A model generated the notes under the pieces. It had not been told where the DNA came from. It saw only the letters and a program-made list of their open reading frames with translations, and searched no databases. Of a stretch of 64,000 bases of DNA, positions 1 through 64,000 are shown one piece after another; the stretch's first letter is position 1; the number at the start of each line of letters is the position of its first letter. The stretch covers positions 22,196 to 86,195 of the forward strand of contig NZ_JAJBQV010000009.1 in NCBI RefSeq assembly GCF_020539865.1, written 5' to 3'. Position numbers and translations under genes: made by a program. This stretch comes from Megasphaera elsdenii (GTDB taxonomy: Bacteria; Bacillota; Negativicutes; Veillonellales; Megasphaeraceae).

Positions 1-543
1 TGTCTCCTGCCGTATCTGCCGGACCTTTACGATGCCGGCCTTTCCAGCCTGAAAATCGAAGGGCGCATGAAGAGCATCCATTACGTCGCCACTGTGACCA
101 AGGTCTATCGCCAGGCCTTCGATGCCTATGAAGCCGATCCGGAACATTTTACGGCCCGCCAGGAATGGCTCGACGAACTGGAAAAGATTTCCCATCGTCC
201 CTATACGAAGGGCTTTTCCGTTTCCCGGCCGACGGCAGCCGACCAGGTCTACGGCCAGTCGAGCAATACCCAGACACACGACTTCATCGGCCTGGTCAAG
301 TCTTACGATGACGAAAAGGGCCTGGCCTGGGTTGAACAGCGGAACTACTTCAAATTGGGCCAGACTGTCGAATTTCTCCAGCCCAAAGGCCATCTGGTCC
401 GTTATACGATCGACCGCATCGTCGACGAAGAAGGGCAGCCCCTCGACGCCGCCCGCCACGCCCAGCAGCTCGTCGGCCTGGCCGTACCGGAACGGCTGGA
501 ACCGTATTCCATGATGCGCCGCCAGGTGAAGGCTCATGTTTGA
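1..543 (+). CDS. Peptidase U32 family protein, C-terminal part (5' end outside window)
   Basis: The reading frame is open from base 1 and ends at TGA 541-543, so only the last 180 residues are present. They start inside the U32 signature: SLKIEGRMKS lies near residue 17 of the fragment, and this stretch is typical of the U32 collagenase-like/RlhA/TrhP group. The rest matches the small C-terminal beta-barrel domain of U32 proteins in length and character. Many U32 proteins act in RNA hydroxylation rather than proteolysis, so the 'peptidase' label is historical. The next gene starts inside its last codons, so the two are translationally linked. Family is confident; subfamily cannot be told from the tail. 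Confidence 0.85.
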   Translation, partial: CLLPYLPDLYDAGLSSLKIEGRMKSIHYVATVTKVYRQAFDAYEADPEHFTARQEWLDELEKISHRPYTKGFSVSRPTAADQVYGQSSNTQTHDFIGLVKSYDDEKGLAWVEQRNYFKLGQTVEFLQPKGHLVRYTIDRIVDEEGQPLDAARHAQQLVGLAVPERLEPYSMMRRQVKAHV

Positions 544-778
544 TGAAGACTGGGTCTATTTCCAGGCTCCGCCCTCGGAAATGACTTTTATCAACCGCAT
601 CATCGAAGGCTGCGACTACCTGGGCGTCGTCACGGCCTTGGACGGCAAGAAGGGCATCGGCTTCGTCCGGACGACGAAGGACACGGCCCAGGAGACGAAA
701 GACGTACTCCAATCGCTGCCTATCCCAGTGCGCATCTTGAACCGGCTGGAAGCCTTTGCTGAAGCTGAACAGACGTAG
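536..778 (+). CDS. Small DUF4911-type protein, function unknown
   Basis: 80 residues with no signal peptide or membrane segment. The core, INRIIEGCDYLGVVTALDG near residue 19, resembles the short DUF4911 domain found in Firmicutes, here recognised from memory. The ATG at 536 overlaps the end of the U32 gene by 8 bases, which points to translational coupling and perhaps a shared role. A strong intrinsic terminator follows 40 bases after the stop, so this is the last gene of its operon. No catalytic motif is visible and I assign no function. Confidence 0.7.
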   Translation: MFDEDWVYFQAPPSEMTFINRIIEGCDYLGVVTALDGKKGIGFVRTTKDTAQETKDVLQSLPIPVRILNRLEAFAEAEQT

Positions 779-818
779 TATATGGACTTTACAAAATTTA
801 TAGTTATACGATTTAGTG

Positions 819-850
819 AAAAGCGCTGCCCTTGATGGAAGCGCTTTTTT
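819..850 (+). terminator. Intrinsic terminator after the U32/DUF4911 operon
   Basis: AAAAGCGCT (819-827) pairs with AGCGCTTTT (840-848) over a 12-base loop and runs into a T tract to 850. Confidence 0.85.
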
Positions 851-898
851 CGTTCGTCCTAGGTCGTTCATCGTAGGCTATGGAGGGAGTAGAAGACA

Positions 899-946
899 AT
901 GAAACATTGGATTTTAAAAAATAGCCTTTCTTGGCATGACAAGTAA
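899..946 (+). CDS. Possible 15-codon leader or small peptide
   Basis: ATG 899 to TAA 944-946 encodes MKHWILKNSLSWHDK. A purine-rich GGAGGGAG at 882-889 sits 9 bases upstream of the ATG, a better ribosome site than chance would often give. The stop codon lies in the left arm of the terminator-like hairpin at 938-972. Two Trp and two His among 15 residues recall attenuation leader peptides, but the downstream genes make glycogen, so a classical amino-acid attenuator is not obvious. No clear promoter was found just upstream. It may be chance. Confidence 0.25.
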   Translation: MKHWILKNSLSWHDK

Positions 947-972
947 AATAGTTGTTTTTACTGTCTTTTTTT
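938..972 (+). terminator. Terminator-like hairpin upstream of glgC
   Basis: GACAAGTAAAA (938-948) pairs with TTTTACTGTC (956-965), with one bulged A, and is followed by seven T (966-972). It would shield the glg promoter from read-through or terminate a short transcript carrying the 15-codon ORF. Confidence 0.6.
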
Positions 973-993
973 GGCAGTTAGCCCTTTAAATTC

Positions 994-1014
994 TTGACAG
1001 AATTGGTGTATAAT
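994..1014 (+). promoter_or_regulatory. Possible glg operon promoter
   Basis: A perfect TTGACA (994-999) and a perfect TATAAT (1009-1014) lie only 9 bases apart, too close to act together as a standard sigma-70 pair. Either TATAAT uses a weak -35 near 985-990 (TTTAAA), or TTGACA uses a weak -10 such as TAACAT at 1018-1023. A promoter in this stretch is likely; its exact start is not settled. Confidence 0.45.
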
Positions 1015-1039
1015 TAATAACATAATCATAAAATACTTT

Positions 1040-1073
1040 ATAGCGTATATTATATGCGCATATGGTACGCTAT
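1040..1073. promoter_or_regulatory. Nested dyad in the glgC leader, possible operator or RNA hairpin
   Basis: Outer arms ATAGCGTA (1040-1047) and TACGCTAT (1066-1073) enclose a perfect 12-base palindrome, ATATGCGCATAT (1052-1063). It lies just downstream of the putative promoter and 98 bases before glgC, so it could bind a regulator or fold in the leader RNA. Confidence 0.45.
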
Positions 1074-1171
1074 TGAATCCAAGACCCGCCGTCTGATGAC
1101 ACGATGTCCCTTATACATACTGAAACCATAAGCGAAGCGGCCGGGTCACAGTCAAGTAAGGAGGAGCTTCT

Positions 1172-2332
1172 ATGAAAAAATCTAATTGCCTGGCCATGAT
1201 TTTGGCCGGAGGTAAAGGGAGCCGGCTGGGCGTCCTGACCAAGGATCAGGCTAAACCGGGCCTCTTGTTCGGCGGGAAATACCGCATCATCGACTTCCCC
1301 TTGAGTAACTGCCGCAATTCCGGTATCGATACGGTCGGCATCCTGACCCAGTACCAGCCGCTGGAACTGAACTGGTACGTCGGTAACGGCAGTTCGTGGA
1401 ATCTCGACTCGACCAAAGGCGGGACCTATGTCCTGCCGCCGTATCAGAGTGACGGCGGTTCCAACTGGTATCGCGGCACAGCTGATGCCATTTATCAGAA
1501 CCTGAACTTCGTAGATATGGTCGGCGACGATTACGTCCTCATCTTGTCCGGTGACCACATCTATTCCATGGACTACGACAAGATGCTCAATTTCCACAAG
1601 AAACATCACGCCAAGGTCACTATCGGCACAATCCGCGTCCCCTGGGATGAAGCCAGCCGTTTCGGCATTATGGTCGCCGACGAAAATATGCGCATCACCA
1701 AGTTCCAGGAAAAACCGGCCAAACCGGAAAGCAATCTGGCTTCCATGGGAATTTACATCTTCGACCGGGATATTTTGGAAACGTACCTCAAAGCCGATGC
1801 AAAAGATGAAAAATCGGAACACGATTTCGGCAAGAACGTCATCCCGGCCATGCTGGGCGACAAGGTTCCTCTCTATGCCTATCCCTTTGAAGGGTACTGG
1901 AAGGACGTCGGCACCATCGACAGCTTGTGGCAGGCGAACATGGACCTCATCGCCGATGAACCGCCGATCGACTTGCGCGACAGCCATTGGCGCATCTATT
2001 CGGGCAACCAGAGTTTCCCGCCTCATCTCATCGGGCCCAATGGCTCGGCTAAGAGTTCCCTCATCGCCGAAGGTTCGGAAATCTTCGGGACCGTCAGCAA
2101 TTCGGTCATCTTCTACGGCGTTACCATCAAAGAAGGGGCGAAAGTCACGAATTCCGTCATCATGCCGGGGACGGTCGTCGAAGAAAATGCCGTCATCGAC
2201 AAGGCCATCCTGGGCGAACGATGCCACATCTATCCGGGCGCTGTCCTTCACAATGAAGACGGGTCTGTCGCCGTACTGGGCCGCAACGGGGAATTGAAAC
2301 CAGAACAAGTCACAGCGAAAGGGGAACACTAG
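1172..2332 (+). CDS. glgC: Glucose-1-phosphate adenylyltransferase, catalytic subunit
   Basis: Makes ADP-glucose from glucose-1-P and ATP, the committed step of bacterial glycogen synthesis. The nucleotidyltransferase signature is near the start (AGGKGSRLG, residues 11-19), followed by [13 protein letters not shown] and the sugar-binding region. The C-terminal third has hexapeptide-repeat character (left-handed beta-helix), as in the family. Length of 386 matches Firmicutes GlgC. AAGGAGGAG precedes the ATG. glgD follows after 2 bases; in Bacilli and Clostridia the two form a heteromeric enzyme. First gene of the glycogen operon. Confidence 0.96.
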
Positions 2333-2334
2333 TT

Positions 2335-3456
2335 ATGAATAGCAATATGATCGGCCTCATCAATATGCGTGAAGACCATCCTTTGCAGGAAATCAACGAC
2401 AAGCGCCCGTTATCGACGCTGCCCATCGGCGGTAAGTACCGTCTCATCGACTTCACGCTTTCCAATATGGTCAACGCCGGCATTGAAAACGTCGGCCTCC
2501 TGCTCTCGAGCCAGTCCCGGTCGGTACTGGACCACATCCGGTCCGGTAAGGAATGGGGCCTGGCCCACAAGGGCGACGGCTTGTTCTACCTGCCAGAAGA
2601 ACGGGCGGATATCGAACATCCCGTAGAAGGGGACATCGCCGCGTATTATAAGAACCTGATCTTCATCAACCGAGCCAACAAGCGTTACGCCCTCTTGTCG
2701 GGCTGCGATATGGTCCAGAACATCGACTACGATGAAGTCCTCCATTTCCATCGCCATCACAATGCCGATGTCACTCTCATCTACCAGCAGCAGAAATACG
2801 ACTTCGACCGCGAAGGCTATATCCTGACCATTGACGACGCCTGCAAGGACCGGGTCCTGGCCATCGAAGCCAAGCCGGAAGTCAAAGCCGGGGACAACTT
2901 ATACCAGCGAGGAATCCTTATTGACTGCGATGTATTCCAGCATTGCATACGCCGGGCTTATGCCCAGGGATACACCCACTTTATTACGGATGTACTCCAG
3001 CGGAATGTAGACCGCCTGCGGATTTTCGGCTATAATTATCAGGGATATGCAAAACGGATTGATTCAGTTCATTCCTACTTCCAGGTCAACATGGACCTGC
3101 GTGACAGCCGCATCTGGCATGAACTGCTCCTGAAAGACGAGGACCATCGCATCTATACCAAGATCAAGGATGAAGCGCCGGCCAAGTACATGGAAGAATC
3201 GCATGTCACCAATTCTCTCGTAGCCAATGGCTGCATCATCGAAGGCCGCGTAGAGAATTCGATTCTTTTCCGCCGCGTCAAGGTCGGAAAGAATGCTGTC
3301 ATTCGCAACAGCATCATCATGCAGCACTCGGTCGTCGGCGATGACGCCCAGCTCGATTACGTCGTATGCGACAAGAATACGGTCATTCAGCCGGAAGCCG
3401 TGTTGAGCGGCAGCCACGACAACCCGTTGTGCATTGGTAAACGTTCAGTCCGCTGA
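2335..3456 (+). CDS. glgD: GlgD, regulatory partner of ADP-glucose pyrophosphorylase
   Basis: 373 residues, homologous to GlgC over its length (PIGGKYRLIDFTLSNMVNAG near residues 27-46) but with the N-terminal GGxGxRL phosphate-binding loop replaced by a short divergent sequence. That loss fits the known non-catalytic GlgD that modulates GlgC in Firmicutes. The C-terminus keeps the beta-helix repeats (for example NSILFRRVKVGKNAVIRNS). It starts 2 bases after glgC stops, so translation is coupled. Its end lies 28 bases before the preferred glgP start. Confidence 0.93.
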   Translation: MNSNMIGLINMREDHPLQEINDKRPLSTLPIGGKYRLIDFTLSNMVNAGIENVGLLLSSQSRSVLDHIRSGKEWGLAHKGDGLFYLPEERADIEHPVEGDIAAYYKNLIFINRANKRYALLSGCDMVQNIDYDEVLHFHRHHNADVTLIYQQQKYDFDREGYILTIDDACKDRVLAIEAKPEVKAGDNLYQRGILIDCDVFQHCIRRAYAQGYTHFITDVLQRNVDRLRIFGYNYQGYAKRIDSVHSYFQVNMDLRDSRIWHELLLKDEDHRIYTKIKDEAPAKYMEESHVTNSLVANGCIIEGRVENSILFRRVKVGKNAVIRNSIIMQHSVVGDDAQLDYVVCDKNTVIQPEAVLSGSHDNPLCIGKRSVR

Positions 3457-3484
3457 ACGCGACTACAAAGGGGTTAGAGACAAT

Positions 3485-5914
3485 ATGAAAAAATGGCAGG
3501 ATAAGGAAGAGTTCAAAAAGTTATTTACCGAGAAAGCCCACATTTTGTGGGAAAAAGATCTGCGGGACATGACTTTGAATGAAGTCTATCAGACCATCGC
3601 CTACATGATCCGCGATCTGGTAAGTGAAGATTGGATCCGTACGAATGAAATCTATGCTGAACAGAAGGTCAAGCAAGTCTATTATTTCTCCATCGAATTC
3701 CTCATCGGCCGCCTTTTGGAATCGAATCTTCTGGGCATCGACATGGACGACATCTGTCGCCAGGGCCTGGAAGATTTGGGCTGGGATCTGGATAAGGTCA
3801 TCCCAGCCGAACGCGATCCGGGTCTGGGGAATGGGGGACTGGGCCGGCTGGCTGCCTGCTTCATCGACTCCCTGGCAGCTTTGCAGCTGCCGGGCCATGG
3901 CAACAGCATCCGCTATCAGTACGGCTTGTTCAACCAGCGCATTGTCGACAACCAGCAGGTAGAACTGCCCGATAACTGGCTGGTCAACGGCCATCCTTGG
4001 GAAGTCAAGAAAGTCGACAAGGCCGTCTATGTCCGCTTCGGCGGCAATGCCTACATGCGCCCTGATGAAGATGGCAACTTGGAATGTGTTCACGAAAAGT
4101 ATTCGCCTGTCCGCGCCGTCCCGTATGATGTGCCCATCATCGGCTATCATAACAATACGGTCAATACGCTGCGCCTGTGGCGGGCAGAATACTCGCGGGA
4201 ACAGCTCTATCAGGAACTGTCCCTCGGCGACCGGCGCCGGGCCTTCCGCTATAAGGACAGTGTCCAGCAGATTTCTCGTTTCCTCTATCCTGACGACAGC
4301 AATGAAGAAGGCCGCCGCCTGCGCCTGATGCAGGAATACTTCTTCGTATCAGCCGGCCTCCAGAGTATCGTCCGCCATTATAAGAAAAAATATCACGAAA
4401 GTATCTATAAATTCGACCGCTATGTGGCCATTCACATCAACGACACCCATCCGGCCCTGGTCATCCCGGAACTGATGCGCATCCTCATGGATGAAGAAGG
4501 CGTGTCCTGGGATGCGGCTTGGAATATCACCGTCCGCACCGTGGCCTATACGAACCACACGATCCTGCCGGAAGCCATGGAAAAATGGTCCATCCCGATG
4601 TTCAAGGAACTGCTGCCGCGCATCTACCTCATCGTCGAAGAAATTAACAACCGCTGGCTCAAAGAAGTCCGCAGCCTCTATCCTGGCGATGAATCGAGGG
4701 CCCGCGACGTCGCCGTCCTCTGGGATGGCCAGGTCCACATGGCCCATCTGGCTGTCCTCGGCAGCCACAGCGTCAACGGCGTCGCCGAAATCCATTCGCA
4801 GATTCTCAAGGATTCGACGCTGCACCAATTCTATACGTGCTTCCCGCACCGTTTCTCCAACAAGACTAATGGCATTTCCCATCGCCGTTGGCTCATCGAA
4901 GCCAACCCACAGCTGGCTTCGCTCATCGACGAAGCCATCGGTGATAGCTGGCGCCAGACGCCGTCGAAGCTCCAGGACCTCATGCCTTTCGCCGATGACC
5001 CGTCCTTCCAGGAACAGCTGACGCGGGTCAAGACGGAACGCAAGGAAATCCTGGCCCGTTATATCCGCGACCGTTATGATACGGGCGTGCGGACCGATTC
5101 GATTTTCGACATCCAGATCAAGCGCATCCACTTGTATAAGCGCCAGACCTTGAACATCCTTCATATCCTGCACTTGTATTACCTCTTGAAGGATAACCCG
5201 AAACTCAAGATTACGCCGCGGACCTTCCTCTTTGGCGGCAAGGCCGCTGCCGGTTATGGCGAAGCGAAGGAAACAATCCGCCTCATCAACGTTGTCGCCC
5301 ATATGGTTAATTCCGACCGTCAGGTCAGCAAGCAGATGAAGGTCCTGTTCCTGGAAAATTACAACGTATCCTTAGGGCAGCTCCTCTTCCCGGCAGCTGA
5401 TGTGAGCGAACAGATTTCGACAGCCGGTAAGGAAGCGTCGGGCACGGGCAATATGAAATTCATGATGAATGGCGCCATTACCTTAGGGACCATGGACGGG
5501 GCTAACGTCGAAATCCACCGCAAGGTCGGCGACGAAAACTGTGTCATCTTCGGACTGCGGGCTCATGAAGTCATGGACTACTACATCCACGGCGGCTACT
5601 CGTCGTGGCAGATGTACAGCAGCGACGCTGCCATCCGCCGCCTCATGGACTCCCTCGTCGACGGCTCCATTGGCGGGGAACACTTCGGCATGCTCTACTC
5701 GGCCTTCCTCGATAAGAATGACGAATACTTCGTCCTCAAGGATTTCCAGTCCTACTGCCAGGCCCAGCAGGAAATCGCCAAGCGCTACGGCGACCATAGG
5801 AAATGGTGTCATTCGAGCGTCGTCAATATTGCCCAGTCCGGCTATTTCTCCAGTGACCGGACGATCCAGCAATACGCTGACGACATTTGGCGCATCAAGC
5901 CGGTCAAACACTAA
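3485..5914 (+). CDS. glgP: Glycogen/maltodextrin phosphorylase
   Basis: Phosphorolyses alpha-1,4-glucan to glucose-1-P using pyridoxal phosphate. The PLP site is EASGTGNMKFMMNGA, with the Schiff-base lysine at K658, followed by GTMDGANVEI. I chose ATG 3485 (809 residues) over an in-frame start at 3434 that overlaps glgD, because AAAGGGG lies upstream of 3485 and the N-terminus MKKWQDKEEFKKLF then matches the family. It sits between synthesis genes, so one transcript makes and mobilises glycogen. GlgP and MalP preference cannot be separated by eye; the locus favours glycogen. Confidence 0.95.
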   Translation: MKKWQDKEEFKKLFTEKAHILWEKDLRDMTLNEVYQTIAYMIRDLVSEDWIRTNEIYAEQKVKQVYYFSIEFLIGRLLESNLLGIDMDDICRQGLEDLGWDLDKVIPAERDPGLGNGGLGRLAACFIDSLAALQLPGHGNSIRYQYGLFNQRIVDNQQVELPDNWLVNGHPWEVKKVDKAVYVRFGGNAYMRPDEDGNLECVHEKYSPVRAVPYDVPIIGYHNNTVNTLRLWRAEYSREQLYQELSLGDRRRAFRYKDSVQQISRFLYPDDSNEEGRRLRLMQEYFFVSAGLQSIVRHYKKKYHESIYKFDRYVAIHINDTHPALVIPELMRILMDEEGVSWDAAWNITVRTVAYTNHTILPEAMEKWSIPMFKELLPRIYLIVEEINNRWLKEVRSLYPGDESRARDVAVLWDGQVHMAHLAVLGSHSVNGVAEIHSQILKDSTLHQFYTCFPHRFSNKTNGISHRRWLIEANPQLASLIDEAIGDSWRQTPSKLQDLMPFADDPSFQEQLTRVKTERKEILARYIRDRYDTGVRTDSIFDIQIKRIHLYKRQTLNILHILHLYYLLKDNPKLKITPRTFLFGGKAAAGYGEAKETIRLINVVAHMVNSDRQVSKQMKVLFLENYNVSLGQLLFPAADVSEQISTAGKEASGTGNMKFMMNGAITLGTMDGANVEIHRKVGDENCVIFGLRAHEVMDYYIHGGYSSWQMYSSDAAIRRLMDSLVDGSIGGEHFGMLYSAFLDKNDEYFVLKDFQSYCQAQQEIAKRYGDHRKWCHSSVVNIAQSGYFSSDRTIQQYADDIWRIKPVKH

Positions 5915-5936
5915 CTAAGAATCAGGAGGATAAGAT

Positions 5937-8045
5937 ATGAAACTCAGTGCAATCGACGAGTACAGTACCTTCTTGTATCATCAAGGTACGAACTACGCCA
6001 GTTATTGTCTGTTCGGGGCCCATTTCACGGTCCTGCGCCGCAAGCCTTGTGTGCGCTTTGCCGTCTGGGCGCCTCATGCGCAGCAGGTCAGCGTCGTCGG
6101 TGATTTCAATCACTGGGACGCCGATGCCAACCCCATGGAGCGGAGCCGCTTCGGCAACGGCATTTGGGTTACACATATTGTCGGCCTCCAGGAAGGGGAC
6201 ATTTACAAGTACGCCATTACGACGGCGTCAGGGGAACATATCTTAAAGAGCGATCCCTACGCCTTCTGGTCGGAAGTCCGTCCCCATACAGCATCGAAAT
6301 TGACTAAGCTCCACTACACGTGGCGCGACAAGAAGTGGATGGACAGCCGCAGTGCCTACGATTCGTACCGCAAGCCCATGCTGACTTATGAAGTCCATCT
6401 CGGTTCCTGGCGCCGCGGCGAAGACGGGGAAATGCTGTCGTACCGCGCCATCGCGCCGCAGCTTGTCGATTATGTCAAACAGATGAATTATACCCACATC
6501 GAGCTCATGCCGCTGTGCGAATATCCCTTTGATGGTTCCTGGGGCTACCAGGGGACGGGGTATTTCTCGGCGACCAGCCGCTATGGCAAGCCGGAAGATT
6601 TGATGTATCTCGTCGACCTGTGCCATCGCAAGGGTATCGGCGTCATCCTCGACTGGGTACCGGGCCATTTTTGCCGCGACGCTCACGGCTTGCGCCATTT
6701 TGACGGTGAACCGTGCTATGAATCGGGCAACCCCATGCTGGCCGAAAATAAGGAATGGGACACGATGAATTTCGACTACGGCCGGACAGAAGTCCAGTCC
6801 TTCCTTATTTCCAGTGCCCTCTTCTGGCTCAGCCAGTTCCACATCGACGGCTTGCGCATCGACGCCGTCGCCAATATGCTCTACCTCGATTACGGCCATG
6901 CTGACGGCGACTGGCAGCCCAATAAATACGGCGGCCGAGAAAACCTGGAAGCTATCGACTTCCTGCGTCATCTCAACACAGCCGTCTTTAAGGAATATCC
7001 CCAGGCCTTGATGATTGCCGAAGAATCGTCGGCTTGGCCCTTGGTGACCAAACCCGTCGATGTCGGCGGCTTGGGATTCAATTACAAATGGAACATGGGC
7101 TGGATGAACGATATGCTCCGCTACATGTCGCTGGACCCGCTGTTCCGCAAGGACAATCACAACTTGATTACCTTTTCGTTATGTTATGCTTTTTCCGAGA
7201 ATTTTATCCTACCTTTGTCGCATGATGAAGTCGTCCACGGCAAACATTCTCTTCTGGACAAGATGCCTGGCGACTACTGGCAGAAATTCGCCGGCCTGCG
7301 CGCCTTCTACGGCTACTGGATGTCCCATCCGGGCAAGAAGCTCCTGTTCATGGGCAGTGAATTTGGCCAGTTCATCGAATGGAAGTACGATGACAGCCTG
7401 GACTGGCACCTCCTCAAGTATCCCATGCACCAGGCCATGCACGACTACGTGCGCCGCTTGAATACATACTATGTGGACCATCCGGAATTCTGGGAAGAAG
7501 ACTGCGACTGGTCGGGGTTCTCGTGGATCAGCTGCGACGACTGCGACAACAGCGTCATCGCCTTTTACCGCACAGGCAAGGACGAATCGGATATGACCGT
7601 CGTCGTCTGCAATTTCACGCCTGTCGTCCGCCATGCGTATCGCTTTGGCGTTCCCCGGAAAGGGACGTATGTCGAAGTCTTCAACAGCGATGCGACGGCC
7701 TTTGGCGGATCCAACGTCCTCAACGAAGGGGAATTCGAAGCCCAAGAGGTGCCTATGCATGGTATGGACCAGTCCCTGGAATTGACCCTGCCGCCGCTGG
7801 CTACGATTTACTTGCAACTCACAGGGGAGACTAAAAAAAAAGCAGTGACGAAACGGCGGCGCCGCCGGACAGTGAAAGCCGATAAGGTTGCCGACGGGAC
7901 CGTCAAGAAAACGGCCAAGGCGCCGGGAAAGAAGGCAACGACCCGTGGAAAAGGGAAAGCCAAAACGGCAGCGTCTGCGAAAAAGACTGCTGCAACGAGA
8001 AAGAGAAGAACTGGGCGTCCTGCCAAAATGGAAGCAGACGCCTGA
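5937..8045 (+). CDS. glgB: 1,4-alpha-glucan branching enzyme with a histone-like basic tail
   Basis: Introduces alpha-1,6 branches into glycogen. An N-terminal CBM48-like module (VRFAVWAPHAQQVSVVGDFN) precedes a GH13 domain with nucleophile D309 (GLRIDAVAN), acid/base E362 (IAEESSAWP) and D430 (LSHDEVVHGKHS). The normal fold ends near residue 631. Residues 632-702 are a 71-residue extension of almost only Lys, Arg, Ala and Thr, resembling histone H1 tails and ending in RKRRTGRPAK, loosely like an AT-hook. The extension begins at a run of nine A (7833-7841); one base lost there gives an immediate TGA after KKKQ. AGGAGGATAAGAT precedes the ATG. Confidence 0.95.
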   Translation: MKLSAIDEYSTFLYHQGTNYASYCLFGAHFTVLRRKPCVRFAVWAPHAQQVSVVGDFNHWDADANPMERSRFGNGIWVTHIVGLQEGDIYKYAITTASGEHILKSDPYAFWSEVRPHTASKLTKLHYTWRDKKWMDSRSAYDSYRKPMLTYEVHLGSWRRGEDGEMLSYRAIAPQLVDYVKQMNYTHIELMPLCEYPFDGSWGYQGTGYFSATSRYGKPEDLMYLVDLCHRKGIGVILDWVPGHFCRDAHGLRHFDGEPCYESGNPMLAENKEWDTMNFDYGRTEVQSFLISSALFWLSQFHIDGLRIDAVANMLYLDYGHADGDWQPNKYGGRENLEAIDFLRHLNTAVFKEYPQALMIAEESSAWPLVTKPVDVGGLGFNYKWNMGWMNDMLRYMSLDPLFRKDNHNLITFSLCYAFSENFILPLSHDEVVHGKHSLLDKMPGDYWQKFAGLRAFYGYWMSHPGKKLLFMGSEFGQFIEWKYDDSLDWHLLKYPMHQAMHDYVRRLNTYYVDHPEFWEEDCDWSGFSWISCDDCDNSVIAFYRTGKDESDMTVVVCNFTPVVRHAYRFGVPRKGTYVEVFNSDATAFGGSNVLNEGEFEAQEVPMHGMDQSLELTLPPLATIYLQLTGETKKKAVTKRRRRRTVKADKVADGTVKKTAKAPGKKATTRGKGKAKTAASAKKTAATRKRRTGRPAKMEADA
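7830..8042 (+). other. Segment encoding the Lys/Arg/Ala-rich GlgB tail, with an A9 slippage-prone run
   Basis: Encodes GlgB residues 632-702. The A9 run is at 7833-7841, at the junction with the catalytic part. Reading with 8 A gives AAG CAG TGA (stop); with 10 A the frame closes after about 15 codons. Only A9 (or A9 plus or minus 3) yields the basic tail. The tail holds a run of five Arg plus repeated KKTA/KKAT-like motifs. Its exact placement suggests an added module or a molecular switch. Confidence 0.8.
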
Positions 8046-8076
8046 TTCGGTACATAGGGAAAGTGGGGGACATACG

Positions 8077-9513
8077 ATGAATGTATTATTTGTGGCCTCA
8101 GAAGCAGTGCCATTTATTAAAACAGGCGGGCTGGCCGATGTCATGGGGGCACTGCCCAAGGCCTTAGCCAAGAAGGGCATGGACGTCCGCTTGGTCATTC
8201 CGAAATACAGCCGCATCGCAGAAGAAGTGAAGAATCAGATGAAAGAAGTGACGACAGGCATCGTGAACCTGGCCTGGCGCCAGCTCTACTACGGCGTCGA
8301 AGAAATCAAACGCGACGGCGTGACCGTCTATTTCATCGACAACGAATGGTATTTCAAGCGCGATGGCCTTTACGGCTACGGCGATGACGACGAACGCTTT
8401 GCCTACTTCTGCCGCGCCGTCCTGACCATGCTGTCCAAGATTGGCTTCAAGCCGGATATCATCCACTGCAACGACTGGCATACAGGCCTCATGGGGGTCT
8501 TCCTCAAAGAAGATTTCTGGCATGATGATTTCTATAAGGGCATCAAAGTAATCTATACCATTCACAACTTGAAGTACCAAGGCATTTATCCGCTGTCCAT
8601 CATGCGCGACATCATCGGCTTGCCGCAGGAACTCTTCGACAAGGGCAACTTAGAATGCGACGGCTGCGTGAATTACATGAAATCGGGCATGGTCTACGCC
8701 GATTACATTACGACGGTCAGCCCGTCGTATGCTCAGGAAATCACCTATCCTTACTTTGGTGAAGGTCTGGATGGCTATATCCGTGATAACCGGGAAAAAG
8801 TGACGGGCATCATCAACGGCCTCGACGTTGACGTCTATAATCCAGAAACGGATCCGTATATTAAGCGACAGTATTCTGTCGCCAACGCCCGGGCCGGCAA
8901 GCGGGAAAATAAAGATGCCCTGCGGGCCGAACTGGGCCTGCGCATCAAGCGCGGCGTCCCCATGATCGCCATGGTCACGCGCCTCGTCGAAGACAAGGGC
9001 CTGGACCTGGTCACGCGCATCATGGATGAACTCGTCGATGACGATGTCCAGCTGGTTCTGGTTGGGACCGGCGATGCAGGCTATGAAAATGCCTTCCGCG
9101 AACTGGCCCGCCGTCATCCGACGAAGGTATCGGCGAATATTACCTTCAATGAAGCCTTGGCCCATAAGGTCTATGCCGCTGCCGACATGTTCCTCATGCC
9201 GTCGCGGTACGAACCGTGCGGCCTGAGCCAGCTCATCGCCTTGCGCTACGGCGCCATCCCCATTGTCCGCGAAACGGGCGGCCTCAAGGATACGGTCCAT
9301 CCCTTCGACAAATACAGCAAACAAGGCAATGGCCTGACCTTCCCGAACTTCAATGCCCATGAACTCCTGTTCACGACGAAACGGGCTATGGGCTACTATG
9401 AGGACACGGCCTTGTGGGATATCCTCGTCCGCAACGCCATGACTAGCGACTATAGCTGGAACCGCTCGGCTGAAGCGTATCTGAATCTGTACAAAAAAGT
9501 ATTACAACAGTAA
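8077..9513 (+). CDS. glgA: Glycogen synthase (ADP-glucose)
   Basis: Elongates alpha-1,4-glucan from ADP-glucose (GT5). The N-terminus MNVLFVASEAVPFIKTGGLA is diagnostic: KTGGLA binds ADP-glucose. The C-terminal GT-B half carries PSRYEPCGLSQL, including the conserved Glu. From ATG 8077 the protein is 478 residues, the family length; the same frame is open upstream to 7888, but that stretch overlaps the glgB tail and is not homologous. A GGGGGA site precedes the ATG by a few bases. It lies 31 bases after glgB and closes the core glg operon; hairpins follow it. Confidence 0.96.
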   Translation: MNVLFVASEAVPFIKTGGLADVMGALPKALAKKGMDVRLVIPKYSRIAEEVKNQMKEVTTGIVNLAWRQLYYGVEEIKRDGVTVYFIDNEWYFKRDGLYGYGDDDERFAYFCRAVLTMLSKIGFKPDIIHCNDWHTGLMGVFLKEDFWHDDFYKGIKVIYTIHNLKYQGIYPLSIMRDIIGLPQELFDKGNLECDGCVNYMKSGMVYADYITTVSPSYAQEITYPYFGEGLDGYIRDNREKVTGIINGLDVDVYNPETDPYIKRQYSVANARAGKRENKDALRAELGLRIKRGVPMIAMVTRLVEDKGLDLVTRIMDELVDDDVQLVLVGTGDAGYENAFRELARRHPTKVSANITFNEALAHKVYAAADMFLMPSRYEPCGLSQLIALRYGAIPIVRETGGLKDTVHPFDKYSKQGNGLTFPNFNAHELLFTTKRAMGYYEDTALWDILVRNAMTSDYSWNRSAEAYLNLYKKVLQQ

Positions 9514-9521
9514 CATTTTAA

Positions 9522-9549
9522 GTTTGAAGTTGAACCTCAAACTTCAAAC
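9522..9549. other. Hairpin after glgA
   Basis: GTTTGAAGTT (9522-9531) and AACTTCAAAC (9540-9549) form a perfect 10-bp stem with an 8-base loop. There is no T tract, so it may be a processing or stability hairpin rather than a terminator. Confidence 0.6.
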
Positions 9550-9558
9550 CTTTAAGAC

Positions 9559-9605
9559 AAAGGGGCCTGTTATGATGAATAAAACGTCATATAACGGCTC
9601 CTTTT
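9559..9605 (+). terminator. Terminator- or attenuator-like hairpin between glgA and the GH13-GH77 gene
   Basis: AAAGGGGCCTGTTAT (9559-9573) pairs with ATAACGGCTCCTTT (9591-9604) with one bulged T and one G-T pair; T bases close the right arm. The next gene's ribosome site is only about 20 bases further on, so this may control read-through from glgA. Confidence 0.5.
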
Positions 9606-9633
9606 ACTTTCCCCAACCACGAAAGGAGCGCTT

Positions 9634-12600
9634 ATGGACTTACGATTGTACCACAACTCTCATGAATTCTATTACCGCTCGTCTTTTGGTGCCGTTCCAT
9701 CTGGGAGCCGCCTCATTCTGCGCCTCCGCGCCAGTGGCAGCGAGGTCCAAAATTGCCGGGCCCGCATCCGCCTGTGGCAGAGCAATGTCGGCGAATCCTT
9801 TGTGCCCATGACCTATGAAGACGGCATTTTTACAGGTATTGTCACCATGCCGCCCAAGGGCTGTCTGGTCTGGTATTACTTCATCGTCGACAATGGCCGC
9901 AGGACCGTCTATTACGGCAACAACTACGACCGCCTCGGCGGGGAAGGCGCTAAATACCAAGATGTGCCGCCGGCCTATCAGGTCACGGTCTACGATAAGG
10001 ACGCCCATACGCCGGACTGGTTCAAACATGCCATCGTCTATCAGATTTTCCCGGACCGCTTCCGCCACGGGATCCATACGACAGGCCGCCTGTACGGTAA
10101 GAAAGGGGCCGTCATCCATAGCGACTGGGACGACGTGCCTTATTACTGCAAGCGCGAAGGCAAGGGAGACATCGTCTATTACGACTTTTTCGGCGGCAAC
10201 CTCGCCGGTATCCGGGAAAAGCTGCCCTATCTCAAGGAATTGGGCATTACGGCGATTTACCTCAACCCGATTTTTGAAAGCTCCAGCAACCACCGTTACG
10301 GTACGGCCGATTATTTCCGTGTCGATCCCATGCTGGGGACGAATGAAGAATTTGCCCAATTCTGTCAGGCTGCCAAAGAAGCAGGCATCCATATCATCCT
10401 CGACGGCGTCTTCAGCCATACCGGGGCCGACAGCATTTACTTCAACCGCTTCGGCAACTATCCCGGCGTCGGCGCCTATCAGTCGAAGGAATCGCCGTAT
10501 TATGAATGGTACCGTTTCAAGCAGTATCCAGACGACTATGAATCGTGGTGGGGCGTATCGGATTTGCCTGACGTCGAAGAGACGACGCCGTCGTACATGG
10601 ATTTCATCATCAACAGCGAAGATAGTGTCCTCAAGTACTGGCTGAACGAAGGCATCAGCGGCTGGCGCCTGGACGTCGTCGACGAATTGCCCGTACCCTT
10701 CCTGCGTCAGTTCTACCATACGCTGAAAGAGGAAAAGCCCGACGCCATCCTCATCGGCGAAGTCTGGGAAGATGCGTCGAACAAGGTCAGTTACAGCGAG
10801 CAGCGGGAGTACCTCTGCGGCTATGACATCGACAGTGCCATGAATTACGCCCAACGGGCCTTGATGCTGGACTTCATGACCGGTGCCAAAGATGCGCGGC
10901 GCATGAATGCTGAATTGACGCGGCTCATTGAAAATTATCCGCCAGAGAATTTCTATGCCATGCTCAATCTCATCAGCAGCCACGATATCGAACGTATCCT
11001 GACCGTCCTCACTCAGGCTGGCGGCACCGACGTGGCGACAGCCGAAGAAACGGGCAAGAAGCGCTTGAAATTGCTGACGGCTTGGCAGATGACTATGCCC
11101 GGTGCGCCGTGCATCTATTACGGTGATGAAGTCGGCGTCACTGGCGGCAAGGACCCTGACAACCGCCGGACCTATCCCTGGGGCCATGAGGACCTGGATC
11201 TGTTGGCCTGGACCAAGGCCTTGACGCGGCTGCGCACAGCACACGATGCGTTACAGACGGGCCGTTTCATCCCGATCTATGCCGATGGCGACGTCTTCGC
11301 CTTTGCCCGGGTCATCGAAGGGGGACGGGATGTCTTCGGCAAGCCTGCTGAAGACGGTTTCTTCATCATCGCCATGAACCGCAATCCGTCGGCCTTGCAG
11401 ACAATCAGCATCTATACAGACGGCTTGGCTTACGGAAAATTGACCAATGCCCTCCATCCGCGCATGACGCCGGTCACGACGGTGAACAGCCGCTTCACTC
11501 TGACCTTGCCGCCTCTGAAAGTAGTCATCCTCCAGGGCAAAGAGGCCGGGACCAAGCGGGCTGGTGTCCTCCTGCACCCGACGTCCCTGCCGGCAGCCTG
11601 TGGCAACGGCGTCTTGGGGCCGGCGGCATACCGCTTCGTCGATTTCCTCAAAGCCGCAGGTCAACGGGTCTGGCAGATCCTGCCCCTGACGCCGCCCCTC
11701 ATGGGCGACTCGCCCTATTTGTCGGAATCGGCTTTTGCCGGCAACGAAGCTCTCATTTCCCTGGAAATCCTGCGCGACTGGGGCTGGCTGCGGCAGGAAA
11801 CCCTCGATGATTTCCTGGCCCAAGGGAAAAAGACGGCGTCCTGGCACAGTCTGGCCGCCTATAAGGCCAAGCTCCTCTGGAATATGTCCCATGATCCGGA
11901 ACTGACCATTCCTTGGGAACCGTTTCGGGCTTTCTGTGAAAAGAACGCCTATTGGCTCGACGATTACGCCCTGTTCCGGGCTATCCGCGATTTTTTTGGC
12001 GGCCGCTGCTGGACGGAATGGCCGGAAGATATCCGCCATCATAGCCAGGAAGCCTTGGCCCGATATGGCAAGGAACTGGCCGGTGCCGTATCGCATGTCA
12101 AATTCATGCAGTACATCTTCAGCCGCCAATGGCACGATGTCCGGGCCTATGCCGCTGAGAATGGTGTGTCTGTCCTAGGCGATGTGCCTATGTTCGTCGC
12201 CCATAACAGTGCCGACTGCTGGGCCCATCAGGACCAGTTCGACCTCGACGATATGGGGAACCCGTCAGCTGTCGCCGGCGTCCCGCCCGACTATTTCAGT
12301 GCCGATGGCCAGCTCTGGGGCAATCCGCTCTACGATTACCAGGCCATGGCCAAGGACAACTACCAGTGGTGGACTGATCGCTTCCGCCGCATGATGGACC
12401 TTGTCGACGAAATCCGCGTCGACCACTTCCGCGGCTTTGCTGCCTATTGGGCCGTGCCGGCTGGTTCGGAAACGGCCAAGAACGGTGCCTGGAAAGAAGG
12501 GCCCGGCCTCGACCTCTTCCAGGCAGTCTATCAGAAAATCGGCAGGCTCCGCCTCGTCGCGGAAGACCTGGGCGTCATTACGGATGACGTCTGTACGCTG

Positions 12601-13032
12601 AAAGATGCGCTGCACCTGCCAGGGATGAAAGTCATCCAGTTCCACCTCAAGGACCGGGCCGCCGGCCGCCTGGACTTCGATACGGAACCAGACTGTGTCG
12701 CTTATACCGGGACCCATGACAACAATACGATCTGTGGCTGGTATGAAGAGGACCTGACACCGAGCCAGCAGCTCCACGTTCGCCAGATGCTGGGCTTGTC
12801 TGACGAAGCGGCACCGCAGGAAATCGCCGCGGCCCTCATCGCCTATACGTGCCGCCGCCGGGCTGAAACGGTCATCATCCCTATGCAGGATCTCCTGGCC
12901 CTGCCGTCGTCGGGACGCATGAATACACCAGGCGTAGCGGAAGGTAATTGGCACTGGCAGCTCCAAGATGGGCAGCTGACCTTCGATATCGCCCGCTGGC
13001 TGGCCAAAGTATGCCGCGAAAGCGGACGTTGA
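9634..13032 (+). CDS. Fusion enzyme: GH13 alpha-glucan hydrolase plus GH77 4-alpha-glucanotransferase
   Basis: 1132 residues with two complete enzymes. Residues about 1-125 are a beta-sandwich N-domain as in neopullulanase/cyclomaltodextrinase. Residues about 130-620 are GH13 with nucleophile D347 (GWRLDVVDE), acid/base E376 (IGEVWED) and D451 (SSHDIER). Residues about 638-1130 are an amylomaltase (MalQ) starting RAGVLLHPTSLP, with D930 (RVDHFRGF), E977 (AEDLGVIT) and D1029 (GTHDNNT). All six catalytic residues are present, so both halves may be active. It would trim and disproportionate maltodextrin beside GlgP. AAAGGAGCG precedes the ATG. The GH13 part could prefer pullulan, dextrins or cyclodextrins; I cannot tell which. 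Confidence 0.93.
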   Translation: MDLRLYHNSHEFYYRSSFGAVPSGSRLILRLRASGSEVQNCRARIRLWQSNVGESFVPMTYEDGIFTGIVTMPPKGCLVWYYFIVDNGRRTVYYGNNYDRLGGEGAKYQDVPPAYQVTVYDKDAHTPDWFKHAIVYQIFPDRFRHGIHTTGRLYGKKGAVIHSDWDDVPYYCKREGKGDIVYYDFFGGNLAGIREKLPYLKELGITAIYLNPIFESSSNHRYGTADYFRVDPMLGTNEEFAQFCQAAKEAGIHIILDGVFSHTGADSIYFNRFGNYPGVGAYQSKESPYYEWYRFKQYPDDYESWWGVSDLPDVEETTPSYMDFIINSEDSVLKYWLNEGISGWRLDVVDELPVPFLRQFYHTLKEEKPDAILIGEVWEDASNKVSYSEQREYLCGYDIDSAMNYAQRALMLDFMTGAKDARRMNAELTRLIENYPPENFYAMLNLISSHDIERILTVLTQAGGTDVATAEETGKKRLKLLTAWQMTMPGAPCIYYGDEVGVTGGKDPDNRRTYPWGHEDLDLLAWTKALTRLRTAHDALQTGRFIPIYADGDVFAFARVIEGGRDVFGKPAEDGFFIIAMNRNPSALQTISIYTDGLAYGKLTNALHPRMTPVTTVNSRFTLTLPPLKVVILQGKEAGTKRAGVLLHPTSLPAACGNGVLGPAAYRFVDFLKAAGQRVWQILPLTPPLMGDSPYLSESAFAGNEALISLEILRDWGWLRQETLDDFLAQGKKTASWHSLAAYKAKLLWNMSHDPELTIPWEPFRAFCEKNAYWLDDYALFRAIRDFFGGRCWTEWPEDIRHHSQEALARYGKELAGAVSHVKFMQYIFSRQWHDVRAYAAENGVSVLGDVPMFVAHNSADCWAHQDQFDLDDMGNPSAVAGVPPDYFSADGQLWGNPLYDYQAMAKDNYQWWTDRFRRMMDLVDEIRVDHFRGFAAYWAVPAGSETAKNGAWKEGPGLDLFQAVYQKIGRLRLVAEDLGVITDDVCTLKDALHLPGMKVIQFHLKDRAAGRLDFDTEPDCVAYTGTHDNNTICGWYEEDLTPSQQLHVRQMLGLSDEAAPQEIAAALIAYTCRRRAETVIIPMQDLLALPSSGRMNTPGVAEGNWHWQLQDGQLTFDIARWLAKVCRESGR

Positions 13033-13089
13033 TGGCAGATCCTTCGTCGTAGGCTTTTCCTCAAACGATGAATGATACATAAAAGGAAT

Positions 13090-13129
13090 AACGCGCTGCT
13101 CTCAAAAAGAAGGGAGCAGCGCGTTTTTT
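13090..13129 (+). terminator. Intrinsic terminator after the glycogen locus
   Basis: AACGCGCTGCTC (13090-13101) pairs with GAGCAGCGCGTT (13114-13125), followed by a T run to 13129. Confidence 0.92.
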
Positions 13130-13173
13130 GTCGAATACGTATAGTAAAGAAAAGCTGAAAAGGATGTGATTTT

Positions 13174-14835
13174 GTGTATCTTACTTATATGCGTATCCAA
13201 AATTACCGGAATTTGCAAGATGTCGAAATGATTTTTCACAAAAGGGCCAACTATATCGTCGGAGAAAACGCCATCGGCAAGAGCGGCCTGTTACGCCTCA
13301 TTTCCTATATGAGCGATGGCCGCAACGTCGAAGAAGACGATTATGCCGACGTGACCCGGCCCATTATCATCACGATGGATCTGAACTTGCTGCAGAGTGA
13401 ACAGGAATATTTCGCCGATACGCCAGACGAACGGCGCCAGAGCGTGCGCATCCGCATGGAAATGCGCGTCAGCGATATGTATCCCCATCTCTACGATGAC
13501 CACAGTGGTGAAGAACTGCCGCTGGAACTTATCCGCCGCCTGCGCTACGTGCCCTATTCGGCGACGATGCCGGAAGAACAACGCGTGCCGCCGCGCATTT
13601 ACCGGGCTTTGGAACAGAAACTGTCGCAGTGGAGCGAAGCTCATTGGGATGGCCTGTCTGATGAAGCCAAGTCCTTCATTCACCACGAAGTCGCTGTCGG
13701 TAACATGGACTCGTCGTATTTCATCAATATCTTCCTCTTATCCCGTCTTTTATGCCGCATGGACCGGCCCAGGGCGGATAACATGAAATTTATTTCCCTG
13801 GCCGCCTTGTGCATTATCACCCAGGTCTACCTAATGTCCATCAGCTGCGCTGTGCCTTTGGAACACAATGTCATCGTCGACGCAGAAGGCAAGCGTTACC
13901 TGCCCTTGGTCATTTCTATCGACGAACCGGAAATGCACCTCCATCCTTATATGCAGCGGTCGGTCCTGCACTATTATCAGCAGCTTCTCAACAATGAAGA
14001 CCCTCAGTTCTGCCGGCTCCTCAAGGATCTGTTCGGCCTCGACGGCCTGCGGGGCCAGTTGTTCATCGTTACCCATTCGACAGATTCCCTCATCGACGAC
14101 TACCGCCACATCATCCGTCTGTACCGCAATAAACAGGGCCTGGTCAAAGCAGCTTGCGGTGCCGGTTTCCATTTCAGTGAAGAAATTGAGAAGCACTTGA
14201 TCATGCACTTCCCGGAAGTCAAAGAAGCTTTGTATTCGCGGAGCGTCCTCATCGTCGAAGGGGAAACGGAATACGGTTGCTTCCAGCATTTTGGCAAGAC
14301 CTTGGATCTGCCTTTCGATTATTACGGCATTTGCCTCATCAATGCCCGCGGCGAAAGTTCCATTTCCAAGATCAAGAAGCTCCTGGAATACTTCAAGATT
14401 CCCGTCGTCGCCCTTTACGATGCCGACGTCAAGGGCAGCCATAAGAACGAACGGGGCGTCTACTTCACCGATGAGATTTGCTTTGAAATGGACCTGGCTA
14501 AGACCATGATCGACCACGGCCAGCGCCGCGAACTGGACCGCATCATCAATACGGCCAGTGGCGAACATGCCCGGGCGACGATGGATATGATTAAGAAGGC
14601 TTGCCGCAAATTGGACGTCAACTTCCACGATTATCCGGCCCGCCTTTTGTGGCACGTCAACCCGCGCAATAAGAAAGCCTTATATATCTATTATTTCGCC
14701 TGGCTCTACAGCAACAAAGGCGTCATCCTCGGCCGCCTCATCGGCCAGTCCCTGAAAAAAGAAGACATCCCGCCATCCTTCGTCCGCGCCATCGAAGCCG
14801 CCGGCCAGCTGGCCAAGGTAACCAAAGCCGTATAA
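13174..14835 (+). CDS. OLD-family ATP-dependent endonuclease (AAA ATPase plus TOPRIM)
   Basis: 553 residues. The N-terminal ABC/RecF-like ATPase has its P-loop at residues 30-37 (GENAIGKS) and Walker B at VISIDEPEMHLHP (D250, E251), then a VTHSTDSL switch. The C-terminal TOPRIM nuclease has the acidic residue E362 in VLIVEGETEYG and the DAD pair D416/D418. This order is that of class 1 OLD proteins, some of which restrict phage. No UvrD/GajB-like gene or reverse transcriptase adjoins it, so Gabija and retron types are unlikely. Start GTG 13174 with AAAAGGA about 9 bases upstream. It is bounded by a terminator on one side and a stop-codon hairpin on the other, so it is a single-gene unit. Confidence 0.85.
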   Translation: MYLTYMRIQNYRNLQDVEMIFHKRANYIVGENAIGKSGLLRLISYMSDGRNVEEDDYADVTRPIIITMDLNLLQSEQEYFADTPDERRQSVRIRMEMRVSDMYPHLYDDHSGEELPLELIRRLRYVPYSATMPEEQRVPPRIYRALEQKLSQWSEAHWDGLSDEAKSFIHHEVAVGNMDSSYFINIFLLSRLLCRMDRPRADNMKFISLAALCIITQVYLMSISCAVPLEHNVIVDAEGKRYLPLVISIDEPEMHLHPYMQRSVLHYYQQLLNNEDPQFCRLLKDLFGLDGLRGQLFIVTHSTDSLIDDYRHIIRLYRNKQGLVKAACGAGFHFSEEIEKHLIMHFPEVKEALYSRSVLIVEGETEYGCFQHFGKTLDLPFDYYGICLINARGESSISKIKKLLEYFKIPVVALYDADVKGSHKNERGVYFTDEICFEMDLAKTMIDHGQRRELDRIINTASGEHARATMDMIKKACRKLDVNFHDYPARLLWHVNPRNKKALYIYYFAWLYSNKGVILGRLIGQSLKKEDIPPSFVRAIEAAGQLAKVTKAV

Positions 14836-14849
14836 CGGCTTTAGTTACC
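14817..14849 (+). terminator. Hairpin centred on the stop codon of the OLD gene
   Basis: GGTAAC (14817-14822) and AAAGCCGT (14824-14831) pair with ACGGCTTT (14835-14842) and GTTACC (14844-14849). The TAA stop (14833-14835) is in the loop and first pair. Only TTT follows, so termination is likely but not certain. Confidence 0.65.
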
Positions 14850-14852
14850 TTT

Positions 14853-14880
14853 GTAGGGTCTCCCACGTGGGGAGACCGCT
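14853..14880. repeat. Palindromic intergenic element, copy 1
   Basis: GTAGG head, then the stem GGTCTCCC (14857-14864)/GGGAGACC (14870-14877) around ACGTG, then a CGCTATGAATCCTGTG tail. It abuts the stop-codon hairpin of the OLD gene. Confidence 0.75.
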
Positions 14881-14995
14881 ATGAATCCTGTGAATAACGC
14901 AGCCGCGAAGAATGAACCGCCAACGGGATTCCCCCTGCGATGCAGCCAGCAGGCTGCGAGTCACGACCTCCCCCCTAGCCATGAATCCCTAGCCA

Positions 14996-15004
14996 TGGTA
15001 TGAT
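14996..15004 (+). promoter_or_regulatory. Extended -10 promoter for topB
   Basis: TGGTATGAT (extended -10) lies 37 bases before the topB start. No good -35 is visible, as expected for an extended -10 type. Confidence 0.45.
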
Positions 15005-15040
15005 ATAGGGTACAGTCTATTTCAGAAAGAGAGATGCTTT

Positions 15041-17176
15041 ATGAAACTTTTTATTGCCGAAAAACCGAGCATGGCCCGAGAGCTGGCGAAATGCCTGCCA
15101 GAGCCGCATCAGCGGGGGAATGGCTGTATCCGCACGGGTGGGGGCATCGTGACCTGGGCTTATGGCCACGTTTTGCAGCAGGCTGAACCCCAGGATTATG
15201 ATTCCAAGTACAAGCGTTGGAATGCCGATGACTTGCCGATCATCCCTAAAAAGTGGAAGCTCTTGGTCAGCCCAGCCAGCAAGGATCAGTTCAAGGTCAT
15301 TACGGACCTCATCGCCAGTCCCGACGTCGATACCATCGTCAACGCCGGTGACCCGGACCGGGAAGGGCAGCTGCTCATCGACGAAATCCTTGACTACGTC
15401 GGCAATAAGAAGCCTGTCGAGCGGATTCTCCTGAATGCCCTCGATGATAAGAGCATCCACGAATCTCTCGACGACTTGCGCAGCAACGGCGATTTCGTCC
15501 ACCTCAAGGAATCGGCCTTGGCCCGGAGCCGCGCCGACTGGCTCATCGGCATGAACCTGTCCCGGGCGTATACTCTAGCTGCCCGCCGCCAGGGCCATCG
15601 CGTCGTCTTTCCCATTGGCCGCGTCAAGACGCCGACACTAGCCCTCGTCGTCCGCCGCCAGCGGGAACTGGATAACTTCGTGCCCGTCACGTATTACGTC
15701 GTCAAAGCCGATTTCCTCCATAAGAACGGCGTCATCCGCGCCCAATGGCAGCCCCGCGATACGCAGGGTGGCCTCGACCCGGAAGGGCGCTGTGTCGACG
15801 AAAAGACGGCCCAGTCCATCTTGGAACGCCTCCAGGACCGTCCTGACGGCACGATTGTCGAGAACAAGAAGACCAAGAAGAAAGAGGCCCAGCGCCTGCC
15901 CCTGTCCCTGTCGTCCTTGCAGGTCCTGGCTGGCAAGCGCTATGGCTACACGCCGCAGCAGGTCCTCGATACGGCACAGGAACTGTATGAACGGAAACTG
16001 ACAACCTATCCCCGTTCGGACTGTGAATACCTGCCGGTGAACCAGCGCAAAGACGTAGCGCGTATCTTGCAGAACATCGGCGCCTTGAAGGCCGGGAAAT
16101 TGGCAGAATGGGCGGCCCATGCTGACGGCAAGATACGCAGCCGCGCCTGGAACGATAGCAAAATTACGGCGCACCACGCCATCATCCCGACGACCATCGC
16201 CTGTCCTTTTGATAAGTTGACGTCCATGCAGCAGCACATTTATTACCTCGTTGCTCAGGCCTATGTAGCCCAGTTCTATCCTATCCACGAATACGATCAG
16301 ACGCGCATGGTTATTGAAGCTGCTGACGAAACCTTCGTCGCCCACGGCAAGACCGTCACCGTGCCGGGGTGGAAAGTCCTCTATCAGAGCGAGAAGCACG
16401 ACGACGAAGACGAAGAAAAAGGGACCCTTCCGGCAGTCCGCAAAGGCGATAGCGTCCATTATCAGAACGGCCAAGTCGACAAGAAAGCGACAAAACCGCC
16501 GCCGCGGTTCACGCCGTCGACACTCTTGGCAGCGATGAAAGAAATCTATAAGTACGTGAAAGACGAAAACCTGAAGAAGAAATTGAAAGAAGTCCAAGGC
16601 ATCGGCACCGAAGCGACGCGGGCGACGATCATTCAGGAACTCATTCAGCGCAAATTCCTGACGACAGAAGGGAAGAAGAAGTACCTCAAGCCTACAGACG
16701 ACGCGTATCTCCTCGTCGATTCCCTGCCGGACGAAATGCTCTATCCCGACGAAACGGCGGTCTGGGAAGAACGGCTCTATCAGATGAGCCTGGGCAAGGA
16801 TAACTTGGATACCTTCCTCCACGACCAGCTGTCCTTCCTGGATACCCTGGTCACGGCGGCCCGGAAAGTCGTCATGCACCTGGCCGGCATAAAGGTCTGC
16901 CCTGTCTGCGGCAGCGCCATGGTCAAGCGCCATGGCAAATACGGCGACTTCTACGGCTGCAGCAATTACCCGTCGTGCCGCCACACTGAACCCGTCGATG
17001 GGGAAAAGAAACGGCCCGATGTCAAGCCGTCGCCTTATCCTTGTCCGCGCTGCCATAAAGGGACTTTCCAGAAACGGAACGGCCCGTATGGCCCCTTCTG
17101 GGTCTGCAGCCAAGAAGAGTGTAACACCAAATGCGCCGATGTCGATGGCGTGCCGAGCTACTATGCCAGACATTAG
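15041..17176 (+). CDS. topB: DNA topoisomerase III
   Basis: Type IA topoisomerase that decatenates DNA and resolves recombination intermediates. TOPRIM comes first (MKLFIAEKPSMARELAKCLP; DPDREGQLL with the catalytic acidic residues). The active-site tyrosine is in LTTYPRSDCEYLP. The C-terminus carries two Cys-rich zinc-ribbon-like modules, CPVCGSAM...CSNYPSC and CPRCHKG...CSQEEC. At 711 residues it fits TopB. The TAG stop sits in the loop region of a perfect 16-bp hairpin, followed at once by copy 2 of the palindromic element. No plasmid or ICE genes adjoin, so it looks chromosomal. Confidence 0.95.
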   Translation: MKLFIAEKPSMARELAKCLPEPHQRGNGCIRTGGGIVTWAYGHVLQQAEPQDYDSKYKRWNADDLPIIPKKWKLLVSPASKDQFKVITDLIASPDVDTIVNAGDPDREGQLLIDEILDYVGNKKPVERILLNALDDKSIHESLDDLRSNGDFVHLKESALARSRADWLIGMNLSRAYTLAARRQGHRVVFPIGRVKTPTLALVVRRQRELDNFVPVTYYVVKADFLHKNGVIRAQWQPRDTQGGLDPEGRCVDEKTAQSILERLQDRPDGTIVENKKTKKKEAQRLPLSLSSLQVLAGKRYGYTPQQVLDTAQELYERKLTTYPRSDCEYLPVNQRKDVARILQNIGALKAGKLAEWAAHADGKIRSRAWNDSKITAHHAIIPTTIACPFDKLTSMQQHIYYLVAQAYVAQFYPIHEYDQTRMVIEAADETFVAHGKTVTVPGWKVLYQSEKHDDEDEEKGTLPAVRKGDSVHYQNGQVDKKATKPPPRFTPSTLLAAMKEIYKYVKDENLKKKLKEVQGIGTEATRATIIQELIQRKFLTTEGKKKYLKPTDDAYLLVDSLPDEMLYPDETAVWEERLYQMSLGKDNLDTFLHDQLSFLDTLVTAARKVVMHLAGIKVCPVCGSAMVKRHGKYGDFYGCSNYPSCRHTEPVDGEKKRPDVKPSPYPCPRCHKGTFQKRNGPYGPFWVCSQEECNTKCADVDGVPSYYARH

Positions 17177-17191
17177 TCTGGCATAGTAGCT
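17156..17191 (+). other. Perfect 16-bp hairpin centred on the topB stop codon
   Basis: AGCTACTATGCCAGAC (17156-17171) and GTCTGGCATAGTAGCT (17176-17191) flank ATTA; the TAG stop is 17174-17176. The right arm is an inverted copy of the last topB codons. No T tract follows, and palindromic element copy 2 begins directly. Confidence 0.85.
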
Positions 17192-17220
17192 GTAGGGGCT
17201 CCCACGTGGGGAGACCGCCG
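17192..17220. repeat. Palindromic intergenic element, copy 2
   Basis: GTAGGGGCTCCC/GGGAGACC around ACGT, with one mismatch in the stem (17195-17217). A GCCGTC...GACGGC hairpin follows (about 17217-17236). Confidence 0.75.
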
Positions 17221-17262
17221 TCTCTACAGGACGGCCCCCACTAGCCACAGGCTGCGGACCTA

Positions 17263-17271
17263 TGGTATGAT
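17263..17271 (+). promoter_or_regulatory. Extended -10 promoter for the iscS operon
   Basis: TGGTATGAT, 54 bases before iscS and nearly the same sequence as upstream of topB (14996-15004). Confidence 0.45.
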
Positions 17272-17325
17272 AAATGATAAGCTGTTTTTTATCGCTTTTT
17301 TTCAATTTTGGAGTCAACATAATCA

Positions 17326-18474
17326 ATGGAACGAATTTATTTAGATAACGCGGCAGCGACGCCTCTGGACCCGCGTGTCCTGGACGTCATAATGCCTTAT
17401 TTGACGACGGCTTACGGAAATCCGTCGAGCCTTCATTATTTCGGCCAGCAGGCCCGGGCCGCCGTCCAGACGGCCCGCAGCCAGGTAGCACACTGCCTGG
17501 GCGTCAAAGGGGAAGACCTGGTCTTCACCAGTGGCGGCACTGAAGCAGATAACTTGGCTATCCTGGGCTTTTTGCGTGCTAATTACCCAGATGGCGGCCA
17601 TCTGATTACGACGGCTGTAGAACACCACGCCGTCTTACGGACTTTCCAGGCCCTGGAACAAAAAGGCTATGACGTGACCTATGTCCCTGTCGAAGCCGAC
17701 GGCCGGGTCACGGCCGAAGCCGTCGCTCAGGCCTTGCGCGACGATACGGTTCTCATTTCCGTCATGTATGCCAATAATGAAACGGGCATGATCCAGCCTA
17801 TTGACGCCATCGGCGCCTTAGCCCGGCAGAAGGGCATCGCCTTCCACGTCGATGCCGTCCAGGCCTTTGGCTACGTGCCCATCCGGCCCTTAGCACAGGG
17901 CATCGACATGCTGACCGTATGCAGCCATAAGATTTACGGCCCCAAAGGCGTCGGCGCCTTGTACATCCGCCACGGCCTGAACGTGGCAGCTGAAGCTTAC
18001 GGCGGCCCGCAGGAACACCGCTTACGGGCGGGGACGGAGAACGTCGCAGCTATTGCCGGCTTCGGCAAGGCTGCGGAACTCTTGGAAGCCGAACGGGACG
18101 ACCGCGTCCTGGCGGCGCGGCGCCTGACTGATACCGTCTATGACCGGCTCATCAAAGGCGACGCCCGGTTCCACCTCAATGGCCGGCGCAATCACGTCTT
18201 GCCCAACATCATCGACTTCAGCGTCGATGGGGTGGACAGCGCCATCTTGCTCATCGCCCTCGATCTCCAGGGACTGGCCGTATCTGCCGGTTCGGCCTGT
18301 GAAGCCGGCGCCGTCGAGGCATCCCATGTCCTCCAGGCTATGGGAATCGAAGAGAAGTGGCTGCGCAGCAGTATCCGCTTGTCCGTAGGCAAAGAGAATA
18401 CTTTAGATGAAATAAAACGAGCCGTTGCCATCATTGGCGACGCTGTCCGTAAAAGCAGAGGAGAATCATTATGA
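17326..18474 (+). CDS. iscS: Cysteine desulfurase (NifS/IscS type)
   Basis: Takes sulfur from cysteine as a persulfide for tRNA thiolation and Fe-S clusters. It begins with the canonical MERIYLDNAAATPLDP. The PLP lysine is in VCSHKIYGPKG and the catalytic cysteine in GSACEAGAVEASHVL. 382 residues, the family length. A GGAG lies about 11 bases before the ATG. It overlaps mnmA by 4 bases (ATGA), the arrangement expected for a dedicated sulfur donor to MnmA. No iscR, iscU or iscA adjoins, so supplying MnmA is the most direct inferred role. First gene of iscS-mnmA-lepA-hemW. Confidence 0.94.
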   Translation: MERIYLDNAAATPLDPRVLDVIMPYLTTAYGNPSSLHYFGQQARAAVQTARSQVAHCLGVKGEDLVFTSGGTEADNLAILGFLRANYPDGGHLITTAVEHHAVLRTFQALEQKGYDVTYVPVEADGRVTAEAVAQALRDDTVLISVMYANNETGMIQPIDAIGALARQKGIAFHVDAVQAFGYVPIRPLAQGIDMLTVCSHKIYGPKGVGALYIRHGLNVAAEAYGGPQEHRLRAGTENVAAIAGFGKAAELLEAERDDRVLAARRLTDTVYDRLIKGDARFHLNGRRNHVLPNIIDFSVDGVDSAILLIALDLQGLAVSAGSACEAGAVEASHVLQAMGIEEKWLRSSIRLSVGKENTLDEIKRAVAIIGDAVRKSRGESL

Positions 18475-19550
18475 AACGAGTTGCCGTAGCTATGAGCGGC
18501 GGCGTCGACAGTTCGGTCACAGCCGGTCTCTTGAAGCAGCAAGGGTATGATGTCATCGGCATTACCCTGCGCCTGTGGGAAGAAGATCCGGCTTGCACCA
18601 TCGATAACGTCCACGCCTGCTGCTCCCTCAGTTCCGTCGACGATGCCAAAGCCGTTGCCTCGGTCCTGGGGATTCCCCATTATACTTTGGATTTCCGCGA
18701 TATCTTCCGGCGCGACGTCATTGACTATTTCGTCGATGCTTACGTCCACGGCAAGACGCCCAATCCCTGTATTGCCTGCAATAAATTCATTAAGTTCGGC
18801 CTGCTCTGGGAGAAAGCCCGACAGTTCGGCGCCGATTTCCTGGCGACTGGTCATTACGCCCGCATCGAAAAGAACGAAGCGACGGGAATCTATTCCTTGC
18901 TCCGCGGCACAGACCGCCGCAAGGACCAGTCCTATGTCCTCTATCAATTGACACAGGACTTGTTGCCGCATATTTTGTTTCCCATGGCCGACCTGGAAAA
19001 GGTCCATACGCGGGAACTGGCCAAGGAATGGGGCCTGCCGGTCTTCAATAAGCCCGAAAGCCAGGATATCTGCTTTATTCCGGACAACGATTATAAGGGA
19101 TTTTTGCAGCACGAACGGAAGGGCATCTTCAAGCCTGGCGACTTCGTCGATAAAGAAGGCCATGCCATCGGCCGCCATAAAGGCATCGCCGCCTATACCA
19201 TCGGCCAGCGCCGGGGCCTGAACCTCGGCGGTCCCGGCGGCCCTTATTATGTAACGGCCTTGGACGTAGCTCATAATAAAGTCATCGTCGGTTCGGAACG
19301 GGACTTATTCTCGAAGACGGTCCATGCCTGTGAAGCGACATGGGTCGAAGAGACGCCGGATGCTCCTTTCCGGGCCTTGGGCAAGATACGTTATGCTGCC
19401 CGGGAAGCGGCCTGCACGGTCTATCCCGATGGCGACAGCCTGCAGGTCGAATTCGACGACGCCCAGCGTGCCGTCACGGCCGGCCAGGCCTTGGTACTTT
19501 ACGACGCCGACACAGGCGAACGCGTCCTGGGCGGTGGCGTTATCCAATAG
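18471..19550 (+). CDS. mnmA: tRNA-specific 2-thiouridylase
   Basis: Thiolates U34 at the wobble base of Lys, Glu and Gln tRNAs. The PP-loop SGGVDSS is at residues 9-15 (MKRVAVAMSGGVDSSVTAG). The catalytic cysteine is in NPCIACNKFIKF and the persulfide-forming one in SQDICFIPDNDY; DQSYVLYQL is also typical. 359 residues. The ATG overlaps the iscS stop, so the donor and the thiolase are translationally coupled. lepA follows 18 bases on. Confidence 0.96.
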   Translation: MKRVAVAMSGGVDSSVTAGLLKQQGYDVIGITLRLWEEDPACTIDNVHACCSLSSVDDAKAVASVLGIPHYTLDFRDIFRRDVIDYFVDAYVHGKTPNPCIACNKFIKFGLLWEKARQFGADFLATGHYARIEKNEATGIYSLLRGTDRRKDQSYVLYQLTQDLLPHILFPMADLEKVHTRELAKEWGLPVFNKPESQDICFIPDNDYKGFLQHERKGIFKPGDFVDKEGHAIGRHKGIAAYTIGQRRGLNLGGPGGPYYVTALDVAHNKVIVGSERDLFSKTVHACEATWVEETPDAPFRALGKIRYAAREAACTVYPDGDSLQVEFDDAQRAVTAGQALVLYDADTGERVLGGGVIQ

Positions 19551-19568
19551 AAAAAGAGGAGGACTACC

Positions 19569-21371
19569 GTGTCTACAGATCATATTAGAAACTTTTCAAT
19601 CATTGCACATATCGACCATGGCAAATCGACGCTGGCCGACCGGATGCTGGAAATGACCGGCACCGTGCCCAAACGGGAAATGGAAGACCAGCTCCTCGAT
19701 ACGATGGATCTCGAACGGGAACGGGGCATTACTATTAAAGCCCAGTCAGCCCGTCTCATTTATGATGCCAAAGATGGCAAACAGTATACACTGAATCTCA
19801 TCGACACGCCGGGGCACGTCGACTTCAATTACGAAGTATCGCGCAGCCTGGCAGCTTGCGAAGGGGCGTTGCTCATCGTCGATGCTACGCAGGGCGTCGA
19901 AGCCCAGACCTTGGCTAACGTCTATTTGGCCTTGGAACACGACTTGGAAATCATTCCCATCATCAACAAAGTCGACTTGCCCAGTGCCGACCCGGACCGG
20001 GTCTGCAAGGAAATCGAAGACGTCATCGGCCTCGATGCATCCGATGCCATTATGATCAGCGCCAAGACGGGCTACGGTGTCGACAAGGTACTGGAAGCTA
20101 TCGTCCAGCGCATCCCGGCACCGGTTGACGACGGGGACAAGCCCTTGCGGGCCCTCATCTTCGACTCCCATTTCGATGCCTATAAAGGGGCTATTGCCAA
20201 TATCCGTATCATGGAAGGCAGCGTCAAACCGGGCCAGCGTATCCGCATGATGGCGTCGGGCAAGGAATTTGAAGTCATCGAAACGGGCGTCTTCCTGCCT
20301 CAGATGCATCCCGTACCGTCCTTGGAATGCGGCAGCGTCGGCTATCTGGCGGCCAGCATGAAGAACGTCCGCGACTGCCGCGTCGGCGATACGGTCACCT
20401 TAGCAGACAACCCGGCTAAAGAAGCCTTGCCAGGCTACCGCAAGGCCGTGCCTATGGTCTACTGCGGCCTCTATCCGGTAGAAACGAACGACTACGACAA
20501 TCTCCGCGATGCCTTGGAAAAGCTCCACCTCAACGATGCGGCGCTCCTCTTTGAACCGGAAACGTCGTCGGCCCTGGGCTTTGGCTTCCGCTGCGGTTTC
20601 TTAGGCCTTTTGCACATGGATGTCGTCCGTGAACGGCTGGAACGGGAATACAACCTGTCCCTGATTACGACGGCGCCGTCGGTCATTTATCACGTCTACT
20701 GCACAGACGGGACCATGGTCGAAGTGGATAATCCGTCGCAGATGCCGGACATGACGAAAATCGACCATATCGAAGAACCGTTGGTCAAGACGACCATCAT
20801 CATCCCCAAGGATATGGTCGGCACAGTCATGGAAATCTCCCAGAACCGCCGCGGCCAGTACGTCACCATGGATTACCTCGACGATACGCGCGTCTCCTTG
20901 GTCTACAACCTGCCGCTGTGCGAAATCCTTTACGACTACTTCGACGTCCTCAAGTCGGCGACCCGCGGCTATGCATCCCTCGATTACGAGCTCAACGGGT
21001 ATCAGTCTTCGCCCATGGTCAAAATGGACATCCTCATCAACGGCGACGTCGTCGATGCCTTGAGTATCATCGTCCACAAGGACTTTGCCGCCCGCCGCGG
21101 CCGCGCCCTGGTCGAAAAACTGCGCAGCCTCATTCCGCGCCAGCTCTTCCAGATTCCTATCCAAGCTGCCGTCGGCAATAAAATCATTGCCCGCGAAAAC
21201 GTGGCAGCCCTGCGCAAGGATGTCTTGGCCAAGTGCTATGGCGGCGATATTTCCCGTAAGCGCAAGCTCTTGGAAAAACAGAAGGAAGGCAAGAAGCGCA
21301 TGAAACAGTTCGGTACCGTTGAAATCCCGCAGGAAGCCTTCATGGCTGTCCTAAAAGTCGACGAAGAATGA
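19569..21371 (+). CDS. lepA: Elongation factor 4 (back-translocating GTPase LepA)
   Basis: Ribosome-associated GTPase. The P-loop AHIDHGKST is at residues 12-20, then [10 protein letters not shown] (switch I) and DTPGHVDF (switch II). The C-terminal CTD characteristic of LepA rather than EF-G is present, with [21 protein letters not shown]. 600 residues, the family length. It begins at GTG 19569 behind AGGAGG, and its stop overlaps the hemW ATG by 4 bases. The lepA-hemW neighbourhood is conserved in many Firmicutes. Confidence 0.97.
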
Positions 21372-22492
21372 GGCTGGGCCTGTACGTCCACATCCCTTTT
21401 TGCCGCCATAAATGCCTGTACTGCGATTTTCCGTCCTATGCTGGTCTGGAACGCTACTATGACGGCTATGTCCAGGCCCTGTGCCGGGATATTGCCGCTT
21501 CTCCTTATGCTGGGGAAGAAGCCGATACGATCTACATCGGCGGCGGTACGCCGTCCTTGCTGGCTGCAGGCGATATCGATTGCATCCTAAAGGCCCTCCG
21601 GCAGACCTTCCGCATGACTAGCCATGCGGAAATCACAGTGGAAGCCAATCCGGACAGCCTCGATTATGATAAGGCTGCGGCCTTGGCCGACAGCGGCGTC
21701 AACCGCCTGAGCCTGGGAATCCAGTCCTTTTCCGACGCTATGCTGGCTTTCCTGGGCCGGGTCCACACGGCGGCTCAAGGAGAAGCGGCCATTCTGGCGG
21801 CTTATGACGCCGGCATTCACAACTTGTCCCTGGACTTGATGTACGGCCTGCCTCATCAGGGCTTGGCCGATGTCTGCCGTGATGTAAAGCGCCTGTCACA
21901 GCTGCCCGTCGTCCACGCGTCTATTTACAGCCTCATCGTCGAAGACGGGACACAGCTCAAAGCCGGCCTGGATAAGGGGGAATGGCAGCTGCCACCAGAC
22001 GAGGCGACGGAAACCATGGCCCGGACCGTCCACGAGGCCATGCATGGTTATGGTTTTCATCACTACGAGATTTCCAGCTACGCCAAAGGCTCTTTCGAGT
22101 CGCACCATAACAGCAAGTACTGGACCTATGAGCCTTATCTCGGCTTCGGCGTATCGGCTCATTCCTTCGATGGGAAAGTGCGCTGGGCGAACGTCGCCAA
22201 TATCCCGGCTTATATCCGCCAGGCCGGCAAGGGGAGCATCGTTGCCGAGTCCGTCGCCATCGACGCGCGGCGGGCCGTCGAAGATTACTGCTTCCTGGCC
22301 CTACGCCGCCGCGTCGGCATCGATTACGGCGATTATGCCCGCCGTTTCGGCAAATCCATTGAAGCCGACTTCGGCCCCGTCATCGATCAGCTCGTCTGCC
22401 AGGGCCTTTTAGAGCGCACTGCGAAGGGCTGCTGTCTTAGTGAAGAAGGGTTAGGATACGGCAATTATGTATTCAGTAAATTTATACGCTGA
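21368..22492 (+). CDS. hemW: HemW-type radical SAM protein (heme chaperone, coproporphyrinogen oxidase-like)
   Basis: Radical SAM family; the 4Fe-4S motif is CRHKCLYC (CxxxCxxC) at about residues 12-19, followed by [11 protein letters not shown]. Long annotated as oxygen-independent coproporphyrinogen oxidase, but homologues without the extra N-terminal residues bind and deliver heme. 374 residues, with the C-terminal HemW domain ([17 protein letters not shown]...). ATGA overlap with lepA. No other heme genes are here, so I favour HemW over HemN. Confidence 0.88.
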
Positions 22493-22505
22493 ACCTCAGA
22501 AATTG

Positions 22506-22534
22506 TTGACAAATGACACTAATCTGAGTATAAT
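22506..22534 (+). promoter_or_regulatory. Consensus sigma-70 promoter for rpsU-yqeY
   Basis: TTGACA (22506-22511), a 17-base spacer, TATAAT (22529-22534). A perfect match, as expected for a ribosomal protein gene. Confidence 0.9.
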
Positions 22535-22590
22535 TTCATTGTGTGCAGTAAAAGCACTCCCTATCATACCTTGGAGGGAGGGATAATAGA

Positions 22591-22770
22591 ATGGCAGAAA
22601 TCAGAGTTGGTAAAAACGAAACGTTAGACAGCGCACTTCGCCGCTTCAAACGTTCTTGCCAAAAGGCAGGTGTTCTTTCCGAAGTCCGGAAACGTGAACA
22701 CTACGAAAAACCGAGTGTACGGAGAAAGAAAAAATCCGAAGCAGCACGGAAACGGAAGTACAGAGCATAA
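22591..22770 (+). CDS. rpsU: 30S ribosomal protein S21
   Basis: 59 residues beginning [20 protein letters not shown], with a Lys/Arg-rich tail, the S21 pattern. S21 binds the 30S platform near the anti-Shine-Dalgarno region. GGAGGGAGG lies just upstream of ATG 22591. It has its own consensus promoter and is followed by yqeY 26 bases on, a common pairing. Confidence 0.96.
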
Positions 22771-22796
22771 TCGTCAAATGTAAGAAGGGTGATAGC

Positions 22797-23243
22797 ATGT
22801 CTCTTAAAGAAGAACTGCTTCAGGACATGAAAACGGCTATGAAAGCCAAGGAAGCTGGTAAAACGGCTTTGTCCGTCATCCGCATGGTCCGTTCGTCTAT
22901 CCGCAATACGGAAATCAACGGAAAATGCGAACTCGATGACGCTGGCGTCGGTGCCGTCATTGCCAAAGAAATGAAACAGCGCAAGGAATCGTTGGCTGAG
23001 TTTGAAAAGGCAGGCCGCAGTGACCTCGTCGAAGAAACGAAAGCTGAAATGGCCGTATTGGAAAAGTACATGCCCAAACAGCTCACAGCCGATGAAATCC
23101 GCCAGATCGTCAACGATGCCGTTGCCGGTCAGAGTGGCCTCAAGATGGGCGACGTCATGAAGCTCGTCATGCCGAAAGTCAAAGGTAAGGCTGACGGCAA
23201 GCTTGTTTCACAGATTGTTCGAGAAATTTTACAAAATAATTAG
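22797..23243 (+). CDS. yqeY: GatB/YqeY domain protein
   Basis: 148 residues, mostly helical, matching the YqeY tail domain that GatB uses to hold tRNA (SLKEELLQDMKTAMKAKEAGK at the start; LKMGDVMKLVMPKVKGKADGK near the end). Stand-alone YqeY proteins commonly follow rpsU; their role is thought to involve tRNA but is not settled. GAAGGGTG precedes the ATG. An AGATTTTT/AAAAATCT hairpin lies shortly after the stop (23251-23269). Confidence 0.9.
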   Translation: MSLKEELLQDMKTAMKAKEAGKTALSVIRMVRSSIRNTEINGKCELDDAGVGAVIAKEMKQRKESLAEFEKAGRSDLVEETKAEMAVLEKYMPKQLTADEIRQIVNDAVAGQSGLKMGDVMKLVMPKVKGKADGKLVSQIVREILQNN

Positions 23244-23270
23244 TTTTGTTAGATTTTTATAAAAAATCTA

Positions 23271-23299
23271 TTGACAAATAGACTGATTGATTGTATTAT
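23271..23299 (+). promoter_or_regulatory. Promoter for the glutamine synthetase gene
   Basis: TTGACA (23271-23276), a 17-base spacer, TATTAT (23294-23299). Transcription would start near 23306, leaving a leader of about 100 bases. Confidence 0.85.
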
Positions 23300-23346
23300 T
23301 TTAGCATGATTTGAAAATAAAATAAGTCATGAAACAAGAGTCAAAG

Positions 23347-23387
23347 AAGACTCCGAACCTTAACCACAGGGGCGGAGTCTTTTTTTC
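23347..23387 (+). terminator. Leader terminator (attenuator) before the glutamine synthetase gene
   Basis: AAGACTCCG (23347-23355) pairs with CGGAGTCTT (23373-23381), followed by a T run to 23387. It lies between the promoter and the start codon, so expression needs antitermination or leaky read-through. I recognise no known riboswitch class in the short leader. Confidence 0.8.
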
Positions 23388-23406
23388 ACCCAAAGGAGGA
23401 GTCATG

Positions 23407-25308
23407 ATGGCTAAAGATGATTTAGTATATGTAATCCCTGCAGGTCAATATGGTAAAGAAGGTGTGCTGGCTTTACTCGAACAGCACCCAGAAATTAAAT
23501 TCGTATCTCTCGTAGGTATCGATCTCGCCGGTAACGATACGGACGAAAAGATTCCTATTAGTGTATTCTTTGATGAATATGATAAATTCTTCAATGCTAC
23601 GGCTTTCCAGACCGATGGTTCTTCCGTCGTCCTGCCGGGCATTGCTACCTTATCCAATGCCCGTGTTGACATCAAAGCCGACCCGAGCGTCAACTGGTTC
23701 ATCGACTACAATGACGGCAATATCGATCCGGAAACGGGCAAGCCTGTCGGCACGCTCCGTATTCCGAGCTTCCTCCGCCATGCTACGGGCTTTATCGATT
23801 CTCGTTCCATCCTTCGCAATACCTGCGATTACGTAGGCGACCAGATCTTGGCTCTTGTTAAAAAATACGGCATTCAAGGCACGTCCATCAACCCGGACGA
23901 TATCGAAAAGATCGTCTTCACGACGGCTACAGAATTGGAATTCTGGGTCAAGACGCCGAGCCAGGATGTCGCTACTCGTCTCCTTTCGGCATCCCAGAAG
24001 ATGCAGGAACAGTATTGGCAGCGTACACACGGCGTCGTCCGCACGGCACTTGAACAGACCGTTGAACGCTTGGAAAAATACGGCTTTGCTCCGGAAATGG
24101 GCCATAAAGAAGTCGGCGGCGTTAAAGCACAGATCGATGATTCCGGTAAATTGACCTTCGTCCTGGAACAGCTCGAAGTCGACTGGAAATATACGAGCGA
24201 CCCTGTACAGACAGCAGATAACGAAATCGCTGCCCGTATCATCGTCCGCGAAGTCTTCCGTGAAAACGGCCTCGAAGTTACTTTCCAGGCTAAACCGATC
24301 CACGGTGTTGCCGGTTCTGGCGAACATACCCATTTTGGTATCGGTGCCATCATGAAGAACGGTAAATTCGTCAACCTCTTCAACCCGGACGACATGAAGA
24401 GCGAATTCCTTTCGGCTCTTGGTTATGGCGCTATCATGGGTATCCTCAAACACTACGAAGTCATCAACCCCTTCGTATCGTCGACGACGGACTCCTTGAA
24501 CCGTTTGAAACCGGGGTTTGAAGCTCCTGTTTGCATCGTAACGGCTCTCGGCGGGGAAACACCGGACGTTCCGACTCGTAACCGTTCCGTCTTGGTCGGC
24601 CTCATTCGCGATATTGCCAGCCCGGCAGCTACGCGTTTCGAACTTCGTGCTCCGAACCCGTTCACCAATACGTTCATTGCCATTGCCATGTGCTATCTCG
24701 GCGCCTTGGATGGTATCAAATATGCACTCTCCAGTGGCAAATCGACGGCTGAACTCTTAGCTGAACTCTCTAAGAAACCGGGCGAAGATGCCGATTATCT
24801 GGAAAAAGACCGCGCTTATCGTTCCGAAGTCGACGTCTTCGAAAACTTCAACGACGAAGAACGCAATGCCATGTTCGGCAAAGCTCCGCGCACGGTCTGG
24901 GAAAACTTCAAAGCCCTCTCGACGTATCCAGAAAAAATGGACGACCTCGCTTGCGATGCTTTCCAGAAACGCATCATGGAATCCTTCAAACTCGGCGCTC
25001 TCAGCCGCTGGGCTCTGGAACTCCAGTACCGCATCATTCCGGAAAACCTTTCAAAAGTCATCGCTGCCGAACAGCTCCATGCTGACGGTGACAGCAATGC
25101 TCTCGAAGTCGAACGCTGGACCAAAATCAATGCTCTCCGTACGGAATTAGGCCGTGACACGGAAAAGAGCCTGTCCATCTTCTCCAAGATCAAACAGGCC
25201 CTGGCTGCTGATGACTACGATACCGCTTCGAACCTCATGGTCGAAATGAGCGATAAAATGGATCAGCTCACTGACATGTATTACGAATATTCCCACAATG
25301 CTTTTTAA
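23407..25308 (+). CDS. glnA: Glutamine synthetase family protein, long form
   Basis: Condenses glutamate and ammonia if active. GSI-like landmarks run in order: FQTDGSSVVLPG (beta-grasp), TATELEFW (metal glutamate), GHKEVGGVKAQID, KPIHGVAGSGEHTHFG (ATP site) and ATRFELRAPNPFTNTF. At 633 residues it is some 170-190 longer than usual GSI, owing to a helical C-terminus from about residue 450. ATG 23407 is preferred over 23404 because AGGAGG then lies 7 bases away. It is preceded by an attenuator and followed by a terminator, so it is monocistronic. It could be GSIII or a divergent GSI; subtype uncertain. Confidence 0.88.
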   Translation: MAKDDLVYVIPAGQYGKEGVLALLEQHPEIKFVSLVGIDLAGNDTDEKIPISVFFDEYDKFFNATAFQTDGSSVVLPGIATLSNARVDIKADPSVNWFIDYNDGNIDPETGKPVGTLRIPSFLRHATGFIDSRSILRNTCDYVGDQILALVKKYGIQGTSINPDDIEKIVFTTATELEFWVKTPSQDVATRLLSASQKMQEQYWQRTHGVVRTALEQTVERLEKYGFAPEMGHKEVGGVKAQIDDSGKLTFVLEQLEVDWKYTSDPVQTADNEIAARIIVREVFRENGLEVTFQAKPIHGVAGSGEHTHFGIGAIMKNGKFVNLFNPDDMKSEFLSALGYGAIMGILKHYEVINPFVSSTTDSLNRLKPGFEAPVCIVTALGGETPDVPTRNRSVLVGLIRDIASPAATRFELRAPNPFTNTFIAIAMCYLGALDGIKYALSSGKSTAELLAELSKKPGEDADYLEKDRAYRSEVDVFENFNDEERNAMFGKAPRTVWENFKALSTYPEKMDDLACDAFQKRIMESFKLGALSRWALELQYRIIPENLSKVIAAEQLHADGDSNALEVERWTKINALRTELGRDTEKSLSIFSKIKQALAADDYDTASNLMVEMSDKMDQLTDMYYEYSHNAF

Positions 25309-25325
25309 TCGTTTGTAGGTTATGG

Positions 25326-25361
25326 AAAAAAGGCGCTGTCGCTGAAGACAGTGCCTTTTTT
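25326..25361 (+). terminator. Intrinsic terminator after glnA
   Basis: AAAAAAGGCGCTGTC pairs with GACAGTGCCTTTTTT (about 25326-25361), with one G-T pair and a 6-base loop. Confidence 0.9.
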
Positions 25362-25379
25362 AGTCCATTTGGACCATCG

Positions 25380-25420
25380 TAGGGGCTCGCACGTGGCGAG
25401 CCCGCCGTGAATCCTATGTA
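25380..25420. repeat. Palindromic intergenic element, copy 3
   Basis: GTAGGGGCTCGC (stem 25383-25390) and GCGAGCCC (25396-25403) around ACGTG, with the tail GCCGTGAATCCTATG. The next 100 bases hold TGTACAGCCTGTAC-like half sites and lead into copy 4. Confidence 0.8.
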
Positions 25421-25501
25421 CAGCCTGTACCGTCTGTGTGACGATGCAAATCAGGCATGCAGGTACAGGCGACGTTGTTGCATTGCGGGAATCCCACAAT
25501 C

Positions 25502-25525
25502 GGACGCCCCACGTGGCGCCCCTGC
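25502..25525. repeat. Palindromic intergenic element, copy 4 (divergent)
   Basis: GGACGCC (25502-25508) and GGCGCCC (25515-25521) around CCACGT, with one mismatch. Confidence 0.6.
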
Positions 25526-25555
25526 GATGCGGCCTGCGAACTGCGTCCCGCGTTT

Positions 25556-26059
25556 TTAAAAATGGAAGGTCACGCCGGCACCAACACCGTGCTCGTTGTC
25601 GCCGTCTTCAGGCATATAATTGTGGTAATTGATGTTCAATCCCCAGCCGAAGGCGATGTTGTAATTGAGGCCGGCCTGAGTTTCGGCGAAATGCGAGCCT
25701 TTGACATAAGTCGCATAGGGCTGGAGACCCAGGATGTGCGGTGCAGCGATGCCGATGCCGCCGTAGAAGGACGTCGAACTCGACTGTTCGTCGATGTTGT
25801 TGCGCCAGCCACCTAGGAGCTGGACTTTCGAGCCGATGACGTTGTATTTGGCATAGATGTCGTTCTGGTTGCCGTATTGGTCGCGGTCGGCTCGTTTGTA
25901 GCCAATCGTCGTCCGCGGCAGGACTTTGGCTTCGGCGTACTGTTCTTTCGTGCCGACGCCGAGGCTGACACCGGCTTCGGGCAGGACGGATAAGGCAAAG
26001 GCCTGGGGCAGGGTCAAAGCCGTGCAGGTCAGCAGGGCAGTAGTCAATTTCTTTAACAT
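25556..26059 (-). CDS. Small outer-membrane beta-barrel protein
   Basis: 167 residues with a signal peptide (MLKKLTTALLTCTALTLPQAFA, cut near residue 22). The mature part is rich in alternating aromatic and glycine strands (TSFYGGIGIAAP, QAGLNYNIAFGWGLNINYHN) and ends in VTFHF: a terminal Phe is the BamA recognition signal of outer-membrane barrels. About eight strands would fit. It supports a diderm cell. On the minus strand it starts 27 bases after xth ends, with GGAGAG before the ATG, so it may share that transcript. Substrate or role unknown. Confidence 0.75.
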   Translation of the reverse strand: MLKKLTTALLTCTALTLPQAFALSVLPEAGVSLGVGTKEQYAEAKVLPRTTIGYKRADRDQYGNQNDIYAKYNVIGSKVQLLGGWRNNIDEQSSSTSFYGGIGIAAPHILGLQPYATYVKGSHFAETQAGLNYNIAFGWGLNINYHNYMPEDGDNEHGVGAGVTFHF

Positions 26060-26086
26060 AACAATCTCTCCTTTCGGGTTGATGGA

Positions 26087-26842
26087 TTATTTCAATTCCA
26101 ATCCGACTGGGCAGTGATCGCTGCCGGTGATGTTGGTATAGATGGACGCTTTGGCCAGGCGGCTGTCCAAGTCTTTCGTAGTCAGGAAGTAGTCGATGCG
26201 CCACCCTGCATTGTTTTGACGGGCTTTGAAACGGTAGCTCCACCACGAATACACGCCGGTCACATCGGGGTAGAAGTAGCGCCACGTATCGGTGAAGCCC
26301 GCTGCCAGCAGGTCGGTCATCTTCTGGCGTTCTTCGTCAGAGAAACCGGCATTCTTGCGATTCGTCTTGGGGTTCTTGAGGTCGATTTCTTCGTGGGCTA
26401 CATTAAGGTCGCCGCAGACAATGACCGGCTTTTCTTGGTGCAGCCCCAGCAGGTACTGGCGGAAATCGTCTTCCCATTTCATGCGGTACGGCAGGCGGGC
26501 CAGTTCGCTCTGGGAATTGGGGGTATAGCAGGTCACGAAGTAGTATTCTGGGAATTCCAGGGTGATCAGGCGCCCTTCGTGGTCGTGCTCGTCGATACCC
26601 ATGCCGTAGCGGACGGACAGGGGAGACAGGCGGGTGAAAATCGCCGTGCCGCTGTAGCCTTTGCGGTCGGCGTAGTTCCAGTATTGTTCATAGCCCGGCA
26701 GGTCCAGGTCAATCTGGCCGGCTTGGAGCTTCGTTTCCTGCAGGCAGAAGACGTCGGCGTCGAGGGCCTGGAAGATATCCAAGAAGCCTTTCTTCATAAC
26801 AGCCCGCAGGCCGTTGACGTTCCAGGAAATAAATTTTGTCAT
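26087..26842 (-). CDS. xth: Exodeoxyribonuclease III / AP endonuclease
   Basis: Base-excision repair enzyme that cuts at abasic sites. MTKFISWNVNGLRAV and VFCLQETKLQ carry the metal-binding Asn and Glu; VVCGDLNVAHEEIDL and the final GSDHCPVGLEL carry the catalytic Asp/Asn and His. 251 residues from the minus-strand ATG at 26842, with AAAGGTG upstream; the frame is open further upstream, but that part lacks homology. Divergent from pgm across a 177-base gap. Confidence 0.95.
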   Translation of the reverse strand: MTKFISWNVNGLRAVMKKGFLDIFQALDADVFCLQETKLQAGQIDLDLPGYEQYWNYADRKGYSGTAIFTRLSPLSVRYGMGIDEHDHEGRLITLEFPEYYFVTCYTPNSQSELARLPYRMKWEDDFRQYLLGLHQEKPVIVCGDLNVAHEEIDLKNPKTNRKNAGFSDEERQKMTDLLAAGFTDTWRYFYPDVTGVYSWWSYRFKARQNNAGWRIDYFLTTKDLDSRLAKASIYTNITGSDHCPVGLELK

Positions 26843-26892
26843 GCAAATCACCTTTCTTCCTCCTATAGCTAGGATATTGATACATTTTTTGT

Positions 26893-26898
26893 TATAAT
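26893..26898 (+). promoter_or_regulatory. -10 element of the probable pgm promoter
   Basis: TATAAT, in the gap between the divergent xth and pgm genes, 122 bases before pgm. No -35 at normal distance is convincing: TTGATA at 26877-26882 is only 10 bases away. Confidence 0.4.
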
Positions 26899-27019
26899 GA
26901 ATGTAAGCTATAACAATGATGACGTACAGCCATGAAATAGCGCGTATGGAATCATGCATACTCGTCCTTATTGTATAAAATCGCTGTACGATTGTCAAAA
27001 CAATGAAGCAGGTGATAGT

Positions 27020-28657
27020 ATGGCAGTACATGAATTGGCAGGTACCAAAGTAAGAAAAGAAGATTACATTGATTTGAACGCCATCGCTGCGGCATATCAT
27101 TCGACGCATCCCGATGTGACGGATCCTCATCAGCAGGTCCGCTTCGGTACATCAGGCCATCGCGGCCAGGCCGGTAACGGCAGCTTTACTCAGGACCACG
27201 TAGCGGCCATTACCCAGGCCGTCTGCAATTTCCGCAAACAGTTTGGCGCGGAAGGGCCGCTGTTCGTCGGGGAAGATACTCATTATTTATCGAAACTGGC
27301 TTATGAAACGGTCTTGTCCGTCTTGGCAGCCAATGGCGTCACGGCTTACGTCGATAGCGTTGGCGATTTCGTACCGACGCCGTCTGTCTCGCGGGCTATC
27401 TTGCGCTATAACAGCCATCGTGAAGGACGCCTGGCTGACGGCCTAATCATCACGCCGTCCCACAATCCTCCGGAACACGGTGGCATCAAGTACAACCCCA
27501 TCACTGGCGGCCCGGCAGGTTCGGATATTACGAAGGCTATCGAAAAGGAAGCCAACCGCCTCTTGGCAGATCATAACCGGGACGTCAAGATAATGGCCTA
27601 TGACCAAGCCAAAGATAGTGCTTTCGTCGTCCCTTACGATTACAAGGGCCTTTACGTAGCAGAATTGGATTCCATCATCGACCTGGACGCCATCCGCGAC
27701 GCCAAGCTGCGCATCCTGGTCAATGCCTTGGGCGGATCGGGCATGAATTACTGGCACCAGATTTCCGACGTGTATCATCTCAGCCTGGATTTTGTCAACG
27801 ATACGTATGATCCGCAGTTCACTTTCATGAATTACGACCACGACGGCAAAGTCCGCATGGATTGCTCATCGGCCTATGTCATGTCGGCTGTCACCGGTCA
27901 GGCTGCCGATTACAACCTCATTCTGGCCAATGACCCGGACTACGACCGCTTCGGCATCGTCTCCGGCGCGGAAGGCATGATTTCGGCCAACGCCTTCTTG
28001 ACCGTCGCCGCTCATTACCTTATGACGCATCGAAATTTTGAAGGCCTGGGCATCGCCAAGACCGTCGTCACGACGGATATGCTGGCCCGGGCAGCCAAGC
28101 TCCTCGATATCCCCCTCTATGAAGTGCCTGTGGGCTTCAAATATTTCGGTCCCCTCTATACGGAGGGCAAAATCGCCTTTTCTGGCGAAGAAAGTGCCGG
28201 CGGTTCCTTCATCGCCAAAGACCGCAGCGTCTGGACGACCGATAAGGACGGCATGATCATGTGCCTCTTGGCTGCGGAAATCCGCGCCGTTACGGGCAAG
28301 TCGCCCATCGAATATTATAATGACCTTTGCGAAAAACTGGGCCGGCCCTATACCATGCGCAGCGATGCGCCAGCCACGCTGGAAGAAAAAGATAAGATCA
28401 GCGCCCTTACGGAAGACGACGTCACAGAAAAGACCTTGTGCGGCAGCCCCATTACGGCAGTTCTCTCTAAGTCCCCGTACGGTGGTTTCGCCATTGGCGG
28501 CGTTAAGATCACGACGGACGACGGTTGGGTCGCAGCCCGCCCGTCCGGCACGGAAGATTTGTACAAATTATACGCCGAAAGCTTCGTCTCGCCGGACCAG
28601 GCAGGCAAGCTCCTGGAAGAAGGACAGGTCCTTATCAGCAAGGCCTTGAATAAATAA
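27020..28657 (+). CDS. pgm: Phosphoglucomutase (alpha-D-glucose phosphate-specific)
   Basis: Interconverts glucose-1-P and glucose-6-P, so it feeds GlgC and receives the product of GlgP. VRFGTSGHRGQAGNGSF near residue 40 and the phosphoserine loop TPSHNPPEHGGIKYNP are the signature; the metal loop (NDPDYDRFG) and GEESAGGSF follow. 545 residues from ATG 27020, close to the family length; AGGTGA precedes this ATG. Upstream in-frame starts lack homology. Confidence 0.95.
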   Translation: MAVHELAGTKVRKEDYIDLNAIAAAYHSTHPDVTDPHQQVRFGTSGHRGQAGNGSFTQDHVAAITQAVCNFRKQFGAEGPLFVGEDTHYLSKLAYETVLSVLAANGVTAYVDSVGDFVPTPSVSRAILRYNSHREGRLADGLIITPSHNPPEHGGIKYNPITGGPAGSDITKAIEKEANRLLADHNRDVKIMAYDQAKDSAFVVPYDYKGLYVAELDSIIDLDAIRDAKLRILVNALGGSGMNYWHQISDVYHLSLDFVNDTYDPQFTFMNYDHDGKVRMDCSSAYVMSAVTGQAADYNLILANDPDYDRFGIVSGAEGMISANAFLTVAAHYLMTHRNFEGLGIAKTVVTTDMLARAAKLLDIPLYEVPVGFKYFGPLYTEGKIAFSGEESAGGSFIAKDRSVWTTDKDGMIMCLLAAEIRAVTGKSPIEYYNDLCEKLGRPYTMRSDAPATLEEKDKISALTEDDVTEKTLCGSPITAVLSKSPYGGFAIGGVKITTDDGWVAARPSGTEDLYKLYAESFVSPDQAGKLLEEGQVLISKALNK

Positions 28658-28726
28658 TATATTGCATTTTGTCAGCAATTCTGTCATTTCGTATGCAGAC
28701 AGTAGAATTCAGTACGCTACCTGTGC

Positions 28727-28732
28727 TATAAT
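28727..28732 (+). promoter_or_regulatory. -10 element for the ACT-UPF0210 pair
   Basis: TATAAT 41 bases before the GTG start. The -35 region is weak. Confidence 0.4.
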
Positions 28733-28773
28733 AGGGGAGCATGGAATTTAATAACAAAAAGGAGTGGACAGCT

Positions 28774-29046
28774 GTGAAAGTTGTAATCACCGTAGTTGGC
28801 GTGGACCGTACCGGTATCATCGCCGCCGTCAGCCAGATTATGGCAGAACATAAAGTCAATATTCTTACGATCAATCAGGTCATTTTAGATGGCATTTTCA
28901 ACATGGCCATGATCGTCGATATGGAAAATTCAGACATCCCCTTAGATACCTTGCAGGATTTGCTCAAACAGAAAGGTGACGCCTTGGGTGTTGAAATCCG
29001 GGCGCAGAACCAGGCTATTTTTGACGCAATGCATCGTGTAGGCTAA
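28774..29046 (+). CDS. ACT domain protein, UPF0237 family
   Basis: 90 residues, a single ACT domain ([23 protein letters not shown]), a fold that binds amino acids or other small ligands. I chose GTG 28774, since AAAAAGGAG (28756-28764) lies 9 bases upstream and homology begins there, over an ATG at 28741. It is 11 bases before the UPF0210 gene, a pairing conserved across many Firmicutes and archaea, which suggests it is the sensor of that protein. Ligand unknown. Confidence 0.85.
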
Positions 29047-29057
29047 GGAGATATGAT

Positions 29058-30416
29058 ATGCTGACAATCCAAGACGTACTTGAAACGAATCAGATGATTC
29101 AGAAGAACAACCTTGACGTCCGTACGATTACCATGGGCATCAGCCTCCTCGACTGTTGCGCCAGCGACGGCAAGACGTTGTGCAACAATATTTACGATAA
29201 GATTACCAAATACGGTGAACACTTAGTTGAAACGGGGGAAGCTATCTCCCGTGAATACGGCGTGCCCATCATCAATAAGCGCGTTTCCGTAACGCCTATC
29301 AGCCTCGTCGCCGGGGCCAGCGACCTGACGAGTTACGTCGACGTCGCCCGGACCCTCGATAAAGCGGCCAAGGAAATCGGCATCAACTTCATCGGCGGTT
29401 TCTCGGCCCTTGTCGAACGGGGCATGAGCAAAGGCGACCGCATCCTCATCGACTCCATCGCCGAAAGCCTGGCTGTGACCGACCTCGTCTGCAGTTCCGT
29501 TGCCGTCGGCTCGACGAAGGCCGGCATCAACATGGATGCTGTCGCTGAAATGGGCCGCGTCTTCAAGGACTTGGCCGAACGGACGAAAGACCAGGATGCC
29601 TTAGGCTGTGCTAAACTCGTCGTCTTCTCCAATGCTGTCGAAGACAACCCCTTCATGGCCGGTGCTTTCCACGGTGTCACCAATGGAGACTCGTGCATCA
29701 GCGTTGGCGTCAGCGGCCCAGGCGTCGTCAAAGTCGCTCTGGAACAGGTCAAAGGCCAGCCTTTTGACGTCGTCGCCGAAACTATCAAGAAGACGGCTTT
29801 CAAGATTACCCGCGTCGGCCAGCTCGTCGCCATGGAAGCGTCGAAGCGCCTCAACATGCCTTTCGGCATTATCGACTTGTCCCTGGCTCCGACACCAGCT
29901 GTTGGCGACAGCGTCGCTTCGATTCTGGAAGAAATGGGCCTGGAAAGCTGCGGTGCCTGTGGTACGACGGCTGCGCTGGCCTTGCTTAATGACGCCGTCA
30001 AGAAAGGCGGCCTCATGGCTTCGTCCCGTGTCGGCGGTCTGTCTGGCGCTTTCATCCCGGTCAGTGAAGACAAGGGGATGCTCGAAGCCGTCGGCCGTGG
30101 CAGCTTGAGCCTGGAAAAACTGGAAGCCATGACCTGTGTCTGCTCGGTTGGCCTCGACATGATTGCCATCCCTGGCAATACACCGGCATCGACTATTTCG
30201 GCCATCATCGCTGACGAATCGGCTATCGGCATGATCAATAATAAGACGACAGCCGTCCGCGTCATCCCTGTACCGGGCAAGGACGTAGGCGACAATGTTG
30301 AATTCGGCGGCCTCCTCGGCCATTGCCCGATCATCAACGTCAATAAATACAAGTCGGACGAATTCATTGCCCGCGGCGGCCGTATCCCGGCGCCCATGCG
30401 CAGTCTGACGAACTGA
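29058..30416 (+). CDS. UPF0210 (DUF711, PFL-like fold) protein
   Basis: 452 residues, glycine-rich and cytoplasmic ([32 protein letters not shown] at the N-terminus, split here at residue 20 and beyond; [20 protein letters not shown] later). The family has a pyruvate-formate-lyase-like fold with no proven reaction. AAGGAGATATG precedes the ATG. Constant linkage to the ACT gene upstream suggests a ligand-controlled enzyme. I assign no reaction. Confidence 0.85.
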
Positions 30417-30443
30417 TAGATTAATGGAAAGTAGGCGTGTGTT

Positions 30444-31481
30444 GTGCTCCAATATGTTGTACCCTTTGTAATCGCATTAGTCGTTTCCTATGCCTTGACG
30501 CCGAGCGTCAAGAAATTGGCCATCAAAATCGGCGCCGTGGACCGGCCCAATGCGAGAAAGGTACATACTCATGTCATCCCGCGGCTCGGCGGGTTGGCTA
30601 TCTATATCGGCTTCATGGCAGCCGTCCTGTTCTGCGTGCCTTTGCAGCATGAACTGGTCGGGATGCTCCTGGGCTGTACGGCTATCGTCGCCGTCGGTAT
30701 CTGGGACGATATCTGCAATATCCCGGCCAAGGTCAAGCTTGTTGGTCAGATCCTGGCCGCCTGCATCCCCGTCGCCTTTGGCATCCAGATCGAATGGCTG
30801 ACGAATCCTTTTGGTGATATCATCGTCTTGCCGGAAATCATTGCCATTCCCGTGACGATTTTCTGGATCATCGGCTTCACCAATACGGTGAACCTTATCG
30901 ATGGCCTCGATGGCTTGGCAGCCGGCGTCGCTTTCATCGCATCCATTTCGATGTTCCTCTTGGCTTATAACCTGAACCAGTTCCTGCCGGCTTTGGTCAT
31001 CGTCTCCATGGCAGGGGCTGCTTTAGGCTTTTTGCAGTACAATTTTAATCCAGCCAAGATTTTCATGGGCGATACGGGCAGTATGCTCCTCGGCTATACC
31101 TTGTCCGTAGCGGCTGTATTAGGACTGGTCAAGACGGCGGCTACGGTAGCCCTCGTCGTGCCCATCATTGCCCTGGGCCTGCCGATCCTTGATACGACCT
31201 TTGCTATCATCCGCCGCAAGATGAGCGGTGTTCCTATCTTCCAGCCTGATAAGGGCCATCTGCATCATCGCCTGCTGGCCCTGGGCATGACACAAAAGCA
31301 AGCCGTATTAATAATGTATTTTGTCAGCATGATTCTCGGTATCGTAGCCCTCTTTGTAGCTAATGTCAGCTATAAGACGGGCATCGTGACTGTCCTGGTC
31401 GTTCTTGCCGTCATCATTTATTCGGCAAAACGCATTGGTATATTGCGCAAATCAACGACCGATTCTACCCACAAGCAGTAG
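30444..31481 (+). CDS. Undecaprenyl-phosphate sugar-1-phosphate transferase (WecA/TagO/MraY family)
   Basis: Loads a sugar-1-phosphate, probably GlcNAc-1-P, onto undecaprenyl phosphate at the inner membrane. About ten membrane segments; conserved cytoplasmic loops are DDICNIPAKVKL, NLIDGLDGLAAG, FMGDTGSM and HLHHRLL. 345 residues from GTG 30444 behind a weak GGAAAGTAGG site. The stop codon lies in the loop of a perfect 15-bp terminator hairpin. wecB follows, consistent with a GlcNAc/ManNAc branch for an envelope polymer. WecA and TagO cannot be told apart by sequence alone. Confidence 0.88.
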   Translation: MLQYVVPFVIALVVSYALTPSVKKLAIKIGAVDRPNARKVHTHVIPRLGGLAIYIGFMAAVLFCVPLQHELVGMLLGCTAIVAVGIWDDICNIPAKVKLVGQILAACIPVAFGIQIEWLTNPFGDIIVLPEIIAIPVTIFWIIGFTNTVNLIDGLDGLAAGVAFIASISMFLLAYNLNQFLPALVIVSMAGAALGFLQYNFNPAKIFMGDTGSMLLGYTLSVAAVLGLVKTAATVALVVPIIALGLPILDTTFAIIRRKMSGVPIFQPDKGHLHHRLLALGMTQKQAVLIMYFVSMILGIVALFVANVSYKTGIVTVLVVLAVIIYSAKRIGILRKSTTDSTHKQ

Positions 31482-31500
31482 TGGGTAGAATCGGTTTCTT
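31458..31500 (+). terminator. Terminator hairpin around the transferase stop codon
   Basis: ACCGATTCTACCCAC (31458-31472) and GTGGGTAGAATCGGT (31481-31495) are a perfect 15-bp stem; the TAG stop (31479-31481) is in the loop. TTCTT follows. wecB's ribosome site begins a few bases on, so it may attenuate wecB. Confidence 0.75.
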
Positions 31501-31519
31501 ATAAGGAGGTTTTTTGATT

Positions 31520-32668
31520 ATGATCAAGGTAATGACTGTATTCGGTACGCGGCCAGAAGCTATCAAGATGGCGCCTGTTGTGCTGGAATTACAGAAACAT
31601 GCCGACAAGATCCAGACTATCGTCGCCGTTACGGCCCAGCATCGTCAGATGCTCGATCAGGTCTTGGATCTCTTCCAGATTACGCCGGACTATGACTTGG
31701 ATATCATGTCCCAGGGACAGACATTGTATGACATTACGACAAAGTCCCTCATGGGCCTGAAAGACGTCTTGGCGAAAGAAAAGCCGGACTTGGTCCTGGT
31801 CCATGGCGATACGACGACGACCTTCGCCGGTGCTTTGGCTTCGTATTACCAGCAGGTCCCAGTCGGCCACGTCGAAGCCGGTCTGCGGACAGGGGACATC
31901 TATTCGCCGTTCCCGGAAGAAATGAACCGCAAGCTGACCGGTGCCATTGCGGCCATCCACTTTGCGCCGACGTCGACGGCTAAGGCCAACTTGCTCAAGG
32001 AAAATGTGGACCCGTCCCATATCTATGTGACAGGGAATACCGTCATCGACGCCTTGATGACGACTGTTGCTGGCGATTATGACTTCGGTGACGACTTGAA
32101 ATCGGTCGATTTCCAGAATCACCGGGTCATCCTCTTGACGACGCACCGCCGGGAAAACCTGGGCGAACCGATGCGCCATATCTATAAGGCCTTACGCCGC
32201 ATCATCGAAGAAATACCCGATACGGAAATCGTCTTTCCTGTCCACCGCAATCCGCTCGTCCGCAAGGTTGTCGAAGAAGAACTGGCCGGCGTCGACCGCA
32301 TCCATCTCATCGACCCTATGGAATATGAACCCTTTGCCAACCTCATGAGCTTGAGCAGCCTGGTCCTCACGGACTCTGGCGGTATCCAGGAAGAAGCGCC
32401 GTCTCTGGGCAAGCCCGTCCTGGTCCTGCGCAACACGACGGAACGGCCGGAAGCCGTAGAAGCCGGGACGGTACGTCTCATCGGTACGGATAAGGAAGTC
32501 GTCTATGCGGAAACGAAGCGCCTCCTGACGGATCAGGCCACTTACGATGCCATGAGCAACGCCGTCAATCCCTATGGTGACGGCAAGGCTTCGCAGCGCA
32601 TCGTCCAAGCTATCCTCCATGATTTTGCCGGTGAAGGGACCCTTCCTGACGATTTCAGCCAGGCTTGA
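31520..32668 (+). CDS. wecB: UDP-N-acetylglucosamine 2-epimerase (non-hydrolysing)
   Basis: Converts UDP-GlcNAc to UDP-ManNAc. MIKVMTVFGTRPEAIKMAPV is the typical start; HVEAGLRTGDIYSPFPEEMNR and TDSGGIQEEAPSLGKPVLVLR carry the active-site and UDP-binding residues. 382 residues from ATG 31520: AAGGAGG (31503-31509) is 10 bases upstream, whereas an in-frame TTG at 31514 would be only 4 away. No terminator is seen before the ATP synthase promoter. Confidence 0.94.
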   Translation: MIKVMTVFGTRPEAIKMAPVVLELQKHADKIQTIVAVTAQHRQMLDQVLDLFQITPDYDLDIMSQGQTLYDITTKSLMGLKDVLAKEKPDLVLVHGDTTTTFAGALASYYQQVPVGHVEAGLRTGDIYSPFPEEMNRKLTGAIAAIHFAPTSTAKANLLKENVDPSHIYVTGNTVIDALMTTVAGDYDFGDDLKSVDFQNHRVILLTTHRRENLGEPMRHIYKALRRIIEEIPDTEIVFPVHRNPLVRKVVEEELAGVDRIHLIDPMEYEPFANLMSLSSLVLTDSGGIQEEAPSLGKPVLVLRNTTERPEAVEAGTVRLIGTDKEVVYAETKRLLTDQATYDAMSNAVNPYGDGKASQRIVQAILHDFAGEGTLPDDFSQA

Positions 32669-32730
32669 TTATTTGTAGCTATAATGAGAATTGTTTTTAG
32701 CTATAACGTTTGATTTTCTTAAATTTTATA

Positions 32731-32759
32731 TTGCTTTTCCAGATTTTCCGTGCTAGAAT
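32731..32759 (+). promoter_or_regulatory. Promoter of the ATP synthase operon
   Basis: TTGCTT (32731-32736), a 17-base spacer, TAGAAT (32754-32759). A CAGGCAGTAT...ATACTATACCTG imperfect inverted repeat lies in the leader just after it. Confidence 0.65.
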
Positions 32760-32847
32760 AAGCCAATAATCGTTGCAGGCAGTATATGCATACTATACCT
32801 GGTGATTATGGGAAAACTGCCATCGCCCGAGCAGGAGTGTATGTAAT

Positions 32848-33123
32848 ATGAGACATCATGATGATTCTCACGATGACAAATTAAATCACATGAAGCTTTG
32901 GGATATTGTCGTCATTGCCGGTTCCCTAGGCTTATCACTCTTTGTCTGCATCTGTGTCGGCGTCGCCGTGGGACGCTTCATCGACGCCCATGCCGGGACA
33001 TCGCCGTGGGGACTGATTATCTTTTCCCTAATCGGTGCCGTGTCCGGGTTCTGGACCTTATATAAGAAAGCCTTGTTCTATCAGCAGGACGAGGTCCGCC
33101 ATAGCCGGCGTCAGGGCAAATGA
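32848..33123 (+). CDS. atpZ: AtpZ/AtpI-like membrane protein
   Basis: 91 residues: a His/Asp-rich N-terminus (MRHHDDSHDDKLNHMK), then two membrane helices and a basic C-terminus. This is the short AtpZ-type protein often encoded first in F-type ATPase operons and proposed to act with AtpI in c-ring assembly or Mg2+/Ca2+ supply. 19 bases separate it from atpI. Confidence 0.78.
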   Translation: MRHHDDSHDDKLNHMKLWDIVVIAGSLGLSLFVCICVGVAVGRFIDAHAGTSPWGLIIFSLIGAVSGFWTLYKKALFYQQDEVRHSRRQGK

Positions 33124-33142
33124 GCATCACGGAGGACAGCCT

Positions 33143-33511
33143 ATGGAAGCGTTTTATGCATATGTTAAGGCAACAATATACAAACTCATTGGTTTTACGT
33201 GTATCGTCGCAGCCGTCCTTTTTGTTGGCGGCTGGTGGCAGTACATGAGTGGCTGGTGTATCGGCAGCGGCTTGAACATCGTTTATTTTTTCATGCTCAG
33301 CAGCCGTTCGGTACGAGCCTTAAAATTGCCGCCTGCACAGGCGGCGTCATTCATCCGCGGCGGTGCCGTGTTCCGGCTGGTTTTCATCTGCCTGGCCGTC
33401 ATCGTCATCCTGCAGTTCCCGTCTATCTCCCTGGGGGCTGCCGTGGCCGGTATCTTTTCGTACCGCGTCCTCGTCTTTGCAGATGTATTGACTGCACGTC
33501 TCAGACGGTAA
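33143..33511 (+). CDS. atpI: ATP synthase subunit I
   Basis: 122 residues with four membrane helices, in the usual place before atpB; AtpI assists c-ring assembly. ATG 33143 is chosen because GGAGGACAGC lies just before it and homology begins with MEAFYAYVKATIYKLIG; upstream in-frame sequence overlaps atpZ. Confidence 0.8.
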   Translation: MEAFYAYVKATIYKLIGFTCIVAAVLFVGGWWQYMSGWCIGSGLNIVYFFMLSSRSVRALKLPPAQAASFIRGGAVFRLVFICLAVIVILQFPSISLGAAVAGIFSYRVLVFADVLTARLRR

Positions 33512-33530
33512 AGGAAAGGAGGTATTGCGT

Positions 33531-34202
33531 ATGGAATTACATGCAGGGCATCATATGGTCGTTCAGCTCCTGGGTCTGAATGTCAACCTGGATACGCTCA
33601 TGATGACTTGGCTGGTCGCAGCTTTGGTCATCATCGTCACTGTCGCTGCGACAAGGGGCCGGTCCCTCGTCCCGTCAGGACTTCAGAACGCCATGGAAAT
33701 CGTCATCGAAGCATTGCTTGACCAGTTCAAGGAAACGTTAGGGCCGAAATACGGTCAGGTCGTCTCAATCTTGCTGACGATGTTCCTGTTCATCCTCTTC
33801 GCTAACGAATTGGGCATGCTGCCGAATCCGCATGTCCTGGCTTCGCCGACGAATGACTTGAATACGACTGTCGCCCTGGCACTGGTTTCTTCCGTTATGG
33901 TCCATTTCATGGCCTTGAAGAACCAGGGGTTCAAAAAGCATTTCAAGCACTTCTTCAAGCCCTTTGCGCCGTTTGTCATCATTAATTTGATGGAAGAAAT
34001 CACCAAGCCCTTGACCTTGGCTTTCCGTCTCTTTGGCAACATCCTGGCCGGGGAAATCCTCTTGGAAGTCCTGTACTTCCTCGTGCCTGTCGCTGTCCCG
34101 ATGATCTGGCTCTTGTTCAGTTTCGTCATCGGCCTCATCCAGGCATTCATCTTCACCATTCTGACTACATCGTATCTGGCACCGTCCTTTACGGAAGACT
34201 AA
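33531..34202 (+). CDS. atpB: ATP synthase Fo subunit a
   Basis: Stator channel of Fo. 223 residues, five or six membrane helices. The essential arginine is in KPLTLAFRLFGNILAGE. AAAGGAGG (33515-33522) is 8 bases before ATG 33531, which decides the start over TTG 33525. Confidence 0.95.
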   Translation: MELHAGHHMVVQLLGLNVNLDTLMMTWLVAALVIIVTVAATRGRSLVPSGLQNAMEIVIEALLDQFKETLGPKYGQVVSILLTMFLFILFANELGMLPNPHVLASPTNDLNTTVALALVSSVMVHFMALKNQGFKKHFKHFFKPFAPFVIINLMEEITKPLTLAFRLFGNILAGEILLEVLYFLVPVAVPMIWLLFSFVIGLIQAFIFTILTTSYLAPSFTED

Positions 34203-34244
34203 TGAAAGCTCAGATACTGGTTACAACTTAGGAGGTTATTTACT

Positions 34245-34502
34245 ATGGAAAAAGCTCTCGTATTGGCATTATCTGCATTTGGTGCATGCTTAGGTATTGG
34301 TTTGGCAGCTCTCGGCGCTGCTATCGGCGACGGCCACGCTGCTTCGAAGATGCTCGAAGGTACAGCCCGTCAGCCGGAAATGGGCGGCAAGCTCCTCGTC
34401 AACATGCTTATCTCCATCGGCCTGATCGAATCCATGCCGATTATTGCAGCTGTCATCGCTATCGTATTGGTCTTCGCCAATCCGTTCGTCAGCCTGCTCT
34501 AA
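34245..34502 (+). CDS. atpE: ATP synthase Fo subunit c
   Basis: Rotor ring subunit, 85 residues, a two-helix hairpin around the ARQPE loop. The ion-binding Glu in helix 2 is E62, followed by S63. Aligned by eye to Na+-type c subunits, the position usually Gln in helix 1 is Asp here (D29 in AAIGDGHAA), giving two carboxylates per site. The Thr and Tyr that complete classical Na+ sites are Met64 and Ile67. The coupling ion is therefore uncertain. AGGAGG precedes the ATG. Confidence 0.96.
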   Translation: MEKALVLALSAFGACLGIGLAALGAAIGDGHAASKMLEGTARQPEMGGKLLVNMLISIGLIESMPIIAAVIAIVLVFANPFVSLL

Positions 34503-34540
34503 TCCGAGAATTCTAATCTACAGCCGGGGAGGGAAGTACA

Positions 34541-35038
34541 TTGGTTAGTATTAATGGTACCTTGCTGTTCCAGTTCATCAACTTCTTCGTATTAGTTGCC
34601 ATTTTGGCAAAGTTCGCCTATAAACCGCTGCTCAAAGTCCTGGAAGACCGCCGCAACAAGATTGCGTCGGACCTCGACAATGCAGCCAAAGCCCGGGAAT
34701 CGGCGGAAAAGATGAAAGCCGATTATGAAGCTCAGATACGCGATGCCCATGCCGAAGCGCAGGCCATTGTCGACAAAGCTGTCAAGCAGGCCGACAAAGA
34801 AGCCCAGGCTCAGCTGGAAGCCATCCGCGCCCAGATCGCCCGGGAAAAACAGATTGCCCAGACGGAAATCGCCAACGAACGGGAAGCGGCTATCCGGGAA
34901 ATGCGTAAGGAAGTAGTCACACTGTCTATGGCTGTGGCAGAAAAACTGCTCCAGAAAAATATGGATTCTGACATGAACGCAAAACTGGTAGCCGATTGTA
35001 TTGACCAGCTCCAGACGCACCGCGTAAAGGGGAACTGA
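34541..35038 (+). CDS. atpF: ATP synthase Fo subunit b
   Basis: Peripheral stalk: one N-terminal membrane helix (LLFQFINFFVLVAILAKFAY) and a long charged helix with alanine-rich heptads that dimerises. 165 residues. The start is TTG 34541, with GGGGAGGGAAG about 8 bases upstream; no ATG or GTG fits. Confidence 0.93.
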   Translation: MVSINGTLLFQFINFFVLVAILAKFAYKPLLKVLEDRRNKIASDLDNAAKARESAEKMKADYEAQIRDAHAEAQAIVDKAVKQADKEAQAQLEAIRAQIAREKQIAQTEIANEREAAIREMRKEVVTLSMAVAEKLLQKNMDSDMNAKLVADCIDQLQTHRVKGN

Positions 35039-35042
35039 TCTT

Positions 35043-35609
35043 ATGATACCCGAAACGATCTACAGCAAATACAGCCAGGCGATGTTCGACATCGCTAGCG
35101 AACAGAAGAAGCTTACTGAGTTCGGAACAGAACTGAAAGGCGTGCGGGACACGTTCCAGGAAAATCCCGATTTGTGGAAATTCCTGAATCATCCCCTCGT
35201 ACCGCCACAGTCTAAAAAAGACACACTTGCAAAAATTTTCAAAGACAGCCTGTCGCCGATTGTCCTGCAGTTCATGTACGTCATGATCGACCGGCGCCGC
35301 GAAGCAGCCCTGTTGCTGGCTATCGACGGGTTCATCGATTTGGCTCGCAAGGCTCAGCACATCGAAGTAGCCAAGATCCGCGTCGTCAAACCGCTGTCCA
35401 AGAAAGAAGAAACGAAATTAGTCGCCAGCCTGGAAGCCATGACGGGGCAGCACATCGAACCGCTGTACTACGTCGACCCGTCGCTCATCGGCGGCATGGT
35501 CATCCAGATCGGCGACAAATTAATAGACGGCAGCCTCCGGCGGCAGTTGCGCGATATGCAGCATAAACTGCTCCAGGCTGACGTGAAGAATGGGGTGACG
35601 GACGAATAA
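35043..35609 (+). CDS. atpH: ATP synthase F1 subunit delta
   Basis: Links the b stalk to alpha3beta3. 188 residues, helical N-domain and a C-terminal [20 protein letters not shown], the delta signature. It starts 4 bases after atpF and its stop overlaps the atpA ATG by one base. Confidence 0.93.
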
Positions 35610-37144
35610 TGAAAATGAAGCCAGAAGAAATAACGGCTATAATCAAGAAACAAATCGAAGATTATAATGTGGAAATGAATGTCGACGACGTCGGCACCGT
35701 TCTGGAAGTCGGGGACGGCATTGCCCACATTTACGGTTTGGACAAAGCCATGTCCGGGGAATTGTTGGAATTGCCACACGGCGTTTACGGCATGGCCCTG
35801 AACTTGGAAGAAGACAACGTCGGCGCCGTATTGCTCGGTGATGACGCCCTTATCAAGGAAGGCGACACGGTCCGTCGTACAGGCCGCATCATGCGTGTCC
35901 CTGTTGGCGAAGCCATGATCGGCCGCGTTGTCAACCCCTTGGGGATGCCTATCGACGGCAAAGGGGAAATCAAGACCAAAGAATCGCGCCTGATCGAAGT
36001 CAAGGCCTTCGGTATCGCTGACCGCCAGCCGGTCAAAGTACCGCTCCAGACAGGCCTCAAGGCTATCGACTCCATGGTTCCTATCGGCCGTGGCCAGCGT
36101 GAACTCATCATTGGTGACCGTGGTACCGGTAAGACGGCCATCGCCATCGATACCATCCTCAATCAGAAGGATACAGGCGTCATCTGCGTCTACGTCGCTA
36201 TCGGCCAGAAAGCTTCGACCGTAGCCCGTGTTGTCCGTACGTTAGAAGAAAACGGCGCCATGGCTTATACCATCGTCGTTGCCGCTACGGCTTCCGACGG
36301 CGCACCGCTCCAGTACCTGGCTCCGTATTCCGGCGTTTCCATGGCCGAATACTTCATGCTCCAGGGCAAGGACTGCCTCTGCGTCTATGATGACTTGTCC
36401 AAACACGCTCAGGCCTATCGTGCTATGAGTTTGCTCCTCCGTCGTCCGCCAGGACGTGAAGCTTATCCGGGCGATGTATTCTATTTACATTCCCGTCTCC
36501 TCGAACGAGCTGCTAAATTGTCGGATGAACTCGGCGGCGGTTCGATTACGGCCTTGCCGATCATCGAAACCCTGGCCGGTGACTTGTCGGCTTATATCCC
36601 GACTAACGTCATTTCCATCACCGACGGCCAGATCTTCTTGGAAACAGAAGCCTTCAACTCCGGGATCCGCCCGGCTATCAACGTCGGCCTCTCCGTATCC
36701 CGTGTCGGCGGGTCTGCCCAGATCAAGGCCATGAAGAAGATTGCCGGTACGCTCCGCCTGAGCCTGGCTCAGTACCGTGAACTGGCTGCTTTCGCTCAGT
36801 TCGGTTCCGACTTGGATAAGAGCACGAAAGCCCAGATCGACGCCGGCGAACGGACGATGCAGCTCCTCATTCAGCCGCAGTACCATCCCATGCCTGTCGA
36901 AGACCAGGTCATGCAGATTTATTTGGCCGTCAAGAATTACCTCATGCCCGTCCAGGTTGAGGAAGTTTCGCAGTTTGCAGACGGTTTCATTAAATTCATG
37001 CACAGCAACTATCCTGAAGTCGGCGAAAGCATCAAGTCGACGAAGGAACTCGGCAAAGATGCAGAAGCAACGCTTCAGAAAGCCATCGCTGAATACACTA
37101 AGCAGTACAGCGCTTCTCACGAACTGATCAAAGAGGAGGAATAA
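35609..37144 (+). CDS. atpA: ATP synthase F1 subunit alpha
   Basis: Non-catalytic nucleotide-binding subunit. P-loop [11 protein letters not shown] at about residues 171-181; [20 protein letters not shown] is typical. 511 residues. ATG 35609 overlaps the atpH stop (TAATG); an ATG two codons later is also possible. Confidence 0.97.
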
Positions 37145-37147
37145 GCT

Positions 37148-38011
37148 ATGCCGAGTGCACGCGAAATAAACAGACGTATTAAATCCGTCACCAATACCCA
37201 GCAGATCACTAAGGCCATGAAGATGGTTTCTTCCGTGCGACTGCGCCGTGCACAGGATCGGGCACTGGCTACCGCCCCGTATACCGAAAAAATGGAAGGC
37301 ATGCTGCAGCGCCTGTCTGCGGCTTCTCCTGATGCTGGCAATCCCTTGTTCACGCCGCATGATGAAGTCAAGAAGACTTGCTACATCGTCATCGGTTCGG
37401 ACAAAGGCCTGGCTGGCGCCTTCAATTCCAACGTCAACAAGGCCATGGTCTCGGTCCTCAAGGACAAGCCACGCGACGCATCGATGCTTCTCGTCGCCGG
37501 CCGCAAGCCCATTGAGTACCTCAAGCACTTGCACCTGGTGCCGGAAAAGAAGTGGTCCGGTTTTTCGGATAAGCCCCAGTTCAGCCACGCCCAGCAGATT
37601 GCCCACTTGGCGACGCAGAAATTCCTGGCTGGCGAAGTCGATGAAGTCTACGTCATCTATACGCACTTCAAATCGGCCTTGTCCCAGGACACGAAAATCG
37701 TCAAGATGCTGCCTATTTCCCAGCAGGAAGGCCAGCAAGAATCTGGTCCGCGGGAAGAATATCTCTTCGCGCCAGATGCCAAGCTCGTCCTCGATGCCCT
37801 GCTGCCGCAGTATCTGGATCTGTTCATTTACAACAGCCTCCTTCAGTCCGCTGCCAGTGAACTCGGTGCCCGCATGACGGCTATGACGTCGGCTACGGAC
37901 AACGCAGGCGAACTGATCGATAAACTGACTGTTACGTACAATAAAGTCCGTCAGGCTGGTATCACCAACGAATTGACGGAAATTGTCAGCGGCGCCAACG
38001 CATTGCAGTAA
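37148..38011 (+). CDS. atpG: ATP synthase F1 subunit gamma
   Basis: Central rotor shaft. 287 residues with the conserved ends: AREINRRIKSVTNTQQITKA at the start and MTSATDNAGELI...TNELTEIVSGANAL at the end. It starts 3 bases after atpA; GAGGAGG overlaps the atpA terminus. Confidence 0.97.
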   Translation: MPSAREINRRIKSVTNTQQITKAMKMVSSVRLRRAQDRALATAPYTEKMEGMLQRLSAASPDAGNPLFTPHDEVKKTCYIVIGSDKGLAGAFNSNVNKAMVSVLKDKPRDASMLLVAGRKPIEYLKHLHLVPEKKWSGFSDKPQFSHAQQIAHLATQKFLAGEVDEVYVIYTHFKSALSQDTKIVKMLPISQQEGQQESGPREEYLFAPDAKLVLDALLPQYLDLFIYNSLLQSAASELGARMTAMTSATDNAGELIDKLTVTYNKVRQAGITNELTEIVSGANALQ

Positions 38012-39472
<1,461 letters not shown>

Positions 39473-39475
39473 TCT

Positions 39476-39898
39476 ATGGCAGAAGCAGGAAAGACACTCC
39501 ATCTGGAAGTCATTACACCCGATGCTGCCGTACTCCATGAAGACGTGGATTTCGTCCTCGTCCGCGCCCTGGACGGTGACCTGGGCATCATGCCCAACCA
39601 TGCGCCGCTTATCGCGTCCCTGTCGATTTGGCCCTTGTGCTATGACAAAGGCGGAAAGCGCCAGTACGTCACCGTAGCGTCGGGCTTCCTGGAAGTCCAT
39701 GACAATACGGTCACGGTCATCACGCCGGCTTCGGAAAAACCGGAAGACATCGACGTAGACCGTGCCAAATCGGCGGAAAAACGCGCCGAAGACCGCCTGG
39801 CTGCACACGCTGTCGACATCGACACGGCCCGCGCCGAAGTGGCCCTGCAAAGAGCCCTGCGCCGCCTGGACGTCGCCGAAAAATACGGCAAGCAATAG
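39476..39898 (+). CDS. atpC: ATP synthase F1 subunit epsilon
   Basis: Rotor subunit and inhibitor. N-terminal beta-sandwich (LHLEVITPDAAVLHEDVDFV; GDLGIMPNHAPLIASL) and a C-terminal helical hairpin. 140 residues. Last gene of the operon; a terminator follows. Confidence 0.95.
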   Translation: MAEAGKTLHLEVITPDAAVLHEDVDFVLVRALDGDLGIMPNHAPLIASLSIWPLCYDKGGKRQYVTVASGFLEVHDNTVTVITPASEKPEDIDVDRAKSAEKRAEDRLAAHAVDIDTARAEVALQRALRRLDVAEKYGKQ

Positions 39899-39904
39899 AA
39901 CTAT

Positions 39905-39935
39905 AAAAAGCTGTCGCTTATGCGGCAGCTTTTTT
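39905..39935 (+). terminator. Intrinsic terminator of the ATP synthase operon
   Basis: AAAAAGCTGTCGC (39905-39917) pairs with GCGGCAGCTTTTT (39922-39934), with one G-T pair and a T tract. Confidence 0.92.
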
Positions 39936-39940
39936 GTAAT

Positions 39941-40068
39941 TCGTTTGTCGTTTGTCGTTCATCGTTCATCGAAGATTTAACCCATGCGACCAACGATGAA
40001 CGATGAACGATGAACGAACTACGGCAGAAAAATCACGAACCACGGCAAACGGCAAACGAACCACCATC
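39941..40068. repeat. Tandem and inverted CGTTCATCG/CGTTTGTCG repeats
   Basis: CGTTTGTCGTTTGTCG is followed by two CGTTCATCG units; TCGTTCATCGTTCATCG (39955-39971) is exactly inverted as CGATGAACGATGAACGA (39994-40010). A third ATGAACGA unit and inverted CGGCAAACGGCAAACGAAC follow. A related block is at 51890-51980 and remnants near 851-880 and 13045-13070. Confidence 0.8.
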
Positions 40069-40070
40069 CA

Positions 40071-40099
40071 TTGACTTTTTCCTTCATCTCTGCTATGAT
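40071..40099 (+). promoter_or_regulatory. Promoter of the glyQS T-box operon
   Basis: TTGACT (40071-40076), a 17-base spacer, TATGAT (40094-40099). Confidence 0.85.
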
Positions 40100-40104
40100 A
40101 GGGA

Positions 40105-40331
40105 ACGTACAAATACATAGGCGATGCAGGAGAGTAAGTACGTATCATCATCAGCGAAGCAGGGATAGTGTAAGCCTGCTGCCGATGCGGAAGGCGCTCT
40201 GAAGGCCGCGGCCGGAAGTCATTTTGATGTGTATGGCCGGTGAATCAAGCGGGTCTTTTGACCAACCAGGGTGGAACCGCGGGTAAGTATACTCGTCCCT
40301 GTAACATGTTATGTGTTACAGGGACTTTTTT
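40105..40331 (+). ncRNA. Glycine T-box riboswitch
   Basis: A leader that senses uncharged tRNA-Gly and controls glyQS. The T-box sequence AGGGTGGAACCGCGGG is at 40268-40283; its TGGA (40272-40275) would pair with the UCCA end of tRNA-Gly. Stem I starts with AGAGTA (AGAG 40131-40134 pairs with CTCT 40197-40200), and the specifier GGC, a glycine codon, is at 40193-40195 just inside that helix. The terminator (40295-40331) competes with the antiterminator. The next genes are the two subunits of glycyl-tRNA synthetase, as expected. Confidence 0.93.
40295..40331 (+). terminator. T-box regulated terminator
   Basis: GTCCCTGTAACA (40295-40306) pairs perfectly with TGTTACAGGGAC (40314-40325), followed by six T. 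Confidence 0.93.
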
Positions 40332-40350
40332 GTATTTAGGAGGGAACAAG

Positions 40351-41229
40351 ATGAATTTTCAAGACATGATATTTGCATTGAAGAGCTTTTGGTCTTCTCA
40401 GGGCTGTATCATCTATGAACCGTATGATGTAGAAAAAGGGGCAGGGACCATGAACCCGGCTACGTTCCTGCGTACGCTCGGACCGGAACCGTGGCATGTC
40501 GCTTATGTCGAACCGTCGCGCCGCCCGGCTGACGGCCGTTATGGCGATAACCCGAACCGCCTGTATCAGCATCATCAGTTCCAGGTCATTTGCAAACCGT
40601 CGCCGGATAATATCCAGGAACTCTATCTGAAGAGCTTAGAAACACTGGGCATCAACCCGGCGGAACACGACATCCGTTTCGTCGAAGACAACTGGGAATC
40701 ACCGACTCTCGGCGCCTGGGGCTTGGGCTGGGAAGTCTGGCTCGACGGCATGGAAGTCACGCAGTTCACCTATTTCCAGCAAGTCGGCGGCATCGATGTC
40801 GCTCCGGTCTCGTCGGAAATCACATATGGCATGGAACGCCTGGCTATGTATATCCAGGGCGTCGAAAACGTCTATGACCTCAAATGGACTGACGACGTCA
40901 CCTACGGCGACATCTTCCATCAGAACGAAGTCGAACAGTCGACATATGCTTTTGAATTGAGCAATGCCGACCTCTTGTTCCACCTCTTCGATGAATATGA
41001 AAAAGAAGCGATGCGGGTCATCAAAGCCGGTTTCGTCCTTCCGGCCTATGACTACGTATTGAAATGCTCGCACACGTTCAACCTCCTCGACGCCCGCGGC
41101 GCCATCAGCGTCAGCGAACGAGCTGCTTTCATCGGCCGCGTCCGCAATATGGCCCGGGCCTGCGCCAAAGCGTACTTGGAACAGCGTGAAAAATTAGGCT
41201 TCCCAATGCTTAACAAGGAGGAAAAATAA
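40351..41229 (+). CDS. glyQ: Glycine-tRNA ligase alpha subunit
   Basis: Class II aminoacyl-tRNA synthetase of the bacterial alpha2beta2 type; alpha holds the catalytic core. [34 protein letters not shown] and [20 protein letters not shown] are typical. 292 residues from ATG 40351, with AGGAGGG about 6 bases before it. glyS follows after one base. Confidence 0.97.
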
Positions 41230-41230
41230 G

Positions 41231-43279
41231 ATGAGCAAAGATTTGTTACTTGAAATCGGTACTGAAGAAATCCCGGCTCATTATATGCCGAGTATCCTGT
41301 CCCAAGTCAAGGATTTGGCTGGGAAATCCTTTGGCGAAGCCCACATCGCCTATGAATCGATCCGTACTCTCGGTACGCCGCGCCGCATCGCCCTCATCAT
41401 GAAAGGCGTCGCTGAAAAACAGGCTGACGTATCGGCTAAACATAAAGGCCCGTCGGTCAAGATCGCTTATGATGCCGACGGCAATCCGACGAAAGCTGCC
41501 ATGGGTTTTGCCCGGGGCCAGAAAATCGACGTCAAGGACCTCGTCGTCGAAGACGGCTATGTCTATGCCAACGTCACCAGCGTCGGCGCTGACACGGCTG
41601 GCCTCTTGCCGGACCTCATGAAAGGCATCGTCACAGGCCTCAATTTCCCTAAGAGCATGCACTGGGGCAGCTTGGACTTCCACTTCGTCCGTCCTATCCG
41701 CTGGTTCGTTGCCCTCTTCGATAAAGATGTCATTCCCTTTGAATTGGCTAACGTCAAGTCGGGCAAGGTCAGCCGCGGCCATCGTTTCTTGGGCACTGGC
41801 GATTTCACGATCGAAAGCCCGGCAGCTTACGAAGAAACGTGCAAGGAACATTTCCTCATCGTCGATCCGGAAGTCCGCAAACAGATGATCCTCGACGGCT
41901 TGCAGAAGCTGGCTGACGAAAAGGGTGGCACCATCATTATGGACGATGATCTCTTGGAAGAAGTCGTCTACCTCGTCGAATATCCGACAGCCCTTTGTGG
42001 GGAATTCGATGAAGATTACTTGAAACTGCCGGAAGCCGCCATCATCACGCCGATGAAGGACCATCAGCGCTATTTCCCTATGCGCGATAAAGACGGCAAG
42101 CTCATGAATCTTTTCCTGACCGTCCGTAACGGCAACGATTACCATCTGGAAACGGTCCAGCACGGCAACGAACGCGTCCTCCGCGCCCGCTTGGACGATG
42201 CCAAATTTTTCTTTGAAGAAGATAAGAAACATCCTCTCGCCGATTACACAGAAAAACTGAAGAAAATCGTCTTCCAAGATGGCTTGGGCACGCTGTATGA
42301 CAAAGCACAGCGCCTGGAAAAAATCACGGTCTTCCTCAACCGTAAACTCGATCTCGGCTTGGACGACGCCAAATTGCAGCGCGCTTCGCTCCTGGCGAAA
42401 GCCGACTTGGCTACGCAGATGGTCATGGAATTCACAGAACTCCAGGGCGTCATGGGCAAGGAATATGCCCTCATCGACGGTGAAGATAAAGGCGTTGCCG
42501 AAGCCATTAACGAACAGTACCAGCCGCGTTTTGCCGGCGACGTCCTGCCGCAGACCGACATGGGCAAGGTCTTGGGCATTGCCGATAAATTCGATACCAT
42601 TACGGGCATGTTCAGCCGCGGCTTCATTCCGACCGGTTCTCAGGACCCCTTCGCTTTGCGCCGCCAGACCATCGGTACCCTCAACATCCTCATGGATGCC
42701 GGCTGGAACCTCAACTGCCATGAAGTCTTTGCCTTCGTCCTCAGCCTCCTCGGTGTAGAAGGGGAAGATGCAGCTAAAGTCATGGGCCAGCTCGATGATT
42801 ACTTCACGCTGCGCCTGAAGAACATCTTCCAGGATAAAGGCATGGATTACCACATCATCGACTGCGTCCTGGCTTCGGATACGCTCAACGCTTACGAAGA
42901 AGCCCGCCGCGCCCAGGCCCTCATCGATGCCGATATCATGGGCAAGACCGACCTCTTGCAGGCCTTCACCCGTGTCAGCAACATGATCAAAGGCGCTGAC
43001 AATACAGAAGTCAACCCGAATCTCTTTGAAACAGAAGAAGAAAAAGCCCTTTATAGCGCCTGCCAGGCTATGCAGGTCAACTTACCGCAGAAATACGCCG
43101 TCTATGATTACGAAGGCGTAGCCGAAGTCCTTTCTGAAGGCATTGCTGCTATCAACGATTTCTTGGACAACGTCTTGGTCATGCACAAAGATGAAGCTGT
43201 CAAAGAAAACCGTCTCCATCTCCTGGCCTTGACGTACAGCCTCATCCAGCCCTTAGGCGACATCAAGAAATTATCGTAG
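41231..43279 (+). CDS. glyS: Glycine-tRNA ligase beta subunit
   Basis: 682 residues. Binds tRNA and is required for charging. MSKDLLLEIGTEEIPAHYMP is the canonical start; an HD-like middle domain and a C-terminal anticodon-binding-like domain (NRLHLLALTYSLIQPLGDI) follow. Separated from glyQ by one base; AAGGAGG overlaps the glyQ end. Confidence 0.96.
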   Translation: MSKDLLLEIGTEEIPAHYMPSILSQVKDLAGKSFGEAHIAYESIRTLGTPRRIALIMKGVAEKQADVSAKHKGPSVKIAYDADGNPTKAAMGFARGQKIDVKDLVVEDGYVYANVTSVGADTAGLLPDLMKGIVTGLNFPKSMHWGSLDFHFVRPIRWFVALFDKDVIPFELANVKSGKVSRGHRFLGTGDFTIESPAAYEETCKEHFLIVDPEVRKQMILDGLQKLADEKGGTIIMDDDLLEEVVYLVEYPTALCGEFDEDYLKLPEAAIITPMKDHQRYFPMRDKDGKLMNLFLTVRNGNDYHLETVQHGNERVLRARLDDAKFFFEEDKKHPLADYTEKLKKIVFQDGLGTLYDKAQRLEKITVFLNRKLDLGLDDAKLQRASLLAKADLATQMVMEFTELQGVMGKEYALIDGEDKGVAEAINEQYQPRFAGDVLPQTDMGKVLGIADKFDTITGMFSRGFIPTGSQDPFALRRQTIGTLNILMDAGWNLNCHEVFAFVLSLLGVEGEDAAKVMGQLDDYFTLRLKNIFQDKGMDYHIIDCVLASDTLNAYEEARRAQALIDADIMGKTDLLQAFTRVSNMIKGADNTEVNPNLFETEEEKALYSACQAMQVNLPQKYAVYDYEGVAEVLSEGIAAINDFLDNVLVMHKDEAVKENRLHLLALTYSLIQPLGDIKKLS

Positions 43280-43340
43280 TAAGGGCCTGCCGTGAATCCC
43301 GTGGATTGCGCGAAAACATCATGGCTAAGAATGAAAAATA

Positions 43341-43349
43341 TGGTATAAT
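43341..43349 (+). promoter_or_regulatory. Extended -10 promoter before the secreted protein gene
   Basis: TGGTATAAT, an extended -10 without a clear -35. The transcript would run straight into the hairpin at 43365-43394. Confidence 0.5.
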
Positions 43350-43364
43350 AATAGGGAGTATTGC

Positions 43365-43394
43365 AGGAGCTGTCTTCACTCGACAGCTCCTTTT
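43365..43394 (+). terminator. Leader terminator before the secreted protein gene
   Basis: AGGAGCTGTC (43365-43374) and GACAGCTCCT (43382-43391) form a perfect 10-bp stem ending in TTTT. It lies between the promoter and the gene, an attenuator arrangement, or it ends a very short RNA of about 40 bases. Confidence 0.65.
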
Positions 43395-43422
43395 CCGCAC
43401 CTACTATAAAGGAGTGATCATT

Positions 43423-43983
43423 ATGAAATTCAAGAATCTCGTCATGTTGGCTGCTGCCCTTACCTGCATTGCCGGCTCGACAGTCATGGCTGAAGAAAAA
43501 GTGAACATCAAGAGTGCCAGTGCCGACAGCTATGAAGTCGTCCAGGTCATGACGACAAAAGACAAGAAGTACTATCAGTATTATAACAGAGCCTATCAGT
43601 ATGCCGTCGATATCCCCAGAGCGGCTACGACAGCTGACATGAATGCCGACGGCGACGGCTGCTATTTCCAGGACCCCAAAGACGATGCCGTCTACATGAC
43701 CTATGCTGCCAAGAACAGCATGGGCTTCACCATTGACGAACTCTACAACATGACTTTGGGTATGAATGGTTCGCCGACCTTGACGACCAACATCAAGACC
43801 AAGAATAGCTATGCCATCGGCTGGACGGACGGCAAGAAATCCTATTACCACGAACTCTACATCAACGACAAGAATAAGACCTACACGGCCTTCTCCGTCA
43901 CCTATCCGACCAGCAAGAAAGATAAGTACCAGGCCATTATCGCCCACATGTCCCGCAGTTTCATGCCGAACGTACAAATGTAA
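43423..43983 (+). CDS. Secreted or periplasmic protein of unknown function
   Basis: 186 residues with a signal peptide (MKFKNLVMLAAALTCIAGST, cleaved after VMA near residue 23). The mature part is hydrophilic and Tyr/Lys-rich (KKYYQYYNRAYQYAVDIP; MSRSFMPNVQM at the end), somewhat like small extracytoplasmic PsbP/PhoD-like stress proteins, but I do not recognise the family. ATG 43423 is chosen for AAAGGAGTG just upstream and for the signal peptide. It is a single-gene unit behind an extended -10 promoter and a leader hairpin. Confidence 0.75.
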   Translation: MKFKNLVMLAAALTCIAGSTVMAEEKVNIKSASADSYEVVQVMTTKDKKYYQYYNRAYQYAVDIPRAATTADMNADGDGCYFQDPKDDAVYMTYAAKNSMGFTIDELYNMTLGMNGSPTLTTNIKTKNSYAIGWTDGKKSYYHELYINDKNKTYTAFSVTYPTSKKDKYQAIIAHMSRSFMPNVQM

Positions 43984-44005
43984 TGGATAATATGGGGAAA
44001 AACCC

Positions 44006-44034
44006 TTTACAGGAAATCCGCTTTATGGTATAAT
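44006..44034 (+). promoter_or_regulatory. Promoter of rplS
   Basis: TTTACA (44006-44011), a 17-base spacer, TATAAT (44029-44034), also with the TGG of an extended -10. Confidence 0.85.
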
Positions 44035-44040
44035 TCCCTT

Positions 44041-44131
44041 GTTAATTTAGGCAGTCCTCTGTCCGGTAATACGATTGTCGTGAAAGGTGGCGGCAACGGG
44101 GGCACGAATGTCTTATAGGAGGAAAAAAGAA
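44041..44131 (+). promoter_or_regulatory. rplS leader, possible L19 autoregulatory RNA
   Basis: About 90 bases of untranslated leader with short inverted repeats precede rplS. Firmicutes often carry an L19 leader motif here. I cannot confirm its consensus from sequence alone. Confidence 0.35.
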
Positions 44132-44473
44132 ATGAACATTATCAGCGTACTTGAACAGGAACAGCTTCGTGACGATATCCCGGCATTTCGCCCTGGTGAT
44201 ACAGTCAAAGTTCACGTAAAGGTTGTCGAAGGCAATCGCGAACGTGTACAGATTTTTGAAGGTGTCGTTATTGGCCGTCAGAACGGCGGTGTCCGCGAAA
44301 CTTTCACTGTCCGCCGCGTTTCCTACGGTGTTGGTGTTGAACGTACTTTCTTGGTACATTCCCCGCGCCTCGCTAAAATCGAAGTCGTTCGCCACGGTGT
44401 TGTCCGTCGTGCAAAATTGCATTACCTCCGTGGTCTTACAGGCAAAGCTGCCCGTATCCGCGAACGTCGGTAA
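44132..44473 (+). CDS. rplS: 50S ribosomal protein L19
   Basis: 113 residues, [20 protein letters not shown] to the basic end, with [20 protein letters not shown], the L19 signature. L19 lies at the 30S-50S interface. AGGAGG is about 7 bases before ATG 44132; the frame is open upstream but unrelated. Confidence 0.97.
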
Positions 44474-44493
44474 TTCATTGGCAAGAACACTTG

Positions 44494-44543
44494 AAAAAGA
44501 GGTTGACCTGCGAAGCATGGCTTCGCGGGCCAGCCTCTTTTTT
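44494..44543 (+). terminator. Intrinsic terminator after rplS
   Basis: AAAAAGAGGTTG-ACCTGCGAAGC pairs with GCTTCGCGGGC-CAGCCTCTTTTTT across a 3-base loop (44494-44543). Confidence 0.92.
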
Positions 44544-44599
44544 CATGGCTCCCCTGCGAAGAGGAGTTGGCCGATCAAGGCGGTTTGAGGGGTCCTTTT

Positions 44600-44632
44600 G
44601 GTAGGGGCTCGCACGTGGCGAGCCCGTTTGTG
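44600..44632. repeat. Palindromic intergenic element, copy 5
   Basis: GTAGGGGCTCGC (stem 44605-44612) and GCGAGCCC (44618-44625) around ACGTG; nearly identical to copy 3 at 25380. Tail CGTTTGTGAATGTTG. Confidence 0.8.
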
Positions 44633-44689
44633 AATGTTGGTGGGGTATCGCAGACCTAAATTGTCAACCGCCATACGAATGAAATAAAG

Positions 44690-44718
44690 TTGACTGCAAT
44701 CGACGCAGCGAGTATAAT
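44690..44718 (+). promoter_or_regulatory. Promoter of bioB
   Basis: TTGACT (44690-44695), a 17-base spacer, TATAAT (44713-44718). Confidence 0.85.
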
Positions 44719-44760
44719 AATCCCATAGTTTACAAAAATAAAGCAAGGAGTGGGTTGACA

Positions 44761-45726
44761 ATGAACACAATAGCTGCACTGACAGATCGCATTATAAAAG
44801 GATACCGCATCCAACGCGGTGATGATTTATCGATTTTCCTGGAAGCACCTTTAGAAGAACTGCAAAAAGGGGCCGGTGCCTTACAGCGCCATTTTTGTGG
44901 CAACCATGTCGATTTCTGTACCATCATCAATGGCCGCAGCGGCCGTTGTGGGGAAGACTGCAAATACTGTGCTCAGGCGGCCTGCCATCATACGGGCTGT
45001 GACGAATACGGTTTCTTGCCGAAAGAAGAAATCATCGCCAACGCCAAGGCCAATCAGGATGCCGGCGCCAACCGTTTTGCCATCGTCACGTCCGGCCGGG
45101 CGCTGACCGGTGCTGATTTTGAAAAGGCCCTGGATGCATACCGCACGATGAAACAGACCTTGCACATCGACCTCTGTGCTTCTCACGGCCTGCTCACGCC
45201 GGAACAGCTGCACCGCCTCCATGAAACGGGCGTCACCAGCTACCATCACAACATCGAAACGTCGCGGCGCTTCTTCCCGCACATCTGTACGACCCACACT
45301 TATGACGACCGCATCCGCACCATCAAGGCCGCTCAGAAAGAAGGGCTCTGCGTCTGCTCCGGCGGCATCATCGGCATGGGGGAAACCTGGGAAGACCGCT
45401 TGGATATGGCTATCAGCCTGGCCGAACTGGGCATCCAATCCATTCCTATCAACGCCCTCATGCCTATTCCCGGCACGCCCTTGGAACATCGGACCCAACT
45501 CGACAGCCGCGACATCTTACGTACGATTGCTTTCTTCCGCTTCATCAACCCTGAAGCCAACATCCGCCTGGCAGCAGGCCGTAAACTCCTGTCGGAAAAC
45601 GGCGCTACGGCTCTCCTCAGCGGCGCGTCGGCTTCCATTACGGGCAACATGCTGACCACATCGGGTTCGACCATCGCTGAAGACATGGCTGTGATCCAGC
45701 GCCTGGGATTGACAAATAGGGGTTAG
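44761..45726 (+). CDS. bioB: Biotin synthase (radical SAM)
   Basis: Inserts sulfur into dethiobiotin. The radical cluster motif is CGEDCKYC, within GRSGRCGEDCKYCAQAA; CSGGIIGMGETWEDR and PINALMPIPGTPLE are also typical. 321 residues from ATG 44761, because AAGGAG (44745-44750) is 10 bases away; TTG 44755 would be only 4. No other bio gene adjoins, so it is a lone bioB under its own promoter. Confidence 0.93.
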   Translation: MNTIAALTDRIIKGYRIQRGDDLSIFLEAPLEELQKGAGALQRHFCGNHVDFCTIINGRSGRCGEDCKYCAQAACHHTGCDEYGFLPKEEIIANAKANQDAGANRFAIVTSGRALTGADFEKALDAYRTMKQTLHIDLCASHGLLTPEQLHRLHETGVTSYHHNIETSRRFFPHICTTHTYDDRIRTIKAAQKEGLCVCSGGIIGMGETWEDRLDMAISLAELGIQSIPINALMPIPGTPLEHRTQLDSRDILRTIAFFRFINPEANIRLAAGRKLLSENGATALLSGASASITGNMLTTSGSTIAEDMAVIQRLGLTNRG

Positions 45727-45913
45727 CCGTCAGCAGTTAGCGTCAGCCATTAGGGGGCCTTAGGGACTGTCCAACCTTATGGGTACAGTATAGTTTCAAC
45801 ATGATGGGCCATGCCTTCGTGTGAGCGGCCCGCACTAGCCTTCATTCTTTGTCTATGATATAATATGAGAGATATAAAAAAACATACATATACTTTTCAA
45901 TGAGGTGATTATC
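45727..45913. other. Intergenic stretch between bioB and the pyrophosphatase
   Basis: 187 bases. A cluster of GTCAGC/TTAGC repeats begins it (45721-45760). TATAAT at 45859-45864, 50 bases before the next start, is the likely -10; the -35 is weak. Confidence 0.5.
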
Positions 45914-47185
45914 GTGGCAAAACAGATTTTTGTTACCGGTCATAAGAGCCCGGACACGGACTCCATTTGTTCTTCCATTGCTTATGCAAAATTGAAACAG
46001 TTACAGGGCATCGACGCTACGCCGATCCGCGCAGGCGAACCGAATAAGGAAACGGCCTTTGCTCTTGACTATTTCCACGTCGCTCCCCAGCCGTTGGTCA
46101 AGGATTTCTACGTCAAAGTCAGCGAAGCTGTCCACACGGAAGTAGAAGCCCTTCCGGTCAGCGCTAGCCTGAAAGATGCTGCCAAATGGTTCGCATCCCA
46201 CGAAAGCGACGTCGCTCCCGTTGCCGACAACGGTCAGTTTGTCGGTGTCATCGAAAAGAGCCAGCTCGCTGATGAATTCATCAAGACCGTCATGGGGGAA
46301 GAATTGAGCACCGTCAAAGGCCTGGCGCATGATCCGGAATTGTTCTTCAAACCGACCGACAACGGTCACGATATCCCGGCTGATGGCAAATATGCTGTCG
46401 TCGAAAATGGTAAATACGTCGGCATGATCTGTGCAGACTGCGTCGCTGCTGCTGAAAAACAGCCGGTCATCCTCGTCGACCACAACGAAAAGAAACAGAT
46501 CATCGACGGCATTGATGAAGCATCCATCGTCGGCGTCATCGACCATCACCGTATCGGCGGCACCTTGGAAACGGCTGGCCCTATTTCCATCCTCTTCAAA
46601 CCTGTCGGCTGTACGGCTACCATCGTCACGGGCTTGTATAAACAGGCTAAGATCGACATCCCGAAAGACATCGCTGGCCTGCTCTTGTCGGCTGTTATTT
46701 CCGATACGGTTCTCTTCCGCTCGCCGACCTGCACGCCGGCTGACCGCGAAGCTGCCGAAAAATTGGCTAACATCGCTGGCGTAGACATGGAAAAATACGG
46801 CATGGAAATGCTCAAAGCCGGTGCTAACGTCTCCGATTTGACGCCGGACCAGATTGTCCACAACGACATGAAAGAATTCTCCAGCGGCAATACGACCTTC
46901 ACAGTGGCTCAGGTCCAGGTCATGGATACGACAGACCTTCTCAACCAGAAACAGGTCCTGCTCAACGCTTTGGAAAAATTGCGCGCTGAACACGATTACG
47001 CCGCTTCCTTCTTGATGATCACCAGCATCATCGACGAATCGACGAACCTCATCTTCGCCGGCAATATGGACGACGTCGTCAGCAGTGCCTTCGGCAAAGA
47101 CGTTCTCGACAAGGAAGTCTACCTGCCCAAGGTCATGAGCCGTAAGAAACAGATCATTCCGCCTATCCTTTCGGCAATGAAATAA
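45914..47185 (+). CDS. ppaC: Family II (Mn-dependent) inorganic pyrophosphatase with inserted CBS domains
   Basis: Hydrolyses pyrophosphate. The DHH metal motifs are HKSPDTDS (H10, D14, D16), ILVDHNE and VIDHHRIGG; the C-terminal DHHA2 domain ends in SRKKQIIPPIL. Plain PpaC is about 310 residues; here 423, because a regulatory block of about 110 residues with two CBS-like halves (VAPVADNGQFVGVIEKSQLA; YAVVENGKYVGMICADCVAA) interrupts the catalytic domain. CBS-PPases are controlled by adenine nucleotides. No DRTGG domain is seen. Start GTG 45914 behind GAGGTG. PPi is released by GlgC, so it favours ADP-glucose formation. Confidence 0.93.
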   Translation: MAKQIFVTGHKSPDTDSICSSIAYAKLKQLQGIDATPIRAGEPNKETAFALDYFHVAPQPLVKDFYVKVSEAVHTEVEALPVSASLKDAAKWFASHESDVAPVADNGQFVGVIEKSQLADEFIKTVMGEELSTVKGLAHDPELFFKPTDNGHDIPADGKYAVVENGKYVGMICADCVAAAEKQPVILVDHNEKKQIIDGIDEASIVGVIDHHRIGGTLETAGPISILFKPVGCTATIVTGLYKQAKIDIPKDIAGLLLSAVISDTVLFRSPTCTPADREAAEKLANIAGVDMEKYGMEMLKAGANVSDLTPDQIVHNDMKEFSSGNTTFTVAQVQVMDTTDLLNQKQVLLNALEKLRAEHDYAASFLMITSIIDESTNLIFAGNMDDVVSSAFGKDVLDKEVYLPKVMSRKKQIIPPILSAMK

Positions 47186-47199
47186 GTGATGATTTTCAG

Positions 47200-47229
47200 A
47201 GGCCCCATCGACACGGTGTGGGCCTTTTT
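47200..47229 (+). terminator. Terminator after the pyrophosphatase
   Basis: AGGCCCCA (47200-47207) pairs with TGTGGGCCT (47217-47225) over a GC-rich loop, followed by five T. Confidence 0.75.
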
Positions 47230-47251
47230 ATCTGTAAAAGGGGAATAATGC

Positions 47252-49453
47252 ATGAATCCTATTTTTGATACCCTCAACGACCGCCAGTGTGAAGCCGTCA
47301 AGCATACCGAAGGGCCGTTGCTAATTACGGCTGGCGCCGGTTCGGGCAAGACCAAGGTCCTGACCTGCCGCATTGCTCATCTCCTGGAACTGGGCGTCGC
47401 GCCGTACCGCATCCTGGCCATTACCTTTACCAATAAGGCCGCCAAGGAAATGAAGGAACGCGTGACCAATCTCGTTGGCGCCCAGGCGGACAGCATCTGG
47501 CTGAGCACGTTCCATTCGTTCTGCGCCAAGCTGCTGCGCTTTGAAGTCGACGGCTTCCACGGCTATACGCGGAATTTCACCATTTATGACTCGTCAGACC
47601 AGTTGGTTCTGGTCAAGGACTGCTTGAAAAAGCTCAACCTTGATGACAAGCAATTCATGCCGCGGTCCGTCTTGGGGACCATTTCGTCGGCTAAGAACGT
47701 CCTCATGGACGCTAAGGCCTTTGCGGCGAAAGCCTCCGATTTCTACGAACAGAAAGTAGCCGACGTCTACGCCTTGTACCAAGAAAAGCTGCGGGAAAAC
47801 AATGCTGTCGACTTCGACGACCTCTTGTTCCTGGCCGTGCGCCTTTTGCAGGAAAAGGAAGATGTTCGGGAAAAGTACCAGTCCCGTTTCCAATACATCT
47901 TGGTCGACGAATACCAGGATACGAACCATGCCCAATACGCCTTGACCAAGATCCTGGCTGCCCGTTGGCGCAACATCTGCGTCGTCGGCGATGCGGACCA
48001 GAGCATTTACGCCTGGCGTGGTGCTGATATTCGCAATATCATCGACTTTACCCGGGACTATCCCGATGCGGCATCGATTAAATTGGAACAGAACTACCGA
48101 TCGACAAAGACCATCCTCCACGCCGCCAATGCCGTCATCGACAATAACGAAAGCCGGCCCAAGAAGACATTGTGGACGGAAAACCCGGCAGGGAACAATA
48201 TTATCCATTACCAGGCCCAGACGGAACACGATGAAGCTGACTACATTGCCGGCGTCATCTATAACCGCCACGAAATCAGCCATGAACCGTATGGCGATAT
48301 GGCCATCCTCTTCCGGACCAACGCCCAGTCCCGTGTCCTCGAAGAGAAACTCATGCGCTATGCCATTCCCTATACCATGGTCGGCGGCACCAAGTTCTAC
48401 GACCGCAAGGAAATCAAAGATGTCCTGGCCTATTTGCGATTGCTCTACAACCCGGAAGACAGCTTGAGCCTGACGCGTATCATCAACGTGCCGAAACGGA
48501 ACATCGGCGCCACGACGATGGAACACGTCGCAGCCTATGCGGAAGAACAGGGCATATCCTTGTTTGAAGCCCTGTCGTCGACGGACGAGATTCCCGTCAC
48601 CAAACGAGCCCGGACATCATTGGAAAACTTCGCCGCCATGATTTTCGACCTCCTCAACGACATCGAAGGCAAAGATGTCCTGAGCCTCATCGAAACGGTC
48701 ATCAAACAGACTGGCTACGGTGATATGCTCGATAAAGAAGCGGAACACGACCCGCAGGGCGAAAGCCGCAAGGAAAATGTTGGCGAATTCCTGTCCGTCG
48801 CCAAAGATTACATGGACAGCAATCCCGACGGCAACCTCCAGGACTTTTTAGAAAACGTCGCCCTGGTCAGCGATGTCGATGATTTTGAAAGCAGTGATTC
48901 CAAAGTGACCCTCATGACTCTCCACGCCGCCAAGGGGTTGGAATTCCCTGTCGTCTTCCTGACCGGCCTCGACGAAGGCCTGTTCCCACACAGCCGGACC
49001 CTGCTGGACCCGGCTCAAGTCGAAGAAGAACGGCGCCTGGCCTACGTCGGCATTACCCGGGCAGAACGGCAGCTCTACGTGACCAATGCCATTACGCGGA
49101 CCATGTACGGCCGCATCTCGGCGTATATGCCCAGCCGTTTCTTGGCGGAAATTCCACCGCAGCTCATGGAAGACTACCATCGTAAGAGCGCCATGCCCCA
49201 GAGCCGGACGACGGCCGTACCGGGAAAACAGCGCGTCTCTATCCTGACCAAGCCCGTCGCGTCGAGCCTGCCGAAAAAACACGCCGTGACCGACACCTTC
49301 GCCAAAGGCGACAAAGTCCGCCACAAAATCTGGGGCATCGGTACCGTCCTCGATGTCATCGGTGAAGGGCCGAACATGCAGATGAAAATCCAATTCCCGA
49401 CCAAAGGCGTCCGCCAAGTCGTCGTAAAATACGCCCCCTTAGAGAAAATATAA
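47252..49453 (+). CDS. pcrA: ATP-dependent DNA helicase PcrA/UvrD
   Basis: SF1A 3'-5' helicase for repair and plasmid replication. Motif I is AGAGSGKTKVL at about residues 28-38; motif II is LVDEYQDTNHAQ, then VVGDADQSIYAWRGAD, and motif V/VI has TLHAAKGLEFPVVFL and RLAYVGITRAE. 733 residues, with a C-terminal Tudor-like domain (GDKVRHKIWGIGTVLDV). ATG 47252. ligA follows, a conserved order, but about 400 bases of repeats separate them. Confidence 0.96.
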   Translation: MNPIFDTLNDRQCEAVKHTEGPLLITAGAGSGKTKVLTCRIAHLLELGVAPYRILAITFTNKAAKEMKERVTNLVGAQADSIWLSTFHSFCAKLLRFEVDGFHGYTRNFTIYDSSDQLVLVKDCLKKLNLDDKQFMPRSVLGTISSAKNVLMDAKAFAAKASDFYEQKVADVYALYQEKLRENNAVDFDDLLFLAVRLLQEKEDVREKYQSRFQYILVDEYQDTNHAQYALTKILAARWRNICVVGDADQSIYAWRGADIRNIIDFTRDYPDAASIKLEQNYRSTKTILHAANAVIDNNESRPKKTLWTENPAGNNIIHYQAQTEHDEADYIAGVIYNRHEISHEPYGDMAILFRTNAQSRVLEEKLMRYAIPYTMVGGTKFYDRKEIKDVLAYLRLLYNPEDSLSLTRIINVPKRNIGATTMEHVAAYAEEQGISLFEALSSTDEIPVTKRARTSLENFAAMIFDLLNDIEGKDVLSLIETVIKQTGYGDMLDKEAEHDPQGESRKENVGEFLSVAKDYMDSNPDGNLQDFLENVALVSDVDDFESSDSKVTLMTLHAAKGLEFPVVFLTGLDEGLFPHSRTLLDPAQVEEERRLAYVGITRAERQLYVTNAITRTMYGRISAYMPSRFLAEIPPQLMEDYHRKSAMPQSRTTAVPGKQRVSILTKPVASSLPKKHAVTDTFAKGDKVRHKIWGIGTVLDVIGEGPNMQMKIQFPTKGVRQVVVKYAPLEKI

Positions 49454-51854
<2,401 letters not shown>

Positions 51855-51889
51855 GTGGTATCGCGTTAAGTTTTTTTCATAGGACACAT

Positions 51890-51980
51890 TCACGCTTGCC
51901 ACACCGTTTGCCGTGGGTCGTGGATCGTTTGCCGTGATGGAGAATATTTTCGAACCGCGACAAACGCCAAACGAACCACG
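51890..51980. repeat. CGTTTGCCGTG-type repeat block
   Basis: Copies of CGTTTGCCGTG and GGTCGTGGATCG are followed by the inverse GCGACAAACGCCAAACGAACCACGGC. Related to the block at 39941-40068. Confidence 0.7.
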
Positions 51981-52000
51981 GCAGGGGCTTGTCCCCTGCC
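51980..52000. other. GC-rich hairpin between ligA and the sugar transferase
   Basis: GGCAGGGG (51980-51987) pairs with CCCCTGCC (51993-52000). No T tract. Confidence 0.6.
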
Positions 52001-52005
52001 TGCAT

Positions 52006-52034
52006 TGGACATCGACGCCGTTTCTTTATATAAT
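52006..52034 (+). promoter_or_regulatory. Promoter of the polysaccharide initiating transferase
   Basis: TGGACA (52006-52011), a 17-base spacer, TATAAT (52029-52034). Confidence 0.6.
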
Positions 52035-52087
52035 GATAGTGATTACGTTTTATTTATACATTACTGCGCTGTGAGGAGGGCTCTGCC

Positions 52088-53530
52088 TTGGAGAACCTGT
52101 CGAAATCTTCTATTTCTATTAAAAATAAATACAGCAATGAGCTGCTGCCGCTGGTCCTGGCGATTGGCGACTATATCGCCATCTGGCTGGCCGTCAACGT
52201 GTCGTACAGCCTGCGCGATTTCCTGGTGCCGGGCTCCCATTTCCACCTGTCCTGGCTCAGCATCCACGTCATTGTGCCGGCCGTGTACCTGCTCTTTTTG
52301 CAGCTTCATCATCTTTATACACGGCGCATGCAGTTCTGGCAGGTCATTTCGGGAATCTTTAAATCCGTCTTCTACGCCATGATTTCCCTCATTTTCCTGA
52401 TTTACATCGCCCAGACCGCGGCCTCGACGTCGCGCCTTTTCGTGGCCCTCCTCTGGCTGACGTCCTTCTTCTTCCTCGTTGCCGACCGCTACCTCATCAA
52501 GCACATCCTGGGCCATTTCAAGATGCTCCAGCTTCCCGTCCTGATCATGGGGGCCGGCAAGACGGCGGCCATCGTCCTCGAATATTTCAAGAAAGATACG
52601 GGCATCAGCTACGATTTCATCGGCTACCTCGAAGACTATACGCCGGAAGCGAAGGTAGCGGCCATGATGCCTCACTTAGGCCGTTTTGAAGATGCCGAAG
52701 ATGTCATCCGCCAAACCGGTGTCCAGCACGTCATGGTCATCGCACCGGGCCTCAGCAATGAAGCCGTCCAGGACATCGTCTACCGCGTCCAGCCTTTGGT
52801 CAAGAAAGTCGCCTTCATCCCCGACATGGGCAGCCTGCCCCTGGCGACGCTCGACACGGAAAGCCTCATCGACGGCCACATCGTCGCCCTTAGCTTTCGC
52901 AACAACCTGGCCCTCTGGTACAACCGCGCTATTAAGCGCGTCTTCGATGTCATCTGTACCAGCCTGGGGATTATCTGCCTTTCGCCGTTCTTTTTGGCCA
53001 TCGCCCTGTGGATCTATAAAGACTCGCCCGGACCTATCATCTTTAAGCACCGCCGCGTCGGTCGGGATGGCAAAGAATTCAACTGCTATAAATTCCGCAG
53101 CATGTGCGTCGATGCCGACGTCAAACTGAAAGAACTCTTGGCACGGGACCCGCAGGCTCGGAAAGAATGGGAAACAGAATTCAAACTGAAAAATGACCCG
53201 CGCATCACCAAGAGCGGAGCTTTCTTGAGAAAAACCAGCCTGGACGAACTGCCGCAGCTGTTCAACGTCCTCAAAGGCGAAATGAGCCTCGTCGGCCCAC
53301 GGCCTATCATTCAGGATGAAGTCCCCAAATACGGACCGTACATCAAAGACTTTTACATGGTACGCCCTGGCGTCACCGGCATGTGGCAGACCAGCGGCCG
53401 CAGCGACACGACCTATGAAGAACGTGTCCAGATGGACACTTGGTACGTCCGCAACTGGAACGTCTGGTTCGACATCGTCCTCATTTGGCGCACCATCGCC
53501 GTCGTCTTGAAACACAAAGGCGCGTATTAG
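52088..53530 (+). CDS. Polyprenyl glycosylphosphotransferase (initiating sugar transferase, WbaP-like)
   Basis: Starts a surface polysaccharide by moving sugar-1-P to undecaprenyl phosphate. Residues about 15-130 hold four or more membrane segments; about 150-260 a Rossmann-like domain (PVLIMGAGKTAAIVLEYF); about 285-480 the catalytic domain, with SPGPIIFKHRRVGRDGKEF, KFRSM, LRKTSLDELPQLFNVLKGEM and VGPRP. 480 residues. Start TTG 52088, since GAGGAGGG is about 8 bases upstream and no ATG fits. The transferred sugar (Gal, Glc or GlcNAc) is not predictable here. Confidence 0.9.
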   Translation: MENLSKSSISIKNKYSNELLPLVLAIGDYIAIWLAVNVSYSLRDFLVPGSHFHLSWLSIHVIVPAVYLLFLQLHHLYTRRMQFWQVISGIFKSVFYAMISLIFLIYIAQTAASTSRLFVALLWLTSFFFLVADRYLIKHILGHFKMLQLPVLIMGAGKTAAIVLEYFKKDTGISYDFIGYLEDYTPEAKVAAMMPHLGRFEDAEDVIRQTGVQHVMVIAPGLSNEAVQDIVYRVQPLVKKVAFIPDMGSLPLATLDTESLIDGHIVALSFRNNLALWYNRAIKRVFDVICTSLGIICLSPFFLAIALWIYKDSPGPIIFKHRRVGRDGKEFNCYKFRSMCVDADVKLKELLARDPQARKEWETEFKLKNDPRITKSGAFLRKTSLDELPQLFNVLKGEMSLVGPRPIIQDEVPKYGPYIKDFYMVRPGVTGMWQTSGRSDTTYEERVQMDTWYVRNWNVWFDIVLIWRTIAVVLKHKGAY

Positions 53531-53704
53531 TTATTAGCCTCGCCTTATAGGAGAGGTGGCCCGAAGGGCCGGAGAGGTTGCTCTTGCTTTTGCAGGCCGC
53601 AGACCGCCTCGGACTCAGATGCCGCTGCGCGGTAACAAACTCAAACTGACCACATCGCCTCGAGTACCCCTCGGCTCGTAAAAAATGTCCTCACTCGAGG
53701 TCTT

Positions 53705-53745
53705 CGTAGGGGACGGCCAAAGGGCGTCCCGTCGTGAATCCTGTG
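53705..53745. repeat. Palindromic intergenic element, copy 7
   Basis: CGTAGGGGACG (stem 53710-53715) and CGTCCC (53725-53730), then the full tail GTCGTGAATCCTGTGTATAG. Confidence 0.8.
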
Positions 53746-53869
53746 TATAGCCGAAATTTATGACAAGAGGTACTCGGTTGTAATACAATCTTGAATCTGT
53801 TGCGGCGAAGCCGCATACGAGTCCGATGCCGCTACACGGTGCAGTAAAAATGTCCCCGGCCGGGGGCTT

Positions 53870-53910
53870 TGTCGGGGTCGCCACGTGGGCGACCCGCCAC
53901 AGAACTAGTG
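53870..53910. repeat. Palindromic intergenic element, copy 8
   Basis: GTCGGGGTCGCC (stem 53875-53882) and GGCGACCC (53888-53895) around ACGTG, with a CGCCACAGAAC tail. Confidence 0.75.
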
Positions 53911-54014
53911 GGTATACTCAATACAGCTCTAATGGAGATGATTTCATGAATAGAATTTCATGAAAATGCCGTTATTTATGATTTATCCAAATAAAATAGA
54001 AAGGATTGACCATT

Positions 54015-54776
54015 TTGTCTATTAAAGTTATCGTTGCAGCTCACAAAAAGTACTGGATGCCGACGGATCCGGTTTATTTGCCTGTTCATGTCGGGGCCGA
54101 AGGCAAAGCTTCAATTGGCTATACGCCAGACAACACGGGCGACAATATCAGCTCCAAGAATCCTCATTTTTGTGAACTGACGGGTCTTTACTGGGCCTGG
54201 AAAAACTTGGATGCCGATTATCTGGGGCTTGTCCACTACCGTCGCTATTTTACGCGCAAAGAAGTCCACAACATCGAAGCCAAGAAAGACCAAATCTTGA
54301 CTGAAAAAGAATGGCAGCAGCTCTTGGCTGAGCATACCGTCATCGTGCCGGACAAGCGGAAATACTACATCGAAACGAACCGCTCCCATTATAACCATGC
54401 CCACCATCGGGAAGGTCTGGATGTAACAGAACAGATTATCAAAGAACAATATCCAGAATACCTGCCGGCCTTTGAAAAAGTCATGAATCGCACCTGGGCC
54501 CACATGTTCAACATGTTCGTTATGCGACGTGATCTTTATAACGACTATATGCAGTGGATGTTCTCTATTCTTTTTGAACTGGAAAGACGGGTCGACATCA
54601 CGGGTTGGGGTATCTATGAATCCCGCATCTATGGCTTCGTCAGCGAACTTCTTCTTGACGTCTGGCTTGAATATAACCATATCGATTACGCCGAACAGAA
54701 CGTCTCGTTTATGGAAAAACAGGATTGGATTAAAAAAGGCGGCGCCTTCCTCAAACGGAAACTCTTCGGCCACTAG
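54015..54776 (+). CDS. DUF4422 glycosyltransferase-like protein
   Basis: 253 residues. DUF4422 proteins sit in capsule and exopolysaccharide loci and are predicted glycosyltransferases; IKVIVAAHKKYWMP at the start and LGLVHYRRYFTRKE with its conserved HYRRYF mark the family. TTG 54015 is preferred to TTG 54006 because AGAAAGGA (ending 54005) is then about 9 bases away. No signal or membrane segment, so cytoplasmic. Last gene before the AT-rich part of the locus. Confidence 0.85.
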   Translation: MSIKVIVAAHKKYWMPTDPVYLPVHVGAEGKASIGYTPDNTGDNISSKNPHFCELTGLYWAWKNLDADYLGLVHYRRYFTRKEVHNIEAKKDQILTEKEWQQLLAEHTVIVPDKRKYYIETNRSHYNHAHHREGLDVTEQIIKEQYPEYLPAFEKVMNRTWAHMFNMFVMRRDLYNDYMQWMFSILFELERRVDITGWGIYESRIYGFVSELLLDVWLEYNHIDYAEQNVSFMEKQDWIKKGGAFLKRKLFGH

Positions 54777-54800
54777 ATAAACTTCATATCGTTTGGCTAT

Positions 54801-54821
54801 GGGCGTCCGCATGGGGCGCCC
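54801..54821. repeat. Palindromic intergenic element, copy 9 (short)
   Basis: GGGCGTCC (54801-54808) and GGGGCGCCC (54813-54821) around GCAT, preceded by GGCTAT in place of CGTAG. Imperfect stem. Confidence 0.55.
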
Positions 54822-54862
54822 GTTATTTATCTCAAAATAGGACTGCAGGAATTGAGAAAATA

Positions 54863-54871
54863 TGGTAGAAT
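54863..54871 (+). promoter_or_regulatory. Extended -10 promoter of the AT-rich polysaccharide operon
   Basis: TGGTAGAAT, 37 bases before the ATG at 54909; the same TGG extension seen before topB, iscS and rplS. Confidence 0.5.
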
Positions 54872-54908
54872 ATAAACTGTTGATTATCAAGAAAAGAGGA
54901 TTTTCGCA

Positions 54909-55832
54909 ATGATTCCTATAATGGCACAGATTGACTTATGTCAGGATTTGGAAAATTTAGCAAGAAACGGTTTAGTTCAACTTGGCTTTGATGCGGAAAA
55001 AGTTAAAGGACTACAAAATCCTCTGGTAAAATTCTTTGAATATCATATACTGCATATACCGATGAAGAAACGCAAAGTCTGTAAATCGGATGTATTGCAA
55101 TGCCCGAAGCAATATGAACAAGCTTTGGAAGAATTCATCCAAAAAGTCGAAAATGGGGAAGATATCAATCCTTTTTTATCCAACAAGAAAGATGATTTGG
55201 AAGCAAATGATTTATTATTATATGATTGGAAAATTTATCATTTCCATTTGACCCGGCGATACAATAGCAACGGGCAGCCGACGCGCAGCAACTACTTGAT
55301 TTTTGCAGTTTGCACAGACGAGACGATGTTTTTTATTCAGATATATAAGCATCAGAAAAAGGCTGTCTTTGCTCAAAAAGAACTTTTAGAGATTATGAGT
55401 AGGAATTGGCCGCAGTTGGCAGCCTATCGCGAAGTAAAAAATGTTTCTGTTAGGGATATAACTGACGAAGAGCGTCTTGCTATTCGTAATAAGCATGAAT
55501 TGATGTTGACTAATATCTATGGAAAAACTTATTTTCCACTTGGCGGGGGTTATGTCTCCAATGGGTCTTCGCTTAGAGCAGTGCAATTATCCGATCTTTT
55601 GTTGAATGCAATGAAAAATTTAGAAAAATGGATTTTTCTAAATTTGAGTTCTATTCATCAAAAATATGAGAGAATTTTTGAACAAAGTTTGTGGAAAAAA
55701 CAATTGTCTTTTAAATTAGTTGCTTGCGAAAAAGATGGTTATATCATTTTAGAGCGCTATAATCATTTTGTCATGAATATTCAACCGGATAACGGTGGAT
55801 TTAAATTGAAAGAGATTAAAGTTTTATTTTAG
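54909..55832 (+). CDS. Unrecognised 307-residue protein
   Basis: I do not recognise the family. The protein has no signal or membrane helix. A compact middle segment, about residues 110-165, reads KIYHFHLTRRYNSNG... then NYLIFAVCTDETMFFIQIYKH: HxH, an Arg/Asn pair and a later His in short beta strands. That pattern recalls small nuclease or toxin domains, but this is a weak analogy. It sits between sugar transferases in the AT-rich segment, with AAAAGAGGA before the ATG. It may be a passenger rather than a polysaccharide gene. Confidence 0.6.
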   Translation: MIPIMAQIDLCQDLENLARNGLVQLGFDAEKVKGLQNPLVKFFEYHILHIPMKKRKVCKSDVLQCPKQYEQALEEFIQKVENGEDINPFLSNKKDDLEANDLLLYDWKIYHFHLTRRYNSNGQPTRSNYLIFAVCTDETMFFIQIYKHQKKAVFAQKELLEIMSRNWPQLAAYREVKNVSVRDITDEERLAIRNKHELMLTNIYGKTYFPLGGGYVSNGSSLRAVQLSDLLLNAMKNLEKWIFLNLSSIHQKYERIFEQSLWKKQLSFKLVACEKDGYIILERYNHFVMNIQPDNGGFKLKEIKVLF

Positions 55833-55844
55833 GAGGACCTATTT

Positions 55845-56906
55845 ATGGAGAACCAAGAGCCTTTTTTCAGCATCATCATGCCGGTATATAATGCTGAAAA
55901 ATATGTAGAAGCGGCTGTGGAATCGGTGCTGCAGCAGTCATATGAGGGCTTTGAACTGTTACTTGTCGATGATTGTTCCTCTGATGACAGTTATTCTGTT
56001 TGTCAGGAACTGGCGAAAAAAGATGATCGTATAAAACTGTTACAGACTAATAAAAATAGTGGTGCTGCGGCAGCCCGAAACTTTGCATTGGAGCACATAC
56101 AGGGCCAATATCTTGCTTTTATCGACAGTGATGATATCATTGACCAGGACTTCTTGGAGGTTGCTTATTCCTATGTCAAAGATGATTGTATAGACTGTGT
56201 AAAATTTGGTTGCATTGAAGAATACTTTAATGCTAATGGGGACAAGGCTTATTCCGAAAAATGCTGCTTGATTGAGCAGTCCTATGATACTCCTGATACT
56301 ATTCGACAACAGATGGTTCGTATGGAACTGATTCCGCTTTTTGGTTATCTGTGTAATGCAATATATCGAGCTTCGATTATTTTAGATAAAGGCCTTTTAT
56401 TTAATGACCAGTATCGAGTTAATGAAGATTTTGACTTTAATATTCGCTATTTTAAGTATGTGCAGCGGCTGCAGTGCAGTTCCTATTGCGGTTATCATTA
56501 TGCGAAACGACTGAATAGTCTCAGTTTATCGACAAAAAATAATGATGAATATTATGAGTTACATATGATGAAAATCAGAGAATTCCTGCAGAATTTCCCT
56601 TCAATCGAAAGCATCGATACTCATACGATGAGTAATATTTTTTGGCTGTATACCCGTTTTGTATATTCTGCTGTACAACGTAAAATGGTAAATAACGAGC
56701 CTATTAATACTTTTATTAAAGACATTCGAAGCAGTGACTTGTTTGCTATTTATCAATCCGTTCATTTTGTAGATATCGGCGTGAAACAAAAAATCATGAT
56801 TTCAATCTTGCGTTCGAAATATGAAGTCTTACTCCATGGCTTGCTTCATGGAATCAGTTTTGTCCGTATACATTGCCCATTTATTTTTGCAGCATTAAAG
56901 AGGTGA
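55845..56906 (+). CDS. Family 2 glycosyltransferase
   Basis: 353 residues. GT-A fold start FFSIIMPVYNAEKYVEAAVE, then LLVDDCSSDDSY (nucleotide site) and LAFIDSDDIID, the DxD metal motif. A helical C-terminus without membrane segments. Adds a sugar to the lipid-linked repeat unit; the sugar is unknown. AGGAGGACC precedes the ATG. Confidence 0.9.
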   Translation: MENQEPFFSIIMPVYNAEKYVEAAVESVLQQSYEGFELLLVDDCSSDDSYSVCQELAKKDDRIKLLQTNKNSGAAAARNFALEHIQGQYLAFIDSDDIIDQDFLEVAYSYVKDDCIDCVKFGCIEEYFNANGDKAYSEKCCLIEQSYDTPDTIRQQMVRMELIPLFGYLCNAIYRASIILDKGLLFNDQYRVNEDFDFNIRYFKYVQRLQCSSYCGYHYAKRLNSLSLSTKNNDEYYELHMMKIREFLQNFPSIESIDTHTMSNIFWLYTRFVYSAVQRKMVNNEPINTFIKDIRSSDLFAIYQSVHFVDIGVKQKIMISILRSKYEVLLHGLLHGISFVRIHCPFIFAALKR

Positions 56907-56911
56907 ACAAA

Positions 56912-58036
56912 GTGTCCAAAAATTTACCTATTCGCATATTACAGGTTGGCATGACAAAAAATATCGGTGGTCTTGAGACCTATTTAATGCAGCAATTTGC
57001 TCATTTGGATAAAACTAAAGTAACCTATGATTTCGTCAATATTACCAGTGAAGATGAAATCGTTTTTAAAGATAAAATCTTGCAGGCAGGAAGTCATATT
57101 TACGGAGTACGTTCCAGGCACTCCAACCCGATACGCCATTATTGGCAGTGGATTACCTTACTTCATCATATCGCTAAGAACTATAAAGGGATTGTTTTGA
57201 ACTCCAACAGCATTACCTATGTTTTCCCGATTTTCATTGCCCGTTTTTTCGGTATTCCTATGAGAATTATGCATTCTCATAACTCCAGTTTTGAACAGAG
57301 AATCGGCTTTGCTAAAAAAGTCATCATGAAGATGAATCGTTTCTTATTAAAATGGGGAGCAACCAACTATTTTGCTTGTTCGCAATTGGCCGGTAAGTGG
57401 ATGTTTGGTGAAAAGACGCCTTTTACAGTCATCCCTAATGCGATTGACTGTAGTAAGTTCTGCTTTGATTCAGAAATACGCAATGAAATGCGGAAGTCAT
57501 TACATATTGAAGATAAATTTGTCGTTGGGCATGTTGGCCGATTTACATATCAGAAAAATCATGGCTTTTTAATCGATGTATTTAATGAAATTCATAAAAT
57601 AAATCCAAAAGCAGTTCTGCTCTTGATTGGCGATGCTGTAGGGAACATGTCGTATTATGAAAAGGCAAAACAAAAAGTTCAGCAATATGGCTTAACCGGA
57701 TGCGTGCAGTTTTTAGGCATGCGCAATGATGTGCCGCTATTGATGCAGGCGATGGATTGTTTTGTTTTACCTTCGAGATTTGAAGGATTGCCTGTGGTTG
57801 GAATAGAGGCTCAAGCAGCAGGGCTTCCCTGCTTTTTTTCAGATACTATTACGCGGGAAGTCGGCTTGACGGAATTGGCGCACTTTGTATCACTTAAAGA
57901 TTCTAGTGAAGATTGGGCGAAAAAGATTACTGTTGCACATACTGTGAATCGCAAAGAAGCGGTAAATCAAGTAAAGGCAGCTGGATATGAGATCGAAAGT
58001 GTGGCACAGAAGGTGCAGGATTTTTACTTAACATAA
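56912..58036 (+). CDS. Family 4 (GT-B) glycosyltransferase
   Basis: 374 residues. RILQVGMTKNIGGLETYLMQ is a typical GT4 start; GHVGRFTYQKNHGFLIDVF and LPSRFEGLPVVGIEAQAAGLP carry the donor-binding EX7E-type region. GTG 56912 is chosen since GAGGTG lies 6 bases before it; GTG 56903 overlaps the previous stop. Part of the same operon, almost no gaps. Confidence 0.88.
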   Translation: MSKNLPIRILQVGMTKNIGGLETYLMQQFAHLDKTKVTYDFVNITSEDEIVFKDKILQAGSHIYGVRSRHSNPIRHYWQWITLLHHIAKNYKGIVLNSNSITYVFPIFIARFFGIPMRIMHSHNSSFEQRIGFAKKVIMKMNRFLLKWGATNYFACSQLAGKWMFGEKTPFTVIPNAIDCSKFCFDSEIRNEMRKSLHIEDKFVVGHVGRFTYQKNHGFLIDVFNEIHKINPKAVLLLIGDAVGNMSYYEKAKQKVQQYGLTGCVQFLGMRNDVPLLMQAMDCFVLPSRFEGLPVVGIEAQAAGLPCFFSDTITREVGLTELAHFVSLKDSSEDWAKKITVAHTVNRKEAVNQVKAAGYEIESVAQKVQDFYLT

Positions 58037-58046
58037 GGAATTAAGG

Positions 58047-59957
58047 ATGATAATGGATACTGAAAAAATACAACGCAAGATTGATGAACATGAAATCGTA
58101 TTTTTTGATGTTTTTGGTACACTGATTAAACGAACCGTACCAGAGGGAAAAAATGTTTTTCGACTGGTGGAAAATTTATATGATAAAAATTTTTCTGCGA
58201 AAAGTGATTTTTCCAATAAGCGCATAGAAGCAGAAAAGACAGCAAGGGAAAAATGCACGTACAGAGAAGTAAATCTTGACGAAATCTATGAATTTTTGGA
58301 TACTGACACTGCTACTGCAGGTATCTTAAAGAAAATGGAATTAGATGCGGAAGCGGCGGTTTGTATCGCTAATGAACCATTGTATCGTGTTTTCCAGTAT
58401 TGTTTGCAAGAACATAAACCAATATATATTGTATCGGATATGTATTTATCATCTGAACAGATAGAAAATATTTTACAAATAAACGGCTATCATGGCTATA
58501 AGAGAATATATTCGTCTTGCGATGTCCGGTTGACTAAATGGGAAAATGGCGATTTATATAAAAAAATAATCCAGGATGAAAAGTTAGATCGAGAAAAAAT
58601 CTTACATATTGGAAATGATCAGAATGCAGACTATAAAAAAGCAAAAAAGCAGGGGATAGATGCATTCTTGATTCCGGAAGAAAAAAATTTTGGCAGGTAT
58701 TATCAGCGCTCGAATAAGAATTTTACATATCAGTGCATGGAATTGTTCATAGGAAATAAAATGCTGGGACAAGATAATCTTGCTTATGAATTAGGCTTTG
58801 AGGTCTTTGGGCCAATACTTTATGGATTTACTAGATGGCTGCTTCAGCAATGTGAACAATTGAATTTGAAAAAGCTATTTTTCTTTTCGCGTGATGGTTA
58901 TCTTTTAAAAAACTCCTTCGATCTGATGCAAACTGATATCGCTACTACTTATTTCTATATTTCAAGAAAGGCTGTTATCACGCCGATTTTGCAGTTTGAT
59001 TCATCATTTCAGGACATTTTGAAGCATTATAAATCTTGGGATAAGACTTTTTCTTGGAAATATGTCTTTGCTCGCTTCAATATTCCTGATAATTTATATG
59101 AACCGATATTAAAAAAATTAGGCATCGATTCTCAGACTGAAATTACATTAAATGATTTGCTGCGGTCAGAAGAAGCGAAGAATGTTTTTGCGCAGTTGAT
59201 GCCGTTTTTGCGAATAAATTCAAGAGACCAATTGCTTTTTTTGAAAAGATATATGAACGAAGAAAATTTTTCTGGTACGTTGGGGATTATTGATATGGGG
59301 GCTGGCTGCAGCATTGAATTTGCTTTAAATGAATTGTTGAAGCAAACGGATATATCAGTGACCCCGTACTACTTGTATGTACACGCTGCGTTGGAAAATA
59401 CAGATTATCGTAAAAAGTATTTGGATTCCGGATTAGGAAATCCTCGATTTAATGCAATGCTGAGATTTTGTTATATGTTTTTGGAAATCATCCTGGCAGC
59501 ACCTCATGGCACTGTTTCCGGATATACAGAAAATGATAGCCGAATAAAGCCTGTTTTGGAAAATAATGAATATGAAATTCCATTTAAAAGTACAACAGAA
59601 GCGCAATATATAGAAATCTTGCAAAAAGGAGCTTTAGATTTTGTACAGCAATTTCAACAGCGATTAGGGAAATATATGGATTTTAAAGAAGCGGACGCGT
59701 TGACGGGATTTAAAAAATTTGGTATTACTCCTCTCCCGGAGGATATACGACTATGGGGAAACTTTCAGATTCTACTTGACGGATATACTAATCTGATTAA
59801 CTCGCCAACTCATTCTTCTTATCTTTGGCATCCCTTGATATTTTTTAAGGATATGCTTAATAATGTATGGCCATCTGGCTTTTTTTTAAAGTATATTTCG
59901 TGTCGTCCAGCTATGAATTTTTTATTTGATATATATTTGATGAGCAAATATCATTGA
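58047..59957 (+). CDS. Large HAD-superfamily protein of polysaccharide loci (COG5610-like)
   Basis: 636 residues. The N-terminal HAD domain (about 15-205) has motif I VFFDVFGTLIKR, motif II IYIVSDMYLSS and motif IV ILHIGNDQNADY. The residue two after the nucleophilic Asp is Phe, not Asp, so ordinary phosphatase chemistry is doubtful. The remaining 430 residues form a domain common to COG5610 proteins in capsule loci, with no known activity. It starts 10 bases after the GT4 gene; ATG 58047 or 58053. Confidence 0.75.
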   Translation: MIMDTEKIQRKIDEHEIVFFDVFGTLIKRTVPEGKNVFRLVENLYDKNFSAKSDFSNKRIEAEKTAREKCTYREVNLDEIYEFLDTDTATAGILKKMELDAEAAVCIANEPLYRVFQYCLQEHKPIYIVSDMYLSSEQIENILQINGYHGYKRIYSSCDVRLTKWENGDLYKKIIQDEKLDREKILHIGNDQNADYKKAKKQGIDAFLIPEEKNFGRYYQRSNKNFTYQCMELFIGNKMLGQDNLAYELGFEVFGPILYGFTRWLLQQCEQLNLKKLFFFSRDGYLLKNSFDLMQTDIATTYFYISRKAVITPILQFDSSFQDILKHYKSWDKTFSWKYVFARFNIPDNLYEPILKKLGIDSQTEITLNDLLRSEEAKNVFAQLMPFLRINSRDQLLFLKRYMNEENFSGTLGIIDMGAGCSIEFALNELLKQTDISVTPYYLYVHAALENTDYRKKYLDSGLGNPRFNAMLRFCYMFLEIILAAPHGTVSGYTENDSRIKPVLENNEYEIPFKSTTEAQYIEILQKGALDFVQQFQQRLGKYMDFKEADALTGFKKFGITPLPEDIRLWGNFQILLDGYTNLINSPTHSSYLWHPLIFFKDMLNNVWPSGFFLKYISCRPAMNFLFDIYLMSKYH

Positions 59958-59970
59958 TAGGAATAAAATC

Positions 59971-61224
59971 ATGAAAATTAGATTTAATAAACTTGCTGAA
60001 AACATTACGTCACTTATCAGCTTAAAAGGGGCCGAATATATTCTAAATTTTATACTGTTTCCCTATTTGGTTCGTGTTTTAGGCGTAGAACGATTTGGTG
60101 CTATTGTTTTTATGCAGAGCATTGTACAGTATGGAATCATCTTAGTCGACTATGGGTTCAATTTAACGGGACCGCGGGATATTGCGAGAGCTTCTAAAAA
60201 GGAACAGATTAGTCAGATTTTTTCAAATATTATGGCCGGAAAATTTTTGATTTTCCTTGCTGTTACTTTAGGATCTGTCCTTATGATCCAGCTATTTAGA
60301 ACTATAGGATATGACTTTGATAGTGGATTGTATTGGGCAGTCTACCTATTGGTAGTAGGCAATTTAGCCTTCCCAGTTTGGTTTTTTCAGGGAATCCAGC
60401 AAATGCGTTATATTACCATTTTTAATGTCATTGCAAGGAGCATTACGGTTGTATTAGTATTTGCTTTCGTGAAAGTACCTGATGATTACTTGTTGGCAGC
60501 TTTGTTTCAAGCGATGACGCTATTACTGGCAGGATGCTTTTCGTTATTCGTCATCAAAAAGCAATTTTCCTATGTCTTAGTAAGGCCTAACTGGATGGGA
60601 ATTAAACAAACTTTAATTGATGGCTGGCATATCTTTGTTTCAACGCTTGCCATTAACATTTATACAACGACAAATACGGTTGTTTTGGGCGCTTTGACGA
60701 ATAATACTGTTGTTGGATACTTCGGTACGGCAAACAAATTGATTGATTGTGTAAAAGGCGTCATGTTTACTCTTAATCAGGCAGTATATCCTTATGTCAG
60801 TAATAAATTGAAAGAAGGAATGGTGCAAACTATAAGCTTTATAAGAAAGTATTTTTTAGTTTATTCAGGCGGAACTCTTTTAGGAGGGAGTATTCTTCTC
60901 ATTATTGCACCGCTTGTTGTACGGATACTTTTTGGTCCTGGATATGAAGAATCCATTTTCATTTTACGCTTGATGGCTTTTCTGCCTTTTATCATTTCTA
61001 TCAGCAATGTATTCGGCATCCAGATTATGCTGAACTTTGGATATCAGAAAATCTTCAGCCGCATTTTAGTTGGAGCAGCTGTTTTTGACTTATTTTTGAT
61101 TGTTCCGCTAGTCCAATATTTTCAAGGTGTTGGCGCTGCAATTACGATGATTATGGTAGAACTGATGGTTACATTAGGCACATCTTATTATGTACTGAAA
61201 GTTAAAAAAATCAGATTATTATAA
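59971..61224 (+). CDS. Polysaccharide flippase (Wzx/MATE-like)
   Basis: 417 residues with about 12 membrane helices. The N-terminal SLISLKGAEYILNFILFPYL and VLGVERFGAIVFMQSIVQY are typical of Wzx flippases, which move undecaprenyl-linked repeat units across the inner membrane. It lies 13 bases after the HAD gene and its stop overlaps the next ATG. Confidence 0.88.
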   Translation: MKIRFNKLAENITSLISLKGAEYILNFILFPYLVRVLGVERFGAIVFMQSIVQYGIILVDYGFNLTGPRDIARASKKEQISQIFSNIMAGKFLIFLAVTLGSVLMIQLFRTIGYDFDSGLYWAVYLLVVGNLAFPVWFFQGIQQMRYITIFNVIARSITVVLVFAFVKVPDDYLLAALFQAMTLLLAGCFSLFVIKKQFSYVLVRPNWMGIKQTLIDGWHIFVSTLAINIYTTTNTVVLGALTNNTVVGYFGTANKLIDCVKGVMFTLNQAVYPYVSNKLKEGMVQTISFIRKYFLVYSGGTLLGGSILLIIAPLVVRILFGPGYEESIFILRLMAFLPFIISISNVFGIQIMLNFGYQKIFSRILVGAAVFDLFLIVPLVQYFQGVGAAITMIMVELMVTLGTSYYVLKVKKIRLL

Positions 61225-61910
61225 TGGAGAATCTCATGAATACATATTATGGAAAGATATTTATTGAAGAATTGAAATCAAAATTTTGGCTTGTTATTAT
61301 TCTGGCAGTCATTTGCGGTGTCTTGGTTGGAGTAGATAAATGCTTCTTCGGGCAACAAATGATTCAAACGACGACGTTTCATGCGGAACAAACGATAAAA
61401 GTAGATTATTCTATGCCTAATAAAAGTGGAAGAGAATTTGATTACAGTACCTTTTTCAATAGTTACAGTGAAGTGAATGAATTCTTGAAGCAAACTGAAG
61501 GAAAGTTTGATTATTCTCAGTTTAACGCCAATTGGAAGAACTATACTCAAATTGAAAAAATTGAGTGGATTCAAAAACATGTTATTATTAACAATATCTA
61601 TGACGGCACGATGCAGTGCATATTTACATTGGCTCCGGATGATCCGAAAGGCATCACTTATACAAAAGAACATGGAGCACAGTATCTTGACGATTATGTT
61701 GCCTTTGTAGAAGGTCGATTAAGTACTATATTACCGACTTCTAATTTTACCGAATTAGATCACTTTACATTGGAACCACAGGAAGTATCGGTAAGCAAGA
61801 AAAAATCTTTTGTGAAGTATAGTGGCGTAGGTGCTTTTTTAGGGATTCTCATAGGCCTTTTGATAATAATGATTTTAGCGATGAGGAAATATAGAAATGA
61901 TAGAACCTAA
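61224..61910 (+). CDS. Wzz/YveK-like membrane protein, probable chain-length regulator
   Basis: 228 residues: an N-terminal helix (FWLVIILAVICGVLVGVDKC), about 150 periplasmic residues, and a C-terminal helix (GVGAFLGILIGLLIIMILAM) with a short basic tail. That topology, between flippase and polymerase, fits polysaccharide co-polymerases. No kinase domain. Sequence similarity is weak, so the role is from topology and place. It overlaps its neighbours by 1 and 14 bases. Confidence 0.65.
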   Translation: MENLMNTYYGKIFIEELKSKFWLVIILAVICGVLVGVDKCFFGQQMIQTTTFHAEQTIKVDYSMPNKSGREFDYSTFFNSYSEVNEFLKQTEGKFDYSQFNANWKNYTQIEKIEWIQKHVIINNIYDGTMQCIFTLAPDDPKGITYTKEHGAQYLDDYVAFVEGRLSTILPTSNFTELDHFTLEPQEVSVSKKKSFVKYSGVGAFLGILIGLLIIMILAMRKYRNDRT

Positions 61911-63222
61911 TTTTTTGTTTTTGTTCTTTTTAACGATGGCACTTCTTACTGTTGGTGTATTTATTTTTTATCAGTATGATATATTGCAACCGGCAGTATT
62001 GATGAGCGGGTCTATGACATTCAGCGCCTTTATGGCTTATCTTGCTATGGATAGATGGGTACTTCCCTTTAGCGTGAGCTCCTATTTCTTGTTGACCTTA
62101 GCTATCAGCATGTTTGTTTTCGGAAGCGTATTTTGCTCTTGGTGCGGCTTTTCCCACTGTAAGCTTAAAAATTACATTTGTGAGTATAGGTATGAACCTA
62201 AAGTATGGATTGTTTTTATTGTAATTGTGATTCTAATTTTATTAGCAGCTCTTAGTTTTCGTGAATTATATAATTTATCTGTTTTATTAGGAAATACTAA
62301 TGGATATGCAAATATCATCAAAACTATTCGTCCATACATTGAGAATCAAAGCGTTTCATTAAGCCGTTGGATGAATTATCGTCAGGTATTCTCCTTAGCT
62401 TTATCGAGTATCTTTTCCTATATGTTTTTATTCAATATTTTTTATTCTAGATTCAAACTTCGTGATTTGATTTTATTACTACCTATTATTTTGTATATTC
62501 CCTTCATGATTTTCACTACAGGGCGTATGGCAATGATGTCTTTTGTGATTTTTATTTTCGTATTAGGAACGTTTCTGTACCAAAAAAGTAAAAGCTATAC
62601 GAAGAAGAGTGCCTATAATACATTAATATTTTTTGTAGTTTCCGGTATTTTATTTGTTACGTTCTTCCTTCTTATGGGCTTTTTTACAGGGAAGATTGCG
62701 AGTGAAAATCATACGATATCTATGATTTTGGCACATTATGCAGGTGTGTCTTTGCCAGCCTTTGATAAGGCTATCCACACTGTCTATACAGATAATGGTT
62801 TTGTTGGCTCTCATACGTTATTGGGAATCTATCGAATTTTATCGAGAATTGGAATCGATGTCCCGTCAGTAGATATTTTTCTTCCCTTTGTCAAATTCAA
62901 TGGTATCGATACCAATGTTTATACGGCCGAGTGGCGATACTATCGAGATTTTGGCATATTTGGCATGAGTGCTATCATGTGGATTCTGGGCGCAGCTTAT
63001 ACATTTTTCTATAATTGTCTAAAATATGGTAATCTTTCATCTTTTTTCTTTATTTTATATGCCTCTATTTCATTTCCACTATTTCTTTCATCAATAGATG
63101 AAAGGTTCTTTTTGGATTTATTTGGAACTGCGATTTTTTATAATATAGGGCTATTACTCATAATGAAATATTGCTTACTTGACTATAGTAAACAGAATAG
63201 GAGTGATGACGAAATTGGGTAA
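61897..63222 (+). CDS. Polysaccharide repeat-unit polymerase (Wzy/O-antigen polymerase-like)
   Basis: 441 residues with about 12 membrane helices and a large outer loop near residues 270-340 (GVSLPAFDKAIHTVYTDNG...), as in Wzy proteins, which join lipid-linked repeats. Wzy sequences are highly variable, so the call rests on topology, FTTGRMAMMSFVIFIFV and place after flippase and chain-length genes. Overlaps the preceding gene by 14 bases. Confidence 0.78.
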   Translation: MIEPNFLFLFFLTMALLTVGVFIFYQYDILQPAVLMSGSMTFSAFMAYLAMDRWVLPFSVSSYFLLTLAISMFVFGSVFCSWCGFSHCKLKNYICEYRYEPKVWIVFIVIVILILLAALSFRELYNLSVLLGNTNGYANIIKTIRPYIENQSVSLSRWMNYRQVFSLALSSIFSYMFLFNIFYSRFKLRDLILLLPIILYIPFMIFTTGRMAMMSFVIFIFVLGTFLYQKSKSYTKKSAYNTLIFFVVSGILFVTFFLLMGFFTGKIASENHTISMILAHYAGVSLPAFDKAIHTVYTDNGFVGSHTLLGIYRILSRIGIDVPSVDIFLPFVKFNGIDTNVYTAEWRYYRDFGIFGMSAIMWILGAAYTFFYNCLKYGNLSSFFFILYASISFPLFLSSIDERFFLDLFGTAIFYNIGLLLIMKYCLLDYSKQNRSDDEIG

Positions 63223-63981
63223 TATTAAATGCTTAATTACTAGCGCAATAGCCATGCCTGTTTTTTTAAGCTTCATTGATTTTTCGGTACCTCAATCACA
63301 CTTAATGCCAATAATATATAGTTTGTTTTTTGATTATCTATCAAATAAAGCAATTAGTCTTTATGCTATTTTAGGGATATCAACATACTGTTTGTTTTCT
63401 AAAATTGCAGATCAACATGAAAAGAAACTAAAATAATATGGATTTACTGCTTTTCTAGCTTGTTTGGATTAGCATTTTATTTAAGTAAAAGTTATTTTTT
63501 GCTAAAAAATTGGAATTTGGCTTTTTATTCTGTTCAATCAATGATTTTTTCGTTAAGTGTTATTTTTTCAATAAGCTTTATTTCTAGTATATTTATTAAA
63601 TGTATATATTATCTTTTAGAATATATGAATAACCCAAATGCTAAAATATTTTATATTAGTCCCAAATATTATTTCGTAGCATTATTTTTAATCAATTTGA
63701 TTTATTTGGTTGTTTTTTATCCAGGTGTTGCTACATATGATGGAATTTATCAGATTTTAGAATTTTATAACTTAAAAACTTTAAGCAATCATTTGCCGGT
63801 ATTATCAACTATCATTGAAGGAAGCATTTTCCATTGTGGATCAATTATTAAAGATAATAATTTTGGTTTATTTCTATATGTGTTTTTACAGAGCATGTTA
63901 CAATCGGCGTTGTTCTCTTACGCTATTTCTTTGGTTCATAAACTATGGTCCTATGTCAAGTTTGAGTACAAATTAAATTGA
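63206..63981 (+). pseudogene. Frameshifted multi-pass membrane gene (DUF6020-like), two pieces
   Basis: Piece 1 (63206-63436; MTKLGNIKCLITSAIAMP) ends at a TAA in an A-rich stretch. Piece 2 (open from about 63421 in another frame to TGA 63981) continues KIIWIYCFSSLFGLAFYLS without a start codon of its own at the junction; its FYPGVATYDGIYQILEFYN resembles the DUF6020 family of large membrane proteins in polysaccharide loci. One base change near 63415-63437 would join them. Piece 2 itself ends early for that family. It could be a decayed gene, a phase-variable gene or an assembly error. Confidence 0.6.
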
Positions 63982-64000
63982 GGTTTCTATCAATCAGTTA

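Follow-up and report, generated by a model that had tools for sequence, protein, structure and literature searches.

A recurrent basic tail on the glycogen branching enzyme of Megasphaera elsdenii: a possible nucleic-acid tether with a candidate slippage site at its junction

Why should an enzyme that branches glycogen end in a long, strongly basic tail? The question is raised by glgB in a 64,000-nucleotide stretch of Megasphaera elsdenii DNA, which was analysed as a whole and is called the window here. The closest relatives of the window are Megasphaera, and M. elsdenii itself is among the glycogen storers in the table of one review (PMC10395257). The gene (5937..8045, + strand, 702 aa) belongs to a glycogen operon; it is preceded by glgC (1172-2332, +), glgD (2335-3456, +) and glgP (3434-5914, +), and is followed by glgA (8077..9513, +), which is untailed in the window; these four neighbours were assigned by NCBIfam. 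Pfam places CBM48, GH13 and the C-terminal beta domain in residues 1-628 of GlgB, with the last domain ending at residue 628, and the NCBIfam GlgB equivalog NF008967 spans residues 8-631 and scores 937 bits (cut-off 577). Residues D309, E362 and D430, which we take to be the catalytic residues, are invariant across all 17 rows of the GlgB alignment. The protein thus has the three domains, a curated-model score above the cut-off and the D/E/D residues of a GlgB, and the claim of the initial annotation that a complete and catalytically intact enzyme precedes the tail is borne out. In the closest genome compared (G008), GlgB is 97% identical to that of the window and the tail is nearly the same.

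The tail comprises residues 629-702 (74 residues; 7821..8042, +), is rich in Lys, Arg, Ala and Thr, and has a net charge of +23. The initial annotation had delimited it as residues 632-702, which do correspond to 7830-8042 in the confirmed open reading frame, and had called it almost pure Lys/Arg/Ala/Thr. This wording is generous but fair, because these residues make up 54 of 71 (18 K, 15 A, 11 T, and 10 R), with only 3 D and 1 E as acidic residues. The run of five Arg is present, as is RKRRTGRPAK (8001..8030, +), a degenerate AT-hook-like motif near the tail end; MEADA comes after the latter. Basic ends of this kind are uncommon: a crude ORF survey of 1.2 of the 2.48 Mb of G008 gave 837 ORFs of at least 150 aa, of which 4 have a net charge of at least +12 in their last 50 residues. 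These four are GlgB, an RNase R-like RNB protein, an AdoMet_dc-domain ORF, and a PS_pyruv_trans ORF. The RNB protein (L169:16141-18530, - strand) has an extremely Lys-rich C-terminal tail, its last 50 residues carrying a net charge of +23.

Between the window and the corresponding locus of G008 (L081), dN/dS in the tail frame is 0.34, a value from small counts, six each of synonymous and non-synonymous. The two remaining frames give 1.70 and 0.96, and the GlgB core gives 0.038. The tail frame has the lowest value of the three, and the tail therefore looks translated, though loosely constrained. From these sequence comparisons, there is good reason to consider the tail of the window GlgB real and beyond chance. 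Its disorder is only suggested by a structure model that is weak as a whole (mean pLDDT 58.9; tail 25-31). A protein search with residues 625-702 alone gave three matches among 1875 candidates (P0001, P0037, and P0121, the last a 436-aa protein with a GlgB C-terminal domain), and none of these candidates was an unrelated protein bearing the tail of the window. The tail DNA had no match when compared with plasmids.

The initial annotation had held that known GlgB proteins end near the canonical fold and had proposed a search of GlgB homologues for basic tails. With a basic tail defined as at least 30 aa of net charge at least +8, such tails are present in 45 of the 120 database matches listed (of 7998 scored), 44 of them within the best 60, and in many Selenomonadales too; in this group, GlgB often extends past the fold, contrary to that expectation. 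The case that was named as refuting the initial annotation, relatives that all lack a basic tail, does not apply. The tails among the listed matches vary in sequence and length. In a sample of 143 distinct GlgB cores weighted toward close relatives, 79 are tailed, and a FastTree phylogeny implies that the tail state changed 16 times or more. Across the relatives, the sequence of the tail has diverged and its charge has been kept, and repeat-like expansions of the tail are found in L051 and L104. In the M. massiliensis family (17 genomes, 12 with GlgB), six GlgB proteins are tailed, five end in a short non-basic stretch, and the remaining one carries a frameshift.

GlgB is present in 166 of 189 Selenomonadales genomes. 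The 30 best-scoring Selenomonadales loci, a ranking that favours tailed ones, include 28 with a tail, with net charges up to +39, and tails are present in 31 of 40 further loci picked for long open frames or inner stops. Many lower-ranked GlgB genes of the same order have open frames of 630-660 aa, without space for a tail. Among organism-named loci 29 of 80 are tailed, and among the best 30 GlgB loci of Clostridia three are tailed and 27 tailless. The tail is dispensable, since tailless GlgB is common in the Megasphaera family (5 of 12), in lower-ranked Selenomonadales and in Clostridia. These surveys give good grounds to state that basic tails on glycogen enzymes recur in Megasphaera and in its relatives from the gut and mouth. 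Some individual GlgB sequences stand apart. In L148 (G029), the tail seems to switch frame midway relative to its relatives and remains basic, and entries P0037-P0040 and P0077 combine foreign N-terminal parts with Megasphaera-like ends and are probably assembly chimeras.

The same type of tail is found on glycogen synthase in a sister order, the Acidaminococcales. GlgA is present in 26 of 63 genomes of this order and is full-length in 25; 18 of the 25 are tailed, containing a 40-residue stretch of net charge at least +10, L241, on a short contig, reaches +6, and six have none. The extension is 68-222 aa long with H1-like segments (loci L004, L005, L006, L050, and L229-L244), and PKKRGRKPG lies near the end of 9 of the 18 tailed proteins. 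The net charge of the whole extension ranges from -7 to +20 and is often near neutral because the basic part commonly follows an acidic stretch. GlgB is likewise tailed in 13 of the 18 genomes with tailed GlgA, and its tail is weak or absent in the other five (L230, L232, L233, L236, and L237). In the loci sampled first, 4 of 42 GlgA proteins are tailed, and all four belong to Acidaminococcales. That two enzymes of the same polymer bear one type of tail is best explained if the tail acts at the glycogen particle, as we infer. A poly-A run at the junction is absent from the Acidaminococcales GlgA tails in the loci checked, where the longest A-run is of seven and lies away from the junction. One locus placed in the order of the Acidaminococcales loci, L228 (G219), has an untailed GlgA that is 79% identical to that of the window; gene transfer, binning or taxonomy may account for this resemblance.

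AT-hooks are specific for DNA, and motifs resembling them are enriched in the tails. Among tails with K+R of at least 15%, RGRP occurs in 11 of 86 against 0.11 expected from residue shuffles, and after the thinning of near-copies in 7 of 71 against 0.10 expected, with a maximum of 3 in 1000 shuffles. The tail of the window has only the degenerate KRRTGRPAK. The Pfam AT_hook profile (PF02178, cut-off 17.4 bits) is not reported for the window GlgB; the best tail reaches 10.9 bits (P0005), and none exceeds the cut-off across six genomes. As this profile stays below its cut-off where tested, likeness to AT-hooks is claimed and not membership. The HC2 profile (PF07382, cut-off 40 bits) has no match in the window and gives 25.5 bits for the L239 GlgA tail and 14.4 bits for the P0034 GlgB tail. 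The composition is like that of chlamydial HC2 and of eukaryotic histone H1 tails; homology is not implied by HC2 scores below the cut-off. Three GlgB tails, those of L143 (G032), L019, and L112, end in KPKRRGRPPKKK, and the tails of L143 and L019 have two RGRP motifs each, with a net charge in L143 of merely +4.

A further feature, which the initial annotation had missed, lies at the junction of enzyme and tail (ACA GGG GAG ACT AAA AAA AAA GCA GTG ACG). The nine A's encoding KKK (7833..7841, +) are the sole run of at least eight A's on the plus strand of the window and form a candidate slippage site. On loss of one A, a TGA would be reached at 7846..7848 (+) and the product would end in KKKQ; on gain of one A, a TAA would be reached at 7883..7885 (+) and the product would end in KKKSSDETAAPPDSESR. 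In the window alone, neither the A9 run (shuffle P 0.25) nor the distance to the stop after a slip (P 0.20) is unusual. An A9 is also present at the junction in the tailed Megasphaera loci L001, L081, L086, and L088, and a junction A-run is missing from the tailed L089 and L090. In a clade of Selenomonas and Centipeda, the first Lys cluster carries A10 in 7 of 13 genes and A9, A8, and A7 in one each.

The distribution of such runs was examined across relatives, with one genome for each species, by tests run on the same data that suggested the pattern. Runs of at least nine A's occur in 16 of 79 tails against 8.3 expected from synonymous shuffles within the tail (p 0.002) and 6.3 expected from whole-gene codon usage (0 of 500), and runs of at least eight show no excess (21 against 20.4 expected). 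The position of the runs is more distinctive. In 19 of 21 tails, the longest run of at least eight A's belongs to the first KK cluster, against 3.2 expected. A run of at least nine occurs in 14 of 24 first KKK clusters and in 0 of 34 later ones (Fisher 2e-7, uncorrected for relatedness); in the later KKK clusters of these tails, AAA makes up 43 of the 104 codons. The 14 first-cluster tracts come from five Megasphaera, one Anaerovibrio, and eight Selenomonas/Centipeda and are not independent. For comparison, the GlgB cores contain four runs of at least eight A's in 313 kb, and the ORFs of G008 five runs of at least nine in 1.08 Mb. In 17 of the 21 genes with a tract, both one-base slips stop within 21 codons; the exceptions, with long read-through or later stops, are L015, L025, L028, and L136. 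The early stop in the shifted frames has a combined P of 1.8e-5 over 12 hand-picked genes. The position of the A9 tract suggests an optional tail, and these patterns in the DNA are suggestive of a slippage site.

One close relative carries the shorter form in its gene. L082, which has 17 differences from the window over 628 core residues, has A8 at the junction, and its product ends in TGSVKKKQ. Its tail frame remains open over the full length, though out of frame, with a dN/dS of 0.29 to the window, and the A8 includes A AAA AAG, the same heptamer as in E. coli dnaX. A filter for out-of-frame tail remnants in short-tailed loci flagged ten, of which L082 alone is convincing. RNA hairpins downstream of the junction, considered as a frameshift stimulator, are no better than in shuffled sequences (z -0.29 and -0.08). 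An upstream Shine-Dalgarno-like AGGG(G)AG is found in the window and L082 and was dropped because L081, L001, and L086 lack it. The open frame of glgA (7888-9513, +) runs back through most of the glgB tail, and in this frame the tail DNA likewise encodes a basic, Arg-rich peptide. A GlgB-GlgA frameshift fusion through this frame is not supported, since the loss of one A stops at 7846-7848, ahead of it.

Our preferred reading, a tentative one that we hold at somewhat below even, is that the tail tethers glycogen enzymes to nucleic acid, probably the nucleoid, and that dnaX-like slippage yields these enzymes both with and without it. The tail would be a disordered polycation through which a glycogen-synthesising enzyme could bind nucleic acid, most likely the nucleoid, and growing glycogen particles would in this way be kept on or near the DNA. 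At the A9 tract, some mRNAs or ribosomes would shift frame and stop at once, giving tailless GlgB, so that a single glgB gene could yield tailed and tailless subunits in the manner of the tau and gamma products of dnaX. Slippage of RNA polymerase at A9 would be the simplest route, and ribosomal slippage would have the same outcome. Tailed GlgB is predicted to bind nucleic acid and tailless GlgB is not. The initial annotation had offered binding to DNA or RNA, polyphosphate or ribosomes, or anchoring of glycogen granules to the nucleoid; nucleic-acid or nucleoid anchoring is favoured among these by the H1-like composition, the AT-hook-like motifs and the GlgA tail, and the binding itself stays predicted. 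A wider form of the proposal, possible but doubtful, is that in Negativicutes optional H1/AT-hook-like tails on GlgB, or on GlgA in Acidaminococcales, fasten glycogen to the chromosome, with a conserved poly-A tract at the junction setting the ratio of DNA-bound to free enzyme in some lineages.

Tethers between storage polymers and the nucleoid have been described for other stores. PhaF of Pseudomonas putida and PhaM of Cupriavidus necator tether PHA/PHB granules to the nucleoid (PMC13052382). Like GlgB, they are proteins of a storage polymer with a histone-like C-terminal part, which in PhaF and PhaM binds DNA non-specifically. In contrast to GlgB, they are granule coat proteins on PHA and not a branching enzyme, and DNA binding is established for PhaF and PhaM only. 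We know of no slippage site in PhaF or PhaM. The window GlgB has the basic C-terminal tail of such a tether by composition, with disorder only suggested. In Pseudomonas aeruginosa, AlgP acts in the spacing of polyphosphate granules, and removal of its tail is described as altering their number (PMC9239181). AlgP and GlgB share an H1-like C-terminal tail, disordered in AlgP; however, AlgP is a dedicated protein of net charge +55 with KPAA repeats and a Lys/Ala/Pro-rich tail, whereas the Lys/Ala/Thr-rich tail of GlgB is on an enzyme.

The slippage part of the proposal is modelled on dnaX. Thermus dnaX undergoes transcriptional slippage at nine A's, by which half of the product is shortened (PMC1088944), and E. 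coli dnaX has a ribosomal frameshift at A AAA AAG (PMC3711429). The Thermus paper also describes selection against such runs, visible from nine nucleotides in a large share of genomes, and cautions that a truncated slippage product makes function hard to predict by comparison (PMC1088944). The genes of glgB and dnaX share the in-frame A9 or A AAA AAG and a quick stop predicted after a slip, the distance of which is unremarkable in the window alone. On the contrary, dnaX yields longer and shorter products whereas the two products of glgB are predicted, glgB is metabolic, and its junction has no downstream stem-loop better than shuffles.

Several other readings of the tail and the tract have to be weighed. 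The tail may bind another polyanion, such as RNA or ribosomes, polyphosphate or an anionic membrane, instead of the nucleoid, and two isoforms would still be possible. Composition by itself does not distinguish polyanions, AlgP, which has an H1-like tail, associates with polyphosphate granules (PMC9239181), and the strongly basic nucleic-acid enzyme found besides GlgB in G008 is RNase R-like and acts on RNA. The RGRP motifs point to DNA, yet that of the window is degenerate, and we regard this reading as rather unlikely. The tail could also work inside the glycogen machinery through acidic surfaces of partners, the polymer phase, or a change in solubility and oligomeric state, without any part for nucleic acid. 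Its presence on two enzymes of one operon would fit such a role, which leaves the AT-hook-like motifs unexplained and appears very improbable.

A more sceptical reading holds that the tail is a tolerated low-complexity extension that changes by replication slippage, the A-run being a mutational relic or an unregulated phase-variation hot spot. The changes of tail state, the repeat-like expansions in L051 and L104, the difference between A9 and A8 among close relatives, and a tail dN/dS of 0.29-0.34 against 0.04 in the core all agree with it. Against it stand the retention of charge despite the turnover of sequence, the recurrence of the tail type on GlgA, the enrichment of RGRP, and the restriction of long A-runs to the first KKK cluster even though later clusters also use AAA; on balance it seems unlikely. 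As for L082, its A8 could be a homopolymer error of sequencing or assembly. The source is a single draft contig, and the entries with the same ending (P0038-P0040 and P0077) resemble chimeras at their N-termini; however, the TGSVKKKQ end recurs in these separately listed entries, and an error is judged improbable.

If the preferred reading of a nucleic-acid tether is true, it would extend to glycogen the nucleoid tethers known for PHA and polyphosphate stores, and the inheritance of a store at cell division would become testable through the removal of one tail. A slippage site that decides the presence of a nucleic-acid-binding tail on a metabolic enzyme would also lengthen the short list of cellular genes, dnaX apart, in which such sites are known. 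In E. coli, glycogen condensates gather at the old pole and displace the nucleoid (PMC12706056). They resemble the proposal in that a glycogen polymer phase shapes the position of the nucleoid, and differ in that the glycogen lies away from the nucleoid whereas a tether predicts contact. Tethering would therefore be a distinct arrangement. Searches by title and start of abstract, with few subscription papers covered, found no glycogen-nucleoid tether, and no literature was found on a branching enzyme with a lysine-rich C-terminal extension or a disordered C-terminal tail, or on glgB with transcriptional slippage. Literature on branching enzyme with AT-hook was unrelated, as judged by title only, and titles on bacterial glycogen synthase with histone H1-like concerned only Chlamydia development or histone H1. 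The main text of the GeneTack survey (PMC3711429) has no glgB, the searched portion of the text of a 2016 recoding review does not mention glycogen, and the word glycogen is absent from a 2025 review of organelle positioning.

The surroundings of the glycogen genes in the window also contain two further ORFs. After glgA, an ORF of 1132 aa (9634-13032, +) has an alpha-amylase/debranching-like part fused to a 4-alpha-glucanotransferase. An ATPase-like ORF (13174-14835, +), flanked by the glycogen operon and a topoisomerase III gene, has weak, below-cut-off resemblance to a retron Eco8 effector, RecF, and PtuA, and is possibly related to defence.
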